Assembly: GCF_004345675.1 (NCBI RefSeq)
Contig: NZ_SLWU01000009.1
Location: forward strand, 1-64,000
Source of the DNA: Caldanaerobacter subterraneus
GTDB taxonomy: Bacteria; Bacillota; Thermoanaerobacteria; Thermoanaerobacterales; Thermoanaerobacteraceae
Direction of reading: 5' to 3'
DNA: 64,000 nt
The position numbers and the translations under genes were made by a program. Shown in pieces: positions 1 to 64,000 of this stretch; the stretch's first letter is position 1; each line of letters starts with the position of its first letter. A model generated the notes under the pieces. The model was not told where the DNA came from, made no database searches, and was given only the letters and a program-made list of their open reading frames with translations.

Positions 1-36
1 TTGGAGTTTTAAAGAAAATTTTATCCAGATATATAC

Positions 37-128
37 AGCCCCTGCTTTCGGTACTAAGAAAACAGGGGCTAAAATTTTGCTTTGTCAACAAACTGATAGG
101 GTATGCCATTTATTATAGCATACCCTAT
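37..128. terminator. Two hairpins downstream of the ferritin gene
   Basis: First stem: AGCCCCTG at 37-44 pairs with CAGGGGCT at 63-70, followed by AAAATTTT on the plus strand. Second stem: ATAGGGTATGC at 96-106 pairs with GCATACCCTAT at 118-128 (11 bp perfect), just past the ferritin stop. The second is the likely 3' end of the ferritin mRNA although it lacks a good U-run. The first may end a plus-strand gene left of the window. Confidence 0.5.
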
Positions 129-139
129 TATTCTATTTA

Positions 140-661
140 TTACTCACTTTTTGCCAAAGGAGCAGGTAATACAAAAGTCCTCTTAGCTAATTCTGAATCT
201 AACATGAATATAGGCTGCATGCTGTCACCTATCAATTCTAGCTTGTTTATTATTTTCTGAAAACTCTCCTCTTCTTCTACTTGCTCATTCACAAACCACT
301 GCAAAAAAGCATTAGTTGCGTGGTCTCTTTCTTCAATCGCTAAATCAACGAGCTTATGGATTCTCTGTGTCACAGTTTTTTCATGCTCCAAAGCTTTCTT
401 AAAAACATCTAAAATGCTTCCAAAATTCTCCTCTGGCTTTTCAATTGGATATAACGTGACTTTCCCTCCCATGCGGTATATGTATTCGTAAAAAATTCTC
501 GCATGGGAAAGTTCTTCTTCCATTTGCACTTTAAAGAAATTTGCAAAACCTTCTAAGTTTCTTTCTTGAAAATAATTCTCCATAGCTACATAAAGGTAGG
601 CAGAGTAAATTTCGTAATTCAACTGTTTATTAAGTTCTTCCAACATTCTTTCACTCAACAT
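140..661 (-). CDS. ftnA: Ferritin, non-heme iron storage protein
   Basis: 173 residues, the usual length of a bacterial ferritin. It would store iron by oxidising Fe(II) at a di-iron centre inside a 24-subunit cytoplasmic shell. Ferroxidase ligands are visible at Glu17 (YEIYSAYLY), Glu50 and His53 (EEELSHAR, the ExxH motif), with further acidic and Gln positions in the later helices (around ATNAFLQWFVNEQ). No heme-ligand Met arrangement of bacterioferritin was noticed. The start has a good SD (AAAGGAGT). The gene is monocistronic: a hairpin follows it and the next gene upstream ends about 100 bases away. A Fur site was not recognised. Confidence 0.93.
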   Translation of the reverse strand: MLSERMLEELNKQLNYEIYSAYLYVAMENYFQERNLEGFANFFKVQMEEELSHARIFYEYIYRMGGKVTLYPIEKPEENFGSILDVFKKALEHEKTVTQRIHKLVDLAIEERDHATNAFLQWFVNEQVEEEESFQKIINKLELIGDSMQPIFMLDSELAKRTFVLPAPLAKSE

Positions 662-767
662 AGTTTTAACTCCTTTCTTTTATTCTAGTCACTACTTTCC
701 TCAATCTCATATTTCTCCTTTTATTTTACCATAAAAAATCAAAATTTACTACCCTTATCCTTCAGGT

Positions 768-1505
768 TTACCCCATGTCTCCAAGCTGGTACATAACTAT
801 AGCAGAAACTGCAATGGCTGCCGTTTCTGCCCTCAAAATCCTGGGCCCTAGAGTAACGGGTACAATTCCATTATTTATAGCCTTCTCAATTTCCTTCTGT
901 GAAAAACCTCCTTCAGGACCTATGAATATCCCTATTTTCTTTGCATCTTCGACATCTTTTAGCACTTCTTTTAATCTTTTCTTCTCTTCTTTTTCGTAAG
1001 GGATTATCGCAAGGTCGCACTCCATTGCTTTCTCTATCGTTTCTTCAAAAGATACAGGAACAAAAATTTCAGGAATAATATTTCTTCCTGATTGCTTGCA
1101 AGCCTCTTCGCTAATTTTTTTCCACCTTTCAACTTTTTTATCTATGTTAGCTCTCTTTATATCGACAACAGAAAATTCACTTACAAAAGGTATAATCCTT
1201 CTTACCCCTATTTCCGTACATTTTTGAACTATAAGGTCCATCTTGTCAGCTTTGAGTATCCCTTGAAATAAAAAAACTTCTAGAGGACTTTCTGCATTGC
1301 CCTCCATTTTTTCTTCTAAAAATAAAATAACCCTATCTTTTTCTATTTTTTCAATCCTTCCCAGATGCTCCTCTGCCATATCAGATACCACAATTTTATC
1401 TCCCACCTTATACCTTAATACATGAATGAGATGGTGAAAATCCTTCCCATCTACATAGGCAAATTTTCCCTTTATTTTGCCCTTTTCAACAAAGATCTTC
1501 CTCAT
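768..1505 (-). CDS. rsmE: 16S rRNA (uracil1498-N3)-methyltransferase RsmE
   Basis: About 245 residues. RsmE methylates N3 of U1498 in 16S rRNA using S-adenosylmethionine. It belongs to the SPOUT class, whose knotted C-terminal SAM site shows here as IFIGPEGGFS followed by VTLGPRILRAETAA, both family signatures. The N-terminal part (about residues 1-70) is the PUA-like RNA-binding domain. The ORF can be read from 1541, but the methionine at 1505 (MRKIFVEKG) fits the family start and has an SD (AAAGGGATAG). It begins 2 bases after the prmA stop, the usual prmA-rsmE pair, as the last gene of the heat-shock operon. Confidence 0.93.
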   Translation of the reverse strand: MRKIFVEKGKIKGKFAYVDGKDFHHLIHVLRYKVGDKIVVSDMAEEHLGRIEKIEKDRVILFLEEKMEGNAESPLEVFLFQGILKADKMDLIVQKCTEIGVRRIIPFVSEFSVVDIKRANIDKKVERWKKISEEACKQSGRNIIPEIFVPVSFEETIEKAMECDLAIIPYEKEEKKRLKEVLKDVEDAKKIGIFIGPEGGFSQKEIEKAINNGIVPVTLGPRILRAETAAIAVSAIVMYQLGDMG

Positions 1506-1507
1506 TT

Positions 1508-2437
1508 CTATCCCTTTTCCTTCATCAATATGCTCAACCACTCTTTTTCTTCTTTCATATCAATTATTTCAAAAAATTCCTCTGCTCTTTCTTTTACTTC
1601 TTCAAACCTGTCTTTAATAATGCCGCTTGCTAAAAATAACCCTTCCTCTTTAAGATGAGGCAAAACATCAGGAATAAGCCTAATTATTGCATCTGCAATA
1701 ATGTTAGCTACTATCACATCTGCCTTTCCTCTAAAATTTTTAAGGAGGTCGCTTTGAAAAATCTCCACATTTTCAAGACCATTTAATTTTACATTTTCTC
1801 TAGCTATTTTAACCGCCATTTCATCTACATCCGCACCGTACACCCGAGATGCCCCTAATTTAGATGCGGCAATGGAAAGTATACCTGACCCACAACCTAC
1901 ATCAAATACAACTGCCCCAGACTTTATAATATCCTCTAAAAATTCGAGGCACATCTTTGTAGTCTCATGAGTACCCGTGCCAAAAGCCATTCCAGGGTCA
2001 AGGTCTATAACTATTTCTCCCTCTTTAGGGCTGTATTCTTCCCATAAAGGCCTTATGACAATCCTTTTGCCAACTTTTAAAGGCTTGTAATACTGCTTCC
2101 AGCTGTCTGCCCAGTCTTCTTCGTCTACCTCAGAGACCTCTACTTTGACATTTCCTACATTTATTCCAAAAGACTTGAGTTCCAAAATTCTCTCTTTTAA
2201 AAAAGTCACTTTGTCTGTTATATCGGCAGTAATTGGAAAGTAAGCCGAAATCTTTACCTCTTCTCCTTCTTCTAGAAGGGAAGGGTCAAAATAATCCCAT
2301 TCACTAGTCTGTGCCAGTTCTTTTACATCGTTAGGATTTTTTATAACCACTCCGCCTGCTCCTAAATCGTACAAAATGCCTGTGACAGCCTCTTCTGCTT
2401 CCTGTGAAGTTGTAACCTGTATTTCTAACCATTTCAT
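1508..2437 (-). CDS. prmA: Ribosomal protein L11 methyltransferase
   Basis: About 309 residues. PrmA trimethylates lysines and the N-terminus of ribosomal protein L11. The N-terminal substrate-binding domain (MKWLEIQVTT) is followed by a Rossmann methyltransferase core with the SAM loop VFDVGCGSGILSIAA, and the DPGMAFGTGTHETT motif upstream that marks this family. A GTG at 2449 opens the frame, but it has no room for an SD. The ATG at 2437 has AAGGTG 9 bases upstream and matches the family N-terminus, so I use it. It sits 25 bases after dnaJ and 2 before rsmE, and is probably co-transcribed from the hrcA promoter. Confidence 0.93.
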   Translation of the reverse strand: MKWLEIQVTTSQEAEEAVTGILYDLGAGGVVIKNPNDVKELAQTSEWDYFDPSLLEEGEEVKISAYFPITADITDKVTFLKERILELKSFGINVGNVKVEVSEVDEEDWADSWKQYYKPLKVGKRIVIRPLWEEYSPKEGEIVIDLDPGMAFGTGTHETTKMCLEFLEDIIKSGAVVFDVGCGSGILSIAASKLGASRVYGADVDEMAVKIARENVKLNGLENVEIFQSDLLKNFRGKADVIVANIIADAIIRLIPDVLPHLKEEGLFLASGIIKDRFEEVKERAEEFFEIIDMKEEKEWLSILMKEKG

Positions 2438-2462
2438 TTCCTTCAACACCTTTTTCTAAATT

Positions 2463-3617
2463 TTAACTTCCTCCAAAAGCGTCCCTCATTCTCTGAAAAA
2501 AGGACTTGTGCTCTGCTGTATTCTCGCCTTCTAATCTTTTGAACTCTCTTAAAAGTTCTTTCTGCTTTTCTGACAATCTCTTTGGAACTTCTACATACAC
2601 CTCGACAATCTGGTCTCCACGCCCTCTCCCACCTATATGGGGAATCCCTTTGCCTCTTAGCTTAAATTTGGTACCTGTCTGGGTCCCCTCTGGAATTGTA
2701 AAACTCACCATTCCATCCAAGGTCGGTATCTTAATCTCTCCTCCTAAGGCTGCATCTGCAAAGCTTATAGGTATCTTTACATATACATCATAGCCTTCCC
2801 TCTTGAAAATTTCATGGGGTTTCACGTGGATGACAATATAAAGGTCTCCATTAGGACCTCCTCTTAAGCCTGGCTCTCCTTCGCCTCTTAAGGTAAGCAT
2901 CTGCCCTTCATCTATACCAGCAGGAATGGTGACTTTAATCTTTCTCCTTTTTCTAATTCTACCAGTTCCCCCACACTTTTGACAAGGGTCTGTGATAATT
3001 TTTCCTTCCCCATGGCATCTCGGACAAGTCCTTATATTTACAATCCTGCCAAAAGGCGTGTTCTGGGTCTGCCGTATCTCTCCTGTGCCATGACATACAG
3101 GACAAGTCTCAGGACGGCTACCCGGCTTTACACCTGTACCGTGGCACACATCGCAAACTTCAAAGCGTTCTACTTCTATCTCTTTTTCCGTTCCAAAAGC
3201 TGCTTCCTCAAAGGTTAATGTCAAATCATACCTTATGTCAGCGCCCTTCTTAGGCCCTTTCTCTGCCTTTCTCCTCCCTGTGCCAAAGAAGTCGCTGAAA
3301 ATATCCCCGAATATGTCTCCAAAACCGCCAAAATCAAAGTCAAACCCGCCTTGAGTAAAATCTCCAAATCCGCCCTGCTGGAAGCCTCCCTGCTCAAAAG
3401 CAGCATGGCCAAACTGGTCGTACTGGGCCCTTTTCTGAGGGTCAGAAAGTATTTCATAAGCTTCATTTATTTCCTTAAACTTCTGCTCGGCCTCTTTATC
3501 CCCAGGGTTTAGGTCTGGATGATATTTCTTTGCAAGTCGCCTGTATGCCTTTTTTATTTCTTCCTGACTTGCATTCCTATCTACACCCAGTATCTCATAC
3601 AAATCCTTTTTAGGCAC
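2463..3617 (-). CDS. dnaJ: Chaperone DnaJ (Hsp40)
   Basis: 384 residues, full length. It delivers unfolded proteins to DnaK and stimulates DnaK ATPase. The J domain (residues 1-70) carries the HPD triad ([11 protein letters not shown]). A Gly/Phe-rich linker follows (about 75-115), then four CxxCxGxG zinc repeats ([32 protein letters not shown]) and the C-terminal peptide-binding domain. The start is GTG with SD AGGTGAGAGA. It lies 57 bases after dnaK, separated by a perfect 14-bp hairpin that may set the DnaK:DnaJ ratio. Confidence 0.97.
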
Positions 3618-3641
3618 TCTCTCACCTGCCTTTCATTACGT

Positions 3642-3674
3642 AAATTAGAACCAGGCGAAAAACCTGGTTCTAAT

Positions 3675-3676
<2 letters not shown>
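3642..3676 (-). terminator. dnaK-dnaJ intercistronic hairpin
   Basis: AAATTAGAACCAGG at 3642-3655 is perfectly complementary to CCTGGTTCTAATTT at 3663-3676 (14 bp, 7-base loop). On the minus strand the stem begins inside the dnaK stop codon. The 3' side continues ACGTAATG rather than a U-run, so it is more likely a partial terminator or an mRNA-stability or processing element than a full stop. Confidence 0.6.
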
Positions 3677-5513
<1,837 letters not shown>

Positions 5514-6128
5514 TTATTTTGCTACCTTAACTAAGCTAGGTCTAATTACTTTATCTTTCAAATAATAACCTTTCTGGAACACCTCTATAATTTCATTCGG
5601 CTGTTTGCCTTCCACTTCCTCCTGCGCTAGGGCATGATGCTTGTAAGGGTCAAACATCTGCCCTTCAGCTTCAATTTCTCTCACTTCAAATTTATCCAAA
5701 ACCTTTTTAAATTGCCTGTAGATTAATTCTAACCCTTCTCTTAAGGAATTATAATCTCCCTCAGTTGCCAAAGCTCTTTCAAAATTATCAATAACAGGCA
5801 AAAGTTCTATTATCACCTGCTCCTGTCCATAACTTATCATTTCAGCTTTTTCCTTTTCTGTTCTTTTCCTATAATTATCAAATTCGGCTTTTATCCTCTG
5901 AGCTATGTCCAAATACTCTTTCGCTTCTTTTTCTTTTTCTTCTAATTTTTTCCTCAATTCCTCAACTATCTCCTCCAGAGAAGGTTCCTTTTTTTGTTCT
6001 ACTTCTGTTTCTATCTTTTCTTCCACCACTTCTTCCGATTCCTCCAATTCAGAAGGAGGGCCCTCTCCTTTTATCTCCTCGCTCATCTCTTCATTTCTTT
6101 CAATTTTGTCTTTTTCCAATTCTTCCAC
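5514..6128 (-). CDS. grpE: Nucleotide exchange factor GrpE
   Basis: 204 residues. GrpE releases ADP from DnaK. Residues 1-60 are a very acidic Glu/Lys-rich tail, longer than the Escherichia coli one. It is followed by a long coiled coil and the family core (AEFDNYRKRTEKEK, LLPVIDNFERAL, VEGKQPNEIIEVFQKGYYLKDKVIRPS as separate segments). The start is GTG with GGGGTG 6 bases upstream. It lies 13 bases after hrcA in the heat-shock operon. Confidence 0.96.
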   Translation of the reverse strand: MEELEKDKIERNEEMSEEIKGEGPPSELEESEEVVEEKIETEVEQKKEPSLEEIVEELRKKLEEKEKEAKEYLDIAQRIKAEFDNYRKRTEKEKAEMISYGQEQVIIELLPVIDNFERALATEGDYNSLREGLELIYRQFKKVLDKFEVREIEAEGQMFDPYKHHALAQEEVEGKQPNEIIEVFQKGYYLKDKVIRPSLVKVAK

Positions 6129-6141
6129 TTATATCACCCCG

Positions 6142-7173
6142 TCATATTTCATCATTGTATATAGAAGACAAGAGATTTGAAAGTTCTCTCGTCATAAGCG
6201 TAAGCTCGCTTATAAGCCTTCTGTAGTCCATTCGGGTAGGTCCTATTATTCCTATAGTTCCAACTACCCTATCATTTATTTTATAGGTGGTCTTTATAAC
6301 ACTGAGTTCTCTCATCTCTTCAAATCTGTTTTCTCTCCCAATTTTAACATCTACAAAGTCATCTACTGGTTCTAAAACTTCATTTAGTAAGGACTTATTG
6401 TCCAGAAGGCTTAAAAAATTCTTTGCTTTGTTCAAGTCCTTATATTCTGGAAAATCAAGAATGTGTAAAGTGCCATCAGTGTAAACATCTGTCTCCTGCA
6501 GCTGCTTTAAACTCAAAAGTATGGTCTTTATAAGCTCATCCGCCATAAAAGCCATATCTCCTAGAGTGTCTTTTAGCTCCTTTTCAAGGAAGTTAAAAAT
6601 GGCCTTTTCGCTTTTTCCTGCAATTTTGTCATTCAAGAGGTTGTTTAAAAACTCGAACACATTTCTATCTACACTCTGGCACAAATTCAGCAAATAATTT
6701 TTCACAATTCCTGTATCAGTAATCACTACCATTATCATCTTATTTGAAGCCACGGGGATAAGCTGCAACCTTTTGATCTTGTCAGGGTTTAGCTTTGGCA
6801 TTTTTGCAACAGTGGCGTGGTGAGTTATATCCGCCAGAATTTTCGCATACTTCTTTACAATCTCATCGAACTCAGCTATGACCTCTTCTCTCACCCTCGG
6901 AGGAGGGCTTAAATCCTCCTTCATGAAATTCTGCAAAATAGTATCAACGTAAAATCTATAACCTTTGTCAGAAGGTATTCTACCAGCAGAAGTGTGAGGC
7001 TGCTCCAAATATCCCATTTCCTCCAAATCAGCCATTTCATTTCTTATTGTCGCAGAGCTTATGCCCATATTGTACTTTTTTGCGATAGTCCTTGACCCTA
7101 TTGGTTCTGCCGTCATGATGTAATCAGTAACAACAGCAAAGAGAATCCTTTTCTTCCTATCATCTAACGGCAT
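6142..7173 (-). CDS. hrcA: Heat-inducible transcription repressor HrcA
   Basis: About 343 residues. HrcA binds CIRCE operators and represses hrcA-grpE-dnaK-dnaJ; GroEL is needed for its activity in Bacillus. An N-terminal winged helix (residues 1-70; SRTIAKKYNMGISSATIRNE) precedes the GAF-like regulatory domain. The frame runs up to 7206, but that start would lie inside the CIRCE element. The methionine at 7173 (MPLDDRKKR) has a strong SD (GGGGTGGTG) and matches the family. It is the first gene of the operon and autoregulated through the perfect CIRCE just upstream. Confidence 0.97.
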   Translation of the reverse strand: MPLDDRKKRILFAVVTDYIMTAEPIGSRTIAKKYNMGISSATIRNEMADLEEMGYLEQPHTSAGRIPSDKGYRFYVDTILQNFMKEDLSPPPRVREEVIAEFDEIVKKYAKILADITHHATVAKMPKLNPDKIKRLQLIPVASNKMIMVVITDTGIVKNYLLNLCQSVDRNVFEFLNNLLNDKIAGKSEKAIFNFLEKELKDTLGDMAFMADELIKTILLSLKQLQETDVYTDGTLHILDFPEYKDLNKAKNFLSLLDNKSLLNEVLEPVDDFVDVKIGRENRFEEMRELSVIKTTYKINDRVVGTIGIIGPTRMDYRRLISELTLMTRELSNLLSSIYNDEI

Positions 7174-7193
7174 TTTCACCACCCCATGTATTA

Positions 7194-7220
7194 TTAGCAC
7201 TCTCATTCATTGAGTGCTAA
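7194..7220 (-). promoter_or_regulatory. CIRCE operator (HrcA binding site)
   Basis: TTAGCACTC (7194-7202), a 9-base spacer, then GAGTGCTAA (7212-7220): an exact match to the CIRCE consensus. It lies between the promoter and the hrcA start, so the bound repressor would sit at the transcription start. Confidence 0.98.
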
Positions 7221-7231
7221 TCCATGTTTTT

Positions 7232-7260
7232 AAAATACCACTCTTATAATTTTTTGTCAA
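7232..7260 (-). promoter_or_regulatory. Sigma-A promoter of the hrcA operon
   Basis: Minus-strand -35 TTGACA (7255-7260), 17-base spacer, -10 TATTTT (7232-7237), immediately upstream of CIRCE. Confidence 0.9.
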
Positions 7261-7278
7261 TACTCATTTTAGGGTGCC

Positions 7279-8406
7279 TTAGGGCAAGAAATCTTCAAAA
7301 ATCACATTTGAAACATCTATCCCTTTCTCTGTCAGCCTCACACAATCTTTATCTCTCTCGATAAGTCCCATCTTTTCATACTTAATGAAAATCTCCTCGT
7401 ACCTTTCAAACATACTGATTCCAAACCTTTTTCTGAACTCCTCTTCGCACACCCCTTTTCTCATTCTTAAGCCCATAAACATAAACTCTGAAATTTCATC
7501 CTCCGGACTCAACTCAATAACCTTTTCTCTAGCATCTCCTTTCCCTAAAATTGCCCCAATGTACTCTTCTACTCTCTCAAAATTGTTCCACCTTCTCCCC
7601 TTGAAATAAGAATGAGCACCCGCACCAAATCCTAAGTATTCCTTAAGCTCCCAGTACAGAATATTGTGCTTACACTGGTAACCTGGAAGAGCAAAATTTG
7701 AAATCTCATAATGGCAGTATCCCTTGCTTTTTAAAAACTCTATCCCCCAGTGGTACATCTTAAGCTCCTCTTCTTCGTCTATCACAGGAAGCTTCCCTTC
7801 TCTGTAAAGTCTCCCAAAAGGAGTGTTTTCTTCTAAAATAAGACTGTAAGTAGAGATATGCTCTGGCTTTAGCTCAACGACTTTTATCAAGGTTTCCTGC
7901 CATTCCTCAAAAGTCTGCGTAGGGAGAGCGTAAATTAAATCCACATTCACATTATCAAAGTACTTCCTTATAAGGGCGTAATTCTCAAGGAAATCTTCCA
8001 CTGTGTGAATTCGCCCTATATATTCAAGAAGGCGATTTTGAAAGGCTTGAAGCCCTATGCTTATCCGGTTTATTCCGTTTACTTTGTATATTTTTAATTT
8101 GTCTTCTGTCAAAAGCCCCGGATTTACCTCAATCGTAATTTCAGCATCTCCTAATACATTATAGTGCCTGTGAATTTCACTTAGCACCATTTCGATATAA
8201 GAAGGAGGAAGAAAATTAGGAGTCCCTCCTCCTATATACACAGAAACTATTTTTAAATCTTCTTCAGAATAATACTTAATCTCTTCTATTAAAGCTTTTA
8301 CATACTCCTCCATTAAATGCTCATAACCTACGTAAGAATTAAAATCACAGTAATAGCATTTTTTCTTGCAAAAAGGAATGTGAATGTATATACCTATTTC
8401 CCTCAT
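7279..8406 (-). CDS. hemW: HemW, HemN-like radical SAM heme chaperone
   Basis: 375 residues. HemW is a radical-SAM protein related to coproporphyrinogen dehydrogenase but acting as a heme chaperone; the name is by family and older annotations call it HemN. The cluster motif is Cys13, Cys17, Cys20 (CKKKCYYC) followed by DFNSY, with IGGGTPNFL and the HemN-type C-terminal domain ([16 protein letters not shown]). The start overlaps the lepA stop by 4 bp; lepA-hemW-hrcA is the standard Firmicutes order. It ends just before the hrcA promoter. Confidence 0.92.
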
Positions 8407-10214
8407 TTTTGGTCATCCAGCTTCAAAATTGACATAAAAGCTTCCTGCGGTATTTCCACAGTCCCTATTTGTCTCATCCTCTTTTTACCTTCCTTCTGCT
8501 TCTCCAAAAGCTTTTTCTTTCGCGTGACGTCACCGCCATAGCACTTCGCCAGCACATTCTTCCTCAAAGCCTTTACCGTCTCTCTTGCTATGATTCTAGA
8601 CCCAATTGCAGCCTGTATTGGAATTTCGAATAAATGTCTCGGAATGTTCTCCTTTAACTTTTCAACTATTTTCCTTCCTTTTTCGTACGCCTTGTCCTTG
8701 TGAACTATCATGGAAAGAGCATCTACAACCTCGCCATTTATCAAGATGTCCAGCTTCACAAGGTCCGACTTTTTATACCCTTTAAATTCGTAATCCAAAG
8801 AAGCGTATCCTCTAGTCCTTGACTTTAAAGCGTCAAAAAAATCATAGATTATCTCATTAAGAGGCATTTCATACTTTAAAAGCACTCTCGTTTTTTCAAT
8901 GTACTCCATCCCGAGATAGACTCCCCTTCTTTCCTGACAAAGTTCCATGACTGAACCTACGTAGTCTGTTGGCACCATTATTGTAGCCTCTACAATAGGC
9001 TCTTCAATGTGGTCAATCTGGGTTGGAGGAGGCATTTTTGTAGGATTGTCAATATCCAGCACTTCTCCATTAGTCTTGTAGACCTTGTAAATTACGCTGG
9101 GAGCAGTCGTCACAAGGTTTAAATTGTACTCCCTCTCTAACCTCTCCTGAACGATTTCCATGTGAAGAAGTCCTAAAAAACCGCATCTGAATCCAAAACC
9201 CAAAGCAGCAGAAGTATCTGGCTCAAACACCAGTGAAGCATCATTTAATTGAAGTTTCTCTAAAGCCTCTTTTAGATTTTCATAGTCCTCCCCGTCAGCT
9301 GGATAAATTCCGCAAAACACCATTGGGACGACCTCTTTGTAACCCGGAAGAGGCGAATCCGCCGGATTATCAGCGTCAGTTATTGTGTCTCCAACGCGGG
9401 TATCCTTCACATTTTTTATATTGGCCGCAATGTATCCTACTTCTCCTGCTTTTAATTCCTCCACAGGATAAAGGTCGGGTCTGAAACTCCCAACTTCTGT
9501 CACTTCAAACACTTTTCCTGTAGAAAACATCTTTATCCTCATGCCCCGTTTAACTTTACCGTCAACTATTCTGACAAAGCTTATGGCTCCCTTGTAGTTG
9601 TCGTAGAAAGAATCAAAAATTAAAGCTTTTAAAGGCTTGTCCTCATCTCCCTGGGGAGGCGGTATTCTTTTCACAATCGCTTCTAAAACTTCCTCTATCC
9701 CAATTCCCTCTTTAGCAGAAGTTAAAAGCGCTTCACTCGCATCTATTCCTATGATATCTTCAATCTCTCTTTTCACCCTTTCGGGGTCGGCAGATGGAAG
9801 GTCAATTTTATTTATAACAGGTATTATCTCAAGGTCGTGCTCAAGAGCCAGGTAAACGTTAGCCAAAGTCTGGGCTTCAATGCCCTGGCTTGCATCCACT
9901 ACAAGCAACGCTCCTTCGCAAGCGGCAATGCTTCGAGAAACCTCATAGGTAAAATCTACGTGTCCCGGCGTATCTATCAAATTTAGCTCGTATTCGTTGC
10001 CGTCTTTGGCCTTGTAAATCATCCTCACAGGCTTTAATTTTATTGTAATGCCCCTTTCTCTTTCAAGCTCTAAGTTGTCCAAAATTTGCTTGTCCATTTC
10101 CCTTTCAGACAAAAACCCTGTCTTTTCAATAAGCCTGTCCGCTAAAGTTGACTTCCCATGGTCAATATGGGCAATGATGCAGAAATTGCGAATGTACTTC
10201 ATCCTTTCAGACAT
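8403..10214 (-). CDS. lepA: Elongation factor 4 (LepA), back-translocating GTPase
   Basis: 603 residues, family length. A ribosome-associated GTPase thought to act in initiation or in back-translocation under stress. G motifs: AHIDHGKST (P-loop), [15 protein letters not shown], with EF-G-like domains and the LepA-specific C-terminal domain ([25 protein letters not shown] as consecutive short motifs). The first ATG has GAGGGGG 7 bases upstream. Heads the lepA-hemW pair; a small membrane-protein gene precedes it by 23 bases. Confidence 0.97.
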
Positions 10215-10237
10215 TTTATTCCCCCTCTAAAATAGCG

Positions 10238-10468
10238 CTATTTCCTGATTATAAACTCCTTTCCCAAGACTCTAAGGAATATTTTTTCATCAAAAAGCTC
10301 TATTTTAAAAATTCCTATCTTCCCTTCTCCACTTAAGACCCTGTTAAAATTGTAGTCGGCAGTCAAAAGCCCTATTATCACAATAACAATGTACAACAAA
10401 AGCGCAAATATTACAAGTCTTTTTCTTCTAATTTGCCTTTTCCTTTCTTTTGTCCTGGTAAGCCTCAT
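10238..10468 (-). CDS. Small single-pass membrane protein, unknown function
   Basis: 76 residues, not recognised. A strongly basic N-terminus (residues 1-17, many Arg/Lys) is followed by one hydrophobic helix (about 18-37), then a 40-residue tail with beta-like alternation (IGIFKIELFDEKIFLRVLG). The positive-inside rule puts the N-terminus in the cytoplasm and the tail outside. It lies 6 bases after the glycosyltransferase gene and 23 before lepA, so it is probably part of that transcription unit. The coding call rests on spacing and composition. Confidence 0.7.
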   Translation of the reverse strand: MRLTRTKERKRQIRRKRLVIFALLLYIVIVIIGLLTADYNFNRVLSGEGKIGIFKIELFDEKIFLRVLGKEFIIRK

Positions 10469-10474
10469 ACTCCC

Positions 10475-11590
10475 TCAACCCTTTATTCTCTCATACAATT
10501 CTTCAACCCTTTTGACCATCTCTTCACAGCTAAATTTTTTCGCCACCTCTTTGCCTTTAAGAGAAAGCGTCTCTTTAAGATGAGCATCTTTAAGAAGGCT
10601 CTTTATAGCTTTAGAAAGCGATTCTATATTTCCTTTTTCTACTAAAATGCCATTTACGCCTTCTTGTATTATCTCAGGTATTCCGCCAACAGCTGTAGCC
10701 ACAACCGGCACTCCTTCATTCATCGCTTCTATTACAGATATTCCAAATCCTTCCTCATGAGAAGGAAGTACAAAAACATCTAAATTTCTCAAAAATGAAG
10801 GTATGTCATCTCTAAAGCCGAGCAAAAAAAACCTGCTTTCAAGCCCTTTTTCCTTAATCTTTTCCTCCAAACTTTTTCTATAGGGGCCATCCCCCGCCAC
10901 AAAAAAGAAAACATCTGCCTCCTTTATTAGATGAGCAGCTTCTATCAAATCCTGTACTCCTTTTGAGGGGATGAGTCTGGCAATACTTCCCACAATAAAG
11001 GAGTCTTCAGGTAGACCAAACTCCTTTCTTAAATCCAATTCTCCCATCTTATAAAGAGTCTCGTCAATACAGTTATAAATCACTTCTATTCTGTCTTCCT
11101 CTATCCTTTCGCTTGCCATCATCTCTTTTTTCAGGGCTTCAGATACAGCGATAAACTGATCAGTCCTTTTATTTAAAAACTTTATCAAAAAAAGAAGCGC
11201 TCTTCTTTTCATTTCGCTCATATTGTTGTAGCCAGGAAAATTGTGAAACGTCACAATGGTTTTTACAGGCAAATTAAAGCAGGCAATCCTGCCGACAAAA
11301 GATGCCTTAAAACCGTGCATGTGCACAATGTCAGCTTTAAACTCTTTTACTATATTCCTTATTTTCTTAATAATACTTAGGTCCTCTTTTACATTGAAGC
11401 CATCTCCAATTTCAAGTTCAAAAACCTCTATCCCCTGATTTTTGAGATAGTCAATAGTATCTTTTTCAAACGAGCATACAACACCTAAACAATACTTCTC
11501 TTTATCTAAAAAGCGAAGAAGGGAGAGCAAATGCCTCTTCATCCCTCCTTCAGACTTTCTCACAATGTATAACACTCTCCTTTTATCCAT
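10475..11590 (-). CDS. Glycosyltransferase, GT4 family (GT-B fold)
   Basis: About 371 residues. Transfers a sugar from a nucleotide-sugar donor; acceptor unknown. The N-terminal Rossmann domain has the MKRHLL segment and DIVHMHGFKAS; the C-terminal donor domain has GSIARLIPSKGVQDLIEA and the E-x7-E motif (HEEGFGISVIEA). The frame opens with GTG at 11599, but the ATG at 11590 lies 5 bases after AGGTGG and is preferred. It is 9 bases downstream of the large phosphatase-like membrane protein gene, suggesting a joint role in cell-envelope polymer synthesis (inference). Confidence 0.88.
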   Translation of the reverse strand: MDKRRVLYIVRKSEGGMKRHLLSLLRFLDKEKYCLGVVCSFEKDTIDYLKNQGIEVFELEIGDGFNVKEDLSIIKKIRNIVKEFKADIVHMHGFKASFVGRIACFNLPVKTIVTFHNFPGYNNMSEMKRRALLFLIKFLNKRTDQFIAVSEALKKEMMASERIEEDRIEVIYNCIDETLYKMGELDLRKEFGLPEDSFIVGSIARLIPSKGVQDLIEAAHLIKEADVFFFVAGDGPYRKSLEEKIKEKGLESRFFLLGFRDDIPSFLRNLDVFVLPSHEEGFGISVIEAMNEGVPVVATAVGGIPEIIQEGVNGILVEKGNIESLSKAIKSLLKDAHLKETLSLKGKEVAKKFSCEEMVKRVEELYERIKG

Positions 11591-11599
11591 AAAAACCAC

Positions 11600-13777
11600 C
11601 TATCCTCGTTTTAATTTATCAATCACAAGGTGAAGAAAAAGAGGTCCAAAAAACACCGACATAGTAGAAGCAGCTATCACCCCAGAATCATTAAAAGCCA
11701 AAGCCATGAGCACTCCTACTAGGGTCGATATGCCTCCTTTAAAAACATAAGGATGTTCTTTTAATACCTCTATAAAAACTTCCCTTACAGCAAAGAACAA
11801 GAAAATCAAAATAGCAGAAAGTGCAAGTAAAACCCTAGACCATATAGAGTATTTTATGAGCTTGTAGTTCATCAAAAGTTTTCTCTCAAAAATTTGAAAC
11901 AAAGCTTTAAAGCCGTGGCTTTTTACCAGAGCAAAAGTTTGTCCCATGTGAGTCTGCTGTGACAAAGGCTTCAAATAGTCAACATAAAAAAGCACCGCCA
12001 AAAGCATTAAAATTGATACAGCAATAAAAGAGATTTTTTTTGCGTCAATTCTCTTGTCACTTAGTAAAAGAATTGAAATTCCAAAGGCAACAAAACCAGT
12101 TATAGCACCCCCTACTTTGGCTCCCAGGGCTGGGGAGGCTATAAAAAATAGGACTAATCCGTAGATAAAAAATGCCAAAAACAAAGCTGTTTTTTTAGAA
12201 AATTTCTCAAAAAGAAACGCTGTAAAGCAGAAAGTTGCGCCGATTAAAACTCCCATGTATTCATTTCCAATGCCGTAAAAGCGCGCTCCAGCTATCACAT
12301 CATAACTTAAAAGAGAATTCTTAAGCAAATGCTGCCCTGTAGCGAGGTCTACCATCAAAACAGAGGCTGTTGCTAAAGATATCCAGAAGTAAAAAGAATA
12401 ACCATACTGCACAATCTTGCCCAATGTAAACACCAAAACAACACTTATGACTAAGAGAAAAAACACTGCCTTCATAAAAGTATAACAATTAAAAAGGGGC
12501 AGCAGCAGAAAAGAAAGAGGCATCGCCGACATAAAAAAGAGCAAATACTTGCTGTAATGAGAATATTTCTTTAATAAAAATGCTGCAAAACCTATGAGGA
12601 TAAAAGTTCCTATTTGAAAAATTCCATAAGCTTTCAAAAAAAGTGGCCTTGAAGAATAATTAAAAACCAATTTTTCGCTTTCCCTCAATAATTCTTGAGG
12701 TGAACCTTTTACTCCAGAATTATATACAGGATGCCCCGTAACATAAGCTGGAATTGGTATACCCAAATATTTCAAAATTGTGGGCATAAAGTCTGTATTA
12801 GTCACAATGCCTGTCCTTTTTGTAGTGTCTGAAATGGCGTACCCTTCTGTAAAACCCGGTCCAAATAAAATAAAAGGAGTCAAATAACTTTTTAAAGACA
12901 TATCCTTAGAAGGAGGGAGGGGAGTCAAAACTATGTACAAAGTATTAGAATCCCCTTCCTTTATAACCCTTTCAATAAAGCTGTCTGCCTCTCTCAATGC
13001 CTTTTTTCTATATTTTTCATTTATTCTATCCATTGCAAACCTTTGATAGTCATTAGCCCTTAAAGTATCCCCCAGTTGAAAGGCTATCAAGTCCATCTTG
13101 TCTTTTAACTCCAGGTATTTTTGATAAAGAAATTCGTAATCTGTGGATACGCCAAAAGGGCTCATCACATCCCTCTTCAAAACAGAATCGCTCACATCGC
13201 CAAATTCTACAATCCCTTTCTCATTCATAAATATCAAAGGAGCATACCTTTTAGGTTCAATGGTATTTCCCTCATTTCCCAAAACAGCAATCTTCTTGCC
13301 AGTATTTTCTAAGAGGTTCCCCATAGCACCCGGAATGACAATGTGATTTCTTAAAAGGTTATTTCTTTCAATTTGAGCTATATCTAAATTGACAATATTG
13401 TAAAACTGCGGCTTCAAACCGGTATTCCTTTTAAACACAGAAGCTGCTGATTCCCCATAAACCAGCTCTGAGGCGTTAAAATTTAAAAAAGCCTTTTCAG
13501 AACCTACTGCCCTTGTACCACACCCTAGGGTCATGTACACATTTTCTGGGGTCTTTGCCCCATCAGAGTTTACAGTCATCAATCCGTATGTGCCATTTTC
13601 CATCAAATACCTTATAGTGGGAAGGTCATTGGACAGGTAGTCATTTAAGTTTACTCTGTCCACTATAAAAATTATCACTTTTTTAGAATCAAAACCATAA
13701 GCCGAACTTGGCATGAAAAATTGAAAAGATAGTGATAATACAAACGCTGCGATTAGTGCTTTTCTGATTACTCTCAT
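11600..13777 (-). CDS. Large membrane protein with extracytoplasmic phosphatase-like domain
   Basis: About 725 residues; exact function not recognised. A signal-peptide-like N-terminus ends near AYG (residue 30). Residues 35-385 resemble the alkaline-phosphatase/sulfatase fold (VIIFIVDRVNLNDY at the start, LTPFILFGPGFTEG, TDFMPTILKYLGIP as the typical late motif). About ten to twelve hydrophobic helices follow (390-725). Such N-terminal phosphatase plus multi-TM proteins occur in clostridia without an assigned role. The ATG at 13777 has GGAGG 6 bases upstream. It lies between spoIIP (10 bases away) and the glycosyltransferase, pointing to envelope metabolism. Confidence 0.8.
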   Translation of the reverse strand: MRVIRKALIAAFVLSLSFQFFMPSSAYGFDSKKVIIFIVDRVNLNDYLSNDLPTIRYLMENGTYGLMTVNSDGAKTPENVYMTLGCGTRAVGSEKAFLNFNASELVYGESAASVFKRNTGLKPQFYNIVNLDIAQIERNNLLRNHIVIPGAMGNLLENTGKKIAVLGNEGNTIEPKRYAPLIFMNEKGIVEFGDVSDSVLKRDVMSPFGVSTDYEFLYQKYLELKDKMDLIAFQLGDTLRANDYQRFAMDRINEKYRKKALREADSFIERVIKEGDSNTLYIVLTPLPPSKDMSLKSYLTPFILFGPGFTEGYAISDTTKRTGIVTNTDFMPTILKYLGIPIPAYVTGHPVYNSGVKGSPQELLRESEKLVFNYSSRPLFLKAYGIFQIGTFILIGFAAFLLKKYSHYSKYLLFFMSAMPLSFLLLPLFNCYTFMKAVFFLLVISVVLVFTLGKIVQYGYSFYFWISLATASVLMVDLATGQHLLKNSLLSYDVIAGARFYGIGNEYMGVLIGATFCFTAFLFEKFSKKTALFLAFFIYGLVLFFIASPALGAKVGGAITGFVAFGISILLLSDKRIDAKKISFIAVSILMLLAVLFYVDYLKPLSQQTHMGQTFALVKSHGFKALFQIFERKLLMNYKLIKYSIWSRVLLALSAILIFLFFAVREVFIEVLKEHPYVFKGGISTLVGVLMALAFNDSGVIAASTMSVFFGPLFLHLVIDKLKRG

Positions 13778-13787
13778 TTCCAACCTC

Positions 13788-14948
13788 CTACTTGAAGTCC
13801 TCCTGTTGTTTTATTACCTCACTTATAGCTTTCGCCAAATATTTTGTGGTAGCAATGGCTTCTTCCAGAGTATTGTAATTGCTACCCAGCTCTATGAGAA
13901 TTGCCTTTTCAAGCACATGCTGATTATACTCGCTGTAGGGTTTGACCTGCACTCCCAAAGAAAGGCCGGGGTAGAGCTCATTCAACTTGTCATTTATCTT
14001 TTTTGCAAATTCATAATTTTTTCGCCAGTCCTCATTCATTTCAGGGGTTCTCCTCGAACCTATTATGAAGGAAACTCTCGCCACTTTCTCTCCGTTTATC
14101 TCTATAGTATATTTTTTCCTAAACTCTTGATTCGGCAAACTGCTAAGTGCAGGTATAGACTCCACTCCTGGTTTCATCACCGCTCCATATCCGTCTCTGT
14201 GCAGGTCAATTGCGGCTTTTATAGAGGGATACTCCTTTAAAATTCTCTTTAACGTCACCAGTGAATTAACATAAGACTTATCATAATTATAATCGTGAAT
14301 GGTCTTGTCGTGCAAGACGGGAATCCCTTCTTTGATTAAATATTCAGCAAGATACTCTCCCACTTCCGCCACAGTGTAGTTTAAATCATCTGTTCTGTCG
14401 TACCCATATCTCGCAACATACCTGTTCTCTTCGGTTGCAGCAAAAGCCTCCATTGTATGAGTGTGATATATCAAAAGATAGGGCTTTGAATTATCCCCTT
14501 TTTTCTCCTCCCCAGAGGGTTCTTTTTTCTCCTCTTTTCTTTCCTCTGCTACTTTAGGCGGAGGTATTATTACCTTCTCTTCTTCGCCTTTTGTTACCTG
14601 GGTAACTTTTTGATATTTCTTGTAATCCACTTGAGCAAAAACTGGAATTTGAAATTTTATCAAATTAAGCGGGTCCTTAATCTTAGCATGCAAAAAAGCT
14701 GAAAAAGTCAAATCCTTTCCTGTATATCCACAAGATGCAAAAGCGACTTCCACCACCGGGAAAGAATAGTTAATGGAAGTCACAAAAAGGCTGTCCAACT
14801 TGTCATACTCTTCTGAAAAAGAATCCTCAATGACCTGTTTTACAGTGACTTTCTCTGGCTGTATCATCCAATTATACAAAAGCAAATTAAGGAGCACAAG
14901 TAGCAAAAAAAGCAATTTCCCTATCTTTAATATATTTCCCCTGTACAA
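13788..14948 (-). CDS. spoIIP: Stage II sporulation protein P
   Basis: About 386 residues. SpoIIP is the peptidoglycan amidase/endopeptidase of the DMP complex that drives engulfment. One N-terminal membrane anchor (LLFLLLVLLNLLLYN) precedes a Lys/Glu-rich linker and the catalytic domain with LIYHTHTMEAF and AAIDLHRDGYG and a late Glu (ILIELGSNYNTLEEA). The frame opens with GTG at 14957, directly abutting the SD; the TTG at 14948 has GAGGTG 5 bases upstream and is preferred. It follows gpr, as in Bacillus. Its SD lies in the 3' arm of a perfect hairpin. Confidence 0.93.
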   Translation of the reverse strand: MYRGNILKIGKLLFLLLVLLNLLLYNWMIQPEKVTVKQVIEDSFSEEYDKLDSLFVTSINYSFPVVEVAFASCGYTGKDLTFSAFLHAKIKDPLNLIKFQIPVFAQVDYKKYQKVTQVTKGEEEKVIIPPPKVAEERKEEKKEPSGEEKKGDNSKPYLLIYHTHTMEAFAATEENRYVARYGYDRTDDLNYTVAEVGEYLAEYLIKEGIPVLHDKTIHDYNYDKSYVNSLVTLKRILKEYPSIKAAIDLHRDGYGAVMKPGVESIPALSSLPNQEFRKKYTIEINGEKVARVSFIIGSRRTPEMNEDWRKNYEFAKKINDKLNELYPGLSLGVQVKPYSEYNQHVLEKAILIELGSNYNTLEEAIATTKYLAKAISEVIKQQEDFK

Positions 14949-14951
14949 AAG

Positions 14952-15004
14952 AAGCACCTCTCTTTGGTTTTATATTCATATATTTATTCCAACAAGAGGT
15001 GCTT
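14952..15004 (-). promoter_or_regulatory. Hairpin sequestering the spoIIP ribosome binding site
   Basis: AAGCACCTCT (14952-14961) and AGAGGTGCTT (14995-15004) are perfect complements with a 33-base AT-rich loop. In a gpr read-through transcript the 3' arm holds the spoIIP SD (GAGGTG), so translation would be masked. There is no U-run after the stem. Confidence 0.65.
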
Positions 15005-15015
15005 TAGTACCATAT

Positions 15016-15981
15016 TTAGTGAAGGAGCTGGTTCATCTCTTTCTCTGTGAGGCCCGGTTGAAGAGCCAGGTTAATCCCTCGCGAAATAACCGAAGCTATA
15101 TTCTTAATTAAAAGGTCTATTTCTTTAGGGGTTACCACCAGATTTTGAACATGAGGAGACAAAACCTCCTCAATTAAACTGTATTTCTCCTGCTTATTCA
15201 TATTCTCTAAAACCCTGTAAAATACGCTCTCCTTACTGGTCTGTTCTGACAACTCCTTTACCAGATATTCAATAGTATCATGGGCAATTGTCACAGCATC
15301 CACCACTGTGGGCACGCCTATTGCTATTACAGGAACTCCTAAACTTTCTGAAGTAATAGAAAGCCTCCTGTTGCCTACACCCGACCCTGGGCTTATCCCC
15401 GTGTTTGAGATCTGTATTGTGGTGGAAAGCCTTTCTAACCTTCTTGAAGCTAAAGCGTCAATAGTAATAACCAGATCCGGTTTTACCCGGTCCACTACTC
15501 CTTTTAAAATTTCGGCAGTTTCAATCCCGGTTATACCCAATACCCCTGGAGAAAAGGCGCTCACAGACCTTATCTCATCTCCAAATTGTAGGGGCGCATA
15601 TTCTTTAAGATGCCTTGTCACAACTATATTGGATACCACTCTTGGTCCTAAAGCATCTGGAGTTACATTCCAGTTCCCAAGCCCTACTACTAGCACATGG
15701 CTGTCTTTTTTAAGCTGTGCAAGCTCAGATATTATATTTGCCAGGACTTTTGCCACTCTCTCTTCTAAATCCAAGTCCCTTTCCAAAAGCCCAGGGGCTT
15801 CAATGGTTATATAGTCCCCTACAGGCTTCCCCATTGCCTTTTCTCCTCTTTCATCAAGTATTTTAACTCTGGTAATCTTTATCCCTTCCTCTCCTTCCTC
15901 CCTTATGCTGACTCCGGGTATTTCTCTCTCTTTATAAAGCTCGCGGGCTTCTAAAGCCAAGTCAGTTCTTATCCCAAGCAC
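15016..15981 (-). CDS. gpr: Germination protease (spore protease)
   Basis: About 321 residues. GPR degrades small acid-soluble spore proteins during germination; made as a zymogen that self-processes. Conserved segments include IRTDLALEA near the N-terminus, VVGLGNWNVTPDALGPRV, and ALASRRLERLSTTIQI. The frame opens with GTG at 15990, but a GTG at 15981 has GAGGTG 6 bases upstream; I take the latter. It lies just after the holin-like gene and upstream of spoIIP. Confidence 0.94.
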   Translation of the reverse strand: MLGIRTDLALEARELYKEREIPGVSIREEGEEGIKITRVKILDERGEKAMGKPVGDYITIEAPGLLERDLDLEERVAKVLANIISELAQLKKDSHVLVVGLGNWNVTPDALGPRVVSNIVVTRHLKEYAPLQFGDEIRSVSAFSPGVLGITGIETAEILKGVVDRVKPDLVITIDALASRRLERLSTTIQISNTGISPGSGVGNRRLSITSESLGVPVIAIGVPTVVDAVTIAHDTIEYLVKELSEQTSKESVFYRVLENMNKQEKYSLIEEVLSPHVQNLVVTPKEIDLLIKNIASVISRGINLALQPGLTEKEMNQLLH

Positions 15982-15986
15982 AATTA

Positions 15987-16313
15987 TCACCTCAGCTCAG
16001 TGGGCACAAAGGCGTCTATTAAACCTATTACAAAAGCAGCCAAAAGAGCTCCTACTACAGTGGTATGGATGGTAGGAACGATGAACTGTGAAATGTATAT
16101 CACAACCGCCGCTACAATAAATCCCACAATCCCACGGCTTCTTGGAGAAATGTTTTTGCCCAGTATAAGCTCCACAATATAGCCCAGTATGGCTATTACC
16201 ACTGCAGAAATAAGGGCTCCCCAAAATCCTGCCACACTAAATCCGGGGACAAGATACCCTACCACCATAAGCACAATAGCAGAGACAATAAAGCGAATTA
16301 TCGTCTGAAGCAT
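15987..16313 (-). CDS. Phage-holin-family (YvlD-like) integral membrane protein
   Basis: 108 residues, four hydrophobic helices (LQTIIRFIVSAIVLMVVGYL, then FWGALISAVVIAILGYIV, IVGFIVAAVVIYISQFIV, VVGALLAAFVIGLIDAF). It matches the small membrane family named 'phage holin family 4'; in Bacillus the relative YvlD sits in an envelope-stress operon, and there is no phage context here. Its stop lies 6 bases before gpr. A longer in-frame ORF to 16658 exists, but the ATG at 16313 has AGGAGGTGA directly upstream and the rest is antisense to rpsT. Confidence 0.88.
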   Translation of the reverse strand: MLQTIIRFIVSAIVLMVVGYLVPGFSVAGFWGALISAVVIAILGYIVELILGKNISPRSRGIVGFIVAAVVIYISQFIVPTIHTTVVGALLAAFVIGLIDAFVPTELR

Positions 16314-16344
16314 CAAATCACCTCCTCTATTTATGATAGACAAA

Positions 16345-16374
16345 TTGACAAATTTTATACGTTTGTGGTAAAGT
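16345..16374 (+). promoter_or_regulatory. Possible distal rpsT promoter
   Basis: TTGACA (16345-16350), 18-base spacer, TAAAGT (16369-16374). It lies 47 bases upstream of the better-placed promoter at 16392. Confidence 0.5.
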
Positions 16375-16391
16375 AAAAGATGTATTAATTC

Positions 16392-16420
16392 TTGAAAAAC
16401 TAATTTATTCATGGTAAAAT
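16392..16420 (+). promoter_or_regulatory. rpsT promoter
   Basis: TTGAAA (16392-16397), 17-base spacer, TAAAAT (16415-16420), giving a leader of about 20 bases with GAGGAGGTG at 16432-16440. Confidence 0.8.
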
Positions 16421-16446
16421 TAAATTCGATTGAGGAGGTGGACCTT

Positions 16447-16728
16447 TTGGCAAACACAAAATCAGCAAAAAAGAGAATAGCCATCATTAAAAAAAGAACT
16501 CTTCGCAACAAAATGATAAAGTCAAGAGTGAAGACTTTTATAAGAAGGTTCAATGAAAGTCTGGCTACAAAAGACATAGAAGCCATCAAAGAGAGATTGA
16601 GACTGGCAGTAAAAGAGCTAGACAAAGCTGTAAGCAAAGGTGTGCTCCATAAAAACACTGCTGCCAGGAAAAAATCGAAGCTTTATGCAAAATTTAACGC
16701 TCTGCTAAAATCTGCAAGCAATGAATAA
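16447..16728 (+). CDS. rpsT: 30S ribosomal protein S20
   Basis: 93 residues, rich in Lys/Arg; begins (M)ANTKSAKKRI, the conserved S20 N-terminus, and binds 16S rRNA in the small-subunit body. The start is TTG at 16447, 6 bases after GAGGAGGTG; the upstream in-frame ATG at 16411 lies inside the -10 region and is not used. One of few plus-strand genes in a minus-strand region. A strong terminator overlaps its stop. An unusual start codon is a known control feature of rpsT in other bacteria. Confidence 0.96.
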   Translation: MANTKSAKKRIAIIKKRTLRNKMIKSRVKTFIRRFNESLATKDIEAIKERLRLAVKELDKAVSKGVLHKNTAARKKSKLYAKFNALLKSASNE

Positions 16729-16755
16729 AGCGTACCTTCAAAGTACGCTTTTTTA
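16727..16755 (+). terminator. rpsT intrinsic terminator
   Basis: AAAGCGTAC (16727-16735), 7-base loop, GTACGCTTT (16743-16751) running into TTTTTT. The same stem lies at the 3' end of holA on the other strand but with a poorer U-run. Confidence 0.9.
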
Positions 16756-17769
16756 TTGCTTGCATAATTTTTTTATGAGATTTTCCAGCGCAAATGAAGG
16801 CTCTGTTCCACTTTTTAATGCTATGTCGCACCTCAAACACTCTTTGTACGCCTTATACAAATCTTCTCTTGTAAAAAGCTTGCTCTGCCTTACGATATCA
16901 TCTACAGCAAAGAAAGGAATGCCTAAGTAACTGGCTATAGACTTTTTATCGAAAGCCTTTCCTTCTAGAGATTTCAACTTTGCAATAAGCCTTATCTGCC
17001 TTGCAATCATCGTCAAGATTATAAGCGGCACTTCCCCTTTTGAAAGAAGCGCATAAAGAGCTCTATAAGCCTCTTTCTCTTTTTTCATCCCTATTGCATT
17101 CACAAGGTGAAACACGTTCTGCTGGAGAGTAACTGAAAGCACCTCTCTTGCTTCCTCTAAATCAAGCGTTTCCCCTTCTGAATAGGCTATCACTTTCTCC
17201 AGTTCATTCACAATTGAGTAAAGGTCAGTTCCTATGTTTTTCACAAGATATTCTACATCCTTTTTTGCAGCCTTTTTACCGTGTTTTTTTAAGAAATAGC
17301 CGGCATAATTAACTGCCTCTTCCGGAGTAAGCTTTTTAAACTCCACCACAGCAGCTTCTTTTTCCATAAACTTGTACAATTTTTTTCTCGAATCTATTTT
17401 TTCCCCACTTACAACTACAACAACAAGACTAGTATTTCCTAGCACCATGTTTTTAAAATAATCAGTAAGCCTTTTTAACTCTTTATCACCTATCTTGGAA
17501 AGCTGTTCTTCTTCATTTTTCACCACTACAATTTTATAATTTGAAAAAAAAGGGAGAGTCTCGCAATTCTCAATGATGGCTTCTACGTATTCCTCCGGAT
17601 TTTCCCTCTCAATTACAATGTAATTCATATCCTCAAACTCTGGCACCAAGAGCCTTGCCTTCAACCTCTTAACAGCATCTAAAAGCAAAAATCTCTCTTC
17701 TCCGTAAAAAAGGTATAAAGGAGCTATCTGTCCCTTTTTTATGCTTTCTACAAATTCCCTGTAGTTCAT
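16753..17769 (-). CDS. holA: DNA polymerase III delta subunit (clamp loader)
   Basis: 338 residues. Delta opens the beta clamp within the clamp loader. The N-terminus APLYLFYGEERFLL is the typical HolA opening; a AAA-like domain and C-terminal collar helices follow (LTMIARQIRLIAKLKSLEG). The start overlaps the comEC stop by 4 bp. comEC-holA followed by convergent rpsT is the normal Firmicutes order. Confidence 0.93.
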   Translation of the reverse strand: MNYREFVESIKKGQIAPLYLFYGEERFLLLDAVKRLKARLLVPEFEDMNYIVIERENPEEYVEAIIENCETLPFFSNYKIVVVKNEEEQLSKIGDKELKRLTDYFKNMVLGNTSLVVVVVSGEKIDSRKKLYKFMEKEAAVVEFKKLTPEEAVNYAGYFLKKHGKKAAKKDVEYLVKNIGTDLYSIVNELEKVIAYSEGETLDLEEAREVLSVTLQQNVFHLVNAIGMKKEKEAYRALYALLSKGEVPLIILTMIARQIRLIAKLKSLEGKAFDKKSIASYLGIPFFAVDDIVRQSKLFTREDLYKAYKECLRCDIALKSGTEPSFALENLIKKLCKQ

Positions 17770-20045
17770 TCTTTCACTCCTTTTAAAAAGGGGTATATGC
17801 GAGCCTTTACTCCATCTGTCCTTACAATTACAGCACCATTTTCATCTGTCCTGTACAACTTTCCTCTCTCTTTTAAATATTTTACCACCCTCTCACTCGG
17901 CAGTCCATAACTGTTTTTCCCCACCTGAATCACAAAAACCTGAGGATCTGCCTTTTCTATAAACTCAGGAGTTGAAGAAGTACTGGAACCGTGATGGGCA
18001 ACTTTTAATACGTGCGTTTTTAAATCGCTTTCCTTTAAAACCTCTTCTGCCGGCTTTTCTATATCTCCTGTAAATAGAAAACTTATATTTCCGTACCTCA
18101 TCTTAAACACAAGTGCATTGTTATTTATGGGATTCTCCTCTATTAAATTGCCCGGATCTGGATGAAGAACATACACCTTTACTCCGTCTACCTCTACCTT
18201 ATCTCCCTTTTTCAAAAAAATTACAGGAACTCTCTTTTTACCTGCAACCTCCATCATCTTTTTAAAATTTTGGTCCTCTACTTTCTGAACCCCTATGAAC
18301 ACTCTATCCACCTTCATATTCTCCAAAACCGTTATAATTCCACCTATGTGGTCAATATCTGTGTGAGAAATAAAAACAGCATCCAGTTTAATGACACCTT
18401 TATAGTACAAAAATGGAAGGAGTATGTCTTCTCCTATATCAAAAGAAGAGTTAGAAAAAACAGGATTCCCACCTCCGTCTATTAAAAAAGCTCTCCCATG
18501 AGGCGTCCTCACAAAGGTGGCATCCCCCTGCCCAACGTCCAAAAAAGTCACTTCCAAATCTTTCGGAACAAAGTAATTCCAGAAAAATATCACAGCAACT
18601 ACCATGAAAGACGCCGCCACAGCTAATTTCTTTTTCCTCAACTCAATTCCACTTATCAAAATTCCTAAAACGATGTAATAAAGCACTATAACGATTACTG
18701 GAGGGATAAAAACATTTACACTGGCGTAAGGAAATTTTTCAAAAAAGGATGTTACCTTGAAAAGCAATTCTATAAAAGGTATGTTTATGTAATTTACAAA
18801 AACTGATGCAGTCGGAAATACAAATCCTAGAAAAGCCGATAAAAAGCCAAGGATTATAGCTATGTTTACAAGGGGAACTATTGCAATGTTTGACAAAAAA
18901 GATACAAAGGAAATGTAGTGAAAATAATACATAACAAAAGGAATCGTGCCTATTTGTGCAGACAAATTTAACGCTATTATGCCCTTCAAATAAGATGGCA
19001 ACTTAAAAAGCCTTTCATCAATGGGCCTGTAAAAGTACAAGATAGCAAGAGTCGCTACAAAAGAAAGCTGAAAGCCCACATCCCACAGCATTAAAGGATT
19101 AAAGAGGAGTATTAAAAAAGCAGCAAAAGAAAGAGAATTAATTGAATTTTTATTTTTCCCGTAAGTGGCTCCAATAACAGCAATAGATGCCATTACAACC
19201 GCTCTTATGACAGGGGGATTTAGTCCTGTAAGAAAAGCATAAAAAATCAAAACAGGCAGCAAAATAAAAGCTCTGTACCTGGTCAAATGAACCAAACTCA
19301 AGATGTAAAGGACAAATCCGGAAATTATAGCCACCTGCATCCCTGCAACTGCAGTGATGTAGGATATCCCCACTGTGCGAAATTGTGTCAAAATTTGGTC
19401 ATCTAGAACCTTTTCACCTAAAAAACTGGTAATGAGAAACTGAGCGTCCTTTTTAGGCATGGAAGCTAAAAAATTTTCTTTTATCCTTTCTTGAGCCCTC
19501 CAGAGAATTTCCTCAAATAGATTTGCTCTTCTTCCTATAATAGAAGTACCATAGGGATGGATGCGCATAACTGCATAAATTCCTTTTTTCCTCAAAAAAA
19601 GCTGATAATCGAATCCTCCTGGATTTGAGCTGGGCTTCGGAAGTGAGACAATTCCTCTCACTTCCACAATATCCCCTTTTTTAGGATATTCTCCCCCGTA
19701 CTGTGTTATTAATATCTTGGGCAAATTTTCAGGCTTTACCACATACTTTGCGTATCCTTCTTCCTCTTTAACATCGCAAACCTTCCCTTTTATGGCAATA
19801 AATTTTCCATCTAGCCTTTCATATGGATTAGGAGCATTAAGCGCAAATCCAGTCAAAATAGCACCTAAAAGTGCAAAAGGCAAAATCAAAAGCAAACTCA
19901 CGTTTTTACCCTTTTTATAAACAAAAAACAAGACAACCACTGAAGCCGCCATTAAAGTAAGAAAAACATAAGGCAAAAATAAGAACCTTCCAAGCAAAAT
20001 GCCTAAAGAAAAAAAAGTAGTTATATACAAAAAAGGTGCTTCCAT
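17766..20045 (-). CDS. comEC: DNA uptake channel ComEC/Rec2
   Basis: 759 residues, full length. ComEC forms the membrane channel for single-stranded DNA during transformation. N-terminal helices and an OB-like DUF4131 region (about 1-180) precede the multi-TM competence domain (about 200-480; SFLGEKVLDDQI, AGMQVAIISG, GLNPPVIRAVVMA). The C-terminal metallo-beta-lactamase domain has VTFLDVGQGDATF, ISHTDIDHIGG and VAHHGSSTSS. All parts look intact, and with comEA in the same window this points to a working natural-competence system. Start 2 bases after the MBL-fold gene. Confidence 0.95.
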   Translation of the reverse strand: MEAPFLYITTFFSLGILLGRFLFLPYVFLTLMAASVVVLFFVYKKGKNVSLLLILPFALLGAILTGFALNAPNPYERLDGKFIAIKGKVCDVKEEEGYAKYVVKPENLPKILITQYGGEYPKKGDIVEVRGIVSLPKPSSNPGGFDYQLFLRKKGIYAVMRIHPYGTSIIGRRANLFEEILWRAQERIKENFLASMPKKDAQFLITSFLGEKVLDDQILTQFRTVGISYITAVAGMQVAIISGFVLYILSLVHLTRYRAFILLPVLIFYAFLTGLNPPVIRAVVMASIAVIGATYGKNKNSINSLSFAAFLILLFNPLMLWDVGFQLSFVATLAILYFYRPIDERLFKLPSYLKGIIALNLSAQIGTIPFVMYYFHYISFVSFLSNIAIVPLVNIAIILGFLSAFLGFVFPTASVFVNYINIPFIELLFKVTSFFEKFPYASVNVFIPPVIVIVLYYIVLGILISGIELRKKKLAVAASFMVVAVIFFWNYFVPKDLEVTFLDVGQGDATFVRTPHGRAFLIDGGGNPVFSNSSFDIGEDILLPFLYYKGVIKLDAVFISHTDIDHIGGIITVLENMKVDRVFIGVQKVEDQNFKKMMEVAGKKRVPVIFLKKGDKVEVDGVKVYVLHPDPGNLIEENPINNNALVFKMRYGNISFLFTGDIEKPAEEVLKESDLKTHVLKVAHHGSSTSSTPEFIEKADPQVFVIQVGKNSYGLPSERVVKYLKERGKLYRTDENGAVIVRTDGVKARIYPFLKGVKE

Positions 20046-20046
20046 A

Positions 20047-20769
20047 CTAGATCACGTAAACTTCAAAATCTCTGACAATCTCTGTATTTTCAAAAACTTT
20101 CTTCGCTTCGTCATAATAGTCTTTTATCGATATAAGAGGTGACAGGTGTGTCAAAATAAGCTTTTTACATCCAGCTTTTTTAGCTATTTCTGCGGCTTCA
20201 GCAGCAGTCATATGAGGCCCCTGCATCCCTGTGAGAAAGTTCCCGTCACACAAGAGTAAATCTGCTCCTTCAGCAAGGGCAACTAGTTCCTCAGTGTAGA
20301 CTGTATCGGCACTGTATACAAAAATCTTATCACCTTTTTTCATTTTCACCGCATAAGTCTCAACAGGATGGTTCATTTTTTTAAAAGAAATTTCAATTTC
20401 CCCTATGTTAAGCACTGTTTCCTCATTTATCGTGTGAATTTTAAAAACATCCTTAAACTTAAGTTCTTCCAGCACATTTTCTGGAGTAGCCGGACAATAC
20501 ACATTTACAGGGTCATTTACTGTCCCTCTGGCCCTTAAAATATCCAGTGCATACCTTAAAACTAACATGTCCGACATATGGTCAGAATGAAGGTGTGACA
20601 AAATCACATGCTTTAATTCGTTAAGGTCATAATATCGCTGATACCTGCTTATCACTCCACTTCCACAATCTAATAAGATGTGAGTATCCTCATCCTCCAC
20701 TATGTATCCAGAAGTAGCGCCATAAGGAGCGGGAAAAGGTCCATAAAAGCCCAAAACAGTTATCTTCAT
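20047..20769 (-). CDS. MBL-fold (RNase Z-like) metal-dependent hydrolase
   Basis: 240 residues. Metal site LSHLHSDHMSD (HxHxDH), HPVETYAVK, SADTVYTEEL and a late His in LILTHLSPL define a metallo-beta-lactamase fold of the RNase Z/phosphodiesterase-like branch. It lacks a recognisable tRNase Z exosite arm, so it is more likely a general phosphodiesterase; substrate unknown. It has an SD (AAGGAGGTAG) and lies 2 bases before comEC and 15 after the HAD gene. Confidence 0.85.
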   Translation of the reverse strand: MKITVLGFYGPFPAPYGATSGYIVEDEDTHILLDCGSGVISRYQRYYDLNELKHVILSHLHSDHMSDMLVLRYALDILRARGTVNDPVNVYCPATPENVLEELKFKDVFKIHTINEETVLNIGEIEISFKKMNHPVETYAVKMKKGDKIFVYSADTVYTEELVALAEGADLLLCDGNFLTGMQGPHMTAAEAAEIAKKAGCKKLILTHLSPLISIKDYYDEAKKVFENTEIVRDFEVYVI

Positions 20770-20784
20770 CTCATAGCTACCTCC

Positions 20785-21489
20785 TTAAAGCTTTGATACG
20801 AATTCGTAGAAATCTTTATAACTTCCTCTCTGGGTGGCAACTATCTTTTTTGAATTTCTATTTATCATGTAATCCTCAATCAAATAAGTCTTCATTCCCA
20901 GCTTAAAAGCGATCAAATCCTCCTCAACGTCATTTCCCACCATGTAGCAGTTTTCTGCTTTCTTCCCTATTCTTTCGAGTATCTCCTCATAGTACTGTAT
21001 GTGAGGCTTACAAAAGTGCATGTTTTCATAAGTCGTTATAAAATCAAAGCAATCCTCTTCAAGCCCTGCCCATTTAATCCTCTCTATTATTGCAATTTCT
21101 GGAAAAACTGGATTGGTAGCCAGCACAATTTTGTAACCCTTCTTTTTTAAAATTTCCAGAGATTTTTTCACATATTCATTAGGCATAATATTTTTGCCCA
21201 ATTCCTTGTACTCATTCAAGTAGAACTCTTCAAAAAGCGCTTCTATCTCTTCTTGGGGGTAATTCACCATCTTAAGAAAGGAATCAAAAAAGGCCTCTTT
21301 ATTCGTCTTAGAAGGGTCTAAATTGTTTATCATATCCATGCTAGCCTGATAAATGCTTTTAAAGAGGAAATGCGGGTCAAAGTAGGAAGAAAGCTTCTTA
21401 GTAAGGCTTAAAAAATATTCATCAAGCATCTTATCCGTATCTACAGGAAGAAGAGTGCCATCCAAGTCGAAGAGAAAAGTATCTACCAT
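20785..21489 (-). CDS. HAD-family hydrolase
   Basis: 234 residues. Haloacid-dehalogenase phosphatase with motif I FLFDLDGTLLP (nucleophile Asp8), a helical cap (about 20-90), motif II VLATNP, and motif IV MVGNDVEEDL. The substrate cannot be read from sequence. It starts after the terminator of the upstream ECF gene and probably begins the transcription unit with the MBL hydrolase and comEC. SD weak (AGGTGATAAAAA). Confidence 0.88.
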   Translation of the reverse strand: MVDTFLFDLDGTLLPVDTDKMLDEYFLSLTKKLSSYFDPHFLFKSIYQASMDMINNLDPSKTNKEAFFDSFLKMVNYPQEEIEALFEEFYLNEYKELGKNIMPNEYVKKSLEILKKKGYKIVLATNPVFPEIAIIERIKWAGLEEDCFDFITTYENMHFCKPHIQYYEEILERIGKKAENCYMVGNDVEEDLIAFKLGMKTYLIEDYMINRNSKKIVATQRGSYKDFYEFVSKL

Positions 21490-21541
21490 TTTTTATCACC
21501 TCAAAATTGCTCTTTCCAAACATAATCATATATTTTTGCAC

Positions 21542-21569
21542 AAAAAAAAGCAAGGGCATATACCCTCGC
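21542..21569 (-). terminator. Terminator after the ECF S-component gene
   Basis: Minus strand: GCGAGGG (21569-21563), loop, CCCTTGC (21556-21550), then eight T. One G-T pair in the stem. Confidence 0.9.
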
Positions 21570-21584
21570 TCATGCTCTTAAAAC

Positions 21585-22064
21585 CTATTTTGTTCGCGTT
21601 ACCAGAGGAGTTACCACTTTTATAAGGGTATAACCTATTATTATGCTGGAAAAGCCTTGAATCAAATTGCTCGGCACATCCACTAAAGATGCCTTAAAGC
21701 CGTACATGATTCCTCCAGCAATGTAATACCCCAAAACCATCCACAAAGCTCCTACAAGAAGAGAAAATATTTTTGCATATTCGCTGTGCCCTTTATATAA
21801 AATTCCCACAATGAGTCCTTCTAAACCCTTTATCACTAGCGTCCAGGGAGCCCAGTAAGCGTAACCAGAAAGAAGGTCTGCCAAACTAGAACCTAATCCT
21901 CCTGAAATAAAGCCCATAGCCGGGCCGAAAAGGGCTGATGTCAGAAATATAAAAGAATCTCCTACATTTATATACCCTTTTGTAGCTGGCGTCGGTATCT
22001 GAATCACCATCGTGCCGATTGTTACTAACGCCATCATAAAAGCCCCGTAGACGATCTTTTTCAC
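21585..22064 (-). CDS. ECF transporter S component
   Basis: 159 residues with about five to six hydrophobic helices. The segment GYINVGDSFIFLTSALFGPAMGF followed by GGLGSSLADLLSGY is typical of the S-component (substrate-binding) family of energy-coupling-factor vitamin transporters. It would pair with shared EcfA/A'/T encoded elsewhere. The substrate is unknown: no riboswitch or biosynthetic neighbour is visible. Start GTG with AAAAGG 5 bases upstream. Monocistronic with its own terminator. Confidence 0.82.
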   Translation of the reverse strand: MKKIVYGAFMMALVTIGTMVIQIPTPATKGYINVGDSFIFLTSALFGPAMGFISGGLGSSLADLLSGYAYWAPWTLVIKGLEGLIVGILYKGHSEYAKIFSLLVGALWMVLGYYIAGGIMYGFKASLVDVPSNLIQGFSSIIIGYTLIKVVTPLVTRTK

Positions 22065-22169
22065 ATTGTCCTTTTCTATGTCTCATACCCCCATATAAGT
22101 GTATGCATCATAAGTACATTATATCATACAATTGTAATGATTCAATCATAACAATATAATAACAAAAAG

Positions 22170-22189
22170 AAAAAGCCTCTTAAAAGAGG
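22170..22189 (-). terminator. Terminator after the spo0E-like gene
   Basis: Minus strand: CCTCTT, 2-base loop, AAGAGG, then CTTTTTCTTTTT. The stem is at 22176-22189. Confidence 0.75.
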
Positions 22190-22199
22190 ATACAAAAAT

Positions 22200-22385
22200 T
22201 TATAAATAATTGCCAGCAGCAGAATAGTCATCTTTTTTGCTGATTATATAAGAGACTATCAAAGCGTCTAATTTTCGGCTTATATCAAGAACCTTCTCAT
22301 AATCGATCTCATCTTTCGTGACCAGATTATCCAGTTCTCTCCTTAAATTGCTTATCTGCTTCTCCAATGCTTCGTTATTTTTCAT
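22200..22385 (-). CDS. Spo0E-like Spo0A~P phosphatase
   Basis: 61 residues. Spo0E-family proteins dephosphorylate Spo0A~P and delay sporulation. Two helices are joined by a short turn; the second has the signature SRKLDALIVSYI (family SxxLDxLIxxY). The frame runs up to 22439, but the ATG at 22385 with GAGGGG upstream gives the family length. It follows a 77-residue unknown gene and ends in its own terminator. Confidence 0.9.
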   Translation of the reverse strand: MKNNEALEKQISNLRRELDNLVTKDEIDYEKVLDISRKLDALIVSYIISKKDDYSAAGNYL

Positions 22386-22442
22386 GCCGGCTACCCCTCT
22401 ACATGAATTGGTATATACAATTTTACCATGGTAATACAAAAA

Positions 22443-22676
22443 TTACAAGAGGTTTTGCTGAGAAGTTTGCGCTAATTTATTGACTATTCCTGATAATTTC
22501 TCGTAGATTTCTATTATTTCTCGCCCATACTTCATTTTCCAATCCTCTTCTTCCTCTTTAACCTCCAGTCCCCTGTTAGTAAAAAGCCAATGCAAAGTTT
22601 CATCGCTCTTTATCTTTGCTTTTAGAATCTCCATGTTCATCTTGAGCTCTTCTGAAATTATCCTCTCTCTATCCAT
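22443..22676 (-). CDS. Small acidic helical protein, unknown
   Basis: 77 residues, not recognised. It is charged and predicted helical, with two heptad-like stretches (ISEELKMNMEILKAKIK and GREIIEIYEKLSGIVNKL). There are no Cys or membrane segments. The start has a good SD (GGGGAGATAAGG). The 57-base gap to the spo0E-like start suggests co-transcription, so a sporulation-related role is possible but unproven. Confidence 0.65.
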   Translation of the reverse strand: MDRERIISEELKMNMEILKAKIKSDETLHWLFTNRGLEVKEEEEDWKMKYGREIIEIYEKLSGIVNKLAQTSQQNLL

Positions 22677-22769
22677 CCTTATCTCCCCATCTCTTTTTAG
22701 AATTAGCGTTTTGCGTTATATAATATATTCTATATATGTTATAATTTTCCTGCTACTTTTTAGAATTTT

Positions 22770-23969
22770 TTACATTTTATTTATTTCCTCAATTACAAAC
22801 TTCAGTGCCTTGTCCATTGCCAATTCCAATCGAGATGGGGAACCTCCACCTTGACAAAACTGCGCACTTCCTCCACCTTTCCCATCAAAGGTCCTCAATA
22901 CTTCCTTAAAAAAGCCATTTACTACTATATCTACGTCATAAGACCTTGCTACGACGATATCTGCGACATCCCCTCTTTTATTGCCTAAAATGGCTACAGA
23001 CTTGCTTTCAGCAGTTACAAATTTGCCCAGCATTTTTAAATCTTCCGGGTCTCTTCCCTCGTATAAGCTGTAAACAATGTGAATTCCACCGTACAGTTCA
23101 GATTTTTTAACCAGATTTTCTGCTTCTTCCTTTAATATCTTTTCTTTTAAGAAATTTACCTCTCTTTTTGCTTCCTTGTAATCTTCAAGCAATTTCTGCA
23201 AATGTTCTGCAATACCTTCTTCCTTCTCAGAAAGCACCTGTGTCAAGAAATTTACCAAACTATTCTTTTTCTGATAATCTTCTAATGCTCTAAAACCGCA
23301 AACAAATTCAAGCCTTGCCCCTTTATTTGTCCTTTCCCACTTTTTTATTTTTAGAATTCCAATCTCTCCCGTATTTTTTACATGAGTACCTCCGCAAGGA
23401 GAATAATCAATTCCTTCTATCTCCACTATCCTTATATTTTCCTTCACTTGAGGCTTTTTCCTTAAAGGCAATTTAAAAATAAGCTTTTCATCTGCAAAGT
23501 AGCTTTTCACTGCAAGATTTTTATATATGAGTCCATTAACTTCTTTTTCTACCTCGTGAATTTCTTCTTCAGTAAAGAACTCTTTTGTAACTGTAATATG
23601 AGATGAATTTTCACCTATAGAAAAACTCTCTGTATCTGCGCCATATTTTTTCAGCAAAACAGAAGACAGAAGGTGCTGTCCTGTGTGCTGCTGCATATGG
23701 TCAAATCGCCTGTCCCAATCTATCACACAGTGCACTCTTTCACCTTCTGGGAAATCCTCTACTACGTGGTAAACCTCTCCTTTTTTCTCATAAACCTTTA
23801 TTACACTTTTACTTCCTATCTTCCCAGTGTCAGAAGGCTGCCCGCCGCCCTCTGGATAGAAATAAGTTCTATCTAAAACTACAGTTTTTTCTCCATCTTT
23901 TTCTTCTCTCTTTAAGATGACAGCTTCAAATTCTTTAACATAGCTATCCTCATAAAAAAGCTTATCCAT
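22770..23969 (-). CDS. alaX: Alanyl-tRNA editing protein AlaX (long form, with DHHA1)
   Basis: About 399 residues. A stand-alone homologue of the AlaRS editing domain that removes Ser or Gly from tRNA-Ala. An N-terminal beta-barrel (FEAVIL, YFYPEGGGQPSDTG) precedes the editing core with HMQQHTGQHLLS (HxxxH) and CGGTHV (CxxxH), which bind zinc. The C-terminal DHHA1 domain ends GKGGGSAQFCQGGG. The aminoacylation domain is absent, so this is AlaX-L rather than AlaS. Frame opens at 24026, but the ATG at 23969 has AAAGGGTG upstream and fits the family. Confidence 0.92.
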   Translation of the reverse strand: MDKLFYEDSYVKEFEAVILKREEKDGEKTVVLDRTYFYPEGGGQPSDTGKIGSKSVIKVYEKKGEVYHVVEDFPEGERVHCVIDWDRRFDHMQQHTGQHLLSSVLLKKYGADTESFSIGENSSHITVTKEFFTEEEIHEVEKEVNGLIYKNLAVKSYFADEKLIFKLPLRKKPQVKENIRIVEIEGIDYSPCGGTHVKNTGEIGILKIKKWERTNKGARLEFVCGFRALEDYQKKNSLVNFLTQVLSEKEEGIAEHLQKLLEDYKEAKREVNFLKEKILKEEAENLVKKSELYGGIHIVYSLYEGRDPEDLKMLGKFVTAESKSVAILGNKRGDVADIVVARSYDVDIVVNGFFKEVLRTFDGKGGGSAQFCQGGGSPSRLELAMDKALKFVIEEINKM

Positions 23970-23987
23970 CCTCTTCACCCTTTCGCT

Positions 23988-24028
23988 GTATGAATAAGAT
24001 TGCACAGGATGCGCAATCTTATTCATAC
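23988..24028 (-). repeat. 16-bp perfect inverted repeat at the ilvE 3' end
   Basis: GTATGAATAAGATTGC (23988-24003) pairs perfectly with GCAATCTTATTCATAC (24013-24028), with a 9-base loop. The ilvE stop lies inside the stem. There is no U-run on either strand, so it is not a classical terminator; the alaX SD follows directly. Confidence 0.85.
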
Positions 24029-24894
24029 ACCTTTGTGCCCAAAACTTTTGTAAGCTTTCTAAATTCCTCTATTATTTTCTTGGTTATAGGTCCTGGTTTT
24101 CCATCTCCTATAACTCTGTGGTCCACTTCTACCACAGGAATTGCTTCTGCTGCTGTACCTGTAAGGAAGCATTCATCAGCTGTGTACACATTAAACAGAG
24201 AAAAGTATTTTTCTTCGAAAGGAATGTTAAGCTCTCTGGCTATGTCAATCACTGTAGCTCTCGTAATTCCTCCTAATGCCCCAACGGCTGAAGGTGGAGA
24301 ATACAAAACCCCGTTGGAGATTATAAAAATATTGTCGCCTGTGCACTCTGCCACATAACCCTCTTGATTTAAAATCAAAGCCTCAGGGTATCCAGCTTTT
24401 ACTGCTTCAATCTTAGCTAAGATGTTGTTTAAATAGTTCAAAGACTTTATTTGCGGGTCCAATGACTGTATTGAATTTCTTCTAAAGGAAGACGTTATAA
24501 TTTTAAGACCCGTCTCATACATAGATTCTGGATACAAGGCGATTTTATCTGCAATTATCACGACTGTAGGTTTAGGACATTTATAAGGGTCAAGTCCTAA
24601 ATCCCCTTTTCCTCTTGAGACAACCAACCTTATGTAAGCATCTCTTAAATTATTAATTCTCACTGTTTCCACGACTTTTTCTTTCATCTCTTCCATAGAA
24701 AGAGGAATGTCCAAAAGAAGCACTTTTGCCATACTGTAAAGCCTCTTTAAATGCTCATCCAATTTAAATATGACTCCGTCGTAAACCCTTATCCCCTCAA
24801 AAATTCCGTCCCCATAAAGGTAGCCATGGTCAAAAACTGATACACAAGCTTTTTCGCTGTCCACAAACTCTCCATTTACATATACTAATCCCAT
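24019..24894 (-). CDS. ilvE: Branched-chain amino acid aminotransferase (PLP fold IV)
   Basis: 291 residues. Class IV PLP aminotransferase that interconverts Leu/Ile/Val and their 2-oxo acids with glutamate. Fold-IV markers: VFDHGYLYGDGIFEGIRVYDG split as DHGYLYGDG and GIFEGIR, the PLP lysine in DPQIKSLNYLNN, and ECFLTGTAAEAIPV. D-amino-acid aminotransferase is the alternative, but the EGIR and TAAEAIPV motifs favour IlvE. It has a strong promoter and SD (GGAGG). The stop lies inside a long hairpin before alaX. Confidence 0.93.
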   Translation of the reverse strand: MGLVYVNGEFVDSEKACVSVFDHGYLYGDGIFEGIRVYDGVIFKLDEHLKRLYSMAKVLLLDIPLSMEEMKEKVVETVRINNLRDAYIRLVVSRGKGDLGLDPYKCPKPTVVIIADKIALYPESMYETGLKIITSSFRRNSIQSLDPQIKSLNYLNNILAKIEAVKAGYPEALILNQEGYVAECTGDNIFIISNGVLYSPPSAVGALGGITRATVIDIARELNIPFEEKYFSLFNVYTADECFLTGTAAEAIPVVEVDHRVIGDGKPGPITKKIIEEFRKLTKVLGTKVYE

Positions 24895-24935
24895 ACCTCC
24901 GAGTCCTCCTTTTTCTTTTAAATTAATTTAGCAAA

Positions 24936-24964
24936 ATTTTATCACTTTAAAAGGCTTTAGTCAA
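24936..24964 (-). promoter_or_regulatory. ilvE promoter
   Basis: Minus strand -35 TTGACT (24959-24964), 17-base spacer, -10 TAAAAT (24936-24941). Confidence 0.85.
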
Positions 24965-24972
24965 TGTAAAAT

Positions 24973-24994
24973 AAAAAATCCCCCCATTTGGGGG
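24973..24994 (-). terminator. Ferredoxin gene terminator
   Basis: Minus strand: CCCCC, AAAT loop, GGGGG, then GATTTTTTA. Confidence 0.88.
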
Positions 24995-25003
24995 TATATA
25001 TTT

Positions 25004-25174
25004 TTACTCGGCTTTTATAGCACCAGTAGGGCATACCGCCTCGCAAGCACCGCAGTCAATGCATTTTTCAGGGTCAATCTCGTACTTTCCGTCCCCTTCA
25101 TAAATCGCATCTACCGGACACTCAGCGGCACAAGCGCCACAGCTTATGCATTCTTCAGTTATGTAGTGAGCCAC
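25004..25174 (-). CDS. 2[4Fe-4S] ferredoxin, clostridial type
   Basis: 56 residues. Small electron carrier with two cluster motifs, CISCGACAAECP and CIDCGACEAVCP (each CxxCxxCxxxCP). It would accept electrons from pyruvate:ferredoxin oxidoreductase and feed hydrogenase or other reductases. The start is GTG at 25174 (reads MAHYITEEC) with GGAGGGGAG upstream; the longer frame to 25228 has no support. Monocistronic with a strong terminator. Confidence 0.95.
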   Translation of the reverse strand: MAHYITEECISCGACAAECPVDAIYEGDGKYEIDPEKCIDCGACEAVCPTGAIKAE

Positions 25175-25269
25175 ATTTCTCCCCTCCTTGTATACAGTAT
25201 GTACGTCTACAGCAAAATTATAAATCATTTACACAGAATTGTAAACAATAAAAATAAAAAAGAGGGGTC

Positions 25270-25298
25270 TTGTCAAAATAAAAAACCTATGCTATAAT
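25270..25298 (+). promoter_or_regulatory. tRNA-Gln/tRNA-Glu promoter
   Basis: TTGTCA (25270-25275), 17-base spacer, TATAAT (25293-25298), about 18 bases before the first tRNA. Confidence 0.88.
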
Positions 25299-25315
25299 AA
25301 CATTCGTCAGGGCGC

Positions 25316-25389
25316 TGCCGAATGGTGTAATGGTAGCACAGGTGACTCTGGATCACCTGGTCTAGGTTCGAGTCCTAGTTCGGCAGCCA
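25316..25389 (+). tRNA. tRNA-Gln (anticodon CTG)
   Basis: 74 nt with encoded CCA. Acceptor stem TGCCGAA pairs with TTCGGCA. The anticodon stem GGTGA/TCACC encloses loop CTCTGGA, so the anticodon is CTG. The T arm is CTAGG-TTCGAGT-CCTAG. gltX nearby may supply Glu-tRNA for the transamidation route if no GlnRS is present. Confidence 0.95.
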
Positions 25390-25396
25390 ATTTTTT

Positions 25397-25472
25397 GGCC
25401 CCATCGTCTAGCGGCCTAGGACACCGCCCTCTCACGGCGGAGACAGGGGTTCGAGTCCCCTTGGGGCTACCA
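25397..25472 (+). tRNA. tRNA-Glu (anticodon CTC)
   Basis: 76 nt with CCA. Acceptor GGCCCCA pairs with TGGGGCT (first pair G-U). The anticodon stem CCGCC/GGCGG encloses CTCTCAC, giving anticodon CTC. The T arm is GGGGT-TCGAGT-CCCC. It lies 7 bases after tRNA-Gln in the same transcript. Confidence 0.95.
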
Positions 25473-25474
25473 AG

Positions 25475-25502
25475 CTTGAAAATACTGATATTGCAAGTTT
25501 TT
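25475..25502 (+). terminator. Imperfect terminator after tRNA-Glu
   Basis: CTTG/CAAG and AATA/TATT form a bulged stem (25475-25497) followed by TTTTT. Confidence 0.55.
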
Positions 25503-25552
25503 GGTACCTCCCTTAAATCGCCTGGTACGACGACTCTGATGGGGAGGTGTTT

Positions 25553-26266
25553 TTATATTTGGTACAAGAACCTTATGAGAATTCCTCCCAAAAGTGCAAG
25601 CAACATGCTAAGCATTGTACCAATTAGATAATATTCTGCAAAGTTTTTGTCATCAAGCTCTTTATACCGTGCTATAGATTTTGCAGCTATTACAAAACCT
25701 GCTGCAGCTACTTGACCCATAGCTACTAAAGTCGTCATTAAAATCCTCTCTATTATTCCTATTATCCTTCCTGAAGTGGTAATTTCTGCTCTGGGAATGT
25801 ACACAAGAGGGCTTAAAAGTGCGTATTTTATAAAAATTGCTCCTCCGAACACAACGTAAACATAGACTGTAAGGGTTGAAAATACTTGAAAATAAGGTTG
25901 CAAGTAGGCTCCCCAAAAGAAAGGCCTTAAGAAATCTGCAATTGCCAATCCTATTAAAACTATAGTGAAAATGTGAAAAAACTGGTCTAAGACAAAAGAA
26001 GTTAAACTTTCACTTTTAAACAGCTTGTACTTTCCCCAGTCAATCAAGATGTGGAGCATAGATAGAATCACGAGACAAGGGAAAGCCCTTGCTGTAAAAA
26101 AGGCCATCAGAACTATATTAAGGCTTAAAACGATTAAAAAATGCTCTATAAATCCTTTAAAATTTCCATCTGCTTTTCTTTTCACCATTTTCTCTGTCTG
26201 AAATATGTAGTCGCTCAGCCCGTGAGAAAAAAGCAATAAAATTATTGCAAAAAGTAACACTTTCAC
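25553..26266 (-). CDS. DUF3307 family membrane protein
   Basis: 237 residues with about seven hydrophobic helices. The first part matches DUF3307 (SHGLSDYIFQTEKMVKRK, then a conserved His in HILIDWGKYKL). Function unknown in the family, which commonly sits beside SatD-type genes. The start overlaps the SatD-like stop by 4 bp, so the two are translationally coupled. Convergent with the tRNA unit. Confidence 0.82.
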   Translation of the reverse strand: MKVLLFAIILLLFSHGLSDYIFQTEKMVKRKADGNFKGFIEHFLIVLSLNIVLMAFFTARAFPCLVILSMLHILIDWGKYKLFKSESLTSFVLDQFFHIFTIVLIGLAIADFLRPFFWGAYLQPYFQVFSTLTVYVYVVFGGAIFIKYALLSPLVYIPRAEITTSGRIIGIIERILMTTLVAMGQVAAAGFVIAAKSIARYKELDDKNFAEYYLIGTMLSMLLALLGGILIRFLYQI

Positions 26267-26895
26267 TTGTCTTTTTCCCCCTCCAGGGCAAATTTTAAAA
26301 GTTTTACAATCGCTTTTTCACCCTCTACCACTGCTGGCCATCTGGCTGCATGGCATCTCTTTGAAACGTTTTGCGGCGCTACTTTCAAAATCTCTCCTGC
26401 TTTCTGATATGTCCCATAAATCTCGTAAGCAATCACGGCCTCCCACTGCCCCGCAGTCCATTTTGACTCTAACGCGTCAATAAGTGCAAATAAAGCTGTA
26501 GCAGTACCTTCTACGAAGGGATTCCCCATTTTAACCACAGTCAAAACATTATCACCGCAGGAAGTTAAAGCTTCTCTCGCTCTGTAAAAAGCCTCTCCAT
26601 CCATTTCCCAAGAAGTGCTTTTTACCTCTGTAGAAATCCCACCTATGCCTATGCCAATTCTTAAAATAGCTGGCAGGAAGCTATACCTTAACCTCCTCAC
26701 TGCTTTAGGCAGAAAATCTGCATCAGCCACAAGTCCCTGAATTTCGTCTCCTCTCATAAGTGAAAAAGGCACAGAAAGGCTCTCAGAGCACAAATTATTC
26801 GCTTTATTTACTGCTTCTAAAAAGAATTCTCGCCGCATTCCCTTTTTTAAAAGCTCTCTTGACCTTACTATGTCAGCAGTAATCACAAAGTACAT
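26263..26895 (-). CDS. SatD-family protein
   Basis: 210 residues. It starts MYFVITADIVRSREL, the SatD-family signature, with LMRGDEIQGLV and GIGIGGIST. The C-terminal 60 residues contain a helix-turn-helix-like segment (YQKAGEILKVAPQNVSKR). SatD was named from a Streptococcus acid-tolerance locus; its biochemical role is unknown. SD AAAGGGTG. Coupled to the DUF3307 gene. Confidence 0.8.
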   Translation of the reverse strand: MYFVITADIVRSRELLKKGMRREFFLEAVNKANNLCSESLSVPFSLMRGDEIQGLVADADFLPKAVRRLRYSFLPAILRIGIGIGGISTEVKSTSWEMDGEAFYRAREALTSCGDNVLTVVKMGNPFVEGTATALFALIDALESKWTAGQWEAVIAYEIYGTYQKAGEILKVAPQNVSKRCHAARWPAVVEGEKAIVKLLKFALEGEKDK

Positions 26896-26918
26896 TTTAT
26901 TTCACCCTTTCATGGGTT

Positions 26919-26960
26919 AAAAGGATGATATCACTCCTGTATAGGTGATATCATCCTTTT
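26919..26960 (-). terminator. gltX terminator overlapping its stop codon
   Basis: AAAAGGATGATATCAC (26919-26934) pairs perfectly with GTGATATCATCCTTTT (26945-26960), 16 bp with a 10-base loop. The minus-strand stem includes the gltX stop and ends in TTTT. Confidence 0.88.
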
Positions 26961-28396
26961 ATGTTTTCTTCAATGAATTTTATAGCCCTTTCAATTCGAG
27001 CAACTGTCTTTTCTTTACCCAAAAATTCCATTATATCAAATAGCCCTGGCCCAAAAGTTCTGCCAGAAATAGCTAATCTTGTCGGGTGGAAAAGAGCGCT
27101 ACTGGATATGCCCAACTCTTCAACCAATTTTCTGTAAGCCTCTTCAGCAGTAAATTTATTAAAAGGCTCCAAATTTTTCAGCGTTTCAGCTGCCTTTTTA
27201 AGAATGTCCACTACCCCTTCTTTGGTAAAGTATTTTTGCACGCCCTTTTCCTCGTAGCTCTCTACTTCTTTAAAATAATACGTCATAGCATCTGCTATAT
27301 CCACAAGCGTTTTTTCCCTCTCTCTCACTACACTCACTATCTTTTTTATATACTCGTAATCGTAATTTTCACCTATTAGCCCTTTTTTCTGCAAAAACGG
27401 TATTATAGCTTGTGTCAATTTATCGAGGTCATAGCTTTTAATGTAGTGGCCATTTATCCAGGTAAGCTTTTGAACATCGTAAACCGCTGGATTTTTGGAA
27501 ACCCTCTCTAGAGAAAATTCCCTTATGCTTTTTCTCACGTCAAAAATTTCTTCCCCATCTAGAGGAGCCCATCCCAAAAGAGTGATGTAGTTCACAATCG
27601 CCTCAGGCAGATACCCCTGGTCTCTGAATTCCTGAACAGAGGTAGCCCCATGCCTTTTTGAAAGTTTAGTCCTGTCAGGAGCCAAAACCATGGACACATG
27701 GGCAAATTGGGGCAATGGCACTCCTAACGCTTCGTAGATGAGTATCTGCTTGGGGGTGTTAGAAAGATGCTCTTCCGCCCTTATAATATGGGTAATTCCC
27801 ATCTGGTAGTCATCCACGACTGTAGCGAAATTGTAAGTCGGCATCCCATCTGACTTCATTATTATGAAGTCATCAATTGTAGAATTGTCAAACTCAACAT
27901 CTCCCCTTATTATGTCATGGACGACAGTTTTTCCTTCTCTCGGCGTTTTCAAGCGTATGACGGGCTTTCTACCCTCTTTGAGGTAATTCTCTATCTGTTC
28001 TTTTGTCAAATTCCTGCACTTTCCTGTGTACATAAAAGGCCTGCCTTCTCTTTCCGCCTGCTTTCTCATCTCTTCCAGCTCTTCTTTTGTACAGAAACAA
28101 TAATAGGCTTTCCCCTCTTCAAGCAGTTTATTTGCAAACTTCCTATATTCATCCAATCTCTGGGACTGATATATAGGCCCTTCATCCCAATCAATTCCCA
28201 GCCACTGAAGTCCTTCTAGTATTCCCCTCATAGATTCTTCTGTAGACCTTTCTAAATCTGTGTCATCAACCCTTAAAATAAATTTGCCGCCGTGATGCCT
28301 GGCAAAAAGCCAGTTAAAAAGCGCTGTTCTCGCTCCACCTATGTGCAAACTACCCGTAGGACTTGGCGCAAATCTCACTCTGACTTCGCTCATCAT
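26951..28396 (-). CDS. gltX: Glutamyl-tRNA synthetase
   Basis: 481 residues, class I aminoacyl-tRNA synthetase charging tRNA-Glu. HIGH-like motif in [20 protein letters not shown]-like KLSKRHG, and the all-alpha anticodon-binding domain after residue 320. The C-terminal region is bacterial discriminating/non-discriminating type; specificity cannot be told. Two adjacent ATGs (28396, 28393) follow AAGGTGAG; either may serve. It has a textbook promoter and a strong terminator, and lies near tRNA-Glu. Confidence 0.97.
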
Positions 28397-28429
28397 CTCA
28401 CCTTCTTCTATAGGTTTAAACTATTTTTG

Positions 28430-28458
28430 ATTATACTTTAACTGATTTATTTTTTCAA
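28430..28458 (-). promoter_or_regulatory. gltX promoter
   Basis: Minus strand -35 TTGAAA (28453-28458), 17-base spacer, -10 TATAAT (28430-28435). Confidence 0.9.
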
Positions 28459-28474
28459 GAAAATAAAAATGTGG

Positions 28475-28480
28475 TATAAT
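28475..28480 (+). promoter_or_regulatory. -10 element of the pgpA promoter
   Basis: TATAAT at 28475-28480. The -35 region (TTTTCA, 17 bases upstream) is weak and overlaps the divergent gltX -35. Confidence 0.6.
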
Positions 28481-28516
28481 TGGTATATGTAAAATTTTTT
28501 AAAGGAGCTGTTTTTT

Positions 28517-28999
28517 ATGAAGGACATAGCCATAGCCTTATTAAAAGAAAGAGGAGTTAACCTAGAAGATATGGCTGTTTTAGTCTTAGACCTTCAGAAA
28601 AAGTATTACGAAGATTTAACGATTGAAGAGTGCATAGAAAACCTTCATCACGTGCTGGAAAAAAGAGAAGTACAAAACGCAATACTTACAGGAATAGCTC
28701 TGGACAAATTGGCTGAACAAGACCTCTTAGAGGAACCTCTTCTATCCATCCTGAAAAGAGATGAGCCTTTATACGGTATTGATGAAATTCTTGCTTTGGG
28801 CATAACAAATGTGTACGGTTCTATTGGACTCACAAACTTTGGATATTTGGATAAAGTCAAGCCGGGAATAATTGGCAAATTAAATGCAGAAAAAGAAAAA
28901 AGGTGCAACACCTTTATAGACGACTTGGTAGCCGCAATAGTAGCTGCCGCATGCGCCAGAATAGCCCACTCAAGAAAAAGCAGTCTCCCCTCTGACTAA
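28517..28999 (+). CDS. pgpA: Phosphatidylglycerophosphatase A-like protein (YutG type)
   Basis: 160 residues. The PgpA/YutG family dephosphorylates phosphatidylglycerophosphate in phospholipid synthesis. Family features are LDLQKKYY, the YGIDEILALGITNVYGSIG segment, and the acidic DDLVAAIVAAACARI near the C-terminus. It lacks the membrane helices of E. coli PgpA, as in the Bacillus relative. Plus-strand single gene with its own promoter, SD AAAGGAG and terminator. Confidence 0.82.
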   Translation: MKDIAIALLKERGVNLEDMAVLVLDLQKKYYEDLTIEECIENLHHVLEKREVQNAILTGIALDKLAEQDLLEEPLLSILKRDEPLYGIDEILALGITNVYGSIGLTNFGYLDKVKPGIIGKLNAEKEKRCNTFIDDLVAAIVAAACARIAHSRKSSLPSD

Positions 29000-29021
29000 T
29001 CAGAAAGAGGGGAGCTTTTTT
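28985..29021 (+). terminator. pgpA terminator
   Basis: CTCCCCTC (28985-28992) pairs with GAGGGGAG (29007-29014), then C and TTTTTT. Inner TGA/TCA pairing extends the stem across a bulge; the stop codon is inside. Confidence 0.88.
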
Positions 29022-29029
29022 AAGCTTTC

Positions 29030-30088
29030 TCATTTCTTCAGCAAAATCTTTACATATCCATCTTCTGTTGAAACCTGCTTTAACTTCCAACCTTCTAAAG
29101 GTATATTAAAATTTAATCTGGTATCATAACCCTCTATTAGCTTTTCAAGAAAGCTCCCTTCAATCAAAATCCCCTGAACATTTATGGACATAAACTTAAG
29201 CTTTATCTTGTCATCTTCTATTTCAAAATTCCCTTTCGCAAGGTATTTTCCTTCTTCTTTTACTTCAAATCCCTCTTTTTTAAAAACTACTTCCACATTC
29301 TTTAACCTTTCATCAAAGGACTGCACAAGCTCTGTCACATCTTTGTCATAAAAAGAAGCTTCAGCACTGAAAAAAGAAAACTTTAGATCTTTAGGCTGGA
29401 GATTTCCCCACGGAAGCTTAGAAATACTGCTCAGCAAAAAATCTAGAGAAGAAAGAGAAGAACTTGTGTTTTCCACTATCTCCAATATTTTCTGATAATT
29501 GGATAACTTCTTCCTTATCTCCTCTAAAATTTTATCTTTGTTGGCTCTTAAGTCCTCTATTTTCTTTATTACCTTCTTCTCTTCTTCCTGCTTTTTTAAA
29601 AGTTCTTCCTTCTTAAGGGTAAGCTGCTTTTCCTCTTCTTTTTTGTACTTTACCAGATTATACAAGTTCTCGAGCTTGTCATAATAGTAGTTTGTGATTA
29701 TATCAACATAAATCAGCCTGTGAAGAAGTTCGCTCGCATTATCTGCCATCAGCAAAAGAGATAAAATCGCATTAGTCCCTGACATGTACAAAAACCTAAA
29801 CCAGGTCTTTATAGTATCCTTTTCTTTATCTATCTCTTCGGAAGTTCTGTTAATTTCTTCTGTCTTTTCTTTTATGCTCTCATTCAGCTCTTCAATTTCA
29901 GCAGAAATTTCTTCTAACGCTTTTTCTGACTTGAGTTTTTCAACATCTAATTTAAGTATTTCCAAAATTACTTCCTGCTCTTTCTGTTTTAGCTGGTAAA
30001 ATTCTCCCACTTCCCCTTCTTGACCTTTTACCATGAGTAAACTAAACACAAAAAAAATTGCAATTGCAAGCGAAATTACCCTTTTCAT
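29030..30088 (-). CDS. Secreted coiled-coil protein, EnvC/PcsB-like N-terminus
   Basis: About 352 residues. A signal peptide (MKRVISLAIAIFFVFSLLM) is followed by a long coiled coil (about 30-100 and 140-215, Glu/Lys/Leu-rich) interrupted by FRFLYMSGTNAILSLLLM and HRLIYVDIITNYYYD, the pattern of PcsB/CwlO hydrolase regulators. No M23 or NlpC/P60 domain follows; the C-terminal 130 residues are of unknown fold. It may be a scaffold or activator of a cell-wall hydrolase (inference). The ATG at 30088 has GAGGGGT upstream and is preferred over the in-frame start at 30100. Confidence 0.78.
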   Translation of the reverse strand: MKRVISLAIAIFFVFSLLMVKGQEGEVGEFYQLKQKEQEVILEILKLDVEKLKSEKALEEISAEIEELNESIKEKTEEINRTSEEIDKEKDTIKTWFRFLYMSGTNAILSLLLMADNASELLHRLIYVDIITNYYYDKLENLYNLVKYKKEEEKQLTLKKEELLKKQEEEKKVIKKIEDLRANKDKILEEIRKKLSNYQKILEIVENTSSSLSSLDFLLSSISKLPWGNLQPKDLKFSFFSAEASFYDKDVTELVQSFDERLKNVEVVFKKEGFEVKEEGKYLAKGNFEIEDDKIKLKFMSINVQGILIEGSFLEKLIEGYDTRLNFNIPLEGWKLKQVSTEDGYVKILLKK

Positions 30089-30144
30089 AGCACCCCTCAT
30101 TTATATGTAATTTTTTGTTCCATATGGAACTAAATTCTATTCAT

Positions 30145-30735
30145 TTAATCCACTGTAATTTTGTCTTTTATCTGTTCAAACATCTTAGGCCCAATCCTGG
30201 GCACGTTCATTATGTCTTCAATTTTTTTGAAAGGCCCTTTAGTCTCTCTGAACTCTATAATCCTTTCTGCTGTCACAGGGCCAATGCCAGGTAAAGTCTG
30301 GAGCTCTTCTTTTGTAGCAGTATTTATGTTTACTTTTTTAGCGCCATCAATCCCTGAAGCAAAAGAAGTGTCTACCTTCTCCCCCTTTTTAGGCACCTTT
30401 ATCATCTGTTCATCCTTTACCTTCTGAGCTAAATTAATATTGGACAAATCAGCTTCTTCAAGCACCCCTCCTGCTTTTTCTATAGCATCTATCACCCTCT
30501 CTCCTTCTTTCATTATGTAAACTCCCGGATTTTTCACTTCACCGGTGACATAAACCTTTATTTCAACAGGCTTCTGCTCCTGCAACTGCTCAGCTTGCAT
30601 ATTATCCTGAGAAGTATTTATAACAAAGTCAGCTTTTAATTTATAGTTTTTGTATATCACATAGCCAGAAAAAAGCAGTATTATAGACAAGATGGCAATG
30701 ATGGCATATTGCTGTCTTTTGGTAAATTGTACCAT
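30145..30735 (-). CDS. comEA: Competence DNA receptor ComEA
   Basis: 196 residues. A membrane anchor (about residues 10-28) is followed by an SLBB-like domain (YVTGEVKNPGVYIMKEG) and two C-terminal helix-hairpin-helix motifs (LQTLPGIGPVTAERII, IMNVPRIGPKMFEQIK) that bind double-stranded DNA outside the membrane. It hands DNA to ComEC, encoded 10 kb away. SD GAGGTGG. It precedes the coiled-coil gene by 57 bases. Confidence 0.93.
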   Translation of the reverse strand: MVQFTKRQQYAIIAILSIILLFSGYVIYKNYKLKADFVINTSQDNMQAEQLQEQKPVEIKVYVTGEVKNPGVYIMKEGERVIDAIEKAGGVLEEADLSNINLAQKVKDEQMIKVPKKGEKVDTSFASGIDGAKKVNINTATKEELQTLPGIGPVTAERIIEFRETKGPFKKIEDIMNVPRIGPKMFEQIKDKITVD

Positions 30736-30853
30736 AAAACCACCTCATTTTGCAAGCTCCTTTATTTATTTCTACGTCCATTAAAAAATTCCTTTTTATT
30801 TTTATCATTTTTTTGGTATACTTTAAGTATGACAACATGATGGGGGCATAAAA

Positions 30854-32107
30854 ATGGCGAAGAAAATAATTGCTTTACTTATAATAATTGTTTTTGCTTT
30901 TCTCTCAGTCCCAGCGCATGCAGAAACTCCACAACCTCCAGAAATTGTCGGACCTACAGCGGTATTGATGGACTTCACTACAGGACAGGTACTGTATGAC
31001 AAAAACATGCACAAAAGGATGTATCCAGCAAGCACTACAAAAATCCTAACTGCAATTATTGCCTTGGAAAAGGGAAAGCTAGACGATGTTGTCACCTGTA
31101 GTGAAAATGTGACTAAAATTGAGGGGAATTCAATATTTTTATCTCCAGGAGAGCAACTCACACTTGAGCAGCTGCTTTACGCTTTAATGCTGGAATCTGC
31201 AAATGATGCTGCAATAGCAATTGCAGAGCATATAGGTGGGAGCGTAGAAAATTTTGCCAAAATGATGAATGAAAAAGCGAGAGAAATAGGCGCTTACAAC
31301 AGCCATTTTGTAAATCCGAACGGGTTGCCCGATGAAAACCATTATTCCACACCTTATGATATGGCACAAATTGCAAGATACGCCATGCAAAATGCTGAAT
31401 TTAGAAAAATTGTAAGCACTCTGCATTATCAAATTCCTCCGACAAATAAGTTCGACAAACCAAGAGACTTATGGATAAGCAATCGCTTACTTAAACCTTC
31501 CCGCTTCCACTATGAAGGAGCAGATGGAGTAAAAACGGGCTACACTGTTGCTGCAGGACAAGTGTTGGTGGCTTCCGCAACCCGAGATGGGCACAGGCTC
31601 ATCTCTGTTATAATGGGAGATGAAGGCATAAACATTTGGACAGACACTATAAAGCTTTTGGATTACGGTTTTCAAAACTTTTCTCTTGTAAAAGTAACGC
31701 AAAAGGACGAAGTGATAACTTCTATAGAACTTGGGAAAGGCGGATTTAAGCTTCCTTTAATTGCGCAAAAGGACTTTTATTATGAAGTGCCCAAAGGTAA
31801 AGAAAATTCTATAAAAACAGAAGTTGTGCTTAAAGAAGACATAAAAGCTCCCATTCAAAAAGGTGAAGTCCTGGGGTATATAAAGTACACACTTGACGGA
31901 AAGGAGATAGGGACAAACCCGCTAATTGCCTCAGAAGATGTGTATAAAAACTTCTTGGGGAATTACTATAATGAAAAGGAAAAAAATCCTATTGTACATC
32001 CTCTAAAAATAATTTTTGGCATAGCTTCTTTCAACGTAGCCTTTCTTCTTTGGAAAAGGCAAAAAATAAGGCAAAGGAAAAGATTTATATTTTCTAACAA
32101 ATACTAA
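30854..32107 (+). CDS. D-alanyl-D-alanine carboxypeptidase (PBP5/DacF family)
   Basis: 417 residues. Trims pentapeptide stems of peptidoglycan. After a signal peptide (cleavage near AHA) come the three serine-peptidase motifs: STTK (active Ser), SAND (SxN) and VKTG (KTG). A C-terminal beta domain and a final hydrophobic helix with basic tail (FNVAFLLWKRQKIRQRKR) would anchor it. DacF, a sporulation-specific carboxypeptidase, is the closest by name, but DacA/DacB types cannot be excluded. Divergent from comEA; a possible -10 TATACT lies at 30817-30822. Confidence 0.92.
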   Translation: MAKKIIALLIIIVFAFLSVPAHAETPQPPEIVGPTAVLMDFTTGQVLYDKNMHKRMYPASTTKILTAIIALEKGKLDDVVTCSENVTKIEGNSIFLSPGEQLTLEQLLYALMLESANDAAIAIAEHIGGSVENFAKMMNEKAREIGAYNSHFVNPNGLPDENHYSTPYDMAQIARYAMQNAEFRKIVSTLHYQIPPTNKFDKPRDLWISNRLLKPSRFHYEGADGVKTGYTVAAGQVLVASATRDGHRLISVIMGDEGINIWTDTIKLLDYGFQNFSLVKVTQKDEVITSIELGKGGFKLPLIAQKDFYYEVPKGKENSIKTEVVLKEDIKAPIQKGEVLGYIKYTLDGKEIGTNPLIASEDVYKNFLGNYYNEKEKNPIVHPLKIIFGIASFNVAFLLWKRQKIRQRKRFIFSNKY

Positions 32108-32131
32108 AAAAGGAGGGGACCCCCCTCCTTT
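32106..32131. terminator. Bidirectional terminator between the carboxypeptidase and asnB-like genes
   Basis: AAAGGAGGGG (32109-32118), 3-base loop, CCCCTCCTTT (32122-32131). On the minus strand it is followed by TTTTT and ends the asnB-like unit; on the plus strand only TTT follows. Confidence 0.88.
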
Positions 32132-33611
32132 AAGCATATATCTGGTTGTCATTCAAACTCCTACTCCTTCCCATCTTTTCAATAAAATCTTCTACATTGA
32201 AAAACTCTTTTAAGATTTTAAAGTAATACATCTCCTCTTTAGACTTTATTTCAAAGCCATTTGGAAGTACCCTGTTTCTTAGGTATTCCGTATCCTTTAT
32301 TTGAGATTCAGCAATTCTTTTTAAAACGTAAGCAGTTCCAGACCCTATAGAAAATTTTTCTTTTTTTCTCCACACTATTGAAGAAGGCAGATAATCCTCT
32401 GCCAGTTTCCTTAAAATCCACTTTTCTGTTTTATCTTTCCCTCTTATCTTTAAAGAAGGCCTTATTCTAAAAGCATATCTTAAAACCTCCAAGTCCAAAA
32501 AAGGAACTCTGACTTTCAGGGAAAAGGCCATCCCCATCCTGTCTAGCCGCTGAGAATTGGTGTTGTGAACACTACTTGTGATGTACTTCAGTTCTTTATG
32601 CAATTCCCATGGGTCCTCATAATTTTTCAGATAGTGATACCCTGCAAAAAGTTCATCTGCTCCTTCCCCAGAAAAAACTACATCTACATATTCACTGGCG
32701 AGCTTTGAAGCAAAATAGTTGGCTACTGCACTTCTGACTAAGGCTGGATCACAGGACTCAAGGTGATATATAACTTTGGGCAAAACTTCTTTTATGTCCT
32801 TTTCTGTATAAATAAATTCTTTGTGGCAAGTCTTCAGATATTCTGCGACCAGTCTGGAATTTCTTATATCAGGGCTGTCTTCAACTCCTACAGCAAAAGA
32901 AAACATATTGCTTCTGTATTTAGTAGCTATCGCAGCGACTAGACTACTGTCCAGTCCGCCGCTTATAAATAACCCTATATTTTCATCAGTAAGCCTCTTT
33001 TTCACTGAGTCCTCTAATCTAAGCCTTAATCCTTCTACTATTTCTTTTGCACTTGAAAACTCAAAAGGGTCCTGTGGAATAGAAAAATATTTCATAAACT
33101 CTTTTCCATTGTAGAAATATCCATTTGGAAATTCGTTTATATCTTCTGTGATTTGCTGTAACGCTTTTATTTCAGAAGCAAAAGCCAATCCATTGCCTAT
33201 TTTGCCGTAATAAAGAGGCTTTATTCCCAAAGGGTCTCTTGCTACAAAAACAGCATTTTTTAGAGAATCATAGACCGCAAAAACAAAATTTCCTTCTAAA
33301 AATTTAACACATTCTTCTCCCACTTCTTCATAAAGGTGAAGTAAAACTTCTTCCAGAGAGTGTATTTCATGTCCTGTAAGTTCCATTTTTAAAGCATCAG
33401 CATTGTATATCTCTCCATCAAAAAGGCAGATGTACCTGCCATCTTCGCTTTCAAAAAGTGCCTTTTCTCCCTCTTTCCAGCAACACCCAAAGCTTGCATT
33501 GTCTTTTATAAAAATTTCGCTGTGGTCCACTCCTCTGTGCCTTATTTTCTCTATCATCTGACCTATTTTTTGCACATCCTTCTCGCCAATTATAAAAGCT
33601 AATCCTGCCAA
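32130..33611 (-). CDS. Asparagine-synthetase-like ATP-dependent amidoligase with dead glutaminase domain
   Basis: About 493 residues with the two-domain AsnB layout. The start is TTG at 33611, 8 bases after AAGGAGG; the protein then begins (M)AGLAFI where true AsnB has MCG, so the Cys nucleophile is Ala. Other glutaminase residues are also lost: the RLSI arginine segment reads CCWKEG, NGEIYN reads DGEIYN, and the GSD aspartate is absent. The synthetase domain is intact: SGGLDSSLVAA (PP-loop), GEGADELFAGYHYL, and RKKEKFSIGSG. It can thus form an amide by AMP activation but not use glutamine, as in ammonia-dependent or lactam-forming relatives. It follows the B12 gene across a terminator-like hairpin. 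Confidence 0.85.
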   Translation of the reverse strand: MAGLAFIIGEKDVQKIGQMIEKIRHRGVDHSEIFIKDNASFGCCWKEGEKALFESEDGRYICLFDGEIYNADALKMELTGHEIHSLEEVLLHLYEEVGEECVKFLEGNFVFAVYDSLKNAVFVARDPLGIKPLYYGKIGNGLAFASEIKALQQITEDINEFPNGYFYNGKEFMKYFSIPQDPFEFSSAKEIVEGLRLRLEDSVKKRLTDENIGLFISGGLDSSLVAAIATKYRSNMFSFAVGVEDSPDIRNSRLVAEYLKTCHKEFIYTEKDIKEVLPKVIYHLESCDPALVRSAVANYFASKLASEYVDVVFSGEGADELFAGYHYLKNYEDPWELHKELKYITSSVHNTNSQRLDRMGMAFSLKVRVPFLDLEVLRYAFRIRPSLKIRGKDKTEKWILRKLAEDYLPSSIVWRKKEKFSIGSGTAYVLKRIAESQIKDTEYLRNRVLPNGFEIKSKEEMYYFKILKEFFNVEDFIEKMGRSRSLNDNQIYA

Positions 33612-33635
33612 AGTACCGACCTCCTTATACAAAAA

Positions 33636-33675
33636 TTAAAGGGCGCAAGAAGAGAATCTGCGCCCTTCTTCTTGC
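33636..33675 (-). terminator. Attenuator-like hairpins before the asnB-like gene
   Basis: Minus strand: GGGCGCA (33665-33659) pairs with TGCGCCC (33647-33641), then TTTAATTTTT: an intrinsic terminator. The overlapping GCAAGAAG (33675-33668) pairs with CTTCTTGC (33652-33645) and would exclude it. Either a partial terminator or an attenuator. Confidence 0.7.
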
Positions 33676-33684
33676 TAATTTAAT

Positions 33685-35337
33685 TTACACAAGAAAGCGC
33701 TCCTTTTTGTACTCTCTTAAAATTTTCTCTACCCTTTCTTCCTCTGGTATTATTCTGTGCTTCTCATAGTCATAAGCATAACATGCTCCATCTATCACTT
33801 TTGTCTGAAGAGCGCCTTTGGCGTATTTATTGCCTTTTAAGTGAGGTGCATCTAAAAGACCTATTTCTATAGCTGTTGCCAAAACATCTGGGTCAGACCA
33901 GGGATCTTCGCTGTGTGGCGCTATTTCTTTTATAGCCTCAAGCAAAATCCTTGCCTCTTTTTTGAGCTGTTCTTTCCTCTTTATCACATCTTCGTCTTTA
34001 GTCAAGTCCGGCATTCCAAACATAGTATTTTTTATCACAGCTTTTACTATTTTTACGCTTTCAATTATGTCCTCAGGCGTTGCTGCGTGGTGAGCTTCAC
34101 AATATCCAACTACGTGATATATGTGGGGTTTAATAGCCATAGACAAATACGCGCTAGAAGCGAGCTGCCCTTTTGCTTCTAAAAGGTCAGAAGGAAAGCT
34201 TGCAAGACCTGCTCTTGCTTGCCTTATCACTCTGAAGTTTTCATCTTCTAAGTCCTCTATAAGTTCTATTTTTGCAAGCATTTTTGCCAAGTCCATTTTA
34301 GGTGAAATGGAAGCTGGAACATTGAACATAAATTGTGCTACATAATCCCTAACTCCCATTTTCTTTGCGTTATATGCCGCGAGGAAAGCAGTTACAACTC
34401 CTATAACATCATGAGCATCTCTCAGGCTCCAGTGATGAGCTTCATTTACTTCTACAGGCACTCCTCTCTCTGCATGCCACTTCATCAACTGCTGATTTTC
34501 CCTTATAGAAGTCCTTACATCCCTTGGGCCTCTCCCATCGAGCACATTGTACCAGCTCAATGGTATAGCAGCCCAAGCATTCTTTATAGTCCTTAAAAGC
34601 ATTTCAGCCATCTTGAAAACATCATTGGTTCCGCTGTAGCACCTCAAAAGCGGATAATTGCCTCTTCTTGAAGCTTCGTATATGCGTATTAAATCCTCTT
34701 CTTTTCTTATAGGAACTCCTCCTGCTCCATCCAGAGCTGGGTCGTATTTTTTATCGAAGAAGTGCTCTTGCGCATTCTGGTCAGGAGCTATGGAAATTAC
34801 GTCCAAAACTTCCGCCTCAGCTATTCTTTTGACACCCTCTATCGTATCCTCCAATGAAGGCAGTCCAAAATGGTGTCTTATGATGGGATAGGGGAATTTA
34901 TCCTCAATCCTTCCAATCAGAGTATCTGCAAAGACTCTTTTTTGAGAAGTTGCAGTTTTCCCTCTTAAGAAATTGATAGTCTCCTCGTCTCCTTTTGTGC
35001 CGTCAAAAACTGCAGAAAATATCCCTGACTTTCTCGCAACTTCTGCATTAGGCTCTGTTCCCCCAAACACCCACTTGATCTCCTTTAAATTATTCTTTTC
35101 TATCTTATCTTTAAGTTCTTTTAGCAAGTTCTCCAAAGCTTGTGGCGTAAGTCTGTAACTCACCCCTACAATTTCAGGTTGATACTCTTTTACAGCCTCA
35201 ATCAATTTATCTATTGGGACAGCAGGCCCCAAAAACACCGTCTCATAACCCTGCTGTTCTGCAAACCTCAAAAAATTGTACACTCCAGCAACATGGACAC
35301 AATTTCCAATTGAACCAGCCACGATAAGCTTTCTCAT
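33685..35337 (-). CDS. B12-binding-domain plus TIM-barrel protein, mutase-like
   Basis: 550 residues. Residues 1-125 look like a B12-binding Rossmann domain: VAGSIGNCVHVAG stands in for DxHxxG (Asp replaced by Cys, His kept), GVSYRLT for the SxL motif, and WVFGGTEPN for the GG motif. Residues 150-450 resemble the TIM barrel of glutamate (methylaspartate) mutase E, e.g. CYSGTNDVFKMAE, PLSWYNVLDGRGPRDVR, REN, VEVNEAHHWSLRDAHD. A carbon-skeleton or amino-group rearrangement of an amino acid is inferred; the substrate is unknown. The start ATG overlaps the dehydrogenase stop by 4 bp. Confidence 0.78.
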   Translation of the reverse strand: MRKLIVAGSIGNCVHVAGVYNFLRFAEQQGYETVFLGPAVPIDKLIEAVKEYQPEIVGVSYRLTPQALENLLKELKDKIEKNNLKEIKWVFGGTEPNAEVARKSGIFSAVFDGTKGDEETINFLRGKTATSQKRVFADTLIGRIEDKFPYPIIRHHFGLPSLEDTIEGVKRIAEAEVLDVISIAPDQNAQEHFFDKKYDPALDGAGGVPIRKEEDLIRIYEASRRGNYPLLRCYSGTNDVFKMAEMLLRTIKNAWAAIPLSWYNVLDGRGPRDVRTSIRENQQLMKWHAERGVPVEVNEAHHWSLRDAHDVIGVVTAFLAAYNAKKMGVRDYVAQFMFNVPASISPKMDLAKMLAKIELIEDLEDENFRVIRQARAGLASFPSDLLEAKGQLASSAYLSMAIKPHIYHVVGYCEAHHAATPEDIIESVKIVKAVIKNTMFGMPDLTKDEDVIKRKEQLKKEARILLEAIKEIAPHSEDPWSDPDVLATAIEIGLLDAPHLKGNKYAKGALQTKVIDGACYAYDYEKHRIIPEEERVEKILREYKKERFLV

Positions 35338-36440
35338 GCTGTCGCAACCTCCTTTCTCTTCCCTTCTACTAGTTCTATGATCTCCTTAGGCGACATCCCA
35401 CGTATTCCCAATTTATCGGCAGTTCTCCCTATTTCCCAGTAATTTTTTCCATGCATCACGGATGCCAGATGTATTATCGCGTCAATTGTGGGCGTTTTTA
35501 CACCTATTTCTTTCCCAATAGAAGAGATAGGCACAAGGCTCATAGGAACATCTTCAAAAATATACCTGCAATTTACAGTATCAGGAGCCATAAGCCCTAT
35601 ATAAGCTTTTGTGTTCTGTATAGCTTCATAAAGCGTATCCCCATCGGCATTGTAACTTTCTTTAAGCCATCTTTTAGCAGAGATAGTTTTCACGCCTAAA
35701 GCCTTTGCCACCATCATTCTCTCATTGTCAATCTTTTCAAGGATTTTGGCGACAGAAGGCGAAATCCCTTCTCTATAGTACTCAAAATTTCCCTTGGTAG
35801 TCTCAATCCGAGCAACATTTAAAAGCGTTGGAGCAGGATGGAAAATTGCTCCAAAATTGTTGAAGCTGGTTTCTAACACGTTCTCAGCAGCTACAAACTG
35901 TGGAAAAGCGATATTGAGAATTTCCACTACTTCTTCCGTTTTATCTTTAGGAATTGCCGCAACTGATACTATGTCTTTAATCTTGTATATTTTAGCTTTC
36001 CCATTAGAAGACCTGCAGGCATAGATAAAAGTATCAGTTTCAGCAACAACAACCTCTAAATCACTTCTCTTTTTAAGTATGTTGTAAACTTCCAATGCTC
36101 CCCCTGTTCTTCCGGGATTTAATACCACTATCTGGCCTCTTTGCAAGTAGGGCAAAAGCTCTTCTGCAATCATGGCGTGGGCAGACGCAGGCACAGCAAC
36201 TAGTATCATATCCACATCTTTTACGGCTTTGCTTATATCGTCAGTCACAAGATTCAGTTTCCCAAATCCTTCAACTTCTCCTTCTAGCTCTATACCGCCT
36301 CTTTGTATTATTGGAATCAATTTTTCATAAGTTCTATTGTATAAATTTACTTTAAACCCTTTTAAAGCGAGATGTCCTGCAATTGCCTGCCCCCCGTTCC
36401 CCGCCCCGATTACAGCAAAATAAGGCATTTTCATGCCCAT
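35334..36440 (-). CDS. Opine (octopine/nopaline) dehydrogenase-like NAD(P)-dependent enzyme
   Basis: 368 residues. The N-terminal Rossmann fold has AVIGAGNGGQAIAGHLALKG; the C-terminal octopine-DH helical domain includes NNFGAIFHPAPTLLN, with the catalytic-type His. The family couples an amino acid to a 2-oxo acid by reductive condensation, giving N-(carboxyalkyl) amino acids, or runs in reverse; actual substrates cannot be read. SD AAGGGGG; ATGs at 36440 and 36434 are both possible. It is the first gene under the c-di-AMP riboswitch and coupled to the B12-type gene. Confidence 0.86.
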   Translation of the reverse strand: MGMKMPYFAVIGAGNGGQAIAGHLALKGFKVNLYNRTYEKLIPIIQRGGIELEGEVEGFGKLNLVTDDISKAVKDVDMILVAVPASAHAMIAEELLPYLQRGQIVVLNPGRTGGALEVYNILKKRSDLEVVVAETDTFIYACRSSNGKAKIYKIKDIVSVAAIPKDKTEEVVEILNIAFPQFVAAENVLETSFNNFGAIFHPAPTLLNVARIETTKGNFEYYREGISPSVAKILEKIDNERMMVAKALGVKTISAKRWLKESYNADGDTLYEAIQNTKAYIGLMAPDTVNCRYIFEDVPMSLVPISSIGKEIGVKTPTIDAIIHLASVMHGKNYWEIGRTADKLGIRGMSPKEIIELVEGKRKEVATA

Positions 36441-36462
36441 ACACCCCCTTTTTAAAGAAATG

Positions 36463-36490
36463 AAAAAGCTATAGAAGGACTTCTATAGCT
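36463..36490 (-). terminator. Riboswitch expression-platform terminator
   Basis: Minus strand: AGCTATAGAA, 4-base loop, TTCTATAGCT (36490-36467) followed by TTTTT. It lies between the aptamer and the dehydrogenase start, as expected for transcriptional OFF control. Confidence 0.88.
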
Positions 36491-36526
36491 TTATCTTCGG
36501 TGCCAAAAAAGACAATAAGACACCCT

Positions 36527-36672
36527 ACATGCTATCATATCCTTCTCTTTCAACGCTTACGGGGTTAGCTGACGGGTTCGGGTCGAAAGATAACCCTACC
36601 ATCTTTTAAAAGATGGATTCACCCCAAAAGAGTGGGTCCCCCGCTTCTTAACGAATTCAGCGTTTAGCATGT
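36527..36672 (-). promoter_or_regulatory. c-di-AMP riboswitch (ydaO/yuaA type)
   Basis: The minus-strand RNA has the conserved ydaO core: a GGGGGACCC segment, GGGGTGAATC, GGTAGGG, and ACCCGTCAGCTAACCCCGTA. A closing stem AACGCT (36664-36659)/AGCGTT (36557-36552) is extended by ACATGCTA (36672-36665)/TAGCATGT (36534-36527). In known cases c-di-AMP binding causes termination, and such genes serve cell-wall or osmotic functions. Here the controlled genes are metabolic. Confidence 0.9.
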
Positions 36673-36699
36673 TATTCAATTATACAAAAGCCCGTTTTT

Positions 36700-36728
36700 A
36701 TTATATCATAAAATAAAATGTTTGTAAA
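36700..36728 (-). promoter_or_regulatory. Promoter of the riboswitch operon
   Basis: Minus strand -35 TTTACA (36723-36728), 17-base spacer, -10 TATAAT (36700-36705). Confidence 0.88.
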
Positions 36729-36749
36729 GTAAAATAAAGGAAGCAAGCG

Positions 36750-37400
36750 TCAGTATTTGCCAAAATCTTCTCCTACTCTTATTTCATCCAGATAGTTGTA
36801 AATAGTGTATCTGGACACGCACAAAATTTTTGCCACATAGTCTACAGCACCTCTTATAAGGAATGTGCCCTTTGCATCCAGCATCTTAACTATCTGCACC
36901 TTCTCCTCTTTTGTCATGAAATTTACGGGTTTACCAAAACTCTCCAGTGTTGTGTTCACTATGCTCTCCAAAACATCACTAACACTGCCTGTGTAGGATT
37001 CCTTGTTTTCCTCTGAAGGCTCTGATATTTCGCAGAATTCTGACAAAGTATTTTTTACAAGAATAAACTCCGATATGTCTATATTTATTGTCAAACACCC
37101 TACAGGTCTTCCATTTTCGTCTTTTATAAAAATAGCAGAAGATTTTAATATCTTCCCATCTCTAGACTTGTTCTTAAAATTGATCATGTCTTCTAAACTG
37201 TCTGATTTTAATGCCTTTTGAATGACATCAGGCAAAGGACTTCCTTTTTCTCGCCCGGTAACGTGGCCATTGGCAATGGCAATTATTGGGCTTTGAGGTG
37301 ATGAAAGGTCGTGAAGAGCTACTTCGCAATTTTTCCCAAATATGTTCGCAATGCTTTCTACCATAGGAACAATGCTTTTTAACAGTGGATGAGTACCCAT
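36750..37400 (-). CDS. YheO-like PAS / helix-turn-helix transcriptional regulator
   Basis: 216 residues. Residues 10-120 form the YheO-like PAS domain (CEVALHDLSSP, IANGHVTGREKGSPLPD, FIKDENGRPVGCLTINID). The C-terminal 60 residues are a DNA-binding HTH (VDYVAKILCVSRYTIYNYLDEI). In other bacteria relatives (DauR type) control D-amino-acid or other amino-acid catabolism. It has its own strong promoter and lies just upstream of the riboswitch operon, so it may regulate or be functionally linked to it (inference). Confidence 0.85.
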   Translation of the reverse strand: MGTHPLLKSIVPMVESIANIFGKNCEVALHDLSSPQSPIIAIANGHVTGREKGSPLPDVIQKALKSDSLEDMINFKNKSRDGKILKSSAIFIKDENGRPVGCLTINIDISEFILVKNTLSEFCEISEPSEENKESYTGSVSDVLESIVNTTLESFGKPVNFMTKEEKVQIVKMLDAKGTFLIRGAVDYVAKILCVSRYTIYNYLDEIRVGEDFGKY

Positions 37401-37474
37401 CGGATTGAATCCCCCTATTATACCAGATTGTGTGCGGATGTGAAAAAAGAAATGATTAAAAATTTATTAACGTT

Positions 37475-37503
37475 ATTATACATGCCTTATAGCCTGTTGT
37501 CAA
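37475..37503 (-). promoter_or_regulatory. Promoter of the YheO-like regulator
   Basis: Minus strand -35 TTGACA (37498-37503), 17-base spacer, -10 TATAAT (37475-37480). A palindrome CACTATC (37505-37511)/GATAGTG (37520-37526) abuts the -35 and could be an operator. Confidence 0.88.
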
Positions 37504-37575
37504 GCACTATCTCTTTAGCGATAGTGTCAAGATGCGGTACATCTTTTAACACCTTCCCTATAATTTAATTACCTT

Positions 37576-37647
37576 GCACTTATTCTGAAGCCTCCTTTTT
37601 AGATTGTTTTTTCCACTTCTATTATAGCAAGCATTCAGAATAAGTGC
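37576..37647. repeat. 14-bp inverted repeat in the 37401-37767 intergenic region
   Basis: GCACTTATTCTGAA (37576-37589) pairs perfectly with TTCAGAATAAGTGC (37634-37647) around a 44-base loop, followed on the plus side by TCTCTTTTTT. The rest of this 367-base gap holds the regulator promoter, a terminator and no recognised gene. It may be a remnant small mobile element. Confidence 0.7.
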
Positions 37648-37702
37648 TCTCTTTTTTATAGATTTCTTTTTCCCCATCCAAACATTTATTATTAGAACCA
37701 AT

Positions 37703-37745
37703 ATAAAAAAGGGAGCAAAAACTAAACATTTCTTTGCTCCCTTTT
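37703..37745 (-). terminator. Terminator of the electron-transfer locus
   Basis: AAAAGGGAGCAAA (37707-37719) pairs with TTTGCTCCCTTTT (37733-37745). On the minus strand the stem is followed by further T. Confidence 0.88.
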
Positions 37746-37767
37746 ATTTCATAATTCATTTTTTAAA

Positions 37768-38184
37768 TTATTTTGCACTTTTTAAAGCCTCTGCAGCTAA
37801 CTCTTTGAAAGTCTCTGATGTATGCGTGGCACCACTAACAGTGTCTACTTTCTCAGGATCCTGCTTTTCAATCAACTGTTGTTCTAACTTCTCATAAGCT
37901 TCTTTCGGAGTGATATTTACTTTTGCCTTCATATTCTCTGCATATTGTTGGTCATCTCTCTTTAGCTGGCCATCTTTGTTTACTTCATTATAGGTTACTG
38001 ATACTATTTTGCCATCTTTTACAGTTATCTCTATTTGCCCTTTCCAGCCATGCTCGTCAAAGTTGGGTTGCTCTGCTTTATAAGTACCATCTTTGTAAGT
38101 ACCGCTTGCTGTTTTTGAAGAACAGCCACCCATTACAAACAAACCAAACACCCCTACCAGCATAAGAGCCAAAATTATTCTCAT
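37768..38184 (-). CDS. FMN-binding-domain lipoprotein (PplA-like)
   Basis: 138 residues. A lipoprotein signal ends VMGGC (lipobox Cys20 or so). The FMN-binding domain follows: DGTYKAE, DEHGWKGQIEITVKDGKIVSV as separate elements, and SGATHTSETF, where the Thr is the covalent flavinylation site. Listeria PplA, which carries electrons out of the cell, has two such domains; this has one. The ApbE gene in the same locus would attach the FMN. SD AAAGGAGAGG. Last gene of the locus, before a strong terminator. Confidence 0.87.
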   Translation of the reverse strand: MRIILALMLVGVFGLFVMGGCSSKTASGTYKDGTYKAEQPNFDEHGWKGQIEITVKDGKIVSVTYNEVNKDGQLKRDDQQYAENMKAKVNITPKEAYEKLEQQLIEKQDPEKVDTVSGATHTSETFKELAAEALKSAK

Positions 38185-38268
38185 AAAATTATACCTCTCC
38201 TTTAATGTAAATCTTTATGCAAGAATATTATATATTATTTATGTTAAAATAACATCAATATGTAGTGA

Positions 38269-39228
38269 TTAGAAAACGTATACTTTCCAAAAACCTACCA
38301 TATTCCCTTTTGTTACCAAAGCCAAAACCATCATAATTCTTGTATTTTGATATATCTTCACAGTATTAGCATTCGCTTTTACCAACTGCGGTATACTGTC
38401 ATAATATTTACGAGCAATATTTACAGAGTGCACTGCTAATGGAATTGTTAGAAAAGATAATAACCACAGTAGATTTTTAGTAATGACAGTTATCACAACG
38501 AAAGAAAGATATGCTGCTCCATAAAGGGCTGCATATACTATTACACCTTTTTGTTTGCCTATCCTCACCAATAAATTGTATTTATGACCTTTAAGGTCAG
38601 CTTCATAATCAGGATATTGATTTATCCAAAGGACATTGGTTATTAAAAAACCTATCGGCAAGGAAATCAGTAAAACATCCATACTTATGTGATGAGTCAT
38701 CACCAAATACATTCTCATAACTATTAAAAGGTCCAAAAGTCACTCTTACAGCTATTTCTCCAAGTCCCCTATAGCTGAATTTAAAAGGAGGTAAACTATA
38801 AAAAACTGCCATTAAAATTCCCAATAGTCCTACAATTAGTACCAACGGTTCTCTAAAGATTACAATAGCCAGACCTATAGCACAAGCAGCAAGTATTGTT
38901 ATAATCGCAATAATTATTGTCTCTTCAACTGTAAGTTTACCATCGACTATGGTTTTTTTCCGCCACTAAAAGGAGTCCCTTTATCTGGAGTCACGAAAAT
39001 ATCTACTCCAGATTTATAATCAATGAATTCATTAACTGCATTTTTGCCAATCTCAATAAAATAAATACCTACAACAAAGACAACAAACCAGAAAAGGTCA
39101 AATTCACCCGTTTTTCCATACGCATAGGCAGTTGCAATAAACATAGGTACGGTGGAAGCTATCCATATCTTAGGGTCTGCTAATTACCAAAATCCTTTCC
39201 ATAACCTTAAAAACCGTGCTTTATCCAT
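38269..39228 (-). pseudogene. UbiA-family prenyltransferase (DmkA/MenA-like), broken
   Basis: About 310 codons of a demethylmenaquinone-type prenyltransferase. The start at 39228 has GAGGAG. Codon 15 (39184-39186) is TAA, probably from CAA. The frame then reads NAVNEFIDYKSG (first Asp motif) to FSGGKK, where a 7-A run (about 38952-38958) needs one more A to continue as TIVDGKLTVEETI. A third lesion near 38724 (extra T in CCTTTTAATAG) separates VRVTFGPF from LIVMRMYLVMTHH. The second Asp motif (NQYPDYEADLKGHKYN) is intact. Three lesions make it a clear pseudogene unless the assembly is poor. Confidence 0.9.
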
Positions 39229-39251
39229 AGAAATCTCCTCCAACAAAAGAA

Positions 39252-40289
39252 TTATTTAGTCATTAAAGTATATTCCGGATCAGTAATTTTAAAATTTCCT
39301 CTTAATCCAGAAGTGATATATACCTTTTTGTCATCTGTTACAAATATAGCTTCTACTCCTTTAAGACTCTCTGCAAGTTTTAAACCTTTATCCAAACCCA
39401 AAACAAAAATTTTTGCAAGGGCATCACCATCTATGGAAGTATCTGTTATTATTGTGACACTATATAAGTGAGTATCTGCAGGATAACCTGTAAAAGGATT
39501 TAATATATGGTGATATAACTTTCCATCTTTTTCAAAGTATCTTTCATAAACTCCTGAAGTAACAACGGCCTTTTCTGCAACCTCTACTATCCCAAGATAT
39601 TCACCTCTGGGTTTGAAAGGAGTTTGAATACCTATCCGCCAATTGCTTCCGTCAGGTTTCGTTCCAATTGTAAGAACATCACCGCCCAAATTTATAATAG
39701 CATGCTTTACTCCTTCTTTTTTTAAAACTTCTGCTACTTTATCTGCCGCATATCCTTTTGCAATACCTCCTAAGTCTATGCTCATGCCCTTATTTTTTAG
39801 CATAACAGTCATATTCTTTTCATCCAAAATTATATCCTTATAATTTACAAGAGGAAGTTTAGCTTTTATTTCTTCAGGTGAAGGGATTCTGGCCTTATCA
39901 GTACCTATATTCCAAAGATTCACTATAGGACCTACAGTAATATCAAAATAGCCTTTTTCAACTTCAGAAAAATGAACTGCCTTTTTTATAACATAAAAAG
40001 TATCAGGAGAAACTTTTACCGGTTTAACGCCTGCATTTTTATTAATTTCACTTACTTCGCTATTTTCTATAGTAACACTCATCTTCTCCTCTATATCCTT
40101 TATAGCTTTAAATCCATCATCTAATACTTTCTTTGGAACTTTGTCGTATATAGTTATTGTGCAATAAGTATCCAGTGCAAATTGGGTATCGGATATGGGC
40201 TGTAAGTTTTTACTTGAACATCCAGAAAGTACTCCCATAGTAGTAAATATTAGAAAAAAAATTGGGAAAAAGACCATATATTTTTTCAT
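39252..40289 (-). CDS. apbE: ApbE-family FMN:protein transferase, lipoprotein (FmnB-like)
   Basis: 345 residues. Transfers FMN from FAD to a Thr of target proteins on the outer side of the membrane. A lipoprotein signal ends LSGC. The ApbE core has FALDTYCTITIYD, FDITVGPIVNLW, SIDLGGIAKGYAADK and AIINLGGDVLTIG, then HHILNPFTGYPAD and DTSIDGDALAK, the metal-binding motifs. All look intact. The likely substrate is the FMN-binding lipoprotein 1 kb downstream; in Listeria this pairing is FmnB-PplA. It lies between the two broken quinone-synthesis genes. Confidence 0.94.
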   Translation of the reverse strand: MKKYMVFFPIFFLIFTTMGVLSGCSSKNLQPISDTQFALDTYCTITIYDKVPKKVLDDGFKAIKDIEEKMSVTIENSEVSEINKNAGVKPVKVSPDTFYVIKKAVHFSEVEKGYFDITVGPIVNLWNIGTDKARIPSPEEIKAKLPLVNYKDIILDEKNMTVMLKNKGMSIDLGGIAKGYAADKVAEVLKKEGVKHAIINLGGDVLTIGTKPDGSNWRIGIQTPFKPRGEYLGIVEVAEKAVVTSGVYERYFEKDGKLYHHILNPFTGYPADTHLYSVTIITDTSIDGDALAKIFVLGLDKGLKLAESLKGVEAIFVTDDKKVYITSGLRGNFKITDPEYTLMTK

Positions 40290-40376
40290 ACAGTAATCCC
40301 CTCCGAAAATAAAGGCTTCGCTTGTTTTCTAATAATTCCTATGCAAAAGCTTGTTTGCAACTTCACTTGAAATTAT

Positions 40377-41210
40377 TTAGGTAGAGAATCTTTCTTCAGG
40401 AGAGCTATTTTATCAAAAGCTTTTTTAGGATATTTTTCTGCCAGCATTTTTGACTGTTCTATTCCATCATTTTGCTGAACAAATTCAACTAATACATCTT
40501 ATATCTTCATCACCATAACTTTTTTCTTTAGCAGCTCTATCATCTTTTCATCTCTATTTTTCTAAAATATCGTCTATAATTTGAAAAACCATCCCAATAT
40601 TATAACCTATACTCCCCAATACTTTGGACAACTCTTCTCCACACCTGCTTTCATAAGCCCCCACATAAAAACTTAAAGCAAAAAGAGCAGCGGTTTTTGC
40701 AGCTATCCGTTTCAAATAGTCATTTATTGTAATATTTATATCGTATCGGCTTTCAAATTGCGTAATCTCCCTTTTGTTGCATATCCTTGAAACTACTTTA
40801 GATACCTTTTTTAAATTAACAATAGCGATATTATCTGATAAAAGCAGAAAACTTTGAGAGAAGAGAAAATCTCCAATAAATACTGCATAATCTTTGCCAT
40901 ACTCGGCTTGAATAGTGGGTTTACTGCGTTTTATTAAAGCATTGTCAATTATACCATCATGTACCAAAGTTGCCATGTGAAGCATCTTAACGGCAGCAGC
41001 TAAAGGCAATATCTTCTTCTTATCATATTTTCCAAATTTCGCCGCCAAAATCACAAAAGCAGGCCTTAGCATTTTGCCGCTATTGTAGATCATGTCTAAT
41101 AATATATCTCTGATTAATTTATTAGAATTTTTTATACGCCTCTCCATTATTTTTACAACTTCTGTAAGTTTGTTTTTTATTTCTAAATTTTTATCCCAAA
41201 ATTTATCCAT
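40377..41210 (-). pseudogene. Polyprenyl diphosphate synthase (DmkB/HepT-like), decayed
   Basis: The frame from 41210 gives 218 residues (SGKMLRPAFVIL, the first aspartate region, EYGKDYAVFIGDFLFSQ, YNIGMVFQIIDDILEK), then a stop, where the family continues another 100 residues. The first Asp-rich motif reads HDGIID instead of DDxxD. Downstream, the family C-terminus (FVQQNDGIEQSKMLAEKYPKKA) is still readable in another register, ending at 40377, so there is an internal deletion plus frame damage. Relatives supply the prenyl tail of a quinone. A partial, inactive product is likely. Confidence 0.85.
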
Positions 41211-41223
41211 CTAATTACCTTTA

Positions 41224-41778
41224 TCAATAGAAATTTAATCCTTTTAATTTACTCCAATGTTTTAAAACAAATTTTGCAGATAATCCCACAAAAACACCCG
41301 TTCCTATTCCAGCTATCATTAGCACAGGAAGATATATCATTATTTTAATGTTTTGTACTATCAAAGAGGCCACTAACATTTGCCCAATGTTGTGAAATAC
41401 AGCCCCCACAACACTTACTCCCACTTCACTTATATTACTCTTGCCTATACTTTTGACAAAATGCATAGCAAAAAGGCTTAGTAAACCTCCTCCTATACTA
41501 TAAAAAAGAGTAGAAGGCGAGGAAGCAAAAAAAGTAGCTAATAGTATTCTTACAATAAGCACAACAAATGTATCAAAAAGACCAAATAAATACAAAGATA
41601 CAATAGTAATTATATTAGCAAGTCCTAATTTAGCGCCGGGAGCAATAAAAGGAACAGGTAACATTCCTTCTATAATGTATAAAATCAAAGAATTAGCAAC
41701 TAATATAGCCAAAAAAACCATTTTCTTAGTCTTTGACATGGCAGTATGTTCAATAGGTAACTTGGTCGACCTCGACAT
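41224..41778 (-). CDS. EetB-like membrane protein (Gx transporter / Hpre_diP_synt_I family)
   Basis: 184 residues, about five hydrophobic helices, with the family start KTKKMVFLAILVANSLILYIIE split around the first helix and PFIAPGAKLGLANIITIV as its signature. Formerly annotated heptaprenyl diphosphate synthase component I; in Listeria the homologue EetB belongs to the extracellular electron transfer locus. The ATG at 41778 has GGGGGTT, but family alignment suggests 41739; the first 13 residues overlap the EetA remnant. It is 13 bases upstream of the polyprenyl synthase remnant. Confidence 0.82.
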   Translation of the reverse strand: MSRSTKLPIEHTAMSKTKKMVFLAILVANSLILYIIEGMLPVPFIAPGAKLGLANIITIVSLYLFGLFDTFVVLIVRILLATFFASSPSTLFYSIGGGLLSLFAMHFVKSIGKSNISEVGVSVVGAVFHNIGQMLVASLIVQNIKIMIYLPVLMIAGIGTGVFVGLSAKFVLKHWSKLKGLNFY

Positions 41779-41938
41779 TTTTAACCCCCTGTATCTCTAC
41801 AACTATCCTAAAGGGAAGACATATTATGCTTTGCCCTGGCTTATCAATAAATCCTTCTTTCATACAGATTTTATCTGGACATTCAGACAGAGAAAACCGC
41901 CACAAAAAGAAAGATATATTCTTCTTCACGCAAATCTG
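41750..41938 (-). pseudogene. EetA-like NusG-domain-II protein, 3' remnant
   Basis: Only the C-terminal part can be read: SECPDKICMKEGFI, then DKPGQSIICLPFRIVVEIQG, ending VDQVTY-stop at 41750. CPDKxC and CLP are signatures of the NusG domain II (EetA) family. Upstream there is a stop (41939-41941) and no start; the N-terminal membrane helix is missing. EetA normally precedes EetB, as here. The loss lies toward the IS110 element, suggesting truncation by rearrangement. Confidence 0.8.
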
Positions 41939-41990
41939 TTAATTAGGATTTTTTAAGACAACACCTGTAACTCGTATAATATGATTTGGA

Positions 41991-42024
41991 AATTATCAAG
42001 AAGTTTTTTTACTTCTTGATAATT
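41991..42024. repeat. 14-bp perfect hairpin at the IS110 left flank
   Basis: AATTATCAAGAAGT (41991-42004), six-T loop, ACTTCTTGATAATT (42011-42024). It lies between the EetA remnant and the GC-rich element leader. It may be a terminator or the target site of the element. Confidence 0.7.
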
Positions 42025-42054
42025 GAGCGTGCCTTTGCGAAAATTAATTTAGGT

Positions 42055-42300
42055 TGGTCTGGGGTCACTCTTAACACCCTCTGTAGCTTTTCAAATACAG
42101 CCTACTCAAGTAAGAGTGAGACCCCTGCGGTGCAGTACTAGTTTCTCACTCGTGAGCTGAGCCAGCAGGCATTCCGGCCCCTAGATTCAGCAGGCTAGGG
42201 GTGCACCCCCGGTTGCCCTGTCAAGCTCTTATCGCCCGCGAGGCTGTTAGGTACCGCACCCGCAGGGCACGCCCCTAATCCTGGCCAACCAAAGGAGGGA
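42055..42300 (+). ncRNA. Structured GC-rich IS110 leader, candidate bridge RNA
   Basis: The roughly 250 bases before the transposase are much richer in GC than the surroundings and form several stems: GGGGTC+ACTCTTA (42061-42073) with TAAGAGT+GACCCC (42111-42125), CTGTA/TACAG inside it, CCCCTAG (42178-42184) with CTAGGGG (42195-42201), GGGGTGCACCCC (42198-42209), and GCCCTG (42215-42220) with CAGGGC (42263-42268). IS110-group elements carry a bridge RNA in this position. The exact ends and guide loops were not determined. Confidence 0.6.
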
Positions 42301-42306
42301 TATCTG

Positions 42307-43504
42307 GTGGCTCAGGTTATCTTTGCAGGCATCGATGTCAGTGCCTCTAAGCTGGATCTCGTATGCATCGATGAAAATGGTAAGCAGCTTTCTCCTTCTA
42401 CGTCTTTCTCCAATAATGCGGAGGGCGCAAATGCGCTGGTGGATGCTTTAGTTTCACTAGCAACTAAATCCAATGTCTCGCAACTTAATCTTGGATTAGA
42501 AGCTACTTCTATCTTCAGTATTCCACTTAGAGATTTCCTTTTGGATGCACCTCAGTTAAAGCCTTATTCGGTCCAGGTGTATGAAATTAATCCTTCTCTT
42601 GTATCCGGGTTTAAAAAAGCTTTCGGCTCAAGACTCCCTAAAACTGATGCCTTAGATGCCTATATAATTGCTGAGAGGCTTCGCTTTGGACATCTTACTC
42701 CATACAGCCGTGAAGTTTCTGTTACTGCACCTTTGCGTCAGCTTACAAGGCTTAGATTACATCTTGTCGAACTCCTTGTTGATGAGAAAAATTGAGCTTT
42801 GAATTTGCTCTTTTTGAAATTCTCTAATTACAAACAGGATAATCCCTTTACCAACGTCTTTGGCAGAGCGTCCATTGAAGTCCTGAAAGAATTTACCCCT
42901 GATGAAATAGCTCAGATATCCATAGAAGAACTTGCAGAATTTATTCAGTCTCACGGAAAAAACAGATTCACTAATCCTGAAGAAATCGCCAGTGCCTTAA
43001 AGCAAGCCGCAAACCGTGCTTACCGCCTAAACTCTAAAATGAAACAGGTCTGTGCAAAGCTTTTCTTTAACTCTTCAAAGCATTGAGCATCTCAAAAGGC
43101 AGATTAAAAGCCTTGATAAGGTTATTTCCAGAGAGCTTAAAGCTATCCCTCAAACACTTACTACAGTTAAGGGTTTAGGCGATGTGTCGGCTGCAGGAAT
43201 AATCGCTGAAATAGGCGATATTAAGCGTTTTAAAAACGAAGCTTCTCTTGCTCAGTATGCTGGCCTCACCTGGACCCGTTATCAGTCGGGCGACTTTGAC
43301 GCTGAAGAGCGTCGTCTGACAAAAAGCGGGAACAAATACCTCCGCTATTACTTGGTCATGGCCGCAAACTCGTTGCGGGTGCACAACGAGGAATACAAGG
43401 CCTATTATCAGACCAAGTATCAGGAGGTTCAAAAGCACCAGCATAAGAGAGCGCTGGTATTGACTGCCCGCAAACTTGTTAGGCTGGTTTTTGCACTGCT
43501 TTAA
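42307..43504 (+). pseudogene. IS110-family DEDD transposase, broken
   Basis: The GTG start at 42307 follows AAAGGAGGG. Residues 1-162 hold the RuvC-like DEDD domain (FAGIDVSASKLDLV, LGLEAT, PKTDALDAYIIAERL). A TGA at 42793-42795 interrupts it (probably from CGA), and the same frame continues ALNLLFLKFSNYKQ to 43086. A frameshift near 43070 then moves to the frame reading FSLTLQSIEHLKRQ, with the C-terminal Transposase_20 domain (TVKGLGDVSAAGIIAEIGD, YAGLTWTRYQSG, KSGNKYLRYYL). The full reading would be about 400 residues, normal for the family. Confidence 0.92.
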
Positions 43505-43575
43505 AAGGCCAAATCTACAAAGGGGCGGTGAAGAGTTAATTTTGTCTTTTAAAACCTATTGATTGCTACTCTTTA

Positions 43576-43602
43576 AGCCAATTTTTACCATATTAATTGG
43601 CT
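43576..43602. repeat. Short inverted repeat in the 43505-43789 gap
   Basis: AGCCAATT (43576-43583) with AATTGGCT (43595-43602). The rest of this gap is AT-rich and includes the right end of the IS110 element and the 3' end of rsfS; no gene seen. Confidence 0.6.
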
Positions 43603-43789
43603 AAGGGTATTATTGTCTTTTTTTGCTTTGATAATTTTATTTTCCAATTTTAAGGTATTGACATATTACCGTGAGTCTTACTTAATTTAAGGCTTTGTCT
43701 TATTAGTTTTTTATATGACTTGCGCATATTTTATCGCTCTTAAAATCCTGTCTGTATATTGGCATTACTTTCCTAAAAATATGTTAATC

Positions 43790-44140
43790 CTACGATAATT
43801 TTATACTAAGCTCTTTAGCATCGGCCCACAATCTCTCAAGGCTGTAAAATTCTCTTGCTTCCTGCTGAAAAATGTGAACTACTACGTCCTCATAGTCCAT
43901 CAAAATCCACTCAGAGGCAAAGTCTTTCTCCACATGGTCCACAAATATACCTTCTTCTCCTAATTTTTTCTCCACCTCATCCGCCAACGCCTGTACATGA
44001 GTGCTAGATGTACCAGTAGCTATTATGAAATAATCTGCAATGGTAGTAAGTTCGCCAATGTACAAAATTTTCACATCAAAGGCCTTTTTTTCATCTAAAA
44101 CACTGCAAATTTTATAAACCTTCTCTTTTGCCTCTATCAC
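43790..44140 (-). CDS. rsfS: Ribosome silencing factor RsfS (YqeL)
   Basis: 116 residues. Binds L14 and blocks subunit joining during starvation. Family motifs: FDVKILYIGELTTIADYFIIATG split at IADYFII, THVQALADEVEKKL, and EWILMDYEDVVVHIF. SD GGGGTGA overlaps the end of the LCP gene 4 bases upstream. Last gene of nadD-yqeK-LCP-rsfS, the conserved Firmicutes order. Confidence 0.95.
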   Translation of the reverse strand: MIEAKEKVYKICSVLDEKKAFDVKILYIGELTTIADYFIIATGTSSTHVQALADEVEKKLGEEGIFVDHVEKDFASEWILMDYEDVVVHIFQQEAREFYSLERLWADAKELSIKLS

Positions 44141-44144
44141 TAAA

Positions 44145-45320
44145 TCACCCCTCTAAGCTTACATTTTTCCCTAAAATTATGGTTATATCAGCATCGCTTT
44201 TTTTCTGGTAGTCCTCTACTATCACAGCATTTTTAAGAAGCTTCTTGAGCTCATTTGCAACCTTTTTATTCTCACTTCTTAAAATTATCTGAGTAGTATC
44301 ATAAGAAGCTCCATTCACATTTCCCACGCGAACCACATCAAAGCCCTGCTGTTTTAAAATTTCCGCCACTTTCCCTGCAGCTCCAGGAATGCCACACCCA
44401 TTTAATACTTCTATTTTAACAGACTGATTTAATTCCCCTTTTTGTAAATCTGACATGAATTTTTTTATCTCCTCTGAATCTACAACATAGTAAGCTATGC
44501 CATTTATATATTCAGGGTTTCCAGGCAGTGTAGCAGTAATTATGTCATTTTTACTAACTTTTGCAGCGTACTCGGCGTATTTGACCATCAGAGAAGGAGG
44601 GATATTAGTCTCCACATATTGATTGACCGTCTTTAAGAGCTGAGGCAATTTCAAAAGAATAGAAGGGCTTTTAATTTTGTCTAAAGCCGCCAACAAAAAT
44701 TCCCTCTGGACCTTTACCCTCTCTAAATCCTGCTCAGCATAACCATGTCTAAACCTCACCAACTGCAAAGCCTTTTCTCCATTCAAATGCTGCCACCCTT
44801 TTTTCAGGTGAATATGCAAATTCCCTGCATAATCGTCATAATTCATGTCCATAGGAACGTTCATCTCCACGCCACCTATAGCATCCACAAGCTTTTCAAA
44901 ACCTTCATAGTCAATTTTCACATAGTAGCTAATGTCTTCTCCAGTAAGCTGTGATACTACTTCCATGGCAAGTTTAGGTCCGCCAATTGGATAGGCTACG
45001 TTTATTTTTTGAACCCCATGGCCGGGAATTGTGACCATGGTATCTCTCGGAATGGACAAAATATACCCCTTTTGCGTATTGACATTGTAGGAAATGACCA
45101 TCATAGTATCTGACCTATGAGGGTCATCAGGAGAAGTCTCGTCAATCCCCAAAATTAGCACTTTTATCTCCTCAAGGTTCTTTTTATCCTCCTTAGTTGG
45201 AAGGTTCATCAAGCTCGCATCAGAGGGATTTAAAGACTTCAAATATATATATGCTCCAGTCCCCAAGCCGAGTACCAAAAGTCCCAAAAATAGAGCGAAA
45301 ATTTTAAAAAATCTCCTCAC
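44145..45320 (-). CDS. LytR-CpsA-Psr (LCP) family protein with LytR_C domain
   Basis: 391 residues. LCP enzymes attach anionic polymers from lipid carriers to peptidoglycan outside the cell. One N-terminal membrane helix (about 6-27) precedes the LCP domain (ILGIDETSPDDPHRSDTMMV, SIPRDTMVTIPG, GGVEMNVPMDM, RFRHGYAEQDLERVKVQREFL as separate blocks), with the catalytic Arg/Asp residues present. The C-terminal 90 residues are a LytR_C domain. Start GTG with AGAGGAG; it overlaps yqeK by 17 bases. Confidence 0.92.
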   Translation of the reverse strand: MRRFFKIFALFLGLLVLGLGTGAYIYLKSLNPSDASLMNLPTKEDKKNLEEIKVLILGIDETSPDDPHRSDTMMVISYNVNTQKGYILSIPRDTMVTIPGHGVQKINVAYPIGGPKLAMEVVSQLTGEDISYYVKIDYEGFEKLVDAIGGVEMNVPMDMNYDDYAGNLHIHLKKGWQHLNGEKALQLVRFRHGYAEQDLERVKVQREFLLAALDKIKSPSILLKLPQLLKTVNQYVETNIPPSLMVKYAEYAAKVSKNDIITATLPGNPEYINGIAYYVVDSEEIKKFMSDLQKGELNQSVKIEVLNGCGIPGAAGKVAEILKQQGFDVVRVGNVNGASYDTTQIILRSENKKVANELKKLLKNAVIVEDYQKKSDADITIILGKNVSLEG

Positions 45321-45900
45321 GTTTCTCCTCTCCCAATTTTAAAAGAATGTCGTTTCTTCCGCTCACAGTTTTCTCATAAAGTATCATATTTCTCTTTATC
45401 ACATAGCATATAGTGCTGTCATAAGCTCTTAAAACAGCTAAATCTAAATCCTTCCAAGAAAGTTCCCTTAATTCCTCCACCCCTTCAAAATCCCTATTTG
45501 GCTCTATATAGTCTGCTAAAAATATAATCTTGTCTAAAAGAGACATGTTAACATCTCCTGTAGTGTGAAGAGCAATCGCTCTTTTTATCTCCTCATCTGT
45601 TACTCCAAACAATTCTTGAGCCAGATAAGCCCCAACAGGTCCGTGCAACAAAAAAGGCACTTTAAGAAGAACCTCATCTACGCGAACTCCGTACTTGTGA
45701 GCCATCTTTACAAGCTCTTCATCAGAAAAGCCCTTTGCACAGTCATGCAGAAGCCCTGCCACCCTAGCTTTTTCAACATCCTCTCCGTATTTCTCAGCAA
45801 GCTTTACAGCTGTTTCCATAACCCCAACAGAATGGATGTACCTTTCTTTATCCAGCATTTCTTTTAGTTTTTCTTTCATCCATTCAATGTCATGCCTCAT
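45304..45900 (-). CDS. yqeK: HD-domain Ap4A hydrolase YqeK
   Basis: 198 residues. Symmetrical bis(5'-nucleosyl)-tetraphosphatase with an HD metal site: [56 protein letters not shown] in short motifs. It controls Ap4A levels. The start overlaps the nadD stop by 4 bp. Confidence 0.93.
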
Positions 45901-46526
45901 CTTGAGTCATCCTCTTTATAAAGCTTGTATTTCTGGATGTACCTTTCTACTGGCTCTGGCAGAAGGTACTTTATAGGTCTACCCTTTGCCACTCTTTCCC
46001 TTATATCAGTGGAAGAAATTGCTAAAGAAGGAACTGTAACTTTGTAAATCACATCTCCATAAAGCTTTCTTATCTTGTCAAGCTCTTGGTCAATCTTATT
46101 CCCTTCAATGCCAGGACGGGTTGCGGCTACAAAATAGCACAGCCTCAAAAGCTCGTCCGCATTTTTCCAAGTGAGAATCTCTAATACAGCATCTGCCCCT
46201 GTTATAAAGTAAAACAGGGTTTTTTCTCCATACATTTTCTTAAACTCTTTTATAGTGTCAATTGTGTAGGTGTAGCCTTCTCTGTCTATTTCAATCGAAG
46301 AAACTTCAAAAAATGGATTTGTTATAGTAGCCAAAATAGTCATCAAATACCTGTGTTTTTTGTCAGTCACTTTCCTCTTCACTTTATGAGGAGGATTGCC
46401 AGCAGGTACAAAAATTACCTTATCCAGCTTAAATTCATCCCTTACAGCTTCCGCTGTGACCAAATGGCCATAATGTATAGGGTCAAATGTGCCTCCCATT
46501 ATACCAAGCCTGAGCTCCCTTTCCAA
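45897..46526 (-). CDS. nadD: Nicotinate-nucleotide adenylyltransferase
   Basis: 209 residues. Adenylates nicotinate mononucleotide in NAD synthesis. The nucleotidyltransferase motif [11 protein letters not shown] and the C-terminal [10 protein letters not shown] are intact. The start is TTG with GGGGG 7 bases upstream. First gene of the nadD-yqeK-LCP-rsfS unit. Confidence 0.95.
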
Positions 46527-46541
46527 TTTATATCCCCCTGC

Positions 46542-46590
46542 TTTTTTAATGTATACTTACATTATACATTAAAAAAGTGAAAATGCACAA
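46542..46590 (-). promoter_or_regulatory. nadD promoter region with palindrome
   Basis: Minus strand -35 TTGTGC (46585-46590), 18-base spacer, -10 TATAAT (46561-46566). The -10 lies within a perfect 14-bp palindrome, TTTTTTAATGTATA (46542-46555) and TATACATTAAAAAA (46563-46576), which could be an operator or the obg terminator. Confidence 0.6.
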
Positions 46591-46600
46591 CTTGAAGTTT

Positions 46601-47896
<1,296 letters not shown>

Positions 47897-47903
47897 CTAA
47901 TTA

Positions 47904-48125
47904 TTATGCCTTTTTCAAAAGAGTTTTTATAATTTCCTGAGGATTTTCACAGTTAAAAATTTCTCTCTCCTCATTTAAATTATCAATCATTCTGTGTATG
48001 TAATCAACCACCTTATCCAATTTCCCCAGCTGGGCATATCCTAAAATCACTTGGAGGTCATTTAAAAGCTCATGCCTTCTTTTTCTCATGTACTCTACCA
48101 ATACCTCCACATCCGACACAACCAT
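47904..48125 (-). CDS. Short Spo0B-like phosphotransferase domain protein
   Basis: About 73 residues. Only the helical-hairpin dimerisation domain of Spo0B is present: YMRKRRHELLNDLQVILGYAQLGK, where the His of RRHELLNDLQ matches the phosphorylated His of Spo0B. The C-terminal ATPase-like domain of Bacillus Spo0B (192 residues in total) is missing. Position between rpmA and obg is exactly that of spo0B, which supports the call. The start is uncertain: the TTG at 48143 is also possible. Confidence 0.8.
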   Translation of the reverse strand: MVVSDVEVLVEYMRKRRHELLNDLQVILGYAQLGKLDKVVDYIHRMIDNLNEEREIFNCENPQEIIKTLLKKA

Positions 48126-48176
48126 CCCACGCTTTCTAATCAAAATTATGAAAAAATCCTGGCGTAAACCAGGATT

Positions 48177-48464
48177 TTAACTCTGAGCAACTTTTCTTTC
48201 TGGATAAACACTTACCTGTTTCTTGTCGCGACCCTTTCTCTCAAATACCACATATCCATCTATCAAAGCAAAAAGCGTGTCGTCTTTCCCTATTCCTACG
48301 TTAGCACCTGGGTGTATCTTAGTACCTCTCTGTCTTACCAGTATATTTCCTGCAAGTACAAACTGCCCATCTGACCTTTTGACGCCTAACCTTTTGGATT
48401 CGCTGTCACGTCCGTTTCTAGAACTGCCCACCCCTTTTTTGTGAGCAAAAAGCTGCAGTATCAT
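48177..48464 (-). CDS. rpmA: 50S ribosomal protein L27 with cleavable N-terminus
   Basis: 95 residues. L27 reaches the peptidyl-transferase centre. The start reads [14 protein letters not shown]: the Firmicutes N-terminal extension with the LQLF-A cleavage site for the protease Prp, encoded next to it. The core [14 protein letters not shown] and [15 protein letters not shown] is typical. It lies 4 bases after prp. Confidence 0.97.
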
Positions 48465-48467
48465 CCC

Positions 48468-48794
48468 TTACACCTCCTCTACCTTCACATACTCACTGTA
48501 TCCACTAGCCACATCCTTAAGGCCCAAAACCATAGTTTCTAGTATAGCCTGTAGCTTGATTTTGTCTTCTTCTTTCAAAACTTCTTTAACTTCCACTTCT
48601 AAATTGCCTTCCTCGATCTCTTTTCTAATTTTTACTCCCTTTATATTCTCTATCCCCAAAACCGCCGTCTGGGAAATAGCAGAAACAGCTGCACACACTA
48701 TATCTTTTCCATACTCGTCATACCCTGCATGTCCTTTTACATAAAACTTGTATATATCCCCTTGAGGATTTCTCCACACTTTCACTTCAATCAT
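48468..48794 (-). CDS. prp: Ribosomal-processing cysteine protease Prp
   Basis: 108 residues. Removes the N-terminal extension of L27. The catalytic His and Cys are in KGHAGYDEYGKDIVCAAVSA (HAGY and the Cys of VCAA). Located between rplU and rpmA, the standard arrangement. Confidence 0.95.
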   Translation of the reverse strand: MIEVKVWRNPQGDIYKFYVKGHAGYDEYGKDIVCAAVSAISQTAVLGIENIKGVKIRKEIEEGNLEVEVKEVLKEEDKIKLQAILETMVLGLKDVASGYSEYVKVEEV

Positions 48795-48796
48795 GG

Positions 48797-49111
48797 CTAT
48801 TTTTCAATCTTCTCAATCTGAATCTTCGTGTACGGCTGGCGATGTCCCTGTCTTCTTCTGTAGTTTTTCTTTGGCTTATACTTAAATACCCTTATCTTTG
48901 GCCCTTTCCCATGCTCCAATACCTTAGCAGTCACTTTTACATTCTCAAGATAGGGTTTCCCAAACTCTACATTGCCATCTTCAAAGGATACAGCCAATAC
49001 TTTGTCTAAGGCTATAACTTCCCCTTCAGGATAGTTCAATTTTTCAACCTTCAGGACATCTCCTTCTCTGACCATGTACTGTTTTCCACCTGTTTCAATT
49101 ATTGCGTACAT
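48797..49111 (-). CDS. rplU: 50S ribosomal protein L21
   Basis: About 104 residues. Starts [18 protein letters not shown] and ends in a basic tail with [17 protein letters not shown], both L21 hallmarks. The ATG at 49111 has GGAGGTG 6 bases upstream; the longer frame to 49147 runs into the leader RNA. First gene of rplU-prp-rpmA-spo0B-obg. Confidence 0.97.
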
Positions 49112-49180
49112 CACTGCACCTCCTCCATCCAGTCTCGCCGAGAACAAGGTAAAATTTTAAAACCCGTCTCGAGCGGCCAC
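49112..49180 (-). promoter_or_regulatory. L21 leader (autoregulatory RNA)
   Basis: The minus-strand leader has GGCCGCTCGAGACGGGTT, then TTGTTCTCGGCGAGACTGG before the SD, resembling the L21 leader found upstream of rplU in Firmicutes. Recognised by position and local sequence; not aligned. Confidence 0.65.
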
Positions 49181-49187
49181 AAGTGAT

Positions 49188-49217
49188 ATTTTAACACAAT
49201 AAAACACCACTTGTCAA
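49188..49217 (-). promoter_or_regulatory. rplU operon promoter
   Basis: Minus strand -35 TTGACA (49212-49217), 18-base spacer, -10 TAAAAT (49188-49193). Confidence 0.88.
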
Positions 49218-49230
49218 TTAAAAAGCAATG

Positions 49231-49581
49231 TCAAATGCTCTGCGCGCCCTTTTCTCCCTCTCCCTCTTCCTTCCCTCTGTCAAGATTGTAATTTTGAAGA
49301 GCAGTCACTTTTTGTATCAGTTCCTCTTTTTCCTTTTCAAGCTCTTTTATTCGATTGTTAAGCCCTCTTATCGTAGCGCTGTAGCGTATTTGCCCAAACA
49401 CCCCTATTATTCCTACAATGATAGCTCCAACAGCCGCCGAAAGCAGGATAACTAGTGCTTGCGACATAGAATAATGCCAGTACAAAAAGCTTATGTCAAC
49501 TGGTCCAGAGTTAGAAATTGCAAAAATTGCTACTATGATGGCAAATATAAGGGCTAGAATAGTGTAATACTGCCCTTTCAT
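49231..49581 (-). CDS. LapA-family (DUF1049) membrane protein
   Basis: About 116 residues. Two N-terminal hydrophobic helices (YYTILALIFAIIVAIFAISN and SQALVILLSAAVGAIIVGII) with the GPVDISFLYW segment between them are typical of the LapA/YciS family. A coiled-coil tail (IRGLNNRIKELEKEKEELI) lies in the cytoplasm. In E. coli LapA helps lipopolysaccharide assembly; here the role is unknown. The ATG at 49581 has AGAGGTGG and is preferred over 49602. Confidence 0.82.
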   Translation of the reverse strand: MKGQYYTILALIFAIIVAIFAISNSGPVDISFLYWHYSMSQALVILLSAAVGAIIVGIIGVFGQIRYSATIRGLNNRIKELEKEKEELIQKVTALQNYNLDRGKEEGEGEKGAQSI

Positions 49582-49662
49582 AAAAATCCACCTCTTTTTC
49601 AAATCATTAACACAATTTCTTATCTTTATAATAAGTTTATCCTTTTAAGTTGTCAACACAAT

Positions 49663-51072
49663 TCATTCAAATTCCACCTCAAACTTACCGTACTCGCTAA
49701 AAACCTCTTCAAAGATGAGTTTAATTCCCCGACTTTTTTCGTATTCCTCTATAAGCTTTTTTCTGCTAAGAATTTCTCCCACTTTTTTATCCCCTTTTAC
49801 TATCACTTTTTTCACCAAAACATGTCTTAATATTCTCTCAATCTGGTTTTTAAGCCTTTTGTATATGTACTCCTCAGAATACACTGTACCAGTACCACCA
49901 CACACCGGACATTTAACTTTTAAAAAGCTGGAAATCTCTTCTCTGACTTTTTTCCGCGTCATCTCTACAAGCCCAAGCTGTGTAAATCCTAAAACCGTGC
50001 ACTTTGCCCTATCCTGTTTCAATTTCTCTTTAAAAAATTCCAGCAATTCCTTTTTAAAATTTTCATTTTTCATATCTATAAAGTCTATGAGTATAATCCC
50101 TCCAATATCTCTTAATTTAAGCTGCAAAGCAATCTCTTCCGCCGCTTCCAAATTCGTCTTAAATATGGTCTCTTCAAGCGAACTCTTACCAACATATTTC
50201 CCCGTATTGACATCAATAACAGTTAAAGCCTCTGTCTGGTCTATAACCAAAAAACCTCCGCTTTTGAGCCAAACCCTTTTGTTTAGAAGCTTTTCTACTT
50301 GAAAGTCCACTCCATATATTCCTGAGACATCCCCTCTTTCAAGAACTATTTCAATATCTTTTCCAATCTTTTTTAAGTACTGATTCACTTTCTCATATTC
50401 TTCTTCATCGTTTATCACAATTTCGTCCACATCATAAGAAAGAAAGTCCCTCAAATACTTCACAGCAATGCTTTCCTCGCTATAAATGAGGGAAGGAGAA
50501 GGAAGCAACTTAAAATTTTCTTTTATTTTCTCGTAAACAGAAAGTAATTTCTCTATATCCTCTTTTATCTCTTCCTCTTTGGCATTTTTAGAAGATGTCC
50601 TCATTATGAGTCCCATGCCTTCAGGCTTTAGTCTTCTCGCAATCTCGGCCAACTTTGCCCTATCTGCCGGATTTTCAATCCTGTGAGAGACGTTCACATA
50701 GTTCATAAAAGGCATCAAAACCACATATTCGCCCGGTATTGAAATATTAGTTGTAACACGAGGACTTTTAAGGCCAATTGCCTCTTTTGTAACCTGCACC
50801 ATCACTTCCTGACCCGGTTTTAAAACTTGTGTTATGGACTTGTCTTCCCTCCCCACAACATCTTCTAAAAATAAAAAAGCATTTTTATTAAGACCTATAT
50901 CTACAAAGGCTGCCTGCATCCCCTTTAAGACGTTTTCTACTTTCCCCTTGTAAATATTCCCCAAGATATTTTTGCCGTTTTTTCTCTCTGGCCTGTACTC
51001 TTTTAGTTTCCCATCTTCTAAAAAAGCAATCTGACACAGTTTTTCATCTATATCAATAATAAGCCTTTTCAA
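49663..51072 (-). CDS. rng: Ribonuclease G/E family endoribonuclease
   Basis: About 469 residues. RNase E/G catalytic core without the long E. coli RNase E C-terminus. The S1-like domain has KGKVENVLKGMQAAFVDIG, then the DNase-I-like core with TVIDVNTGKYVG, GGIILIDFIDM (catalytic Asp), and the zinc link CPVCGGTG. The frame opens with GTG at 51081, but TTG at 51072 has GAGGTG 6 bases upstream and gives MKRLIIDIDE. It follows the DUF2344 gene, the usual Firmicutes order. Confidence 0.94.
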   Translation of the reverse strand: MKRLIIDIDEKLCQIAFLEDGKLKEYRPERKNGKNILGNIYKGKVENVLKGMQAAFVDIGLNKNAFLFLEDVVGREDKSITQVLKPGQEVMVQVTKEAIGLKSPRVTTNISIPGEYVVLMPFMNYVNVSHRIENPADRAKLAEIARRLKPEGMGLIMRTSSKNAKEEEIKEDIEKLLSVYEKIKENFKLLPSPSLIYSEESIAVKYLRDFLSYDVDEIVINDEEEYEKVNQYLKKIGKDIEIVLERGDVSGIYGVDFQVEKLLNKRVWLKSGGFLVIDQTEALTVIDVNTGKYVGKSSLEETIFKTNLEAAEEIALQLKLRDIGGIILIDFIDMKNENFKKELLEFFKEKLKQDRAKCTVLGFTQLGLVEMTRKKVREEISSFLKVKCPVCGGTGTVYSEEYIYKRLKNQIERILRHVLVKKVIVKGDKKVGEILSRKKLIEEYEKSRGIKLIFEEVFSEYGKFEVEFE

Positions 51073-51090
51073 AATTTTCACCTCAGTTCC

Positions 51091-51744
51091 TCACTCTAAA
51101 AACATGTTCTTTCTGTGAATTTTATAATACTCCAAATCAAAAGCATCCCCTATATATTCATTAAAAGCTTTTAAAAGGTGAAAGGGATTAGGAGAACCTT
51201 CCCCCAGCTTCATTTTAACATAAAATTTTGCCCTTTCCCCATTCATATCAATGAGATAAAACTCCTCAAGATAAGACTTTAAATCAACGAGCTTTTTCCC
51301 TTTTTTAGTCTCTTTCTCTATTTCTATTGTATCTTTCGCCATAAATCTTTTCACTGCTTCCTCTAAGCCCTCTACCTCTTTTTTTAAAAAAACCTCCACC
51401 AAATAATCTGCTCCTTTAATTCTTGAAGATAAAGAATCTCTAACGTCCACCTCAAAGACCTCTACAATCTTAATACCTGAAGGTAAAACTTCATTCATTC
51501 TCTCTTTAAATTCATGCGGTGAAATGTCCTCTTCCACGTCTACGTCCATGTAATCCCCCTCAGTAGTTGCCCCCACCATCAAAGCAGGGCCAAAAGAAAT
51601 TCTCGGATGTGGATTAAATCCTTGAGAAAATGCCACTTTTATATCAGCTCTCCTCAATGCCCTCTGGATCACTCTTAAAAGGTCTAGGTGAGATATAAAC
51701 TTTACCTCTTCACCTTTTGTGTACTTACTTCTTAGGCGCTTCAA
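51091..51744 (-). CDS. DUF2344 / TIGR03936 radical-SAM-associated protein
   Basis: 217 residues. Family marker LRSKYTKGEEVKFISHLDLLRVIQRALRRA (read in short blocks), then FSQGFNPHPRISFGPAL. It always lies beside the TIGR03960 radical SAM gene, here overlapping by 20 bases, so it is probably its partner. In some clades both are fused. Function unknown; tRNA or ribosomal modification has been suggested. Start TTG with GAGGGGG. Confidence 0.9.
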   Translation of the reverse strand: MKRLRSKYTKGEEVKFISHLDLLRVIQRALRRADIKVAFSQGFNPHPRISFGPALMVGATTEGDYMDVDVEEDISPHEFKERMNEVLPSGIKIVEVFEVDVRDSLSSRIKGADYLVEVFLKKEVEGLEEAVKRFMAKDTIEIEKETKKGKKLVDLKSYLEEFYLIDMNGERAKFYVKMKLGEGSPNPFHLLKAFNEYIGDAFDLEYYKIHRKNMFLE

Positions 51745-53575
51745 AACAGATGACCCCCTCGTCGTAGTCCTTCACTCCACAGCCAGTGCAGTAATAGCGG
51801 CAGTCGTGGGTAATTCTGCCTTCCAAAGCTTTTTTATATTCTCTTTCTAAAAACTTTTTTGTAACTCCCACATCTACCACGTCCCAAGGAAGAACTTCAT
51901 CTATTTCCCATTCTCTGTTGGCATAAAAATGTGGATTAACTCCTGTTTCTTTAAAAGCTTTTTCCCACTTTTCATGGTCAAAATAGTCATCCCATCCGTC
52001 AAACTTACAGCCTTTTTCCCAAGCCTTTATTATCGCTTTTCCTACCCTTCTATCTCCTCTAGAAATTGTAGCCTCGAGAAAACTCATGTATGGATTGTGC
52101 CAGTTGTACTTCAACACTTTGCTTTTTAACCTCTCTTTCAAGAAATTCTGCTTTTCAATTATCCTTTTTACGCTATCCTGAGCAACCCATTGAAAAGGCG
52201 TGAAGGGCTTTGGAACAAAAGTAGAAGTACTCACTGTAACTCTCAAATTCTTGATGTTTCCCTTCACCCTCTTGTAGTTATCAACTATCTTATAAGCCAA
52301 ATCCACTATCCCTTCCACGTCCTCCATCGTCTCTGTGGGAAGTCCAATCATGAAGTAGAGTTTGATGTTGTTCCACCCAGCTTCAAAAGCAGAAGCCGTA
52401 GCCTCTAAAATGTCCTCTTCTGTAATTCCTTTGTTTATGACATCTCTCAACCTCTGGGTTCCAGCTTCAGGAGCCAGAGTAAGCCCTGTCTTCCTCACCT
52501 TTTGTATCTCTTTTAGCAAATTTATAGACACAGCATCCACTCTGCTGGAAGGAATTGAAACACCTATTCCCTTCTCTTGATACCTTGATATGAGCTCTTT
52601 TATCAAGTCTTCTATCTGCGAATAATCAAAAGTGCTCAAAGAGGCAAGAGAAATTTCCTCATAACCAGTGGATTTGACAAGCTTGTCCGCCAACTCAAGA
52701 ATTTTCTCCTTCGACTTTTCCCTTAAAGGCCTGTAAATCATCCCTGCCTGACAGAATCTACACCCTCTAGTACATCCTCTAAAAATCTCTAGCATTATCC
52801 TATCATGCACAATATCCATAAAGGGTACTATCTGCTCTTCAGGGTGATACACATTTTCAAAATCTTTTACTATTCTTTTCTTAACCCTTTCAGGAATGCC
52901 CTTTTTTATAGGGCGTATTTCCTTAATTTTTCCGTCTTTATCATACTCCTCAATGTAGTACTTTGGCACATACACTCCTTGTATCTGCGAGACAGCCTCT
53001 AAAAATTCCTCCCTTTCTCCTCCTCTTTCCTTCCATTCAATGTAAGCATCTATTATTTCGTGAATTACTTCCTCCCCTTCACCCATCACAAAAAAATCGA
53101 TGACCTCAGATAAAGGAGCAGGATTGTAAGCACAGGGTCCTCCAGCTATGACAAAAGGAAGCCCCTCTCTTTCTCTAGACAGAATAGGTATATTAGCAAG
53201 ATTTAACATATTTATCACATTAGTATAGCTTAACTCGTACTGAAGAGTAAAGCCCACAAAATCAAATTCTGAAAGAGGGGTTTTGGTCTCCAGTGTAAAA
53301 AGTGGAATTTTATTTTGCCTCATCAAAGCTTCCATATCAACCCAAGGTGCAAATACCCTTTCGCAGTACACGTCTTCCCTTTTGTTTAAAAGGTGGTACA
53401 AGATTCTCATCCCAAGGTGAGACATGCCCACCTCATATACGTCTGGAAAAGCAAAGGCAAACCTCACCTTTACTTCCTTCGGATTTTTTAAGACTGAATT
53501 CAATTCCCCTCCTGTATAGCGGGTAGGCTTGCTCACCTTCATAAGGAGGGAATCAACTTTTTCCTTTATATCCAT
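51725..53575 (-). CDS. TIGR03960 B12-binding radical SAM protein
   Basis: About 616 residues. The N-terminal B12-binding-like region (VRFAFAFPDVYEVGMSHLG) is followed by a radical SAM core with CTRGCRFCQAG (CxxxCxxC) and SSRVDAVS; the late region has further Cys (CRYYCTGCGV) which may hold another cluster. Biological role not established. The ATG at 53575 has GGAGGAGG upstream. Confidence 0.92.
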   Translation of the reverse strand: MDIKEKVDSLLMKVSKPTRYTGGELNSVLKNPKEVKVRFAFAFPDVYEVGMSHLGMRILYHLLNKREDVYCERVFAPWVDMEALMRQNKIPLFTLETKTPLSEFDFVGFTLQYELSYTNVINMLNLANIPILSREREGLPFVIAGGPCAYNPAPLSEVIDFFVMGEGEEVIHEIIDAYIEWKERGGEREEFLEAVSQIQGVYVPKYYIEEYDKDGKIKEIRPIKKGIPERVKKRIVKDFENVYHPEEQIVPFMDIVHDRIMLEIFRGCTRGCRFCQAGMIYRPLREKSKEKILELADKLVKSTGYEEISLASLSTFDYSQIEDLIKELISRYQEKGIGVSIPSSRVDAVSINLLKEIQKVRKTGLTLAPEAGTQRLRDVINKGITEEDILEATASAFEAGWNNIKLYFMIGLPTETMEDVEGIVDLAYKIVDNYKRVKGNIKNLRVTVSTSTFVPKPFTPFQWVAQDSVKRIIEKQNFLKERLKSKVLKYNWHNPYMSFLEATISRGDRRVGKAIIKAWEKGCKFDGWDDYFDHEKWEKAFKETGVNPHFYANREWEIDEVLPWDVVDVGVTKKFLEREYKKALEGRITHDCRYYCTGCGVKDYDEGVICFEAPKK

Positions 53576-53603
53576 TCTTCCTCCTCCAGTGTTTTTCTTA
53601 ATT

Positions 53604-54440
53604 TTACAAAATATCACCTATACAGCTGTTCAGCCCATATTCTAAAGCTTTTTCAAAAAATTCTGATTCTGTCATCCTATATTTTTCCCTCAAATTGCTG
53701 TCTAATATTATTATAACATGGTACTTCGACGGCATAAAATTTTTTATTATATCTTTCAGCTTCGCTTTTTCAGATACTGCCAGATGGTGAACAGCCATCG
53801 TTCCTTTTTTATAAAATTCTACTTTTTTTCTGTATAAATTTCTCATCTGCAAAAAAGCAGACATCTTTTTTTCTTTATTTGCTGCAATTACAAGAAGCAC
53901 TGCTAAAAATGTATATAAAACATTCCTGCTCACCTGGGAAATGTCTTTGAAGGAAACCCACAAGAGGCTAAAGGAAATGAGATAGGTCCCATAAGTTGAA
54001 ACAAGAATCGCGCTCCTTAAACTGAGAAAGTAAGACAGGAAACTTTTCAAAATCCTGCCTCCGTCAAGAGGTAATCCTGGCAAAAGATTAAAAAAAGCCA
54101 TTATCAGATTGGCTTTTATAAAATAGTCAAGTCTTATATCAAAAATTTGGGAAAATAGCTCAGATAAAAAAGCAAAAAAGATATTAAAAAAAGGACCAGC
54201 CAGCGCTATTAGAATTTCCAAATCCGGACGTATAAAAACAGTTGGATCTAGAAAAGCCACTCCCCCAAAAGGATATATATTTACTTCTAAAACTTCCACC
54301 TTAAGCTTTTTTGCCGCCAAAACATGTCCCGTTTCGTGCACACACACCACAAGAAATATGCTGAAAAGTTCTTTCACAAAGCCTAAAAAAATCAAAAGCA
54401 ATCCAAACACAAAAGTAGAAAAGTGGACTTTTACCTTCAT
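53604..54440 (-). CDS. spoIVFB: Site-2 protease SpoIVFB-like (M50)
   Basis: 278 residues. Membrane metalloprotease that activates pro-sigma-K in the mother cell. The zinc motif is HETGH at residues 35-39, with the second motif LLPGLPLDGGR. Six or so hydrophobic helices, then a cytoplasmic domain (about 195-278), a CBS-like tail. The start overlaps the M23 gene by 4 bp, the spoIVFA-spoIVFB pair. Confidence 0.9.
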   Translation of the reverse strand: MKVKVHFSTFVFGLLLIFLGFVKELFSIFLVVCVHETGHVLAAKKLKVEVLEVNIYPFGGVAFLDPTVFIRPDLEILIALAGPFFNIFFAFLSELFSQIFDIRLDYFIKANLIMAFFNLLPGLPLDGGRILKSFLSYFLSLRSAILVSTYGTYLISFSLLWVSFKDISQVSRNVLYTFLAVLLVIAANKEKKMSAFLQMRNLYRKKVEFYKKGTMAVHHLAVSEKAKLKDIIKNFMPSKYHVIIILDSNLREKYRMTESEFFEKALEYGLNSCIGDIL

Positions 54441-55156
54441 TTTCTCTCCTCACTGGCAGCCTCATTTATCACTACCTTTGTCAGAGGGTCTATGGGCTTG
54501 CCATTTTCCCAAACTTCAAAGTGAAGGTGAGGAGCCGTAACTTTTCCTGTGTCTCCCGACTTGCCAATTACCTCTCCCTGTCTTATCTGCTGCCCTTCTT
54601 TTACAAAAATCTCTGAAAGATGAGCATAGACAGTCCTTACATCGCCTTCATGCCTTAATACAACTACTTTCCCTAGGTCTTCTTTTTCTGTCGCCAGCAT
54701 CACAACCCCATCCAGTGCTGCTTTTACTTCTGTACCTACAGGCACTTCGATATCAATTCCCGTATGTTTTGTCACTTTATTTGTAAAAGGGTCTACTCTC
54801 TCTCCAAAGCCAGAAGTTATTCTGCCTTCTACAGGAGCCATCATTTTTGAAGATGTTTGTATAGCTTCTTTAGAAAAAGGTTTTTCCTCTGCCTGTGAAA
54901 AAACTTTAACCACATTTTCTTTAAGCCATGGAATTTTAGACTGCACCAATTTTAGACCTTTTTTTGTATTTTCGTAATCCATATTGTAAGTTAAAACGCT
55001 TTTTGTAACATTTATAAAGGAATTTGCTAAAGGCACATCTATTGCTTTAAAAAGAAGAACCATCCCCAAAAGCACCATCGCTATTATCAATTGGTTTTCA
55101 AAAAGGTCTATGTACTTTCTATAATGGTTAATCTTCTTGGAATAATAATATTTCAT
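54437..55156 (-). CDS. spoIVFA: SpoIVFA-like M23 (LytM) protein
   Basis: About 239 residues. One membrane helix (about 23-45) and a C-terminal LytM domain: GFGERVDPFT, HTGIDIEVPVG (H-x3-D), TVYAHLSE and HLHFEVWENG. Bacillus SpoIVFA regulates SpoIVFB by anchoring it to BofA and lacks full catalytic residues; here the metal ligands appear intact, so it may also be a hydrolase (SpoIIQ-like). The ATG at 55156 follows GGAGG by 10 bases; this SD is sequestered in a hairpin. Confidence 0.85.
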   Translation of the reverse strand: MKYYYSKKINHYRKYIDLFENQLIIAMVLLGMVLLFKAIDVPLANSFINVTKSVLTYNMDYENTKKGLKLVQSKIPWLKENVVKVFSQAEEKPFSKEAIQTSSKMMAPVEGRITSGFGERVDPFTNKVTKHTGIDIEVPVGTEVKAALDGVVMLATEKEDLGKVVVLRHEGDVRTVYAHLSEIFVKEGQQIRQGEVIGKSGDTGKVTAPHLHFEVWENGKPIDPLTKVVINEAASEERK

Positions 55157-55165
55157 AATGACAAT

Positions 55166-55200
55166 GCCTCCTTCTATGTACATTTTATTTTGAAGGAGGC
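55166..55200 (-). promoter_or_regulatory. Hairpin sequestering the spoIVFA ribosome binding site
   Basis: GCCTCCTTC (55166-55174) and GAAGGAGGC (55192-55200), perfect 9 bp with a 17-base loop. In an mgsA read-through RNA the 3' arm contains the SD (GAAGGAGG) of spoIVFA. No U-run follows. Confidence 0.7.
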
Positions 55201-55211
55201 CGCCTTATGAA

Positions 55212-55601
55212 TCAAATTTGTCTCCAGTCTAAAAGTCCCATTTCCATTCCTTTCAAAAGCACTTCAGCAGTAGCAATATTAGTAGCAACAGGGATTGAAT
55301 GGACATCGCATACCCTCAAAAGAGCAAGTATATCAGGTTCATGAGGCTGAACAGTGAGAGGGTCTCTCAAGAAAATGACAAGGTCAATTTTATTCTCAGC
55401 AATCAAAGCCCCTATCTGCTGGTCTCCTCCCAGAGGTCCCGGCAAGAGGCAGTGAACATCAAGTCCTGTTGCTTCTTTTATAAGCTGTCCGGTGTGCCCC
55501 GTAGCGTACAAATTGCATTTTTCAAATATGTGCTTATAAGCGATAGCAAAGTTAACCATAAGTTCTTTCTTCTGGTCATGCGCAATAAGAGCGATATTCA
55601 T
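55212..55601 (-). CDS. mgsA: Methylglyoxal synthase
   Basis: 129 residues. Converts dihydroxyacetone phosphate to methylglyoxal and phosphate, a bypass of lower glycolysis. Family motifs: [32 protein letters not shown] (catalytic Asp), [17 protein letters not shown]. It lies 13 bases after rodA and ends before the spoIVFA hairpin. Confidence 0.95.
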
Positions 55602-55614
55602 AAAAATGCCCCCC

Positions 55615-56712
55615 TCAGAAGTTTATTTTCTGCCTTCTCATGCTGATACTCTCTAAAAGCCCTATCGCCATCATGTCCACTACCATAGCACTTCCCCCAT
55701 AGCTCATAAAAGGAAGAGGAATACCGGTGATTGGCATAAGCCCAATTGTCATGCCTATATTTTCAAATATGTGAAAGGTGAACATGGCAATTATCCCGAC
55801 TGCCACAAGCATTCCGTACTTGTCCTTGGCATTATACGCAATTTTCCAGGCTTTATAAAGCATTATGGCGTAAAGGATTATAAGAAAAGTAGCACCTACG
55901 AATCCTAATTCCTCCCCAACAACAGAAAAGATGAAGTCTGTCCAAGCCTCTGGAAGGTAATAAAGCTGGGTCTGGCTGCCGTGAAAAAGTCCTTTCCCCC
56001 AGAACATCCCTGAACCTACTGCTATCTTTGACTGTATCACGTGATAGCCTATCCCCATTGGGTCCAATTCGGGGTTTAAAAAGGACAAAAGACGATTTCT
56101 CTGATAGGGCTTTAAGAGTTTGTATCCAATAGGCAGCATTGCAATTCCTATTGCAAAAAGTTGCGCGAGCACTTTAGTCCTTATTCCAGATATATATACA
56201 ATTGCCAAAAAAATTGCTATAAAGACAAGCCCTGTCCCCAAATCAGGTTGCAACATCACAGCAATAAAAGGAATTCCTACATATACAAGAGGGCCTATGA
56301 GCTCTCTGAAAGATTTGATTTCTTCCTGATTGCTGAACATGTTAGCTAAAGTGAGCACCAAGGCTAACTTAGAAAACTCTGAAGGCTGTATATCAACAGG
56401 TCCAAGGCTTATCCAGCTCTGTGCCCCCTTGCTGACCTTACCTATCACTAATACCAGTGCCAAGGCAATTAAGTTTAAAATATATATAAATGTGGAAAAT
56501 TTAGCTAGTACATTGTAGTCAAAAAGGCATATAAATGCAATTGAAATAAGTCCTATCAAAATTGCCACAGCTTGCACTATCACTTTTTTATATGAACCTG
56601 TCTGTAGGGCATGAGATGCGCTTGTGATAACTATGAGACTGTATATAGAAATTAATAAAACTACAATTAAAAGCCCCCAATCAAAATTTTTAAGAAGCTT
56701 TCTATCAAACAC
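55615..56712 (-). CDS. rodA: RodA, SEDS peptidoglycan polymerase
   Basis: 365 residues, about ten helices. SEDS glycosyltransferase of the elongasome working with PBP2. Motifs: [46 protein letters not shown]-like [11 protein letters not shown], and [15 protein letters not shown]. RodA rather than FtsW because of the mre/pbp2/min context. Start ATG with SD GGGAG. Confidence 0.95.
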
Positions 56713-56777
56713 AGCTATTCTCCCTTCTTAAAAAATCCAATTTGTATTATACCATACAATAAAAGTTTTAACTACAT

Positions 56778-56802
56778 AAAAAAACTGGCTGGTCGCCAGT
56801 TT
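56778..56802 (-). terminator. minE terminator
   Basis: Minus strand: AAACTGGC (56802-56795), loop, GCCAGTTT (56789-56782), then TTTT. The minE stop lies at the stem base. Confidence 0.9.
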
Positions 56803-57076
56803 ACCTTATCACCTGTTTCATCTTTTTTATGGGAATGTTAGCGTGAAGGGCAGAAATGAAAGTGTCATCGCTTTTTCTCTCTTTCGTAATCTCAACTCTA
56901 AGTCCTTTTTCATCTATATCTACATAATTTGAGATTACGTTTAAAATGTCTTCTTTTATCATCTCCAAAAATCGCGGAGACGTATCTATCCTGTCGTGAA
57001 CCAGCAGAAGCTGGAGCCTCTCTTTTGCTATGTCTTTACTGTTGCTCTTTCCGCCAAAGGCTTTGAACAAATCCAT
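56801..57076 (-). CDS. minE: Cell division topological specificity factor MinE
   Basis: 91 residues. MinE drives MinD off the membrane so MinCD oscillates. The N-terminal membrane and MinD-binding part has KDIAKERLQLLLVHDR; the C-terminal domain (about 40-91) dimerises. Presence of MinE with MinC and MinD indicates an oscillating system rather than the DivIVA-only type of Bacillus. It lies 21 bases after minD. Confidence 0.95.
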   Translation of the reverse strand: MDLFKAFGGKSNSKDIAKERLQLLLVHDRIDTSPRFLEMIKEDILNVISNYVDIDEKGLRVEITKERKSDDTFISALHANIPIKKMKQVIR

Positions 57077-57097
57077 CTAAAAACACCTCCTTGACTT

Positions 57098-57892
57098 TTA
57101 AGCCATCTTGAAAAGCCTTCTTAGCCTGTCCATAAAGCCATTGCCTACATCCAAATTTATAAGAGGCACATTTCTGTCTAAAAACCTCTCAACTAAATTC
57201 CTGTAGGCCTGAGAAGCCAAAGACTTCTCATCAAGAACTATAGGCTCTCCTTTATTAGTAGAAATTATTATGTTCTCATCGTCCGGAATTACTCCCAAAA
57301 GGTCAATTGCAAGTATGTCAATTATGTCTTCTATATCCATCATATCTCCTCTTTTTACCATATCCATCTTGATCCTGTTTATCACAAGAAGCGGATTATG
57401 AAGTTCAGCAGCTTCCAAAAGTCCAATTATTCTGTCAGCATCTCTCACTGCCGCAACCTCAGGAGTCGTCACTACAATAGCTCTATCAGCTCCTGCAATA
57501 GCATTTTTAAATCCCTGTTCAATTCCCGCCGGGCAGTCTACCAGTATGTAATCAAACTCCTCTTTTAGGTCCTGAATTAACTTTCTCATCTGTTCCGGCG
57601 TCACAGCGGTCTTGTCCCTCGTCTGCGCAGCAGGTAAAAGGTATAAAGTGTCAAACCTCTTGTCCCTTATAAGAGCTTGTTTTAATCTACACTGCCCCTC
57701 CACTACATCTACAATGTCATAGACAATCCTGTTCTCAAGTCCCATCACCACATCCAAATTCCTAAGGCCTATGTCAGTGTCCACTAAAGCTACTTTATAA
57801 CCCTTCATAGCAAGGTATGTACCAATATTTGCAGTAGTAGTGGTTTTACCCACTCCGCCCTTTCCAGAAGTTATGACTATTGCTTCCTTCAT
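57098..57892 (-). CDS. minD: Septum site-determining ATPase MinD
   Basis: About 264 residues. Walker-type ParA/MinD ATPase that recruits MinC. Deviant Walker A GKGGVGKTTT, switch DTDIGLRNLD, DCPAGIE, and a C-terminal amphipathic membrane helix (GFMDRLRRLFKMA). The ATG at 57892 has GGAG 7 bases upstream and gives MKEAIVITSG. Confidence 0.97.
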   Translation of the reverse strand: MKEAIVITSGKGGVGKTTTTANIGTYLAMKGYKVALVDTDIGLRNLDVVMGLENRIVYDIVDVVEGQCRLKQALIRDKRFDTLYLLPAAQTRDKTAVTPEQMRKLIQDLKEEFDYILVDCPAGIEQGFKNAIAGADRAIVVTTPEVAAVRDADRIIGLLEAAELHNPLLVINRIKMDMVKRGDMMDIEDIIDILAIDLLGVIPDDENIIISTNKGEPIVLDEKSLASQAYRNLVERFLDRNVPLINLDVGNGFMDRLRRLFKMA

Positions 57893-57932
57893 CCTCTCAC
57901 TCCATTCCATTAATATTATCTTTTAGAATATT

Positions 57933-58577
57933 TTACCATAAGTCGCTGAGGTGGTAAAGTGGTCTTACAATTATTTTGTTTTTCCTTACCACAGCAATTT
58001 CAGGATACTCCACTTCCTCCTCTTTGTCAGGAGCTCTCGAAATTATGTTTGCTATTCTAAGCTGCATAGCCTTAAGGGAGGAAGCGACAATAAAAGCCTC
58101 TTTATTACCTGTAAAACCCGCATGAGCGATTCCCCTCAAAGTCCCCGTAACTACGATATTGCCAGCGGCCTGAACAAGCCCACCGGGATTTACATCCCCT
58201 ATTATTACTAAATTCCCGTAGTACTTAACCACTTGCCCTGACCGCACAGTACCTCTGTGAAATTTAGTAATCCCTTCTTCCAACCCATTAAATATTTCGT
58301 CATCTGTGACGTTTTTTATATGCTTTTCCTGAAATTTTTTTATAAAAATCTCTACTCCATAGTTTTTCAGGATAAAATCTTTGAGGTCTTCAAGTTCCTC
58401 ATCCTTAAATTTAGAATTTTTCACCCTGACATTTAAGGTAGCACCCTCAAAAAATTTAAGAGATTTTTCTATTCTATCTACAATTCTTTCCTTTAAAACC
58501 TCAATATCCACATCTTCATCCACAACAATTACAAGTCCTTCTTTTGTCCCTTGAATCTTCACAGGCTCTCTTACCAT
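57933..58577 (-). CDS. minC: Septum inhibitor MinC
   Basis: 214 residues. Inhibits FtsZ polymerisation away from midcell. N-terminal FtsZ-binding domain (1-100) and C-terminal beta-helix with GTVRSGQVVKYYGNLVIIGDVNPGG (short blocks) and AGNIVVTGTLRGIAHAG. First of minC-minD-minE; SD GGAGG. Confidence 0.94.
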   Translation of the reverse strand: MVREPVKIQGTKEGLVIVVDEDVDIEVLKERIVDRIEKSLKFFEGATLNVRVKNSKFKDEELEDLKDFILKNYGVEIFIKKFQEKHIKNVTDDEIFNGLEEGITKFHRGTVRSGQVVKYYGNLVIIGDVNPGGLVQAAGNIVVTGTLRGIAHAGFTGNKEAFIVASSLKAMQLRIANIISRAPDKEEEVEYPEIAVVRKNKIIVRPLYHLSDLW

Positions 58578-58649
58578 AATTTACCTCCAGTGTAATTTCA
58601 TCTAAATATCTATATTCTCCACAAAATGCATTTTTCCTGCTTTATAAAA

Positions 58650-58672
58650 GAAAAAAGAGGGTAAACCTCTTT
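58650..58672 (-). terminator. Terminator of the mre-pbp2 operon
   Basis: Minus strand: AAAGAGG (58672-58666), 5-base loop, CCTCTTT (58660-58654), then TTTC. The pbp2 stop codon is next to the stem. Confidence 0.8.
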
Positions 58673-60971
58673 ACCTTAAAGGAGTATTTACAAGATTAAA
58701 TGTCTCTCTTTCTCCGCTTTTACTCAGCCCAAAGTAGGCGTCAAATATATCTCTTGCCACATAAGCAGCGTATGAACCGCTTCCTCCTTGATAAATAACA
58801 GTAACTACCACAATTTGAGGATTGTCATAGGGGGCAAAACCTACGAACCAGGCGTAATTATCCCTTCCCTTTATGCCTACCTCTGCAGTACCAGTCTTAC
58901 CTCCTACAGTCATGGGAAAACCGTCAAATGCAGCGCTTGCCGTTCCCCCTCTTTCAGTAACTCCCTTCATGCCTAGCTTTATCGCATCTAGGTACTTTTT
59001 AGGAATGTCTATTTTGCCTAAAATTTCTGGCTCTGTCTTTTTGACTATATTCCCTTCAGCATCTACAATCTTGTCTACAAGGTGGAGTCTATACCGAATT
59101 CCACCATTTACCAAGGTTGAGATGTAACTTGCAATCTCAAGAGGGGTAAACTGATTGTCTCCCTGCCCAATAGCCGCATTGCAGGTATCAGCCAAGCTCC
59201 AATGTCTGGCGTAATACATCATCTCCCAAAGTTTTCTCTGCAATTTTGGATCTTTTATTCCCATTTTCTCTAACTTGAGAAAAGTATTGTAGTCACTCAA
59301 ATCTCCTTTGTCTACAATCTCTACAATTTTATTGTACTGCTCTTCAGTTATAGGGCCATCGGGGTTTCTTTCGCTTTTTACCATAGACCTTATAAGTGCC
59401 AGATAAAACTCTCTTTTATACTGGGGACTTGCGATAATCCCTTTAGCTTCCGGAAGCTCAATGCCTGTCTTCTGGTCTAAGCCAAATTTTTTAGCATATT
59501 CCACTATTTTATCTATTCCCATTCTCCTTCCCATCTCATAAAAATAGGTGTCTGTTGAGTACTTGATAGCATCTGACACATTGACCCAGCCCTGTGTCCT
59601 ACCGTATTCATTCCACAGCCAGTTTGTCTGCCCGGTAATGTATACACCGGGGTCTAGATACTTCTCATCCACAGTAGTGACACCTGTCTCAAGCGCCGCT
59701 AGAGCAACTATCATTTTAAAAGTAGACCCTGGAGGCACTGCCCCTTGGGTGGCGTAATTGAAGATAGGGCTCGGATCAACAGTTGCATCTCTTTCCCTAA
59801 AAAGCTCATTTACTACATCCTTTGGGGGACTTCCCGTAGCAAATATATTAGGGTCAAAACCAGGCACGCTGGCCAAAGCCAAAATCTTCCCTGAGTGTAT
59901 GTCCACAACTACTGCTGCTCCAATTTTTGCGTTGGGGCGCGGTTTCCCCAATTTGCCCTCCCTTAATTTTTGCATAGTATTTATGAGGGCTTCTTCTGCA
60001 GCCTCTTGAATATTCTTGTCTATAGTGAGAAAAACTGTATCTCCCGGAACAGGTGGCACTGTGCTTAAATTTTTGATAAGCCTTCCGTAATTATCAACTA
60101 CCACCTGCTGCCCTCCATCTTTCCCGTGTAAATACTCTTCATACAAAGCTTCAATTCCTGAATGTCCCACTAAGTCTGTCAGCTTGTACTTCTTTATATC
60201 TAGTTTCTTTAAATCCTCAGGAGTAATGCGGCCAATATAGCCTAAGGTTTGAGATAATAGGGTCCCATATGGATAATACCTTATCGGCTTTATGTTGATC
60301 ATCACGCCAGGAAGCTCTAAATGCCTTTCTTCAATCTCTGCCACTGTTTTCTGGTCCACATCTACTGCTATTTCGACTGGCTGGTACTGATTGTATCCCT
60401 GCTCTTCCATGAGCTGCCTCACAACCATTATCTTTCTTGCATCCTGAGGGCTCAAATCTTTTGAAATCTTAAATTTTTTCATTAAAATATCCCACGTCTC
60501 TTTTGCTGTGGCGCTCTCATTTATATTGTTTGCCTTCTTCCACGCCTTTTCCCTCTCTTTTAAGGTTTCAGGTGAGACATCTCCTTCATCAGGATTTTTA
60601 AAGTTAAAATAAGGCTCTCCTTTGTCGTTCAAATAAAGAGGAAGGTCATCTTTATACTTTACATTATTTTTTTCTAGTAAATGTATTAACTTCAATATAG
60701 TCTCATTCAAATGGCTGTCCACAACTTCACCTTTTAAAATGTCTACAGAAAAGCTAGGCCTGTTTGTAGCAAGTTTTACACCGTACCTATCTACAATCTC
60801 GCCTCTTGGGGCATCAATGGGAATCAAGCGAATCGCCTGCTTTATGGAAATGTCTCTATAATAGTCTCCCTTTATAAGCTGCAGGTAAACTAATCGGGAA
60901 ACAAGAAGTAAAAGCAGTATCCCTATTATAGAGGCAAGGACGTAAAACCTCTTTTTTAAGGCTTCACTCAA
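58671..60971 (-). CDS. mrdA: Penicillin-binding protein 2 (elongasome transpeptidase)
   Basis: About 766 residues. Class B PBP that cross-links peptidoglycan with RodA. One membrane helix (about 10-32), pedestal (DAPRGEIVDRYGVKLATNRPSF in blocks), then the transpeptidase with PGSTFK (active Ser), YSTDTYF (SxD in place of SxN), and GGKTGTAE (KTG). The frame opens with TTG at 60992; the TTG at 60971 has AAGGTG 6 bases upstream and is preferred. Last gene of mreB-C-D-pbp2. Confidence 0.95.
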   Translation of the reverse strand: MSEALKKRFYVLASIIGILLLLLVSRLVYLQLIKGDYYRDISIKQAIRLIPIDAPRGEIVDRYGVKLATNRPSFSVDILKGEVVDSHLNETILKLIHLLEKNNVKYKDDLPLYLNDKGEPYFNFKNPDEGDVSPETLKEREKAWKKANNINESATAKETWDILMKKFKISKDLSPQDARKIMVVRQLMEEQGYNQYQPVEIAVDVDQKTVAEIEERHLELPGVMINIKPIRYYPYGTLLSQTLGYIGRITPEDLKKLDIKKYKLTDLVGHSGIEALYEEYLHGKDGGQQVVVDNYGRLIKNLSTVPPVPGDTVFLTIDKNIQEAAEEALINTMQKLREGKLGKPRPNAKIGAAVVVDIHSGKILALASVPGFDPNIFATGSPPKDVVNELFRERDATVDPSPIFNYATQGAVPPGSTFKMIVALAALETGVTTVDEKYLDPGVYITGQTNWLWNEYGRTQGWVNVSDAIKYSTDTYFYEMGRRMGIDKIVEYAKKFGLDQKTGIELPEAKGIIASPQYKREFYLALIRSMVKSERNPDGPITEEQYNKIVEIVDKGDLSDYNTFLKLEKMGIKDPKLQRKLWEMMYYARHWSLADTCNAAIGQGDNQFTPLEIASYISTLVNGGIRYRLHLVDKIVDAEGNIVKKTEPEILGKIDIPKKYLDAIKLGMKGVTERGGTASAAFDGFPMTVGGKTGTAEVGIKGRDNYAWFVGFAPYDNPQIVVVTVIYQGGSGSYAAYVARDIFDAYFGLSKSGERETFNLVNTPLR

Positions 60972-60982
60972 CTCTATCACCT

Positions 60983-61501
60983 TCAAAACCAACTTTTTCT
61001 AGAAAAAAGTTTTTTATTCTCACTCACATATCTGTTAAAAGCCACGATGTACCTGTACACAAAGGCAACAATGAGGGAATTGTACACTGATTGTATCATC
61101 CCTACATCCAAAAGGCTTTCTAAAAAGTTAAACTGGTACTTCATCAAGACCATTGAAAACATGATTATCAAGTTGTAGAGTAATGTACCTAAGAAGGTAA
61201 ACACGAAGGCCACAAAAGTGCTTTCTTTAAAGACATTTTTGCTCAAAAGCCCTGTGATATAAGATACAACAAACAAAGAAAATGTGCTGACTCCCAAGGC
61301 GTTATTAAAGATGACATCCTGGACAAGACCCGCAAAAAGGCTTAAGTAAACTGCTTCCCAAGGCCCGTTCAAAAGAGATAAGCTCAAGACAAAGATAAAG
61401 ACTGCGTCAGGTTTTATGCCTAAGATATCAATAAACTTAAAAAGAGAAGATTGGAGAATTATCAGCAAAAGAATCAATAAATACTTGTAGAGTCTCTTCA
61501 T
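60983..61501 (-). CDS. mreD: Rod-shape protein MreD
   Basis: 172 residues with five to six hydrophobic helices and family-like LLILLLIILQSSLF at the start and VQDVIFNNALGVSTF. Links MreC/MreB to the elongasome. It starts 4 bases after mreC, and pbp2 follows. Confidence 0.92.
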   Translation of the reverse strand: MKRLYKYLLILLLIILQSSLFKFIDILGIKPDAVFIFVLSLSLLNGPWEAVYLSLFAGLVQDVIFNNALGVSTFSLFVVSYITGLLSKNVFKESTFVAFVFTFLGTLLYNLIIMFSMVLMKYQFNFLESLLDVGMIQSVYNSLIVAFVYRYIVAFNRYVSENKKLFSRKSWF

Positions 61502-61505
61502 AGCT

Positions 61506-62336
61506 TTATTTCCCCGTTTCAGTCATGTTAAGGACGACAAACACGTACTCAAGCCTTTCAAAATCAGCAGCCGGCTTCACAAGTGCTTGTTTGAAAAGTG
61601 CTCCCGGCTCTTTTGTCACTTTTTCAACTTTTCCTATTACAAGGCCTTTTGGAAATCTGCTCATGCCAGAAGTGGTTATAATATCTCCTTCTAAGACCTC
61701 CGCATCAAGGGGAAGGTATATCATGACAAGTCCCCCTTGAGAGTCTCCTCTCACTATGCCATTGTCCCTCGTTCGGACGTCCACAGCACTTACCGAACTA
61801 TCTCTATCTATAATTGCTAAAACCTTAGCCCAGGTCTCTCCTACTTGTGTAACCTGCCCTACCATGTTCCCCTTTTCGTCTAAAACTGCCATTCCGGGCT
61901 TTATTCCATCTCTTTTACCCCTGTCAATGGTAAATATATTAAACCAGTTGCCAGGATTTTTACCTGTGATAGAAGCTAACTTAAGGTCAAGCTCTGGATT
62001 TTCTGTCTTAAAATCAAGCGCTTCTTTTAGCCTCAGATTTTCATTTTTTAATTCCTGAAGCTCTATATTTTCCTTCCTCAATTTCTCCACTTCTTTTTGA
62101 AGCTTTTCATTTGTAGCCCTTAAAGTCCCAATCTCTCTTATAGAGGAAAAAAAATCAGAAATGCCATTTGTCATCCGATAAAAGGCCTTGCCTACAGGAG
62201 TAAACACACTGCCTATCACAGATTCTGCTTTCGTAAGATATCTCTCTGTATCATAAGTATAAGCCATGGCGGCAATAAGCGCCACGGCTATTAAAAGCAC
62301 CAAAATAAGCTGCCTATTTCTAAAAAAACGGGGCAC
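61506..62336 (-). CDS. mreC: Rod-shape protein MreC
   Basis: 276 residues. Membrane anchor (about 9-25), coiled coil (about 65-110; LQKEVEKLRKENIELQELKNE) and two beta domains with ASITGKNPGNWFNIFTIDRG in blocks and GMAVLDEKGNMVGQV. Scaffold between MreB and PBP2/RodA. It lies 12 bases after mreB. Confidence 0.95.
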   Translation of the reverse strand: MPRFFRNRQLILVLLIAVALIAAMAYTYDTERYLTKAESVIGSVFTPVGKAFYRMTNGISDFFSSIREIGTLRATNEKLQKEVEKLRKENIELQELKNENLRLKEALDFKTENPELDLKLASITGKNPGNWFNIFTIDRGKRDGIKPGMAVLDEKGNMVGQVTQVGETWAKVLAIIDRDSSVSAVDVRTRDNGIVRGDSQGGLVMIYLPLDAEVLEGDIITTSGMSRFPKGLVIGKVEKVTKEPGALFKQALVKPAADFERLEYVFVVLNMTETGK

Positions 62337-62348
62337 TTAAAACACCTC

Positions 62349-63389
<1,041 letters not shown>

Positions 63390-64000
63390 TTATTCAAAAT
63401 CATAATACCCTTTTTCTTTGAGACTTATACCTCTCCCATCTCCAATTATAACATGGTCCAAGACTTTTATTCCAAGAATATTACCCGCTTCCACCAATCT
63501 TTTTGTCACTTCTACATCCTCCCTGCTAGGAGTAGGGTCTCCACTCGGATGGTTGTGAACTAAAATTATAGAAGAAGCAGACCTTTCTATAGCAGCTTTA
63601 AACACCTCCCTAGGATGAACGATTGAGGTGTTTAAACTCCCTATAGAAATCGTCTCAATGGCAATTATTTTATTTTTAACGTTTAGCATCACTACTTTGA
63701 AATGCTCTTTAGAAAGGTACCTCATTTCCTCCATCAAAAGGTTTATGACGTCTTCAGGAGAAGTTACAGAAAAATTTTCCCCTTGCGTAGAAAGCATCAA
63801 TCTTCTTCCTAACTCCACTGCCGCTTTTAATTTTACAGCTTTTGCTATTCCAATCCCCCTTATATTCGCAAGCTTTTCCACACTTGAGTTGACAATAAAC
63901 TTTAATCCTCTCTCCTCTGTAATGAGCTTTTGAGCCAAACTTATAGCATTTTCTCTTCTGCTCCCTGTACCTATTATTATGGCAATCAATTCGGCATTTG
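63390..64000 (-). CDS. radC: RadC/JAB1-MPN domain protein, 5' end outside window
   Basis: 203 codons visible; the family has about 225-230 residues, so roughly 20-25 N-terminal residues lie beyond the right edge. The visible part begins NAELIAIIIGTGSR, has a helix-hairpin-helix (LANIRGIGIAKAVKLKA) and the JAB metal site VHNHPSGDPTPSREDVEVT. Named for DNA repair, but its role is disputed. radC upstream of mreBCD is the common Firmicutes order. Confidence 0.94.
   Translation of the reverse strand, partial: NAELIAIIIGTGSRRENAISLAQKLITEERGLKFIVNSSVEKLANIRGIGIAKAVKLKAAVELGRRLMLSTQGENFSVTSPEDVINLLMEEMRYLSKEHFKVVMLNVKNKIIAIETISIGSLNTSIVHPREVFKAAIERSASSIILVHNHPSGDPTPSREDVEVTKRLVEAGNILGIKVLDHVIIGDGRGISLKEKGYYDFE

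Follow-up and report, generated by a model that had tools for sequence, protein, structure and literature searches.

A conserved c-di-AMP-controlled module of an opine dehydrogenase and a B12 mutase-like protein, with a possible role in compatible-solute synthesis

We analysed a 64,000-nucleotide stretch of Caldanaerobacter subterraneus DNA (contig NZ_SLWU01000009.1, positions 1 to 64,000; hereafter the window) and found that it carries a conserved module in which a c-di-AMP riboswitch controls an opine dehydrogenase (ODH) and a B12 mutase-like protein (MUT). Together, often with an amide-forming partner, ODH and MUT probably make a protective solute under osmotic or potassium stress in clostridia. 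We propose that an OFF riboswitch controls the synthesis of a small solute derived from amino acids, which is most probably a compatible solute, a reading that we regard as evenly balanced between right and wrong. The locus comprises the following features:

36700..36728, minus strand: predicted sigma-70-type promoter, TTTACA-17-TATAAT with TG ahead of the second hexamer (consensus scan, 11/12)
36540..36672, minus strand: c-di-AMP (ydaO/yuaA) riboswitch aptamer RF00379 (cmscan, model 1-134, full length)
36473..36546, minus strand: candidate antiterminator, 8 bp (helix listing; one of several alternative helices)
36465..36492, minus strand: riboswitch terminator, intrinsic, with a U-rich run after a 12-bp stem (stem -13.4 kcal/mol)
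35334..36440, minus strand: ODH, PF02317 (E 5e-54), CENDH/ArODH-type, with the acidic-substrate Arg/Gly pair at ArODH positions 111/198
33685..35337, minus strand: MUT, N-terminal B12-binding domain (PF02310, E 9e-14) fused to a glutamate-mutase-like TIM barrel
33629..33675, minus strand: terminator-like hairpin, then a T-rich stretch, between MUT and AsnB (fold)
32130..33602, minus strand: AsnB-like ligase, glutaminase site lost, synthetase motifs kept (Asn_synthase, E 2e-67)
32109..32131, minus strand: intrinsic terminator 3' of AsnB (terminator scan)

The leader had earlier been read as a promoter, a ydaO-type aptamer and a terminator, and this reading held. The Rfam search matched RF00379 at 117.5 bits (E 2e-27), well above the gathering score of 38, and, as in known c-di-AMP riboswitches, a full-length, high-scoring aptamer and a terminator lie 5' of the first gene. 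Terminator-like sites numbered 11 in the region versus 3.3 expected, and promoter-like sites 11 versus 10.4 expected from shuffling; the promoter is credible because of its position, ending ~28 nt 5' of the aptamer, and not because of its score. The candidate antiterminator is predicted to pair the 3' tail of the aptamer, AGAAGGAU (36546-36539), with GUCCUUCU (36480-36473), which lies within the loop and 3' arm of the terminator, and switching may operate through this pairing. Known ydaO behaviour and the predicted fold both point to OFF control: high c-di-AMP (high K+, low osmolarity) would let the terminator form and turn synthesis off, and low c-di-AMP (hyperosmotic or K+-poor conditions) would turn it on. 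Known targets of c-di-AMP riboswitches are K+/osmolyte transport and wall hydrolases, and elsewhere in the window's genome RF00379 precedes genes resembling those of cell-wall hydrolases and one for a peptide-binding lipoprotein.

The pair is ancient: of 399 genomes sampled from the phylum, 86 had MUT, and ODH adjoined it in nearly all loci inspected. Within the order, each of the 20 MUT-bearing genomes compared had RF00379 5' of ODH-MUT and in the same orientation. So did 16 of 38 distant loci, all 16 passing the Rfam gathering score; the other 22 had no linked RF00379, and at least some of those genomes (e.g. G044) had no match to the class at all. Given three to five such riboswitches per genome of the order, fewer than 0.1 of 36 loci would be expected to carry one at ODH-MUT by chance, a rough figure as related genomes are not independent. 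In the 18 loci scanned among those without RF00379, no cobalamin or other Rfam riboswitch was found beside ODH-MUT. The sequence-only reading had staked itself on three points, and all three went its way: the leader matches Rfam, distant lineages also have the genes together, and none of the genes falls in a known catabolic family.

That reading also knew of no described pathway with this gene set, but the set itself was not new. A 2009 comparative-genomics paper lists a B12 protein with a pfam02317 ODH and Ddl or AsnB nearby (PMC2667541); by description it is the same set, with an N-terminal B12-like domain always beside ODH. However, the 2009 paper covered 11 genomes only, gave neither riboswitch nor substrate, and assigned neither a mutase nor a role (PMC2667541); to this the present analysis adds control by c-di-AMP, a link to MutL, the fold of glutamate mutase and the specificity of ODH. 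That c-di-AMP controls an opine/B12 pathway was not found in the literature searched, though the 2010 and 2013 ydaO papers, which lie outside it, could mention an ODH gene under this riboswitch; within that literature, the c-di-AMP control, the substrate prediction and the mutase assignment appear to be new. About one-fifth of the sampled phylum genomes carry a B12-dependent enzyme without an assigned reaction, and tying the family to c-di-AMP, an osmotic/potassium second messenger, makes it a testable question which solute is made when c-di-AMP drops. If correct, the proposal would widen the c-di-AMP regulon beyond transport and wall genes to include the synthesis of an opine-type metabolite, and could add a new adenosylcobalamin rearrangement.

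The opine chemistry claimed for the first gene was supported by its PF02317 domain and its specificity residues. The window ODH carries the catalytic His, Asp and Trp, together with Arg at 111 and Gly at 198, and Arg111, Gly198, His202, Trp258 and Asp297 (ArODH numbering) were invariant in all 40 MUT-linked ODHs. It shares the CENDH-type PF02317 fold, catalytic His/Asp and Trp with Arthrobacter CENDH (1bg6) and with six hot-spring ODHs reported in 2024, which are ~40% identical to ArODH and favour L-Asp/L-Glu plus pyruvate (PMC10787698). The Arg/Gly pair is common to these hot-spring ODHs and the window ODH, whereas ArODH has Ala/Asn at the two positions and uses apolar amino acids; a double swap there changed ODH specificity, and the hot-spring enzymes tolerated varied acidic side chains, although that paper described no operon or biological role (PMC10787698). 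The Arg/Gly pair makes it quite likely that ODH takes pyruvate and one of the acidic L-amino acids Asp and Glu, with N-(1-carboxyethyl)-Asp/Glu as the likely first product. This gives a concrete substrate list, and the enzymes, coming from thermophiles, should be easily purified.

For MUT, the B12 mutase-like assignment was upheld by PF02310 and by a sub-threshold match to PF06368 (24.9 bits, cut-off 26.6), a threshold that a few relatives do pass; the score against TIGR01503 was 15.2 bits with a cut-off of 390. The AlphaFold model (pLDDT 92.6, pTM 0.82) found glutamate mutase E chains as its best PDB matches (E 6e-17), and hhalign aligned MUT with MutE over 354 columns (E 7e-7). The B12-binding histidine (His15) is invariant, within a CxHxxG variant of the DxHxxG motif, the Asp being replaced by Cys in most members. 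MutL, the accessory protein of glutamate mutase, adjoins the pair in L097, L100, L112 and L123, and in L120/L121 the two proteins MutL and MUT are fused. Thus the barrel and B12 domain folds and the MutL partner or fusion are shared with glutamate mutase (MutS/MutE, MutL), and fold and sequence together make MUT a B12 carbon-skeleton mutase with good probability, one that would work like glutamate mutase without being filed as one.

MUT differs from glutamate mutase in that its B12 domain is N-terminal and fused, and in the glutamate claw. The arginines R66, R100 and R149, which we take to bind glutamate, align with MUT His156, Gln190 and Tyr234, so that the claw is not kept at the aligned positions; Gln190 and His156 are invariant across MUTs, and a substrate other than Glu is therefore suggested. 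This bears on the order of the steps. MUT might act before ODH, on an acidic amino acid in free form, and yield a branched isomer comparable to the 3-methylaspartate that glutamate mutase makes, for ODH to condense with pyruvate and AsnB to amidate; the architecture of MUT and the varied acidic side chains accepted by hot-spring ODHs (PMC10787698) fit such an order, but the invariant Gln190 and His156 in place of R100 and R66 do not, and we consider it rather unlikely.

The amide-forming partners vary. In several lineages ODH-MUT is accompanied by AsnB or by a Ddl-like ATP-grasp ligase, yet more than half of the lineages lack both; none of ~40 loci has the two together, numbers too small for significance. 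AsnB may be a neighbour only, with ODH-MUT as the whole system. The three genes had been called tightly packed, and a 4-bp overlap of ODH and MUT agrees with their coordinates, but the hairpin and T-rich stretch separate MUT from AsnB; the gap (33690-33603) folds at -26.4 kcal/mol, and a similar hairpin occupies the same place in four sister loci (L002, L003, L004, L009). AsnB is also absent from one Thermoanaerobacter lineage (L001/L021) and from most other lineages. Against this stand its recurrent adjacency in unrelated families, its own RF00379 switch both in L089, where AsnB and ODH-MUT are under separate switches, and in L177, where AsnB is unlinked to MUT, and the presence of MUT in 17 of the 20 genomes with top-scoring AsnB-subfamily members (Fisher p 8e-10 over 398 genomes, without phylogenetic correction). 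A mere neighbour is thus improbable, and the AsnB or ATP-grasp partners probably serve the same pathway as ODH-MUT.

In the pathway that we propose, ODH would use NAD(P)H to join pyruvate to the amino group of Asp or Glu, giving N-(1-carboxyethyl)-Asp/Glu; MUT, as an adenosylcobalamin mutase, would rearrange the carbon skeleton of this opine or provide ODH with an acidic amino acid that it has already rearranged; and AsnB, or elsewhere the Ddl-like ATP-grasp ligase, would amidate a carboxylate at the cost of ATP and so leave the product with a lower net charge. We infer all three steps, strongly so for the ODH reaction. More tentatively, MUT may isomerize the opine itself by an AdoCbl radical rearrangement (e.g. 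to an N-(2-carboxyethyl) or branched form), a non-glutaminase AsnB or a Ddl-like ligase amidating or cyclizing it into a new, c-di-AMP-repressed compatible solute that a divergent catabolic branch with a transporter and an amidase recycles.

In that branch (L120, L121), ODH and the MUT-MutL fusion are accompanied by a Peptidase_C26 amidase, a regulator of the GntR type and an ABC transporter of the Opp/Dpp type, as would suit a catabolic system that degrades imported opine-like amides, with ODH working oxidatively to yield amino acid and pyruvate. However, it is only 27-33% identical, and a high-stringency search of 300 genomes found it in 2. At the c-di-AMP-switched loci no transporter or hydrolase recurs as a linked gene, but ATP-spending ligases do occur, which fits synthesis; we consider catabolism quite unlikely.

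A compatible solute, which the sequence-only reading offered as a possible product, is a supported reading, and we hold it at even chances. It is weakened because c-di-AMP switches also control wall genes and Ddl- or AsnB-type enzymes can be wall enzymes. The module could be a cell-wall branch placed under a switch with its usual wall target, making a modified dipeptide or amidated peptidoglycan precursor: Ddl-fold ligases adjoin the pair in L103, L105, L106, L109 and L123, other c-di-AMP switches in this genome lie ahead of wall hydrolase-like genes of the SH3/NlpC-P60 and LysM kinds, and a D-Ala-D-Ala carboxypeptidase gene adjoins the window operon. Yet the carboxypeptidase gene is convergent and was not found beside the pair outside Thermoanaerobacter, the surroundings of ODH-MUT hold no conserved Mur genes, and the residues that set ODH specificity indicate acidic amino acids in free form. 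The L106 ligase belongs to PF07478 but has Arg where the omega loop of E. coli DdlB has Tyr216, and we rejected it as a D-Ala-D-Ala ligase. We therefore consider a wall role unlikely and retain the compatible solute as the preferred product.

For such a solute, N-acetylglutaminylglutamine amide (NAGGN) is a precedent, as an AsnB-like enzyme amidates this osmolyte. The window AsnB scored 204 against the NAGGN family TIGR03104 (cut-off 570) and is not a member, and NAGGN synthesis has no B12 step. That it is an AsnB homologue was clear from the Asn_synthase domain; it has the AsnB domain order, and its synthetase motifs SGGLDSS, SGEGADE and RKKEKF are present (SGGLDSS, SGEGADE and KEKF aligned to 1ct9). 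It is far closer to E. coli AsnB (1ct9, E 4e-75) than to beta-lactam synthetase (1jgt, E 9e-19), and the analogy once drawn with the latter found no specific support. A second AsnB of 654 aa lies elsewhere in the genome, so the window copy need not make asparagine.

The claim of a dead glutaminase stood for the window copy, which lacks the nucleophile (Cys2 to Ala) and has its NHR-type segment replaced, and failed for the system, since MCG(L/I)AG is intact in most linked AsnBs and in further copies from Thermoanaerobacter. Cys2 has been lost repeatedly and we rejected its loss as a defining trait; comparison with the sisters, which keep Cys2, indicates that the loss here is real but recent. 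With its glutaminase dead, the window AsnB would use free ammonia or an amine as nitrogen donor. An AsnB near ODH-MUT in Halanaerobiales (L007), a normal 613-aa protein of 27% identity lying three genes downstream without a riboswitch, was treated as chance. The Thermoanaerobacterium AsnB Tsac_2392, strongly raised in an osmo-evolved strain (PMC5577258), has a locus tag next to that of a PBP1A gene, a neighbour that the pathway-type AsnBs (L212, L213) do not have; it is probably a different gene and was not used as evidence. Finally, the window AsnB most likely starts at the TTG at 33602 (MAGLAF..., after AAGGAGG), and not at 33632 as had been assumed.

The operon lies on the minus strand of a 2.58 Mb genome (G000) whose nearest named relatives are Thermoanaerobacter, and is arranged as follows.

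Features of the window operon and its leader
36728-36700, minus strand: promoter-like site, 5' of the aptamer
36672-36540, minus strand: full-length RF00379 aptamer, 117.5 bits
36492-36465, minus strand: terminator with a 12-bp stem, 3' of the aptamer
35334-36440, minus strand: ODH, first gene after the terminator
33685-35337, minus strand: MUT, overlapping ODH by 4 bp
32130-33602, minus strand: AsnB, third gene

The 3' tail of the aptamer is able to pair with the loop and 3' arm of the terminator, and this pairing is a plausible antiterminator. Termination is favoured by c-di-AMP in the RF00379 class, and by analogy would also be favoured at the window switch. A stable hairpin and then T-rich sequence separate MUT from AsnB, as in sister loci, so AsnB may be co-transcribed only in part. 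Directly upstream of the riboswitch (36750-37400, minus strand) lies a YheO-like PAS + HTH_22 regulator, which is kept in Thermoanaerobacter loci and is missing from Thermoanaerobacterium and the other lineages inspected. The other three RF00379 switches of G000 (C43, C9:77684 and C13; L012-L014) precede genes for a peptide-binding-type lipoprotein, an SH3/NlpC-P60 protein and a LysM cell-wall hydrolase-like protein.

Some MUT match was found in 23 of the 24 genomes searched in the order, most weak matches covering the B12 domain only; 21 genomes hold an orthologue (one cut off by a contig end), as do 86 of 399 sampled genomes of the phylum. ODH directly adjoins MUT in nearly all of the 40 wide loci fetched for neighbourhood comparison. 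RF00379 stands directly upstream of ODH-MUT, on the same strand, in 20 MUT-bearing genomes of the order and at 16 of 38 loci outside it (L087-L124), where all 16 matches also pass Rfam's own threshold. With 3-5 such switches in total per genome of the order, far less than one locus would show the link by chance; the binomial value for this linkage is indicative only, the loci being related to one another. Two loci of one family (L008 and L125) have tandem aptamers. A 2009 paper predicted the B12 family, describing it as 'always adjacent' to an ODH of pfam02317 and placing Ddl and AsnB in the neighbourhood (PMC2667541). The literature searched, a scope exclusive of the 2010 and 2013 ydaO papers, held no link of the ODH, MUT or AsnB genes to c-di-AMP.

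The nearest solved relative of ODH is the Arthrobacter enzyme CENDH/ArODH. Characterised hot-spring ODHs ~40% identical to ArODH join L-Asp and L-Glu to pyruvate, usually with NADPH as the cofactor, and their substrate preference switches with the residue pair at ArODH positions 111/198, Arg/Gly or Ala/Asn (PMC10787698). All 40 MUT-linked ODHs, the most divergent included, have Arg and Gly at these positions, and all keep the catalytic His202, Asp297 and Trp258. Judging from these residues, the pathway probably begins by forming N-(1-carboxyethyl)-aspartate or -glutamate, and this substrate and product assignment is the strongest functional inference of the analysis.

Over 354 aligned columns the MUT barrel is 22% identical to canonical MutE (E 7e-7), and an AlphaFold model (pLDDT 92.6, pTM 0.82) had glutamate mutase as its top match, followed by ornithine and lysine aminomutases and by methylmalonyl-CoA mutase. 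In a profile of 29 sequences the B12-ligating His15 is invariant, whereas at the first position of DxHxxG most MUTs have Cys and some have Asp. MUT shares the barrel fold of glutamate mutase and probably its way of working. However, the glutamate-binding arginines of that enzyme are replaced at aligned positions by His156, Gln190 and Tyr234, all invariant in the MUT alignment; for this reason MUT is not classed as a glutamate mutase, and its substrate probably differs.

MutL (PF13941) adjoins ODH or MUT at L097, L100, L112 and L123; the sole MutL of the window genome adjoins an ornithine-aminomutase-like gene.

The window AsnB has Ala at Cys2 and has lost the glutaminase segment; other Thermoanaerobacter AsnBs keep MCGLAGIIG, and in the AsnB tree the window copy is a long branch within Cys-bearing sisters. 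Cys2 was lost separately in G373, G397, G073 and G162, and a separate Cys-less group is present in MUT-negative genomes too. The glutaminase is therefore dispensable, and the nitrogen donor may be ammonia or an amine. A clade of AsnB-like proteins (L182-L205; ~465-510 aa, Ser or Ala at Cys2), common to many clostridia with and without MUT, is apparently glutaminase-free throughout. The window genome holds a second AsnB of 654 aa.

Linked AsnB genes occur in Thermoanaerobacter, at L089, L107, L114, L115 and L117, and, judged by coordinates, in G359 and G397. A degenerate copy lies between the c-di-AMP switch and ODH-MUT at L118:10663-11201; it starts MCGICGYFG but has an internal deletion and a truncation. 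AsnB has its own RF00379 switch at L089, beside switched ODH-MUT, and in G073 (L177), far from MUT. MUT and the AsnB group tend to occur together across 398 genomes: 17 of the 20 genomes that score highest for AsnB, spread over ~10 families, are MUT-positive. In other lineages a Ddl-fold ATP-grasp ligase is instead found inside or beside the operon, at L103, L105, L106, L109 and L123; that of L106 has an omega loop without the Ddl tyrosine.

We favour synthesis over breakdown, because ATP-spending ligases are present and no recurrent transporter was linked to ODH-MUT among the loci inspected. Control by c-di-AMP suggests that the product is an osmolyte or belongs to the cell wall; we give a solute an even chance, and consider a cell-wall component improbable. 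A divergent branch (L120 and L121) combines ODH with MUT fused at its C-terminus to MutL (1214/1233 aa), beside an Opp/Dpp-type ABC transporter, a GntR-type regulator and a Peptidase_C26 amidase. Since the amidase stands where the ligase would, the set looks like a catabolic mirror image, which in two genomes is a lead only.

Beyond the operon, 37768-41778 (minus strand) encodes a PplA-like FMN-binding lipoprotein, an ApbE-like flavin transferase, and polyprenyl-diphosphate-synthase-like and Gx-transporter-like ORFs, these names, PplA-like excepted, being our reading of translations. On the same reading a UbiA-type prenyltransferase is apparently split over three ORFs (38269-39144), and the region resembles a locus for extracellular electron transfer in which the prenyltransferase is broken.
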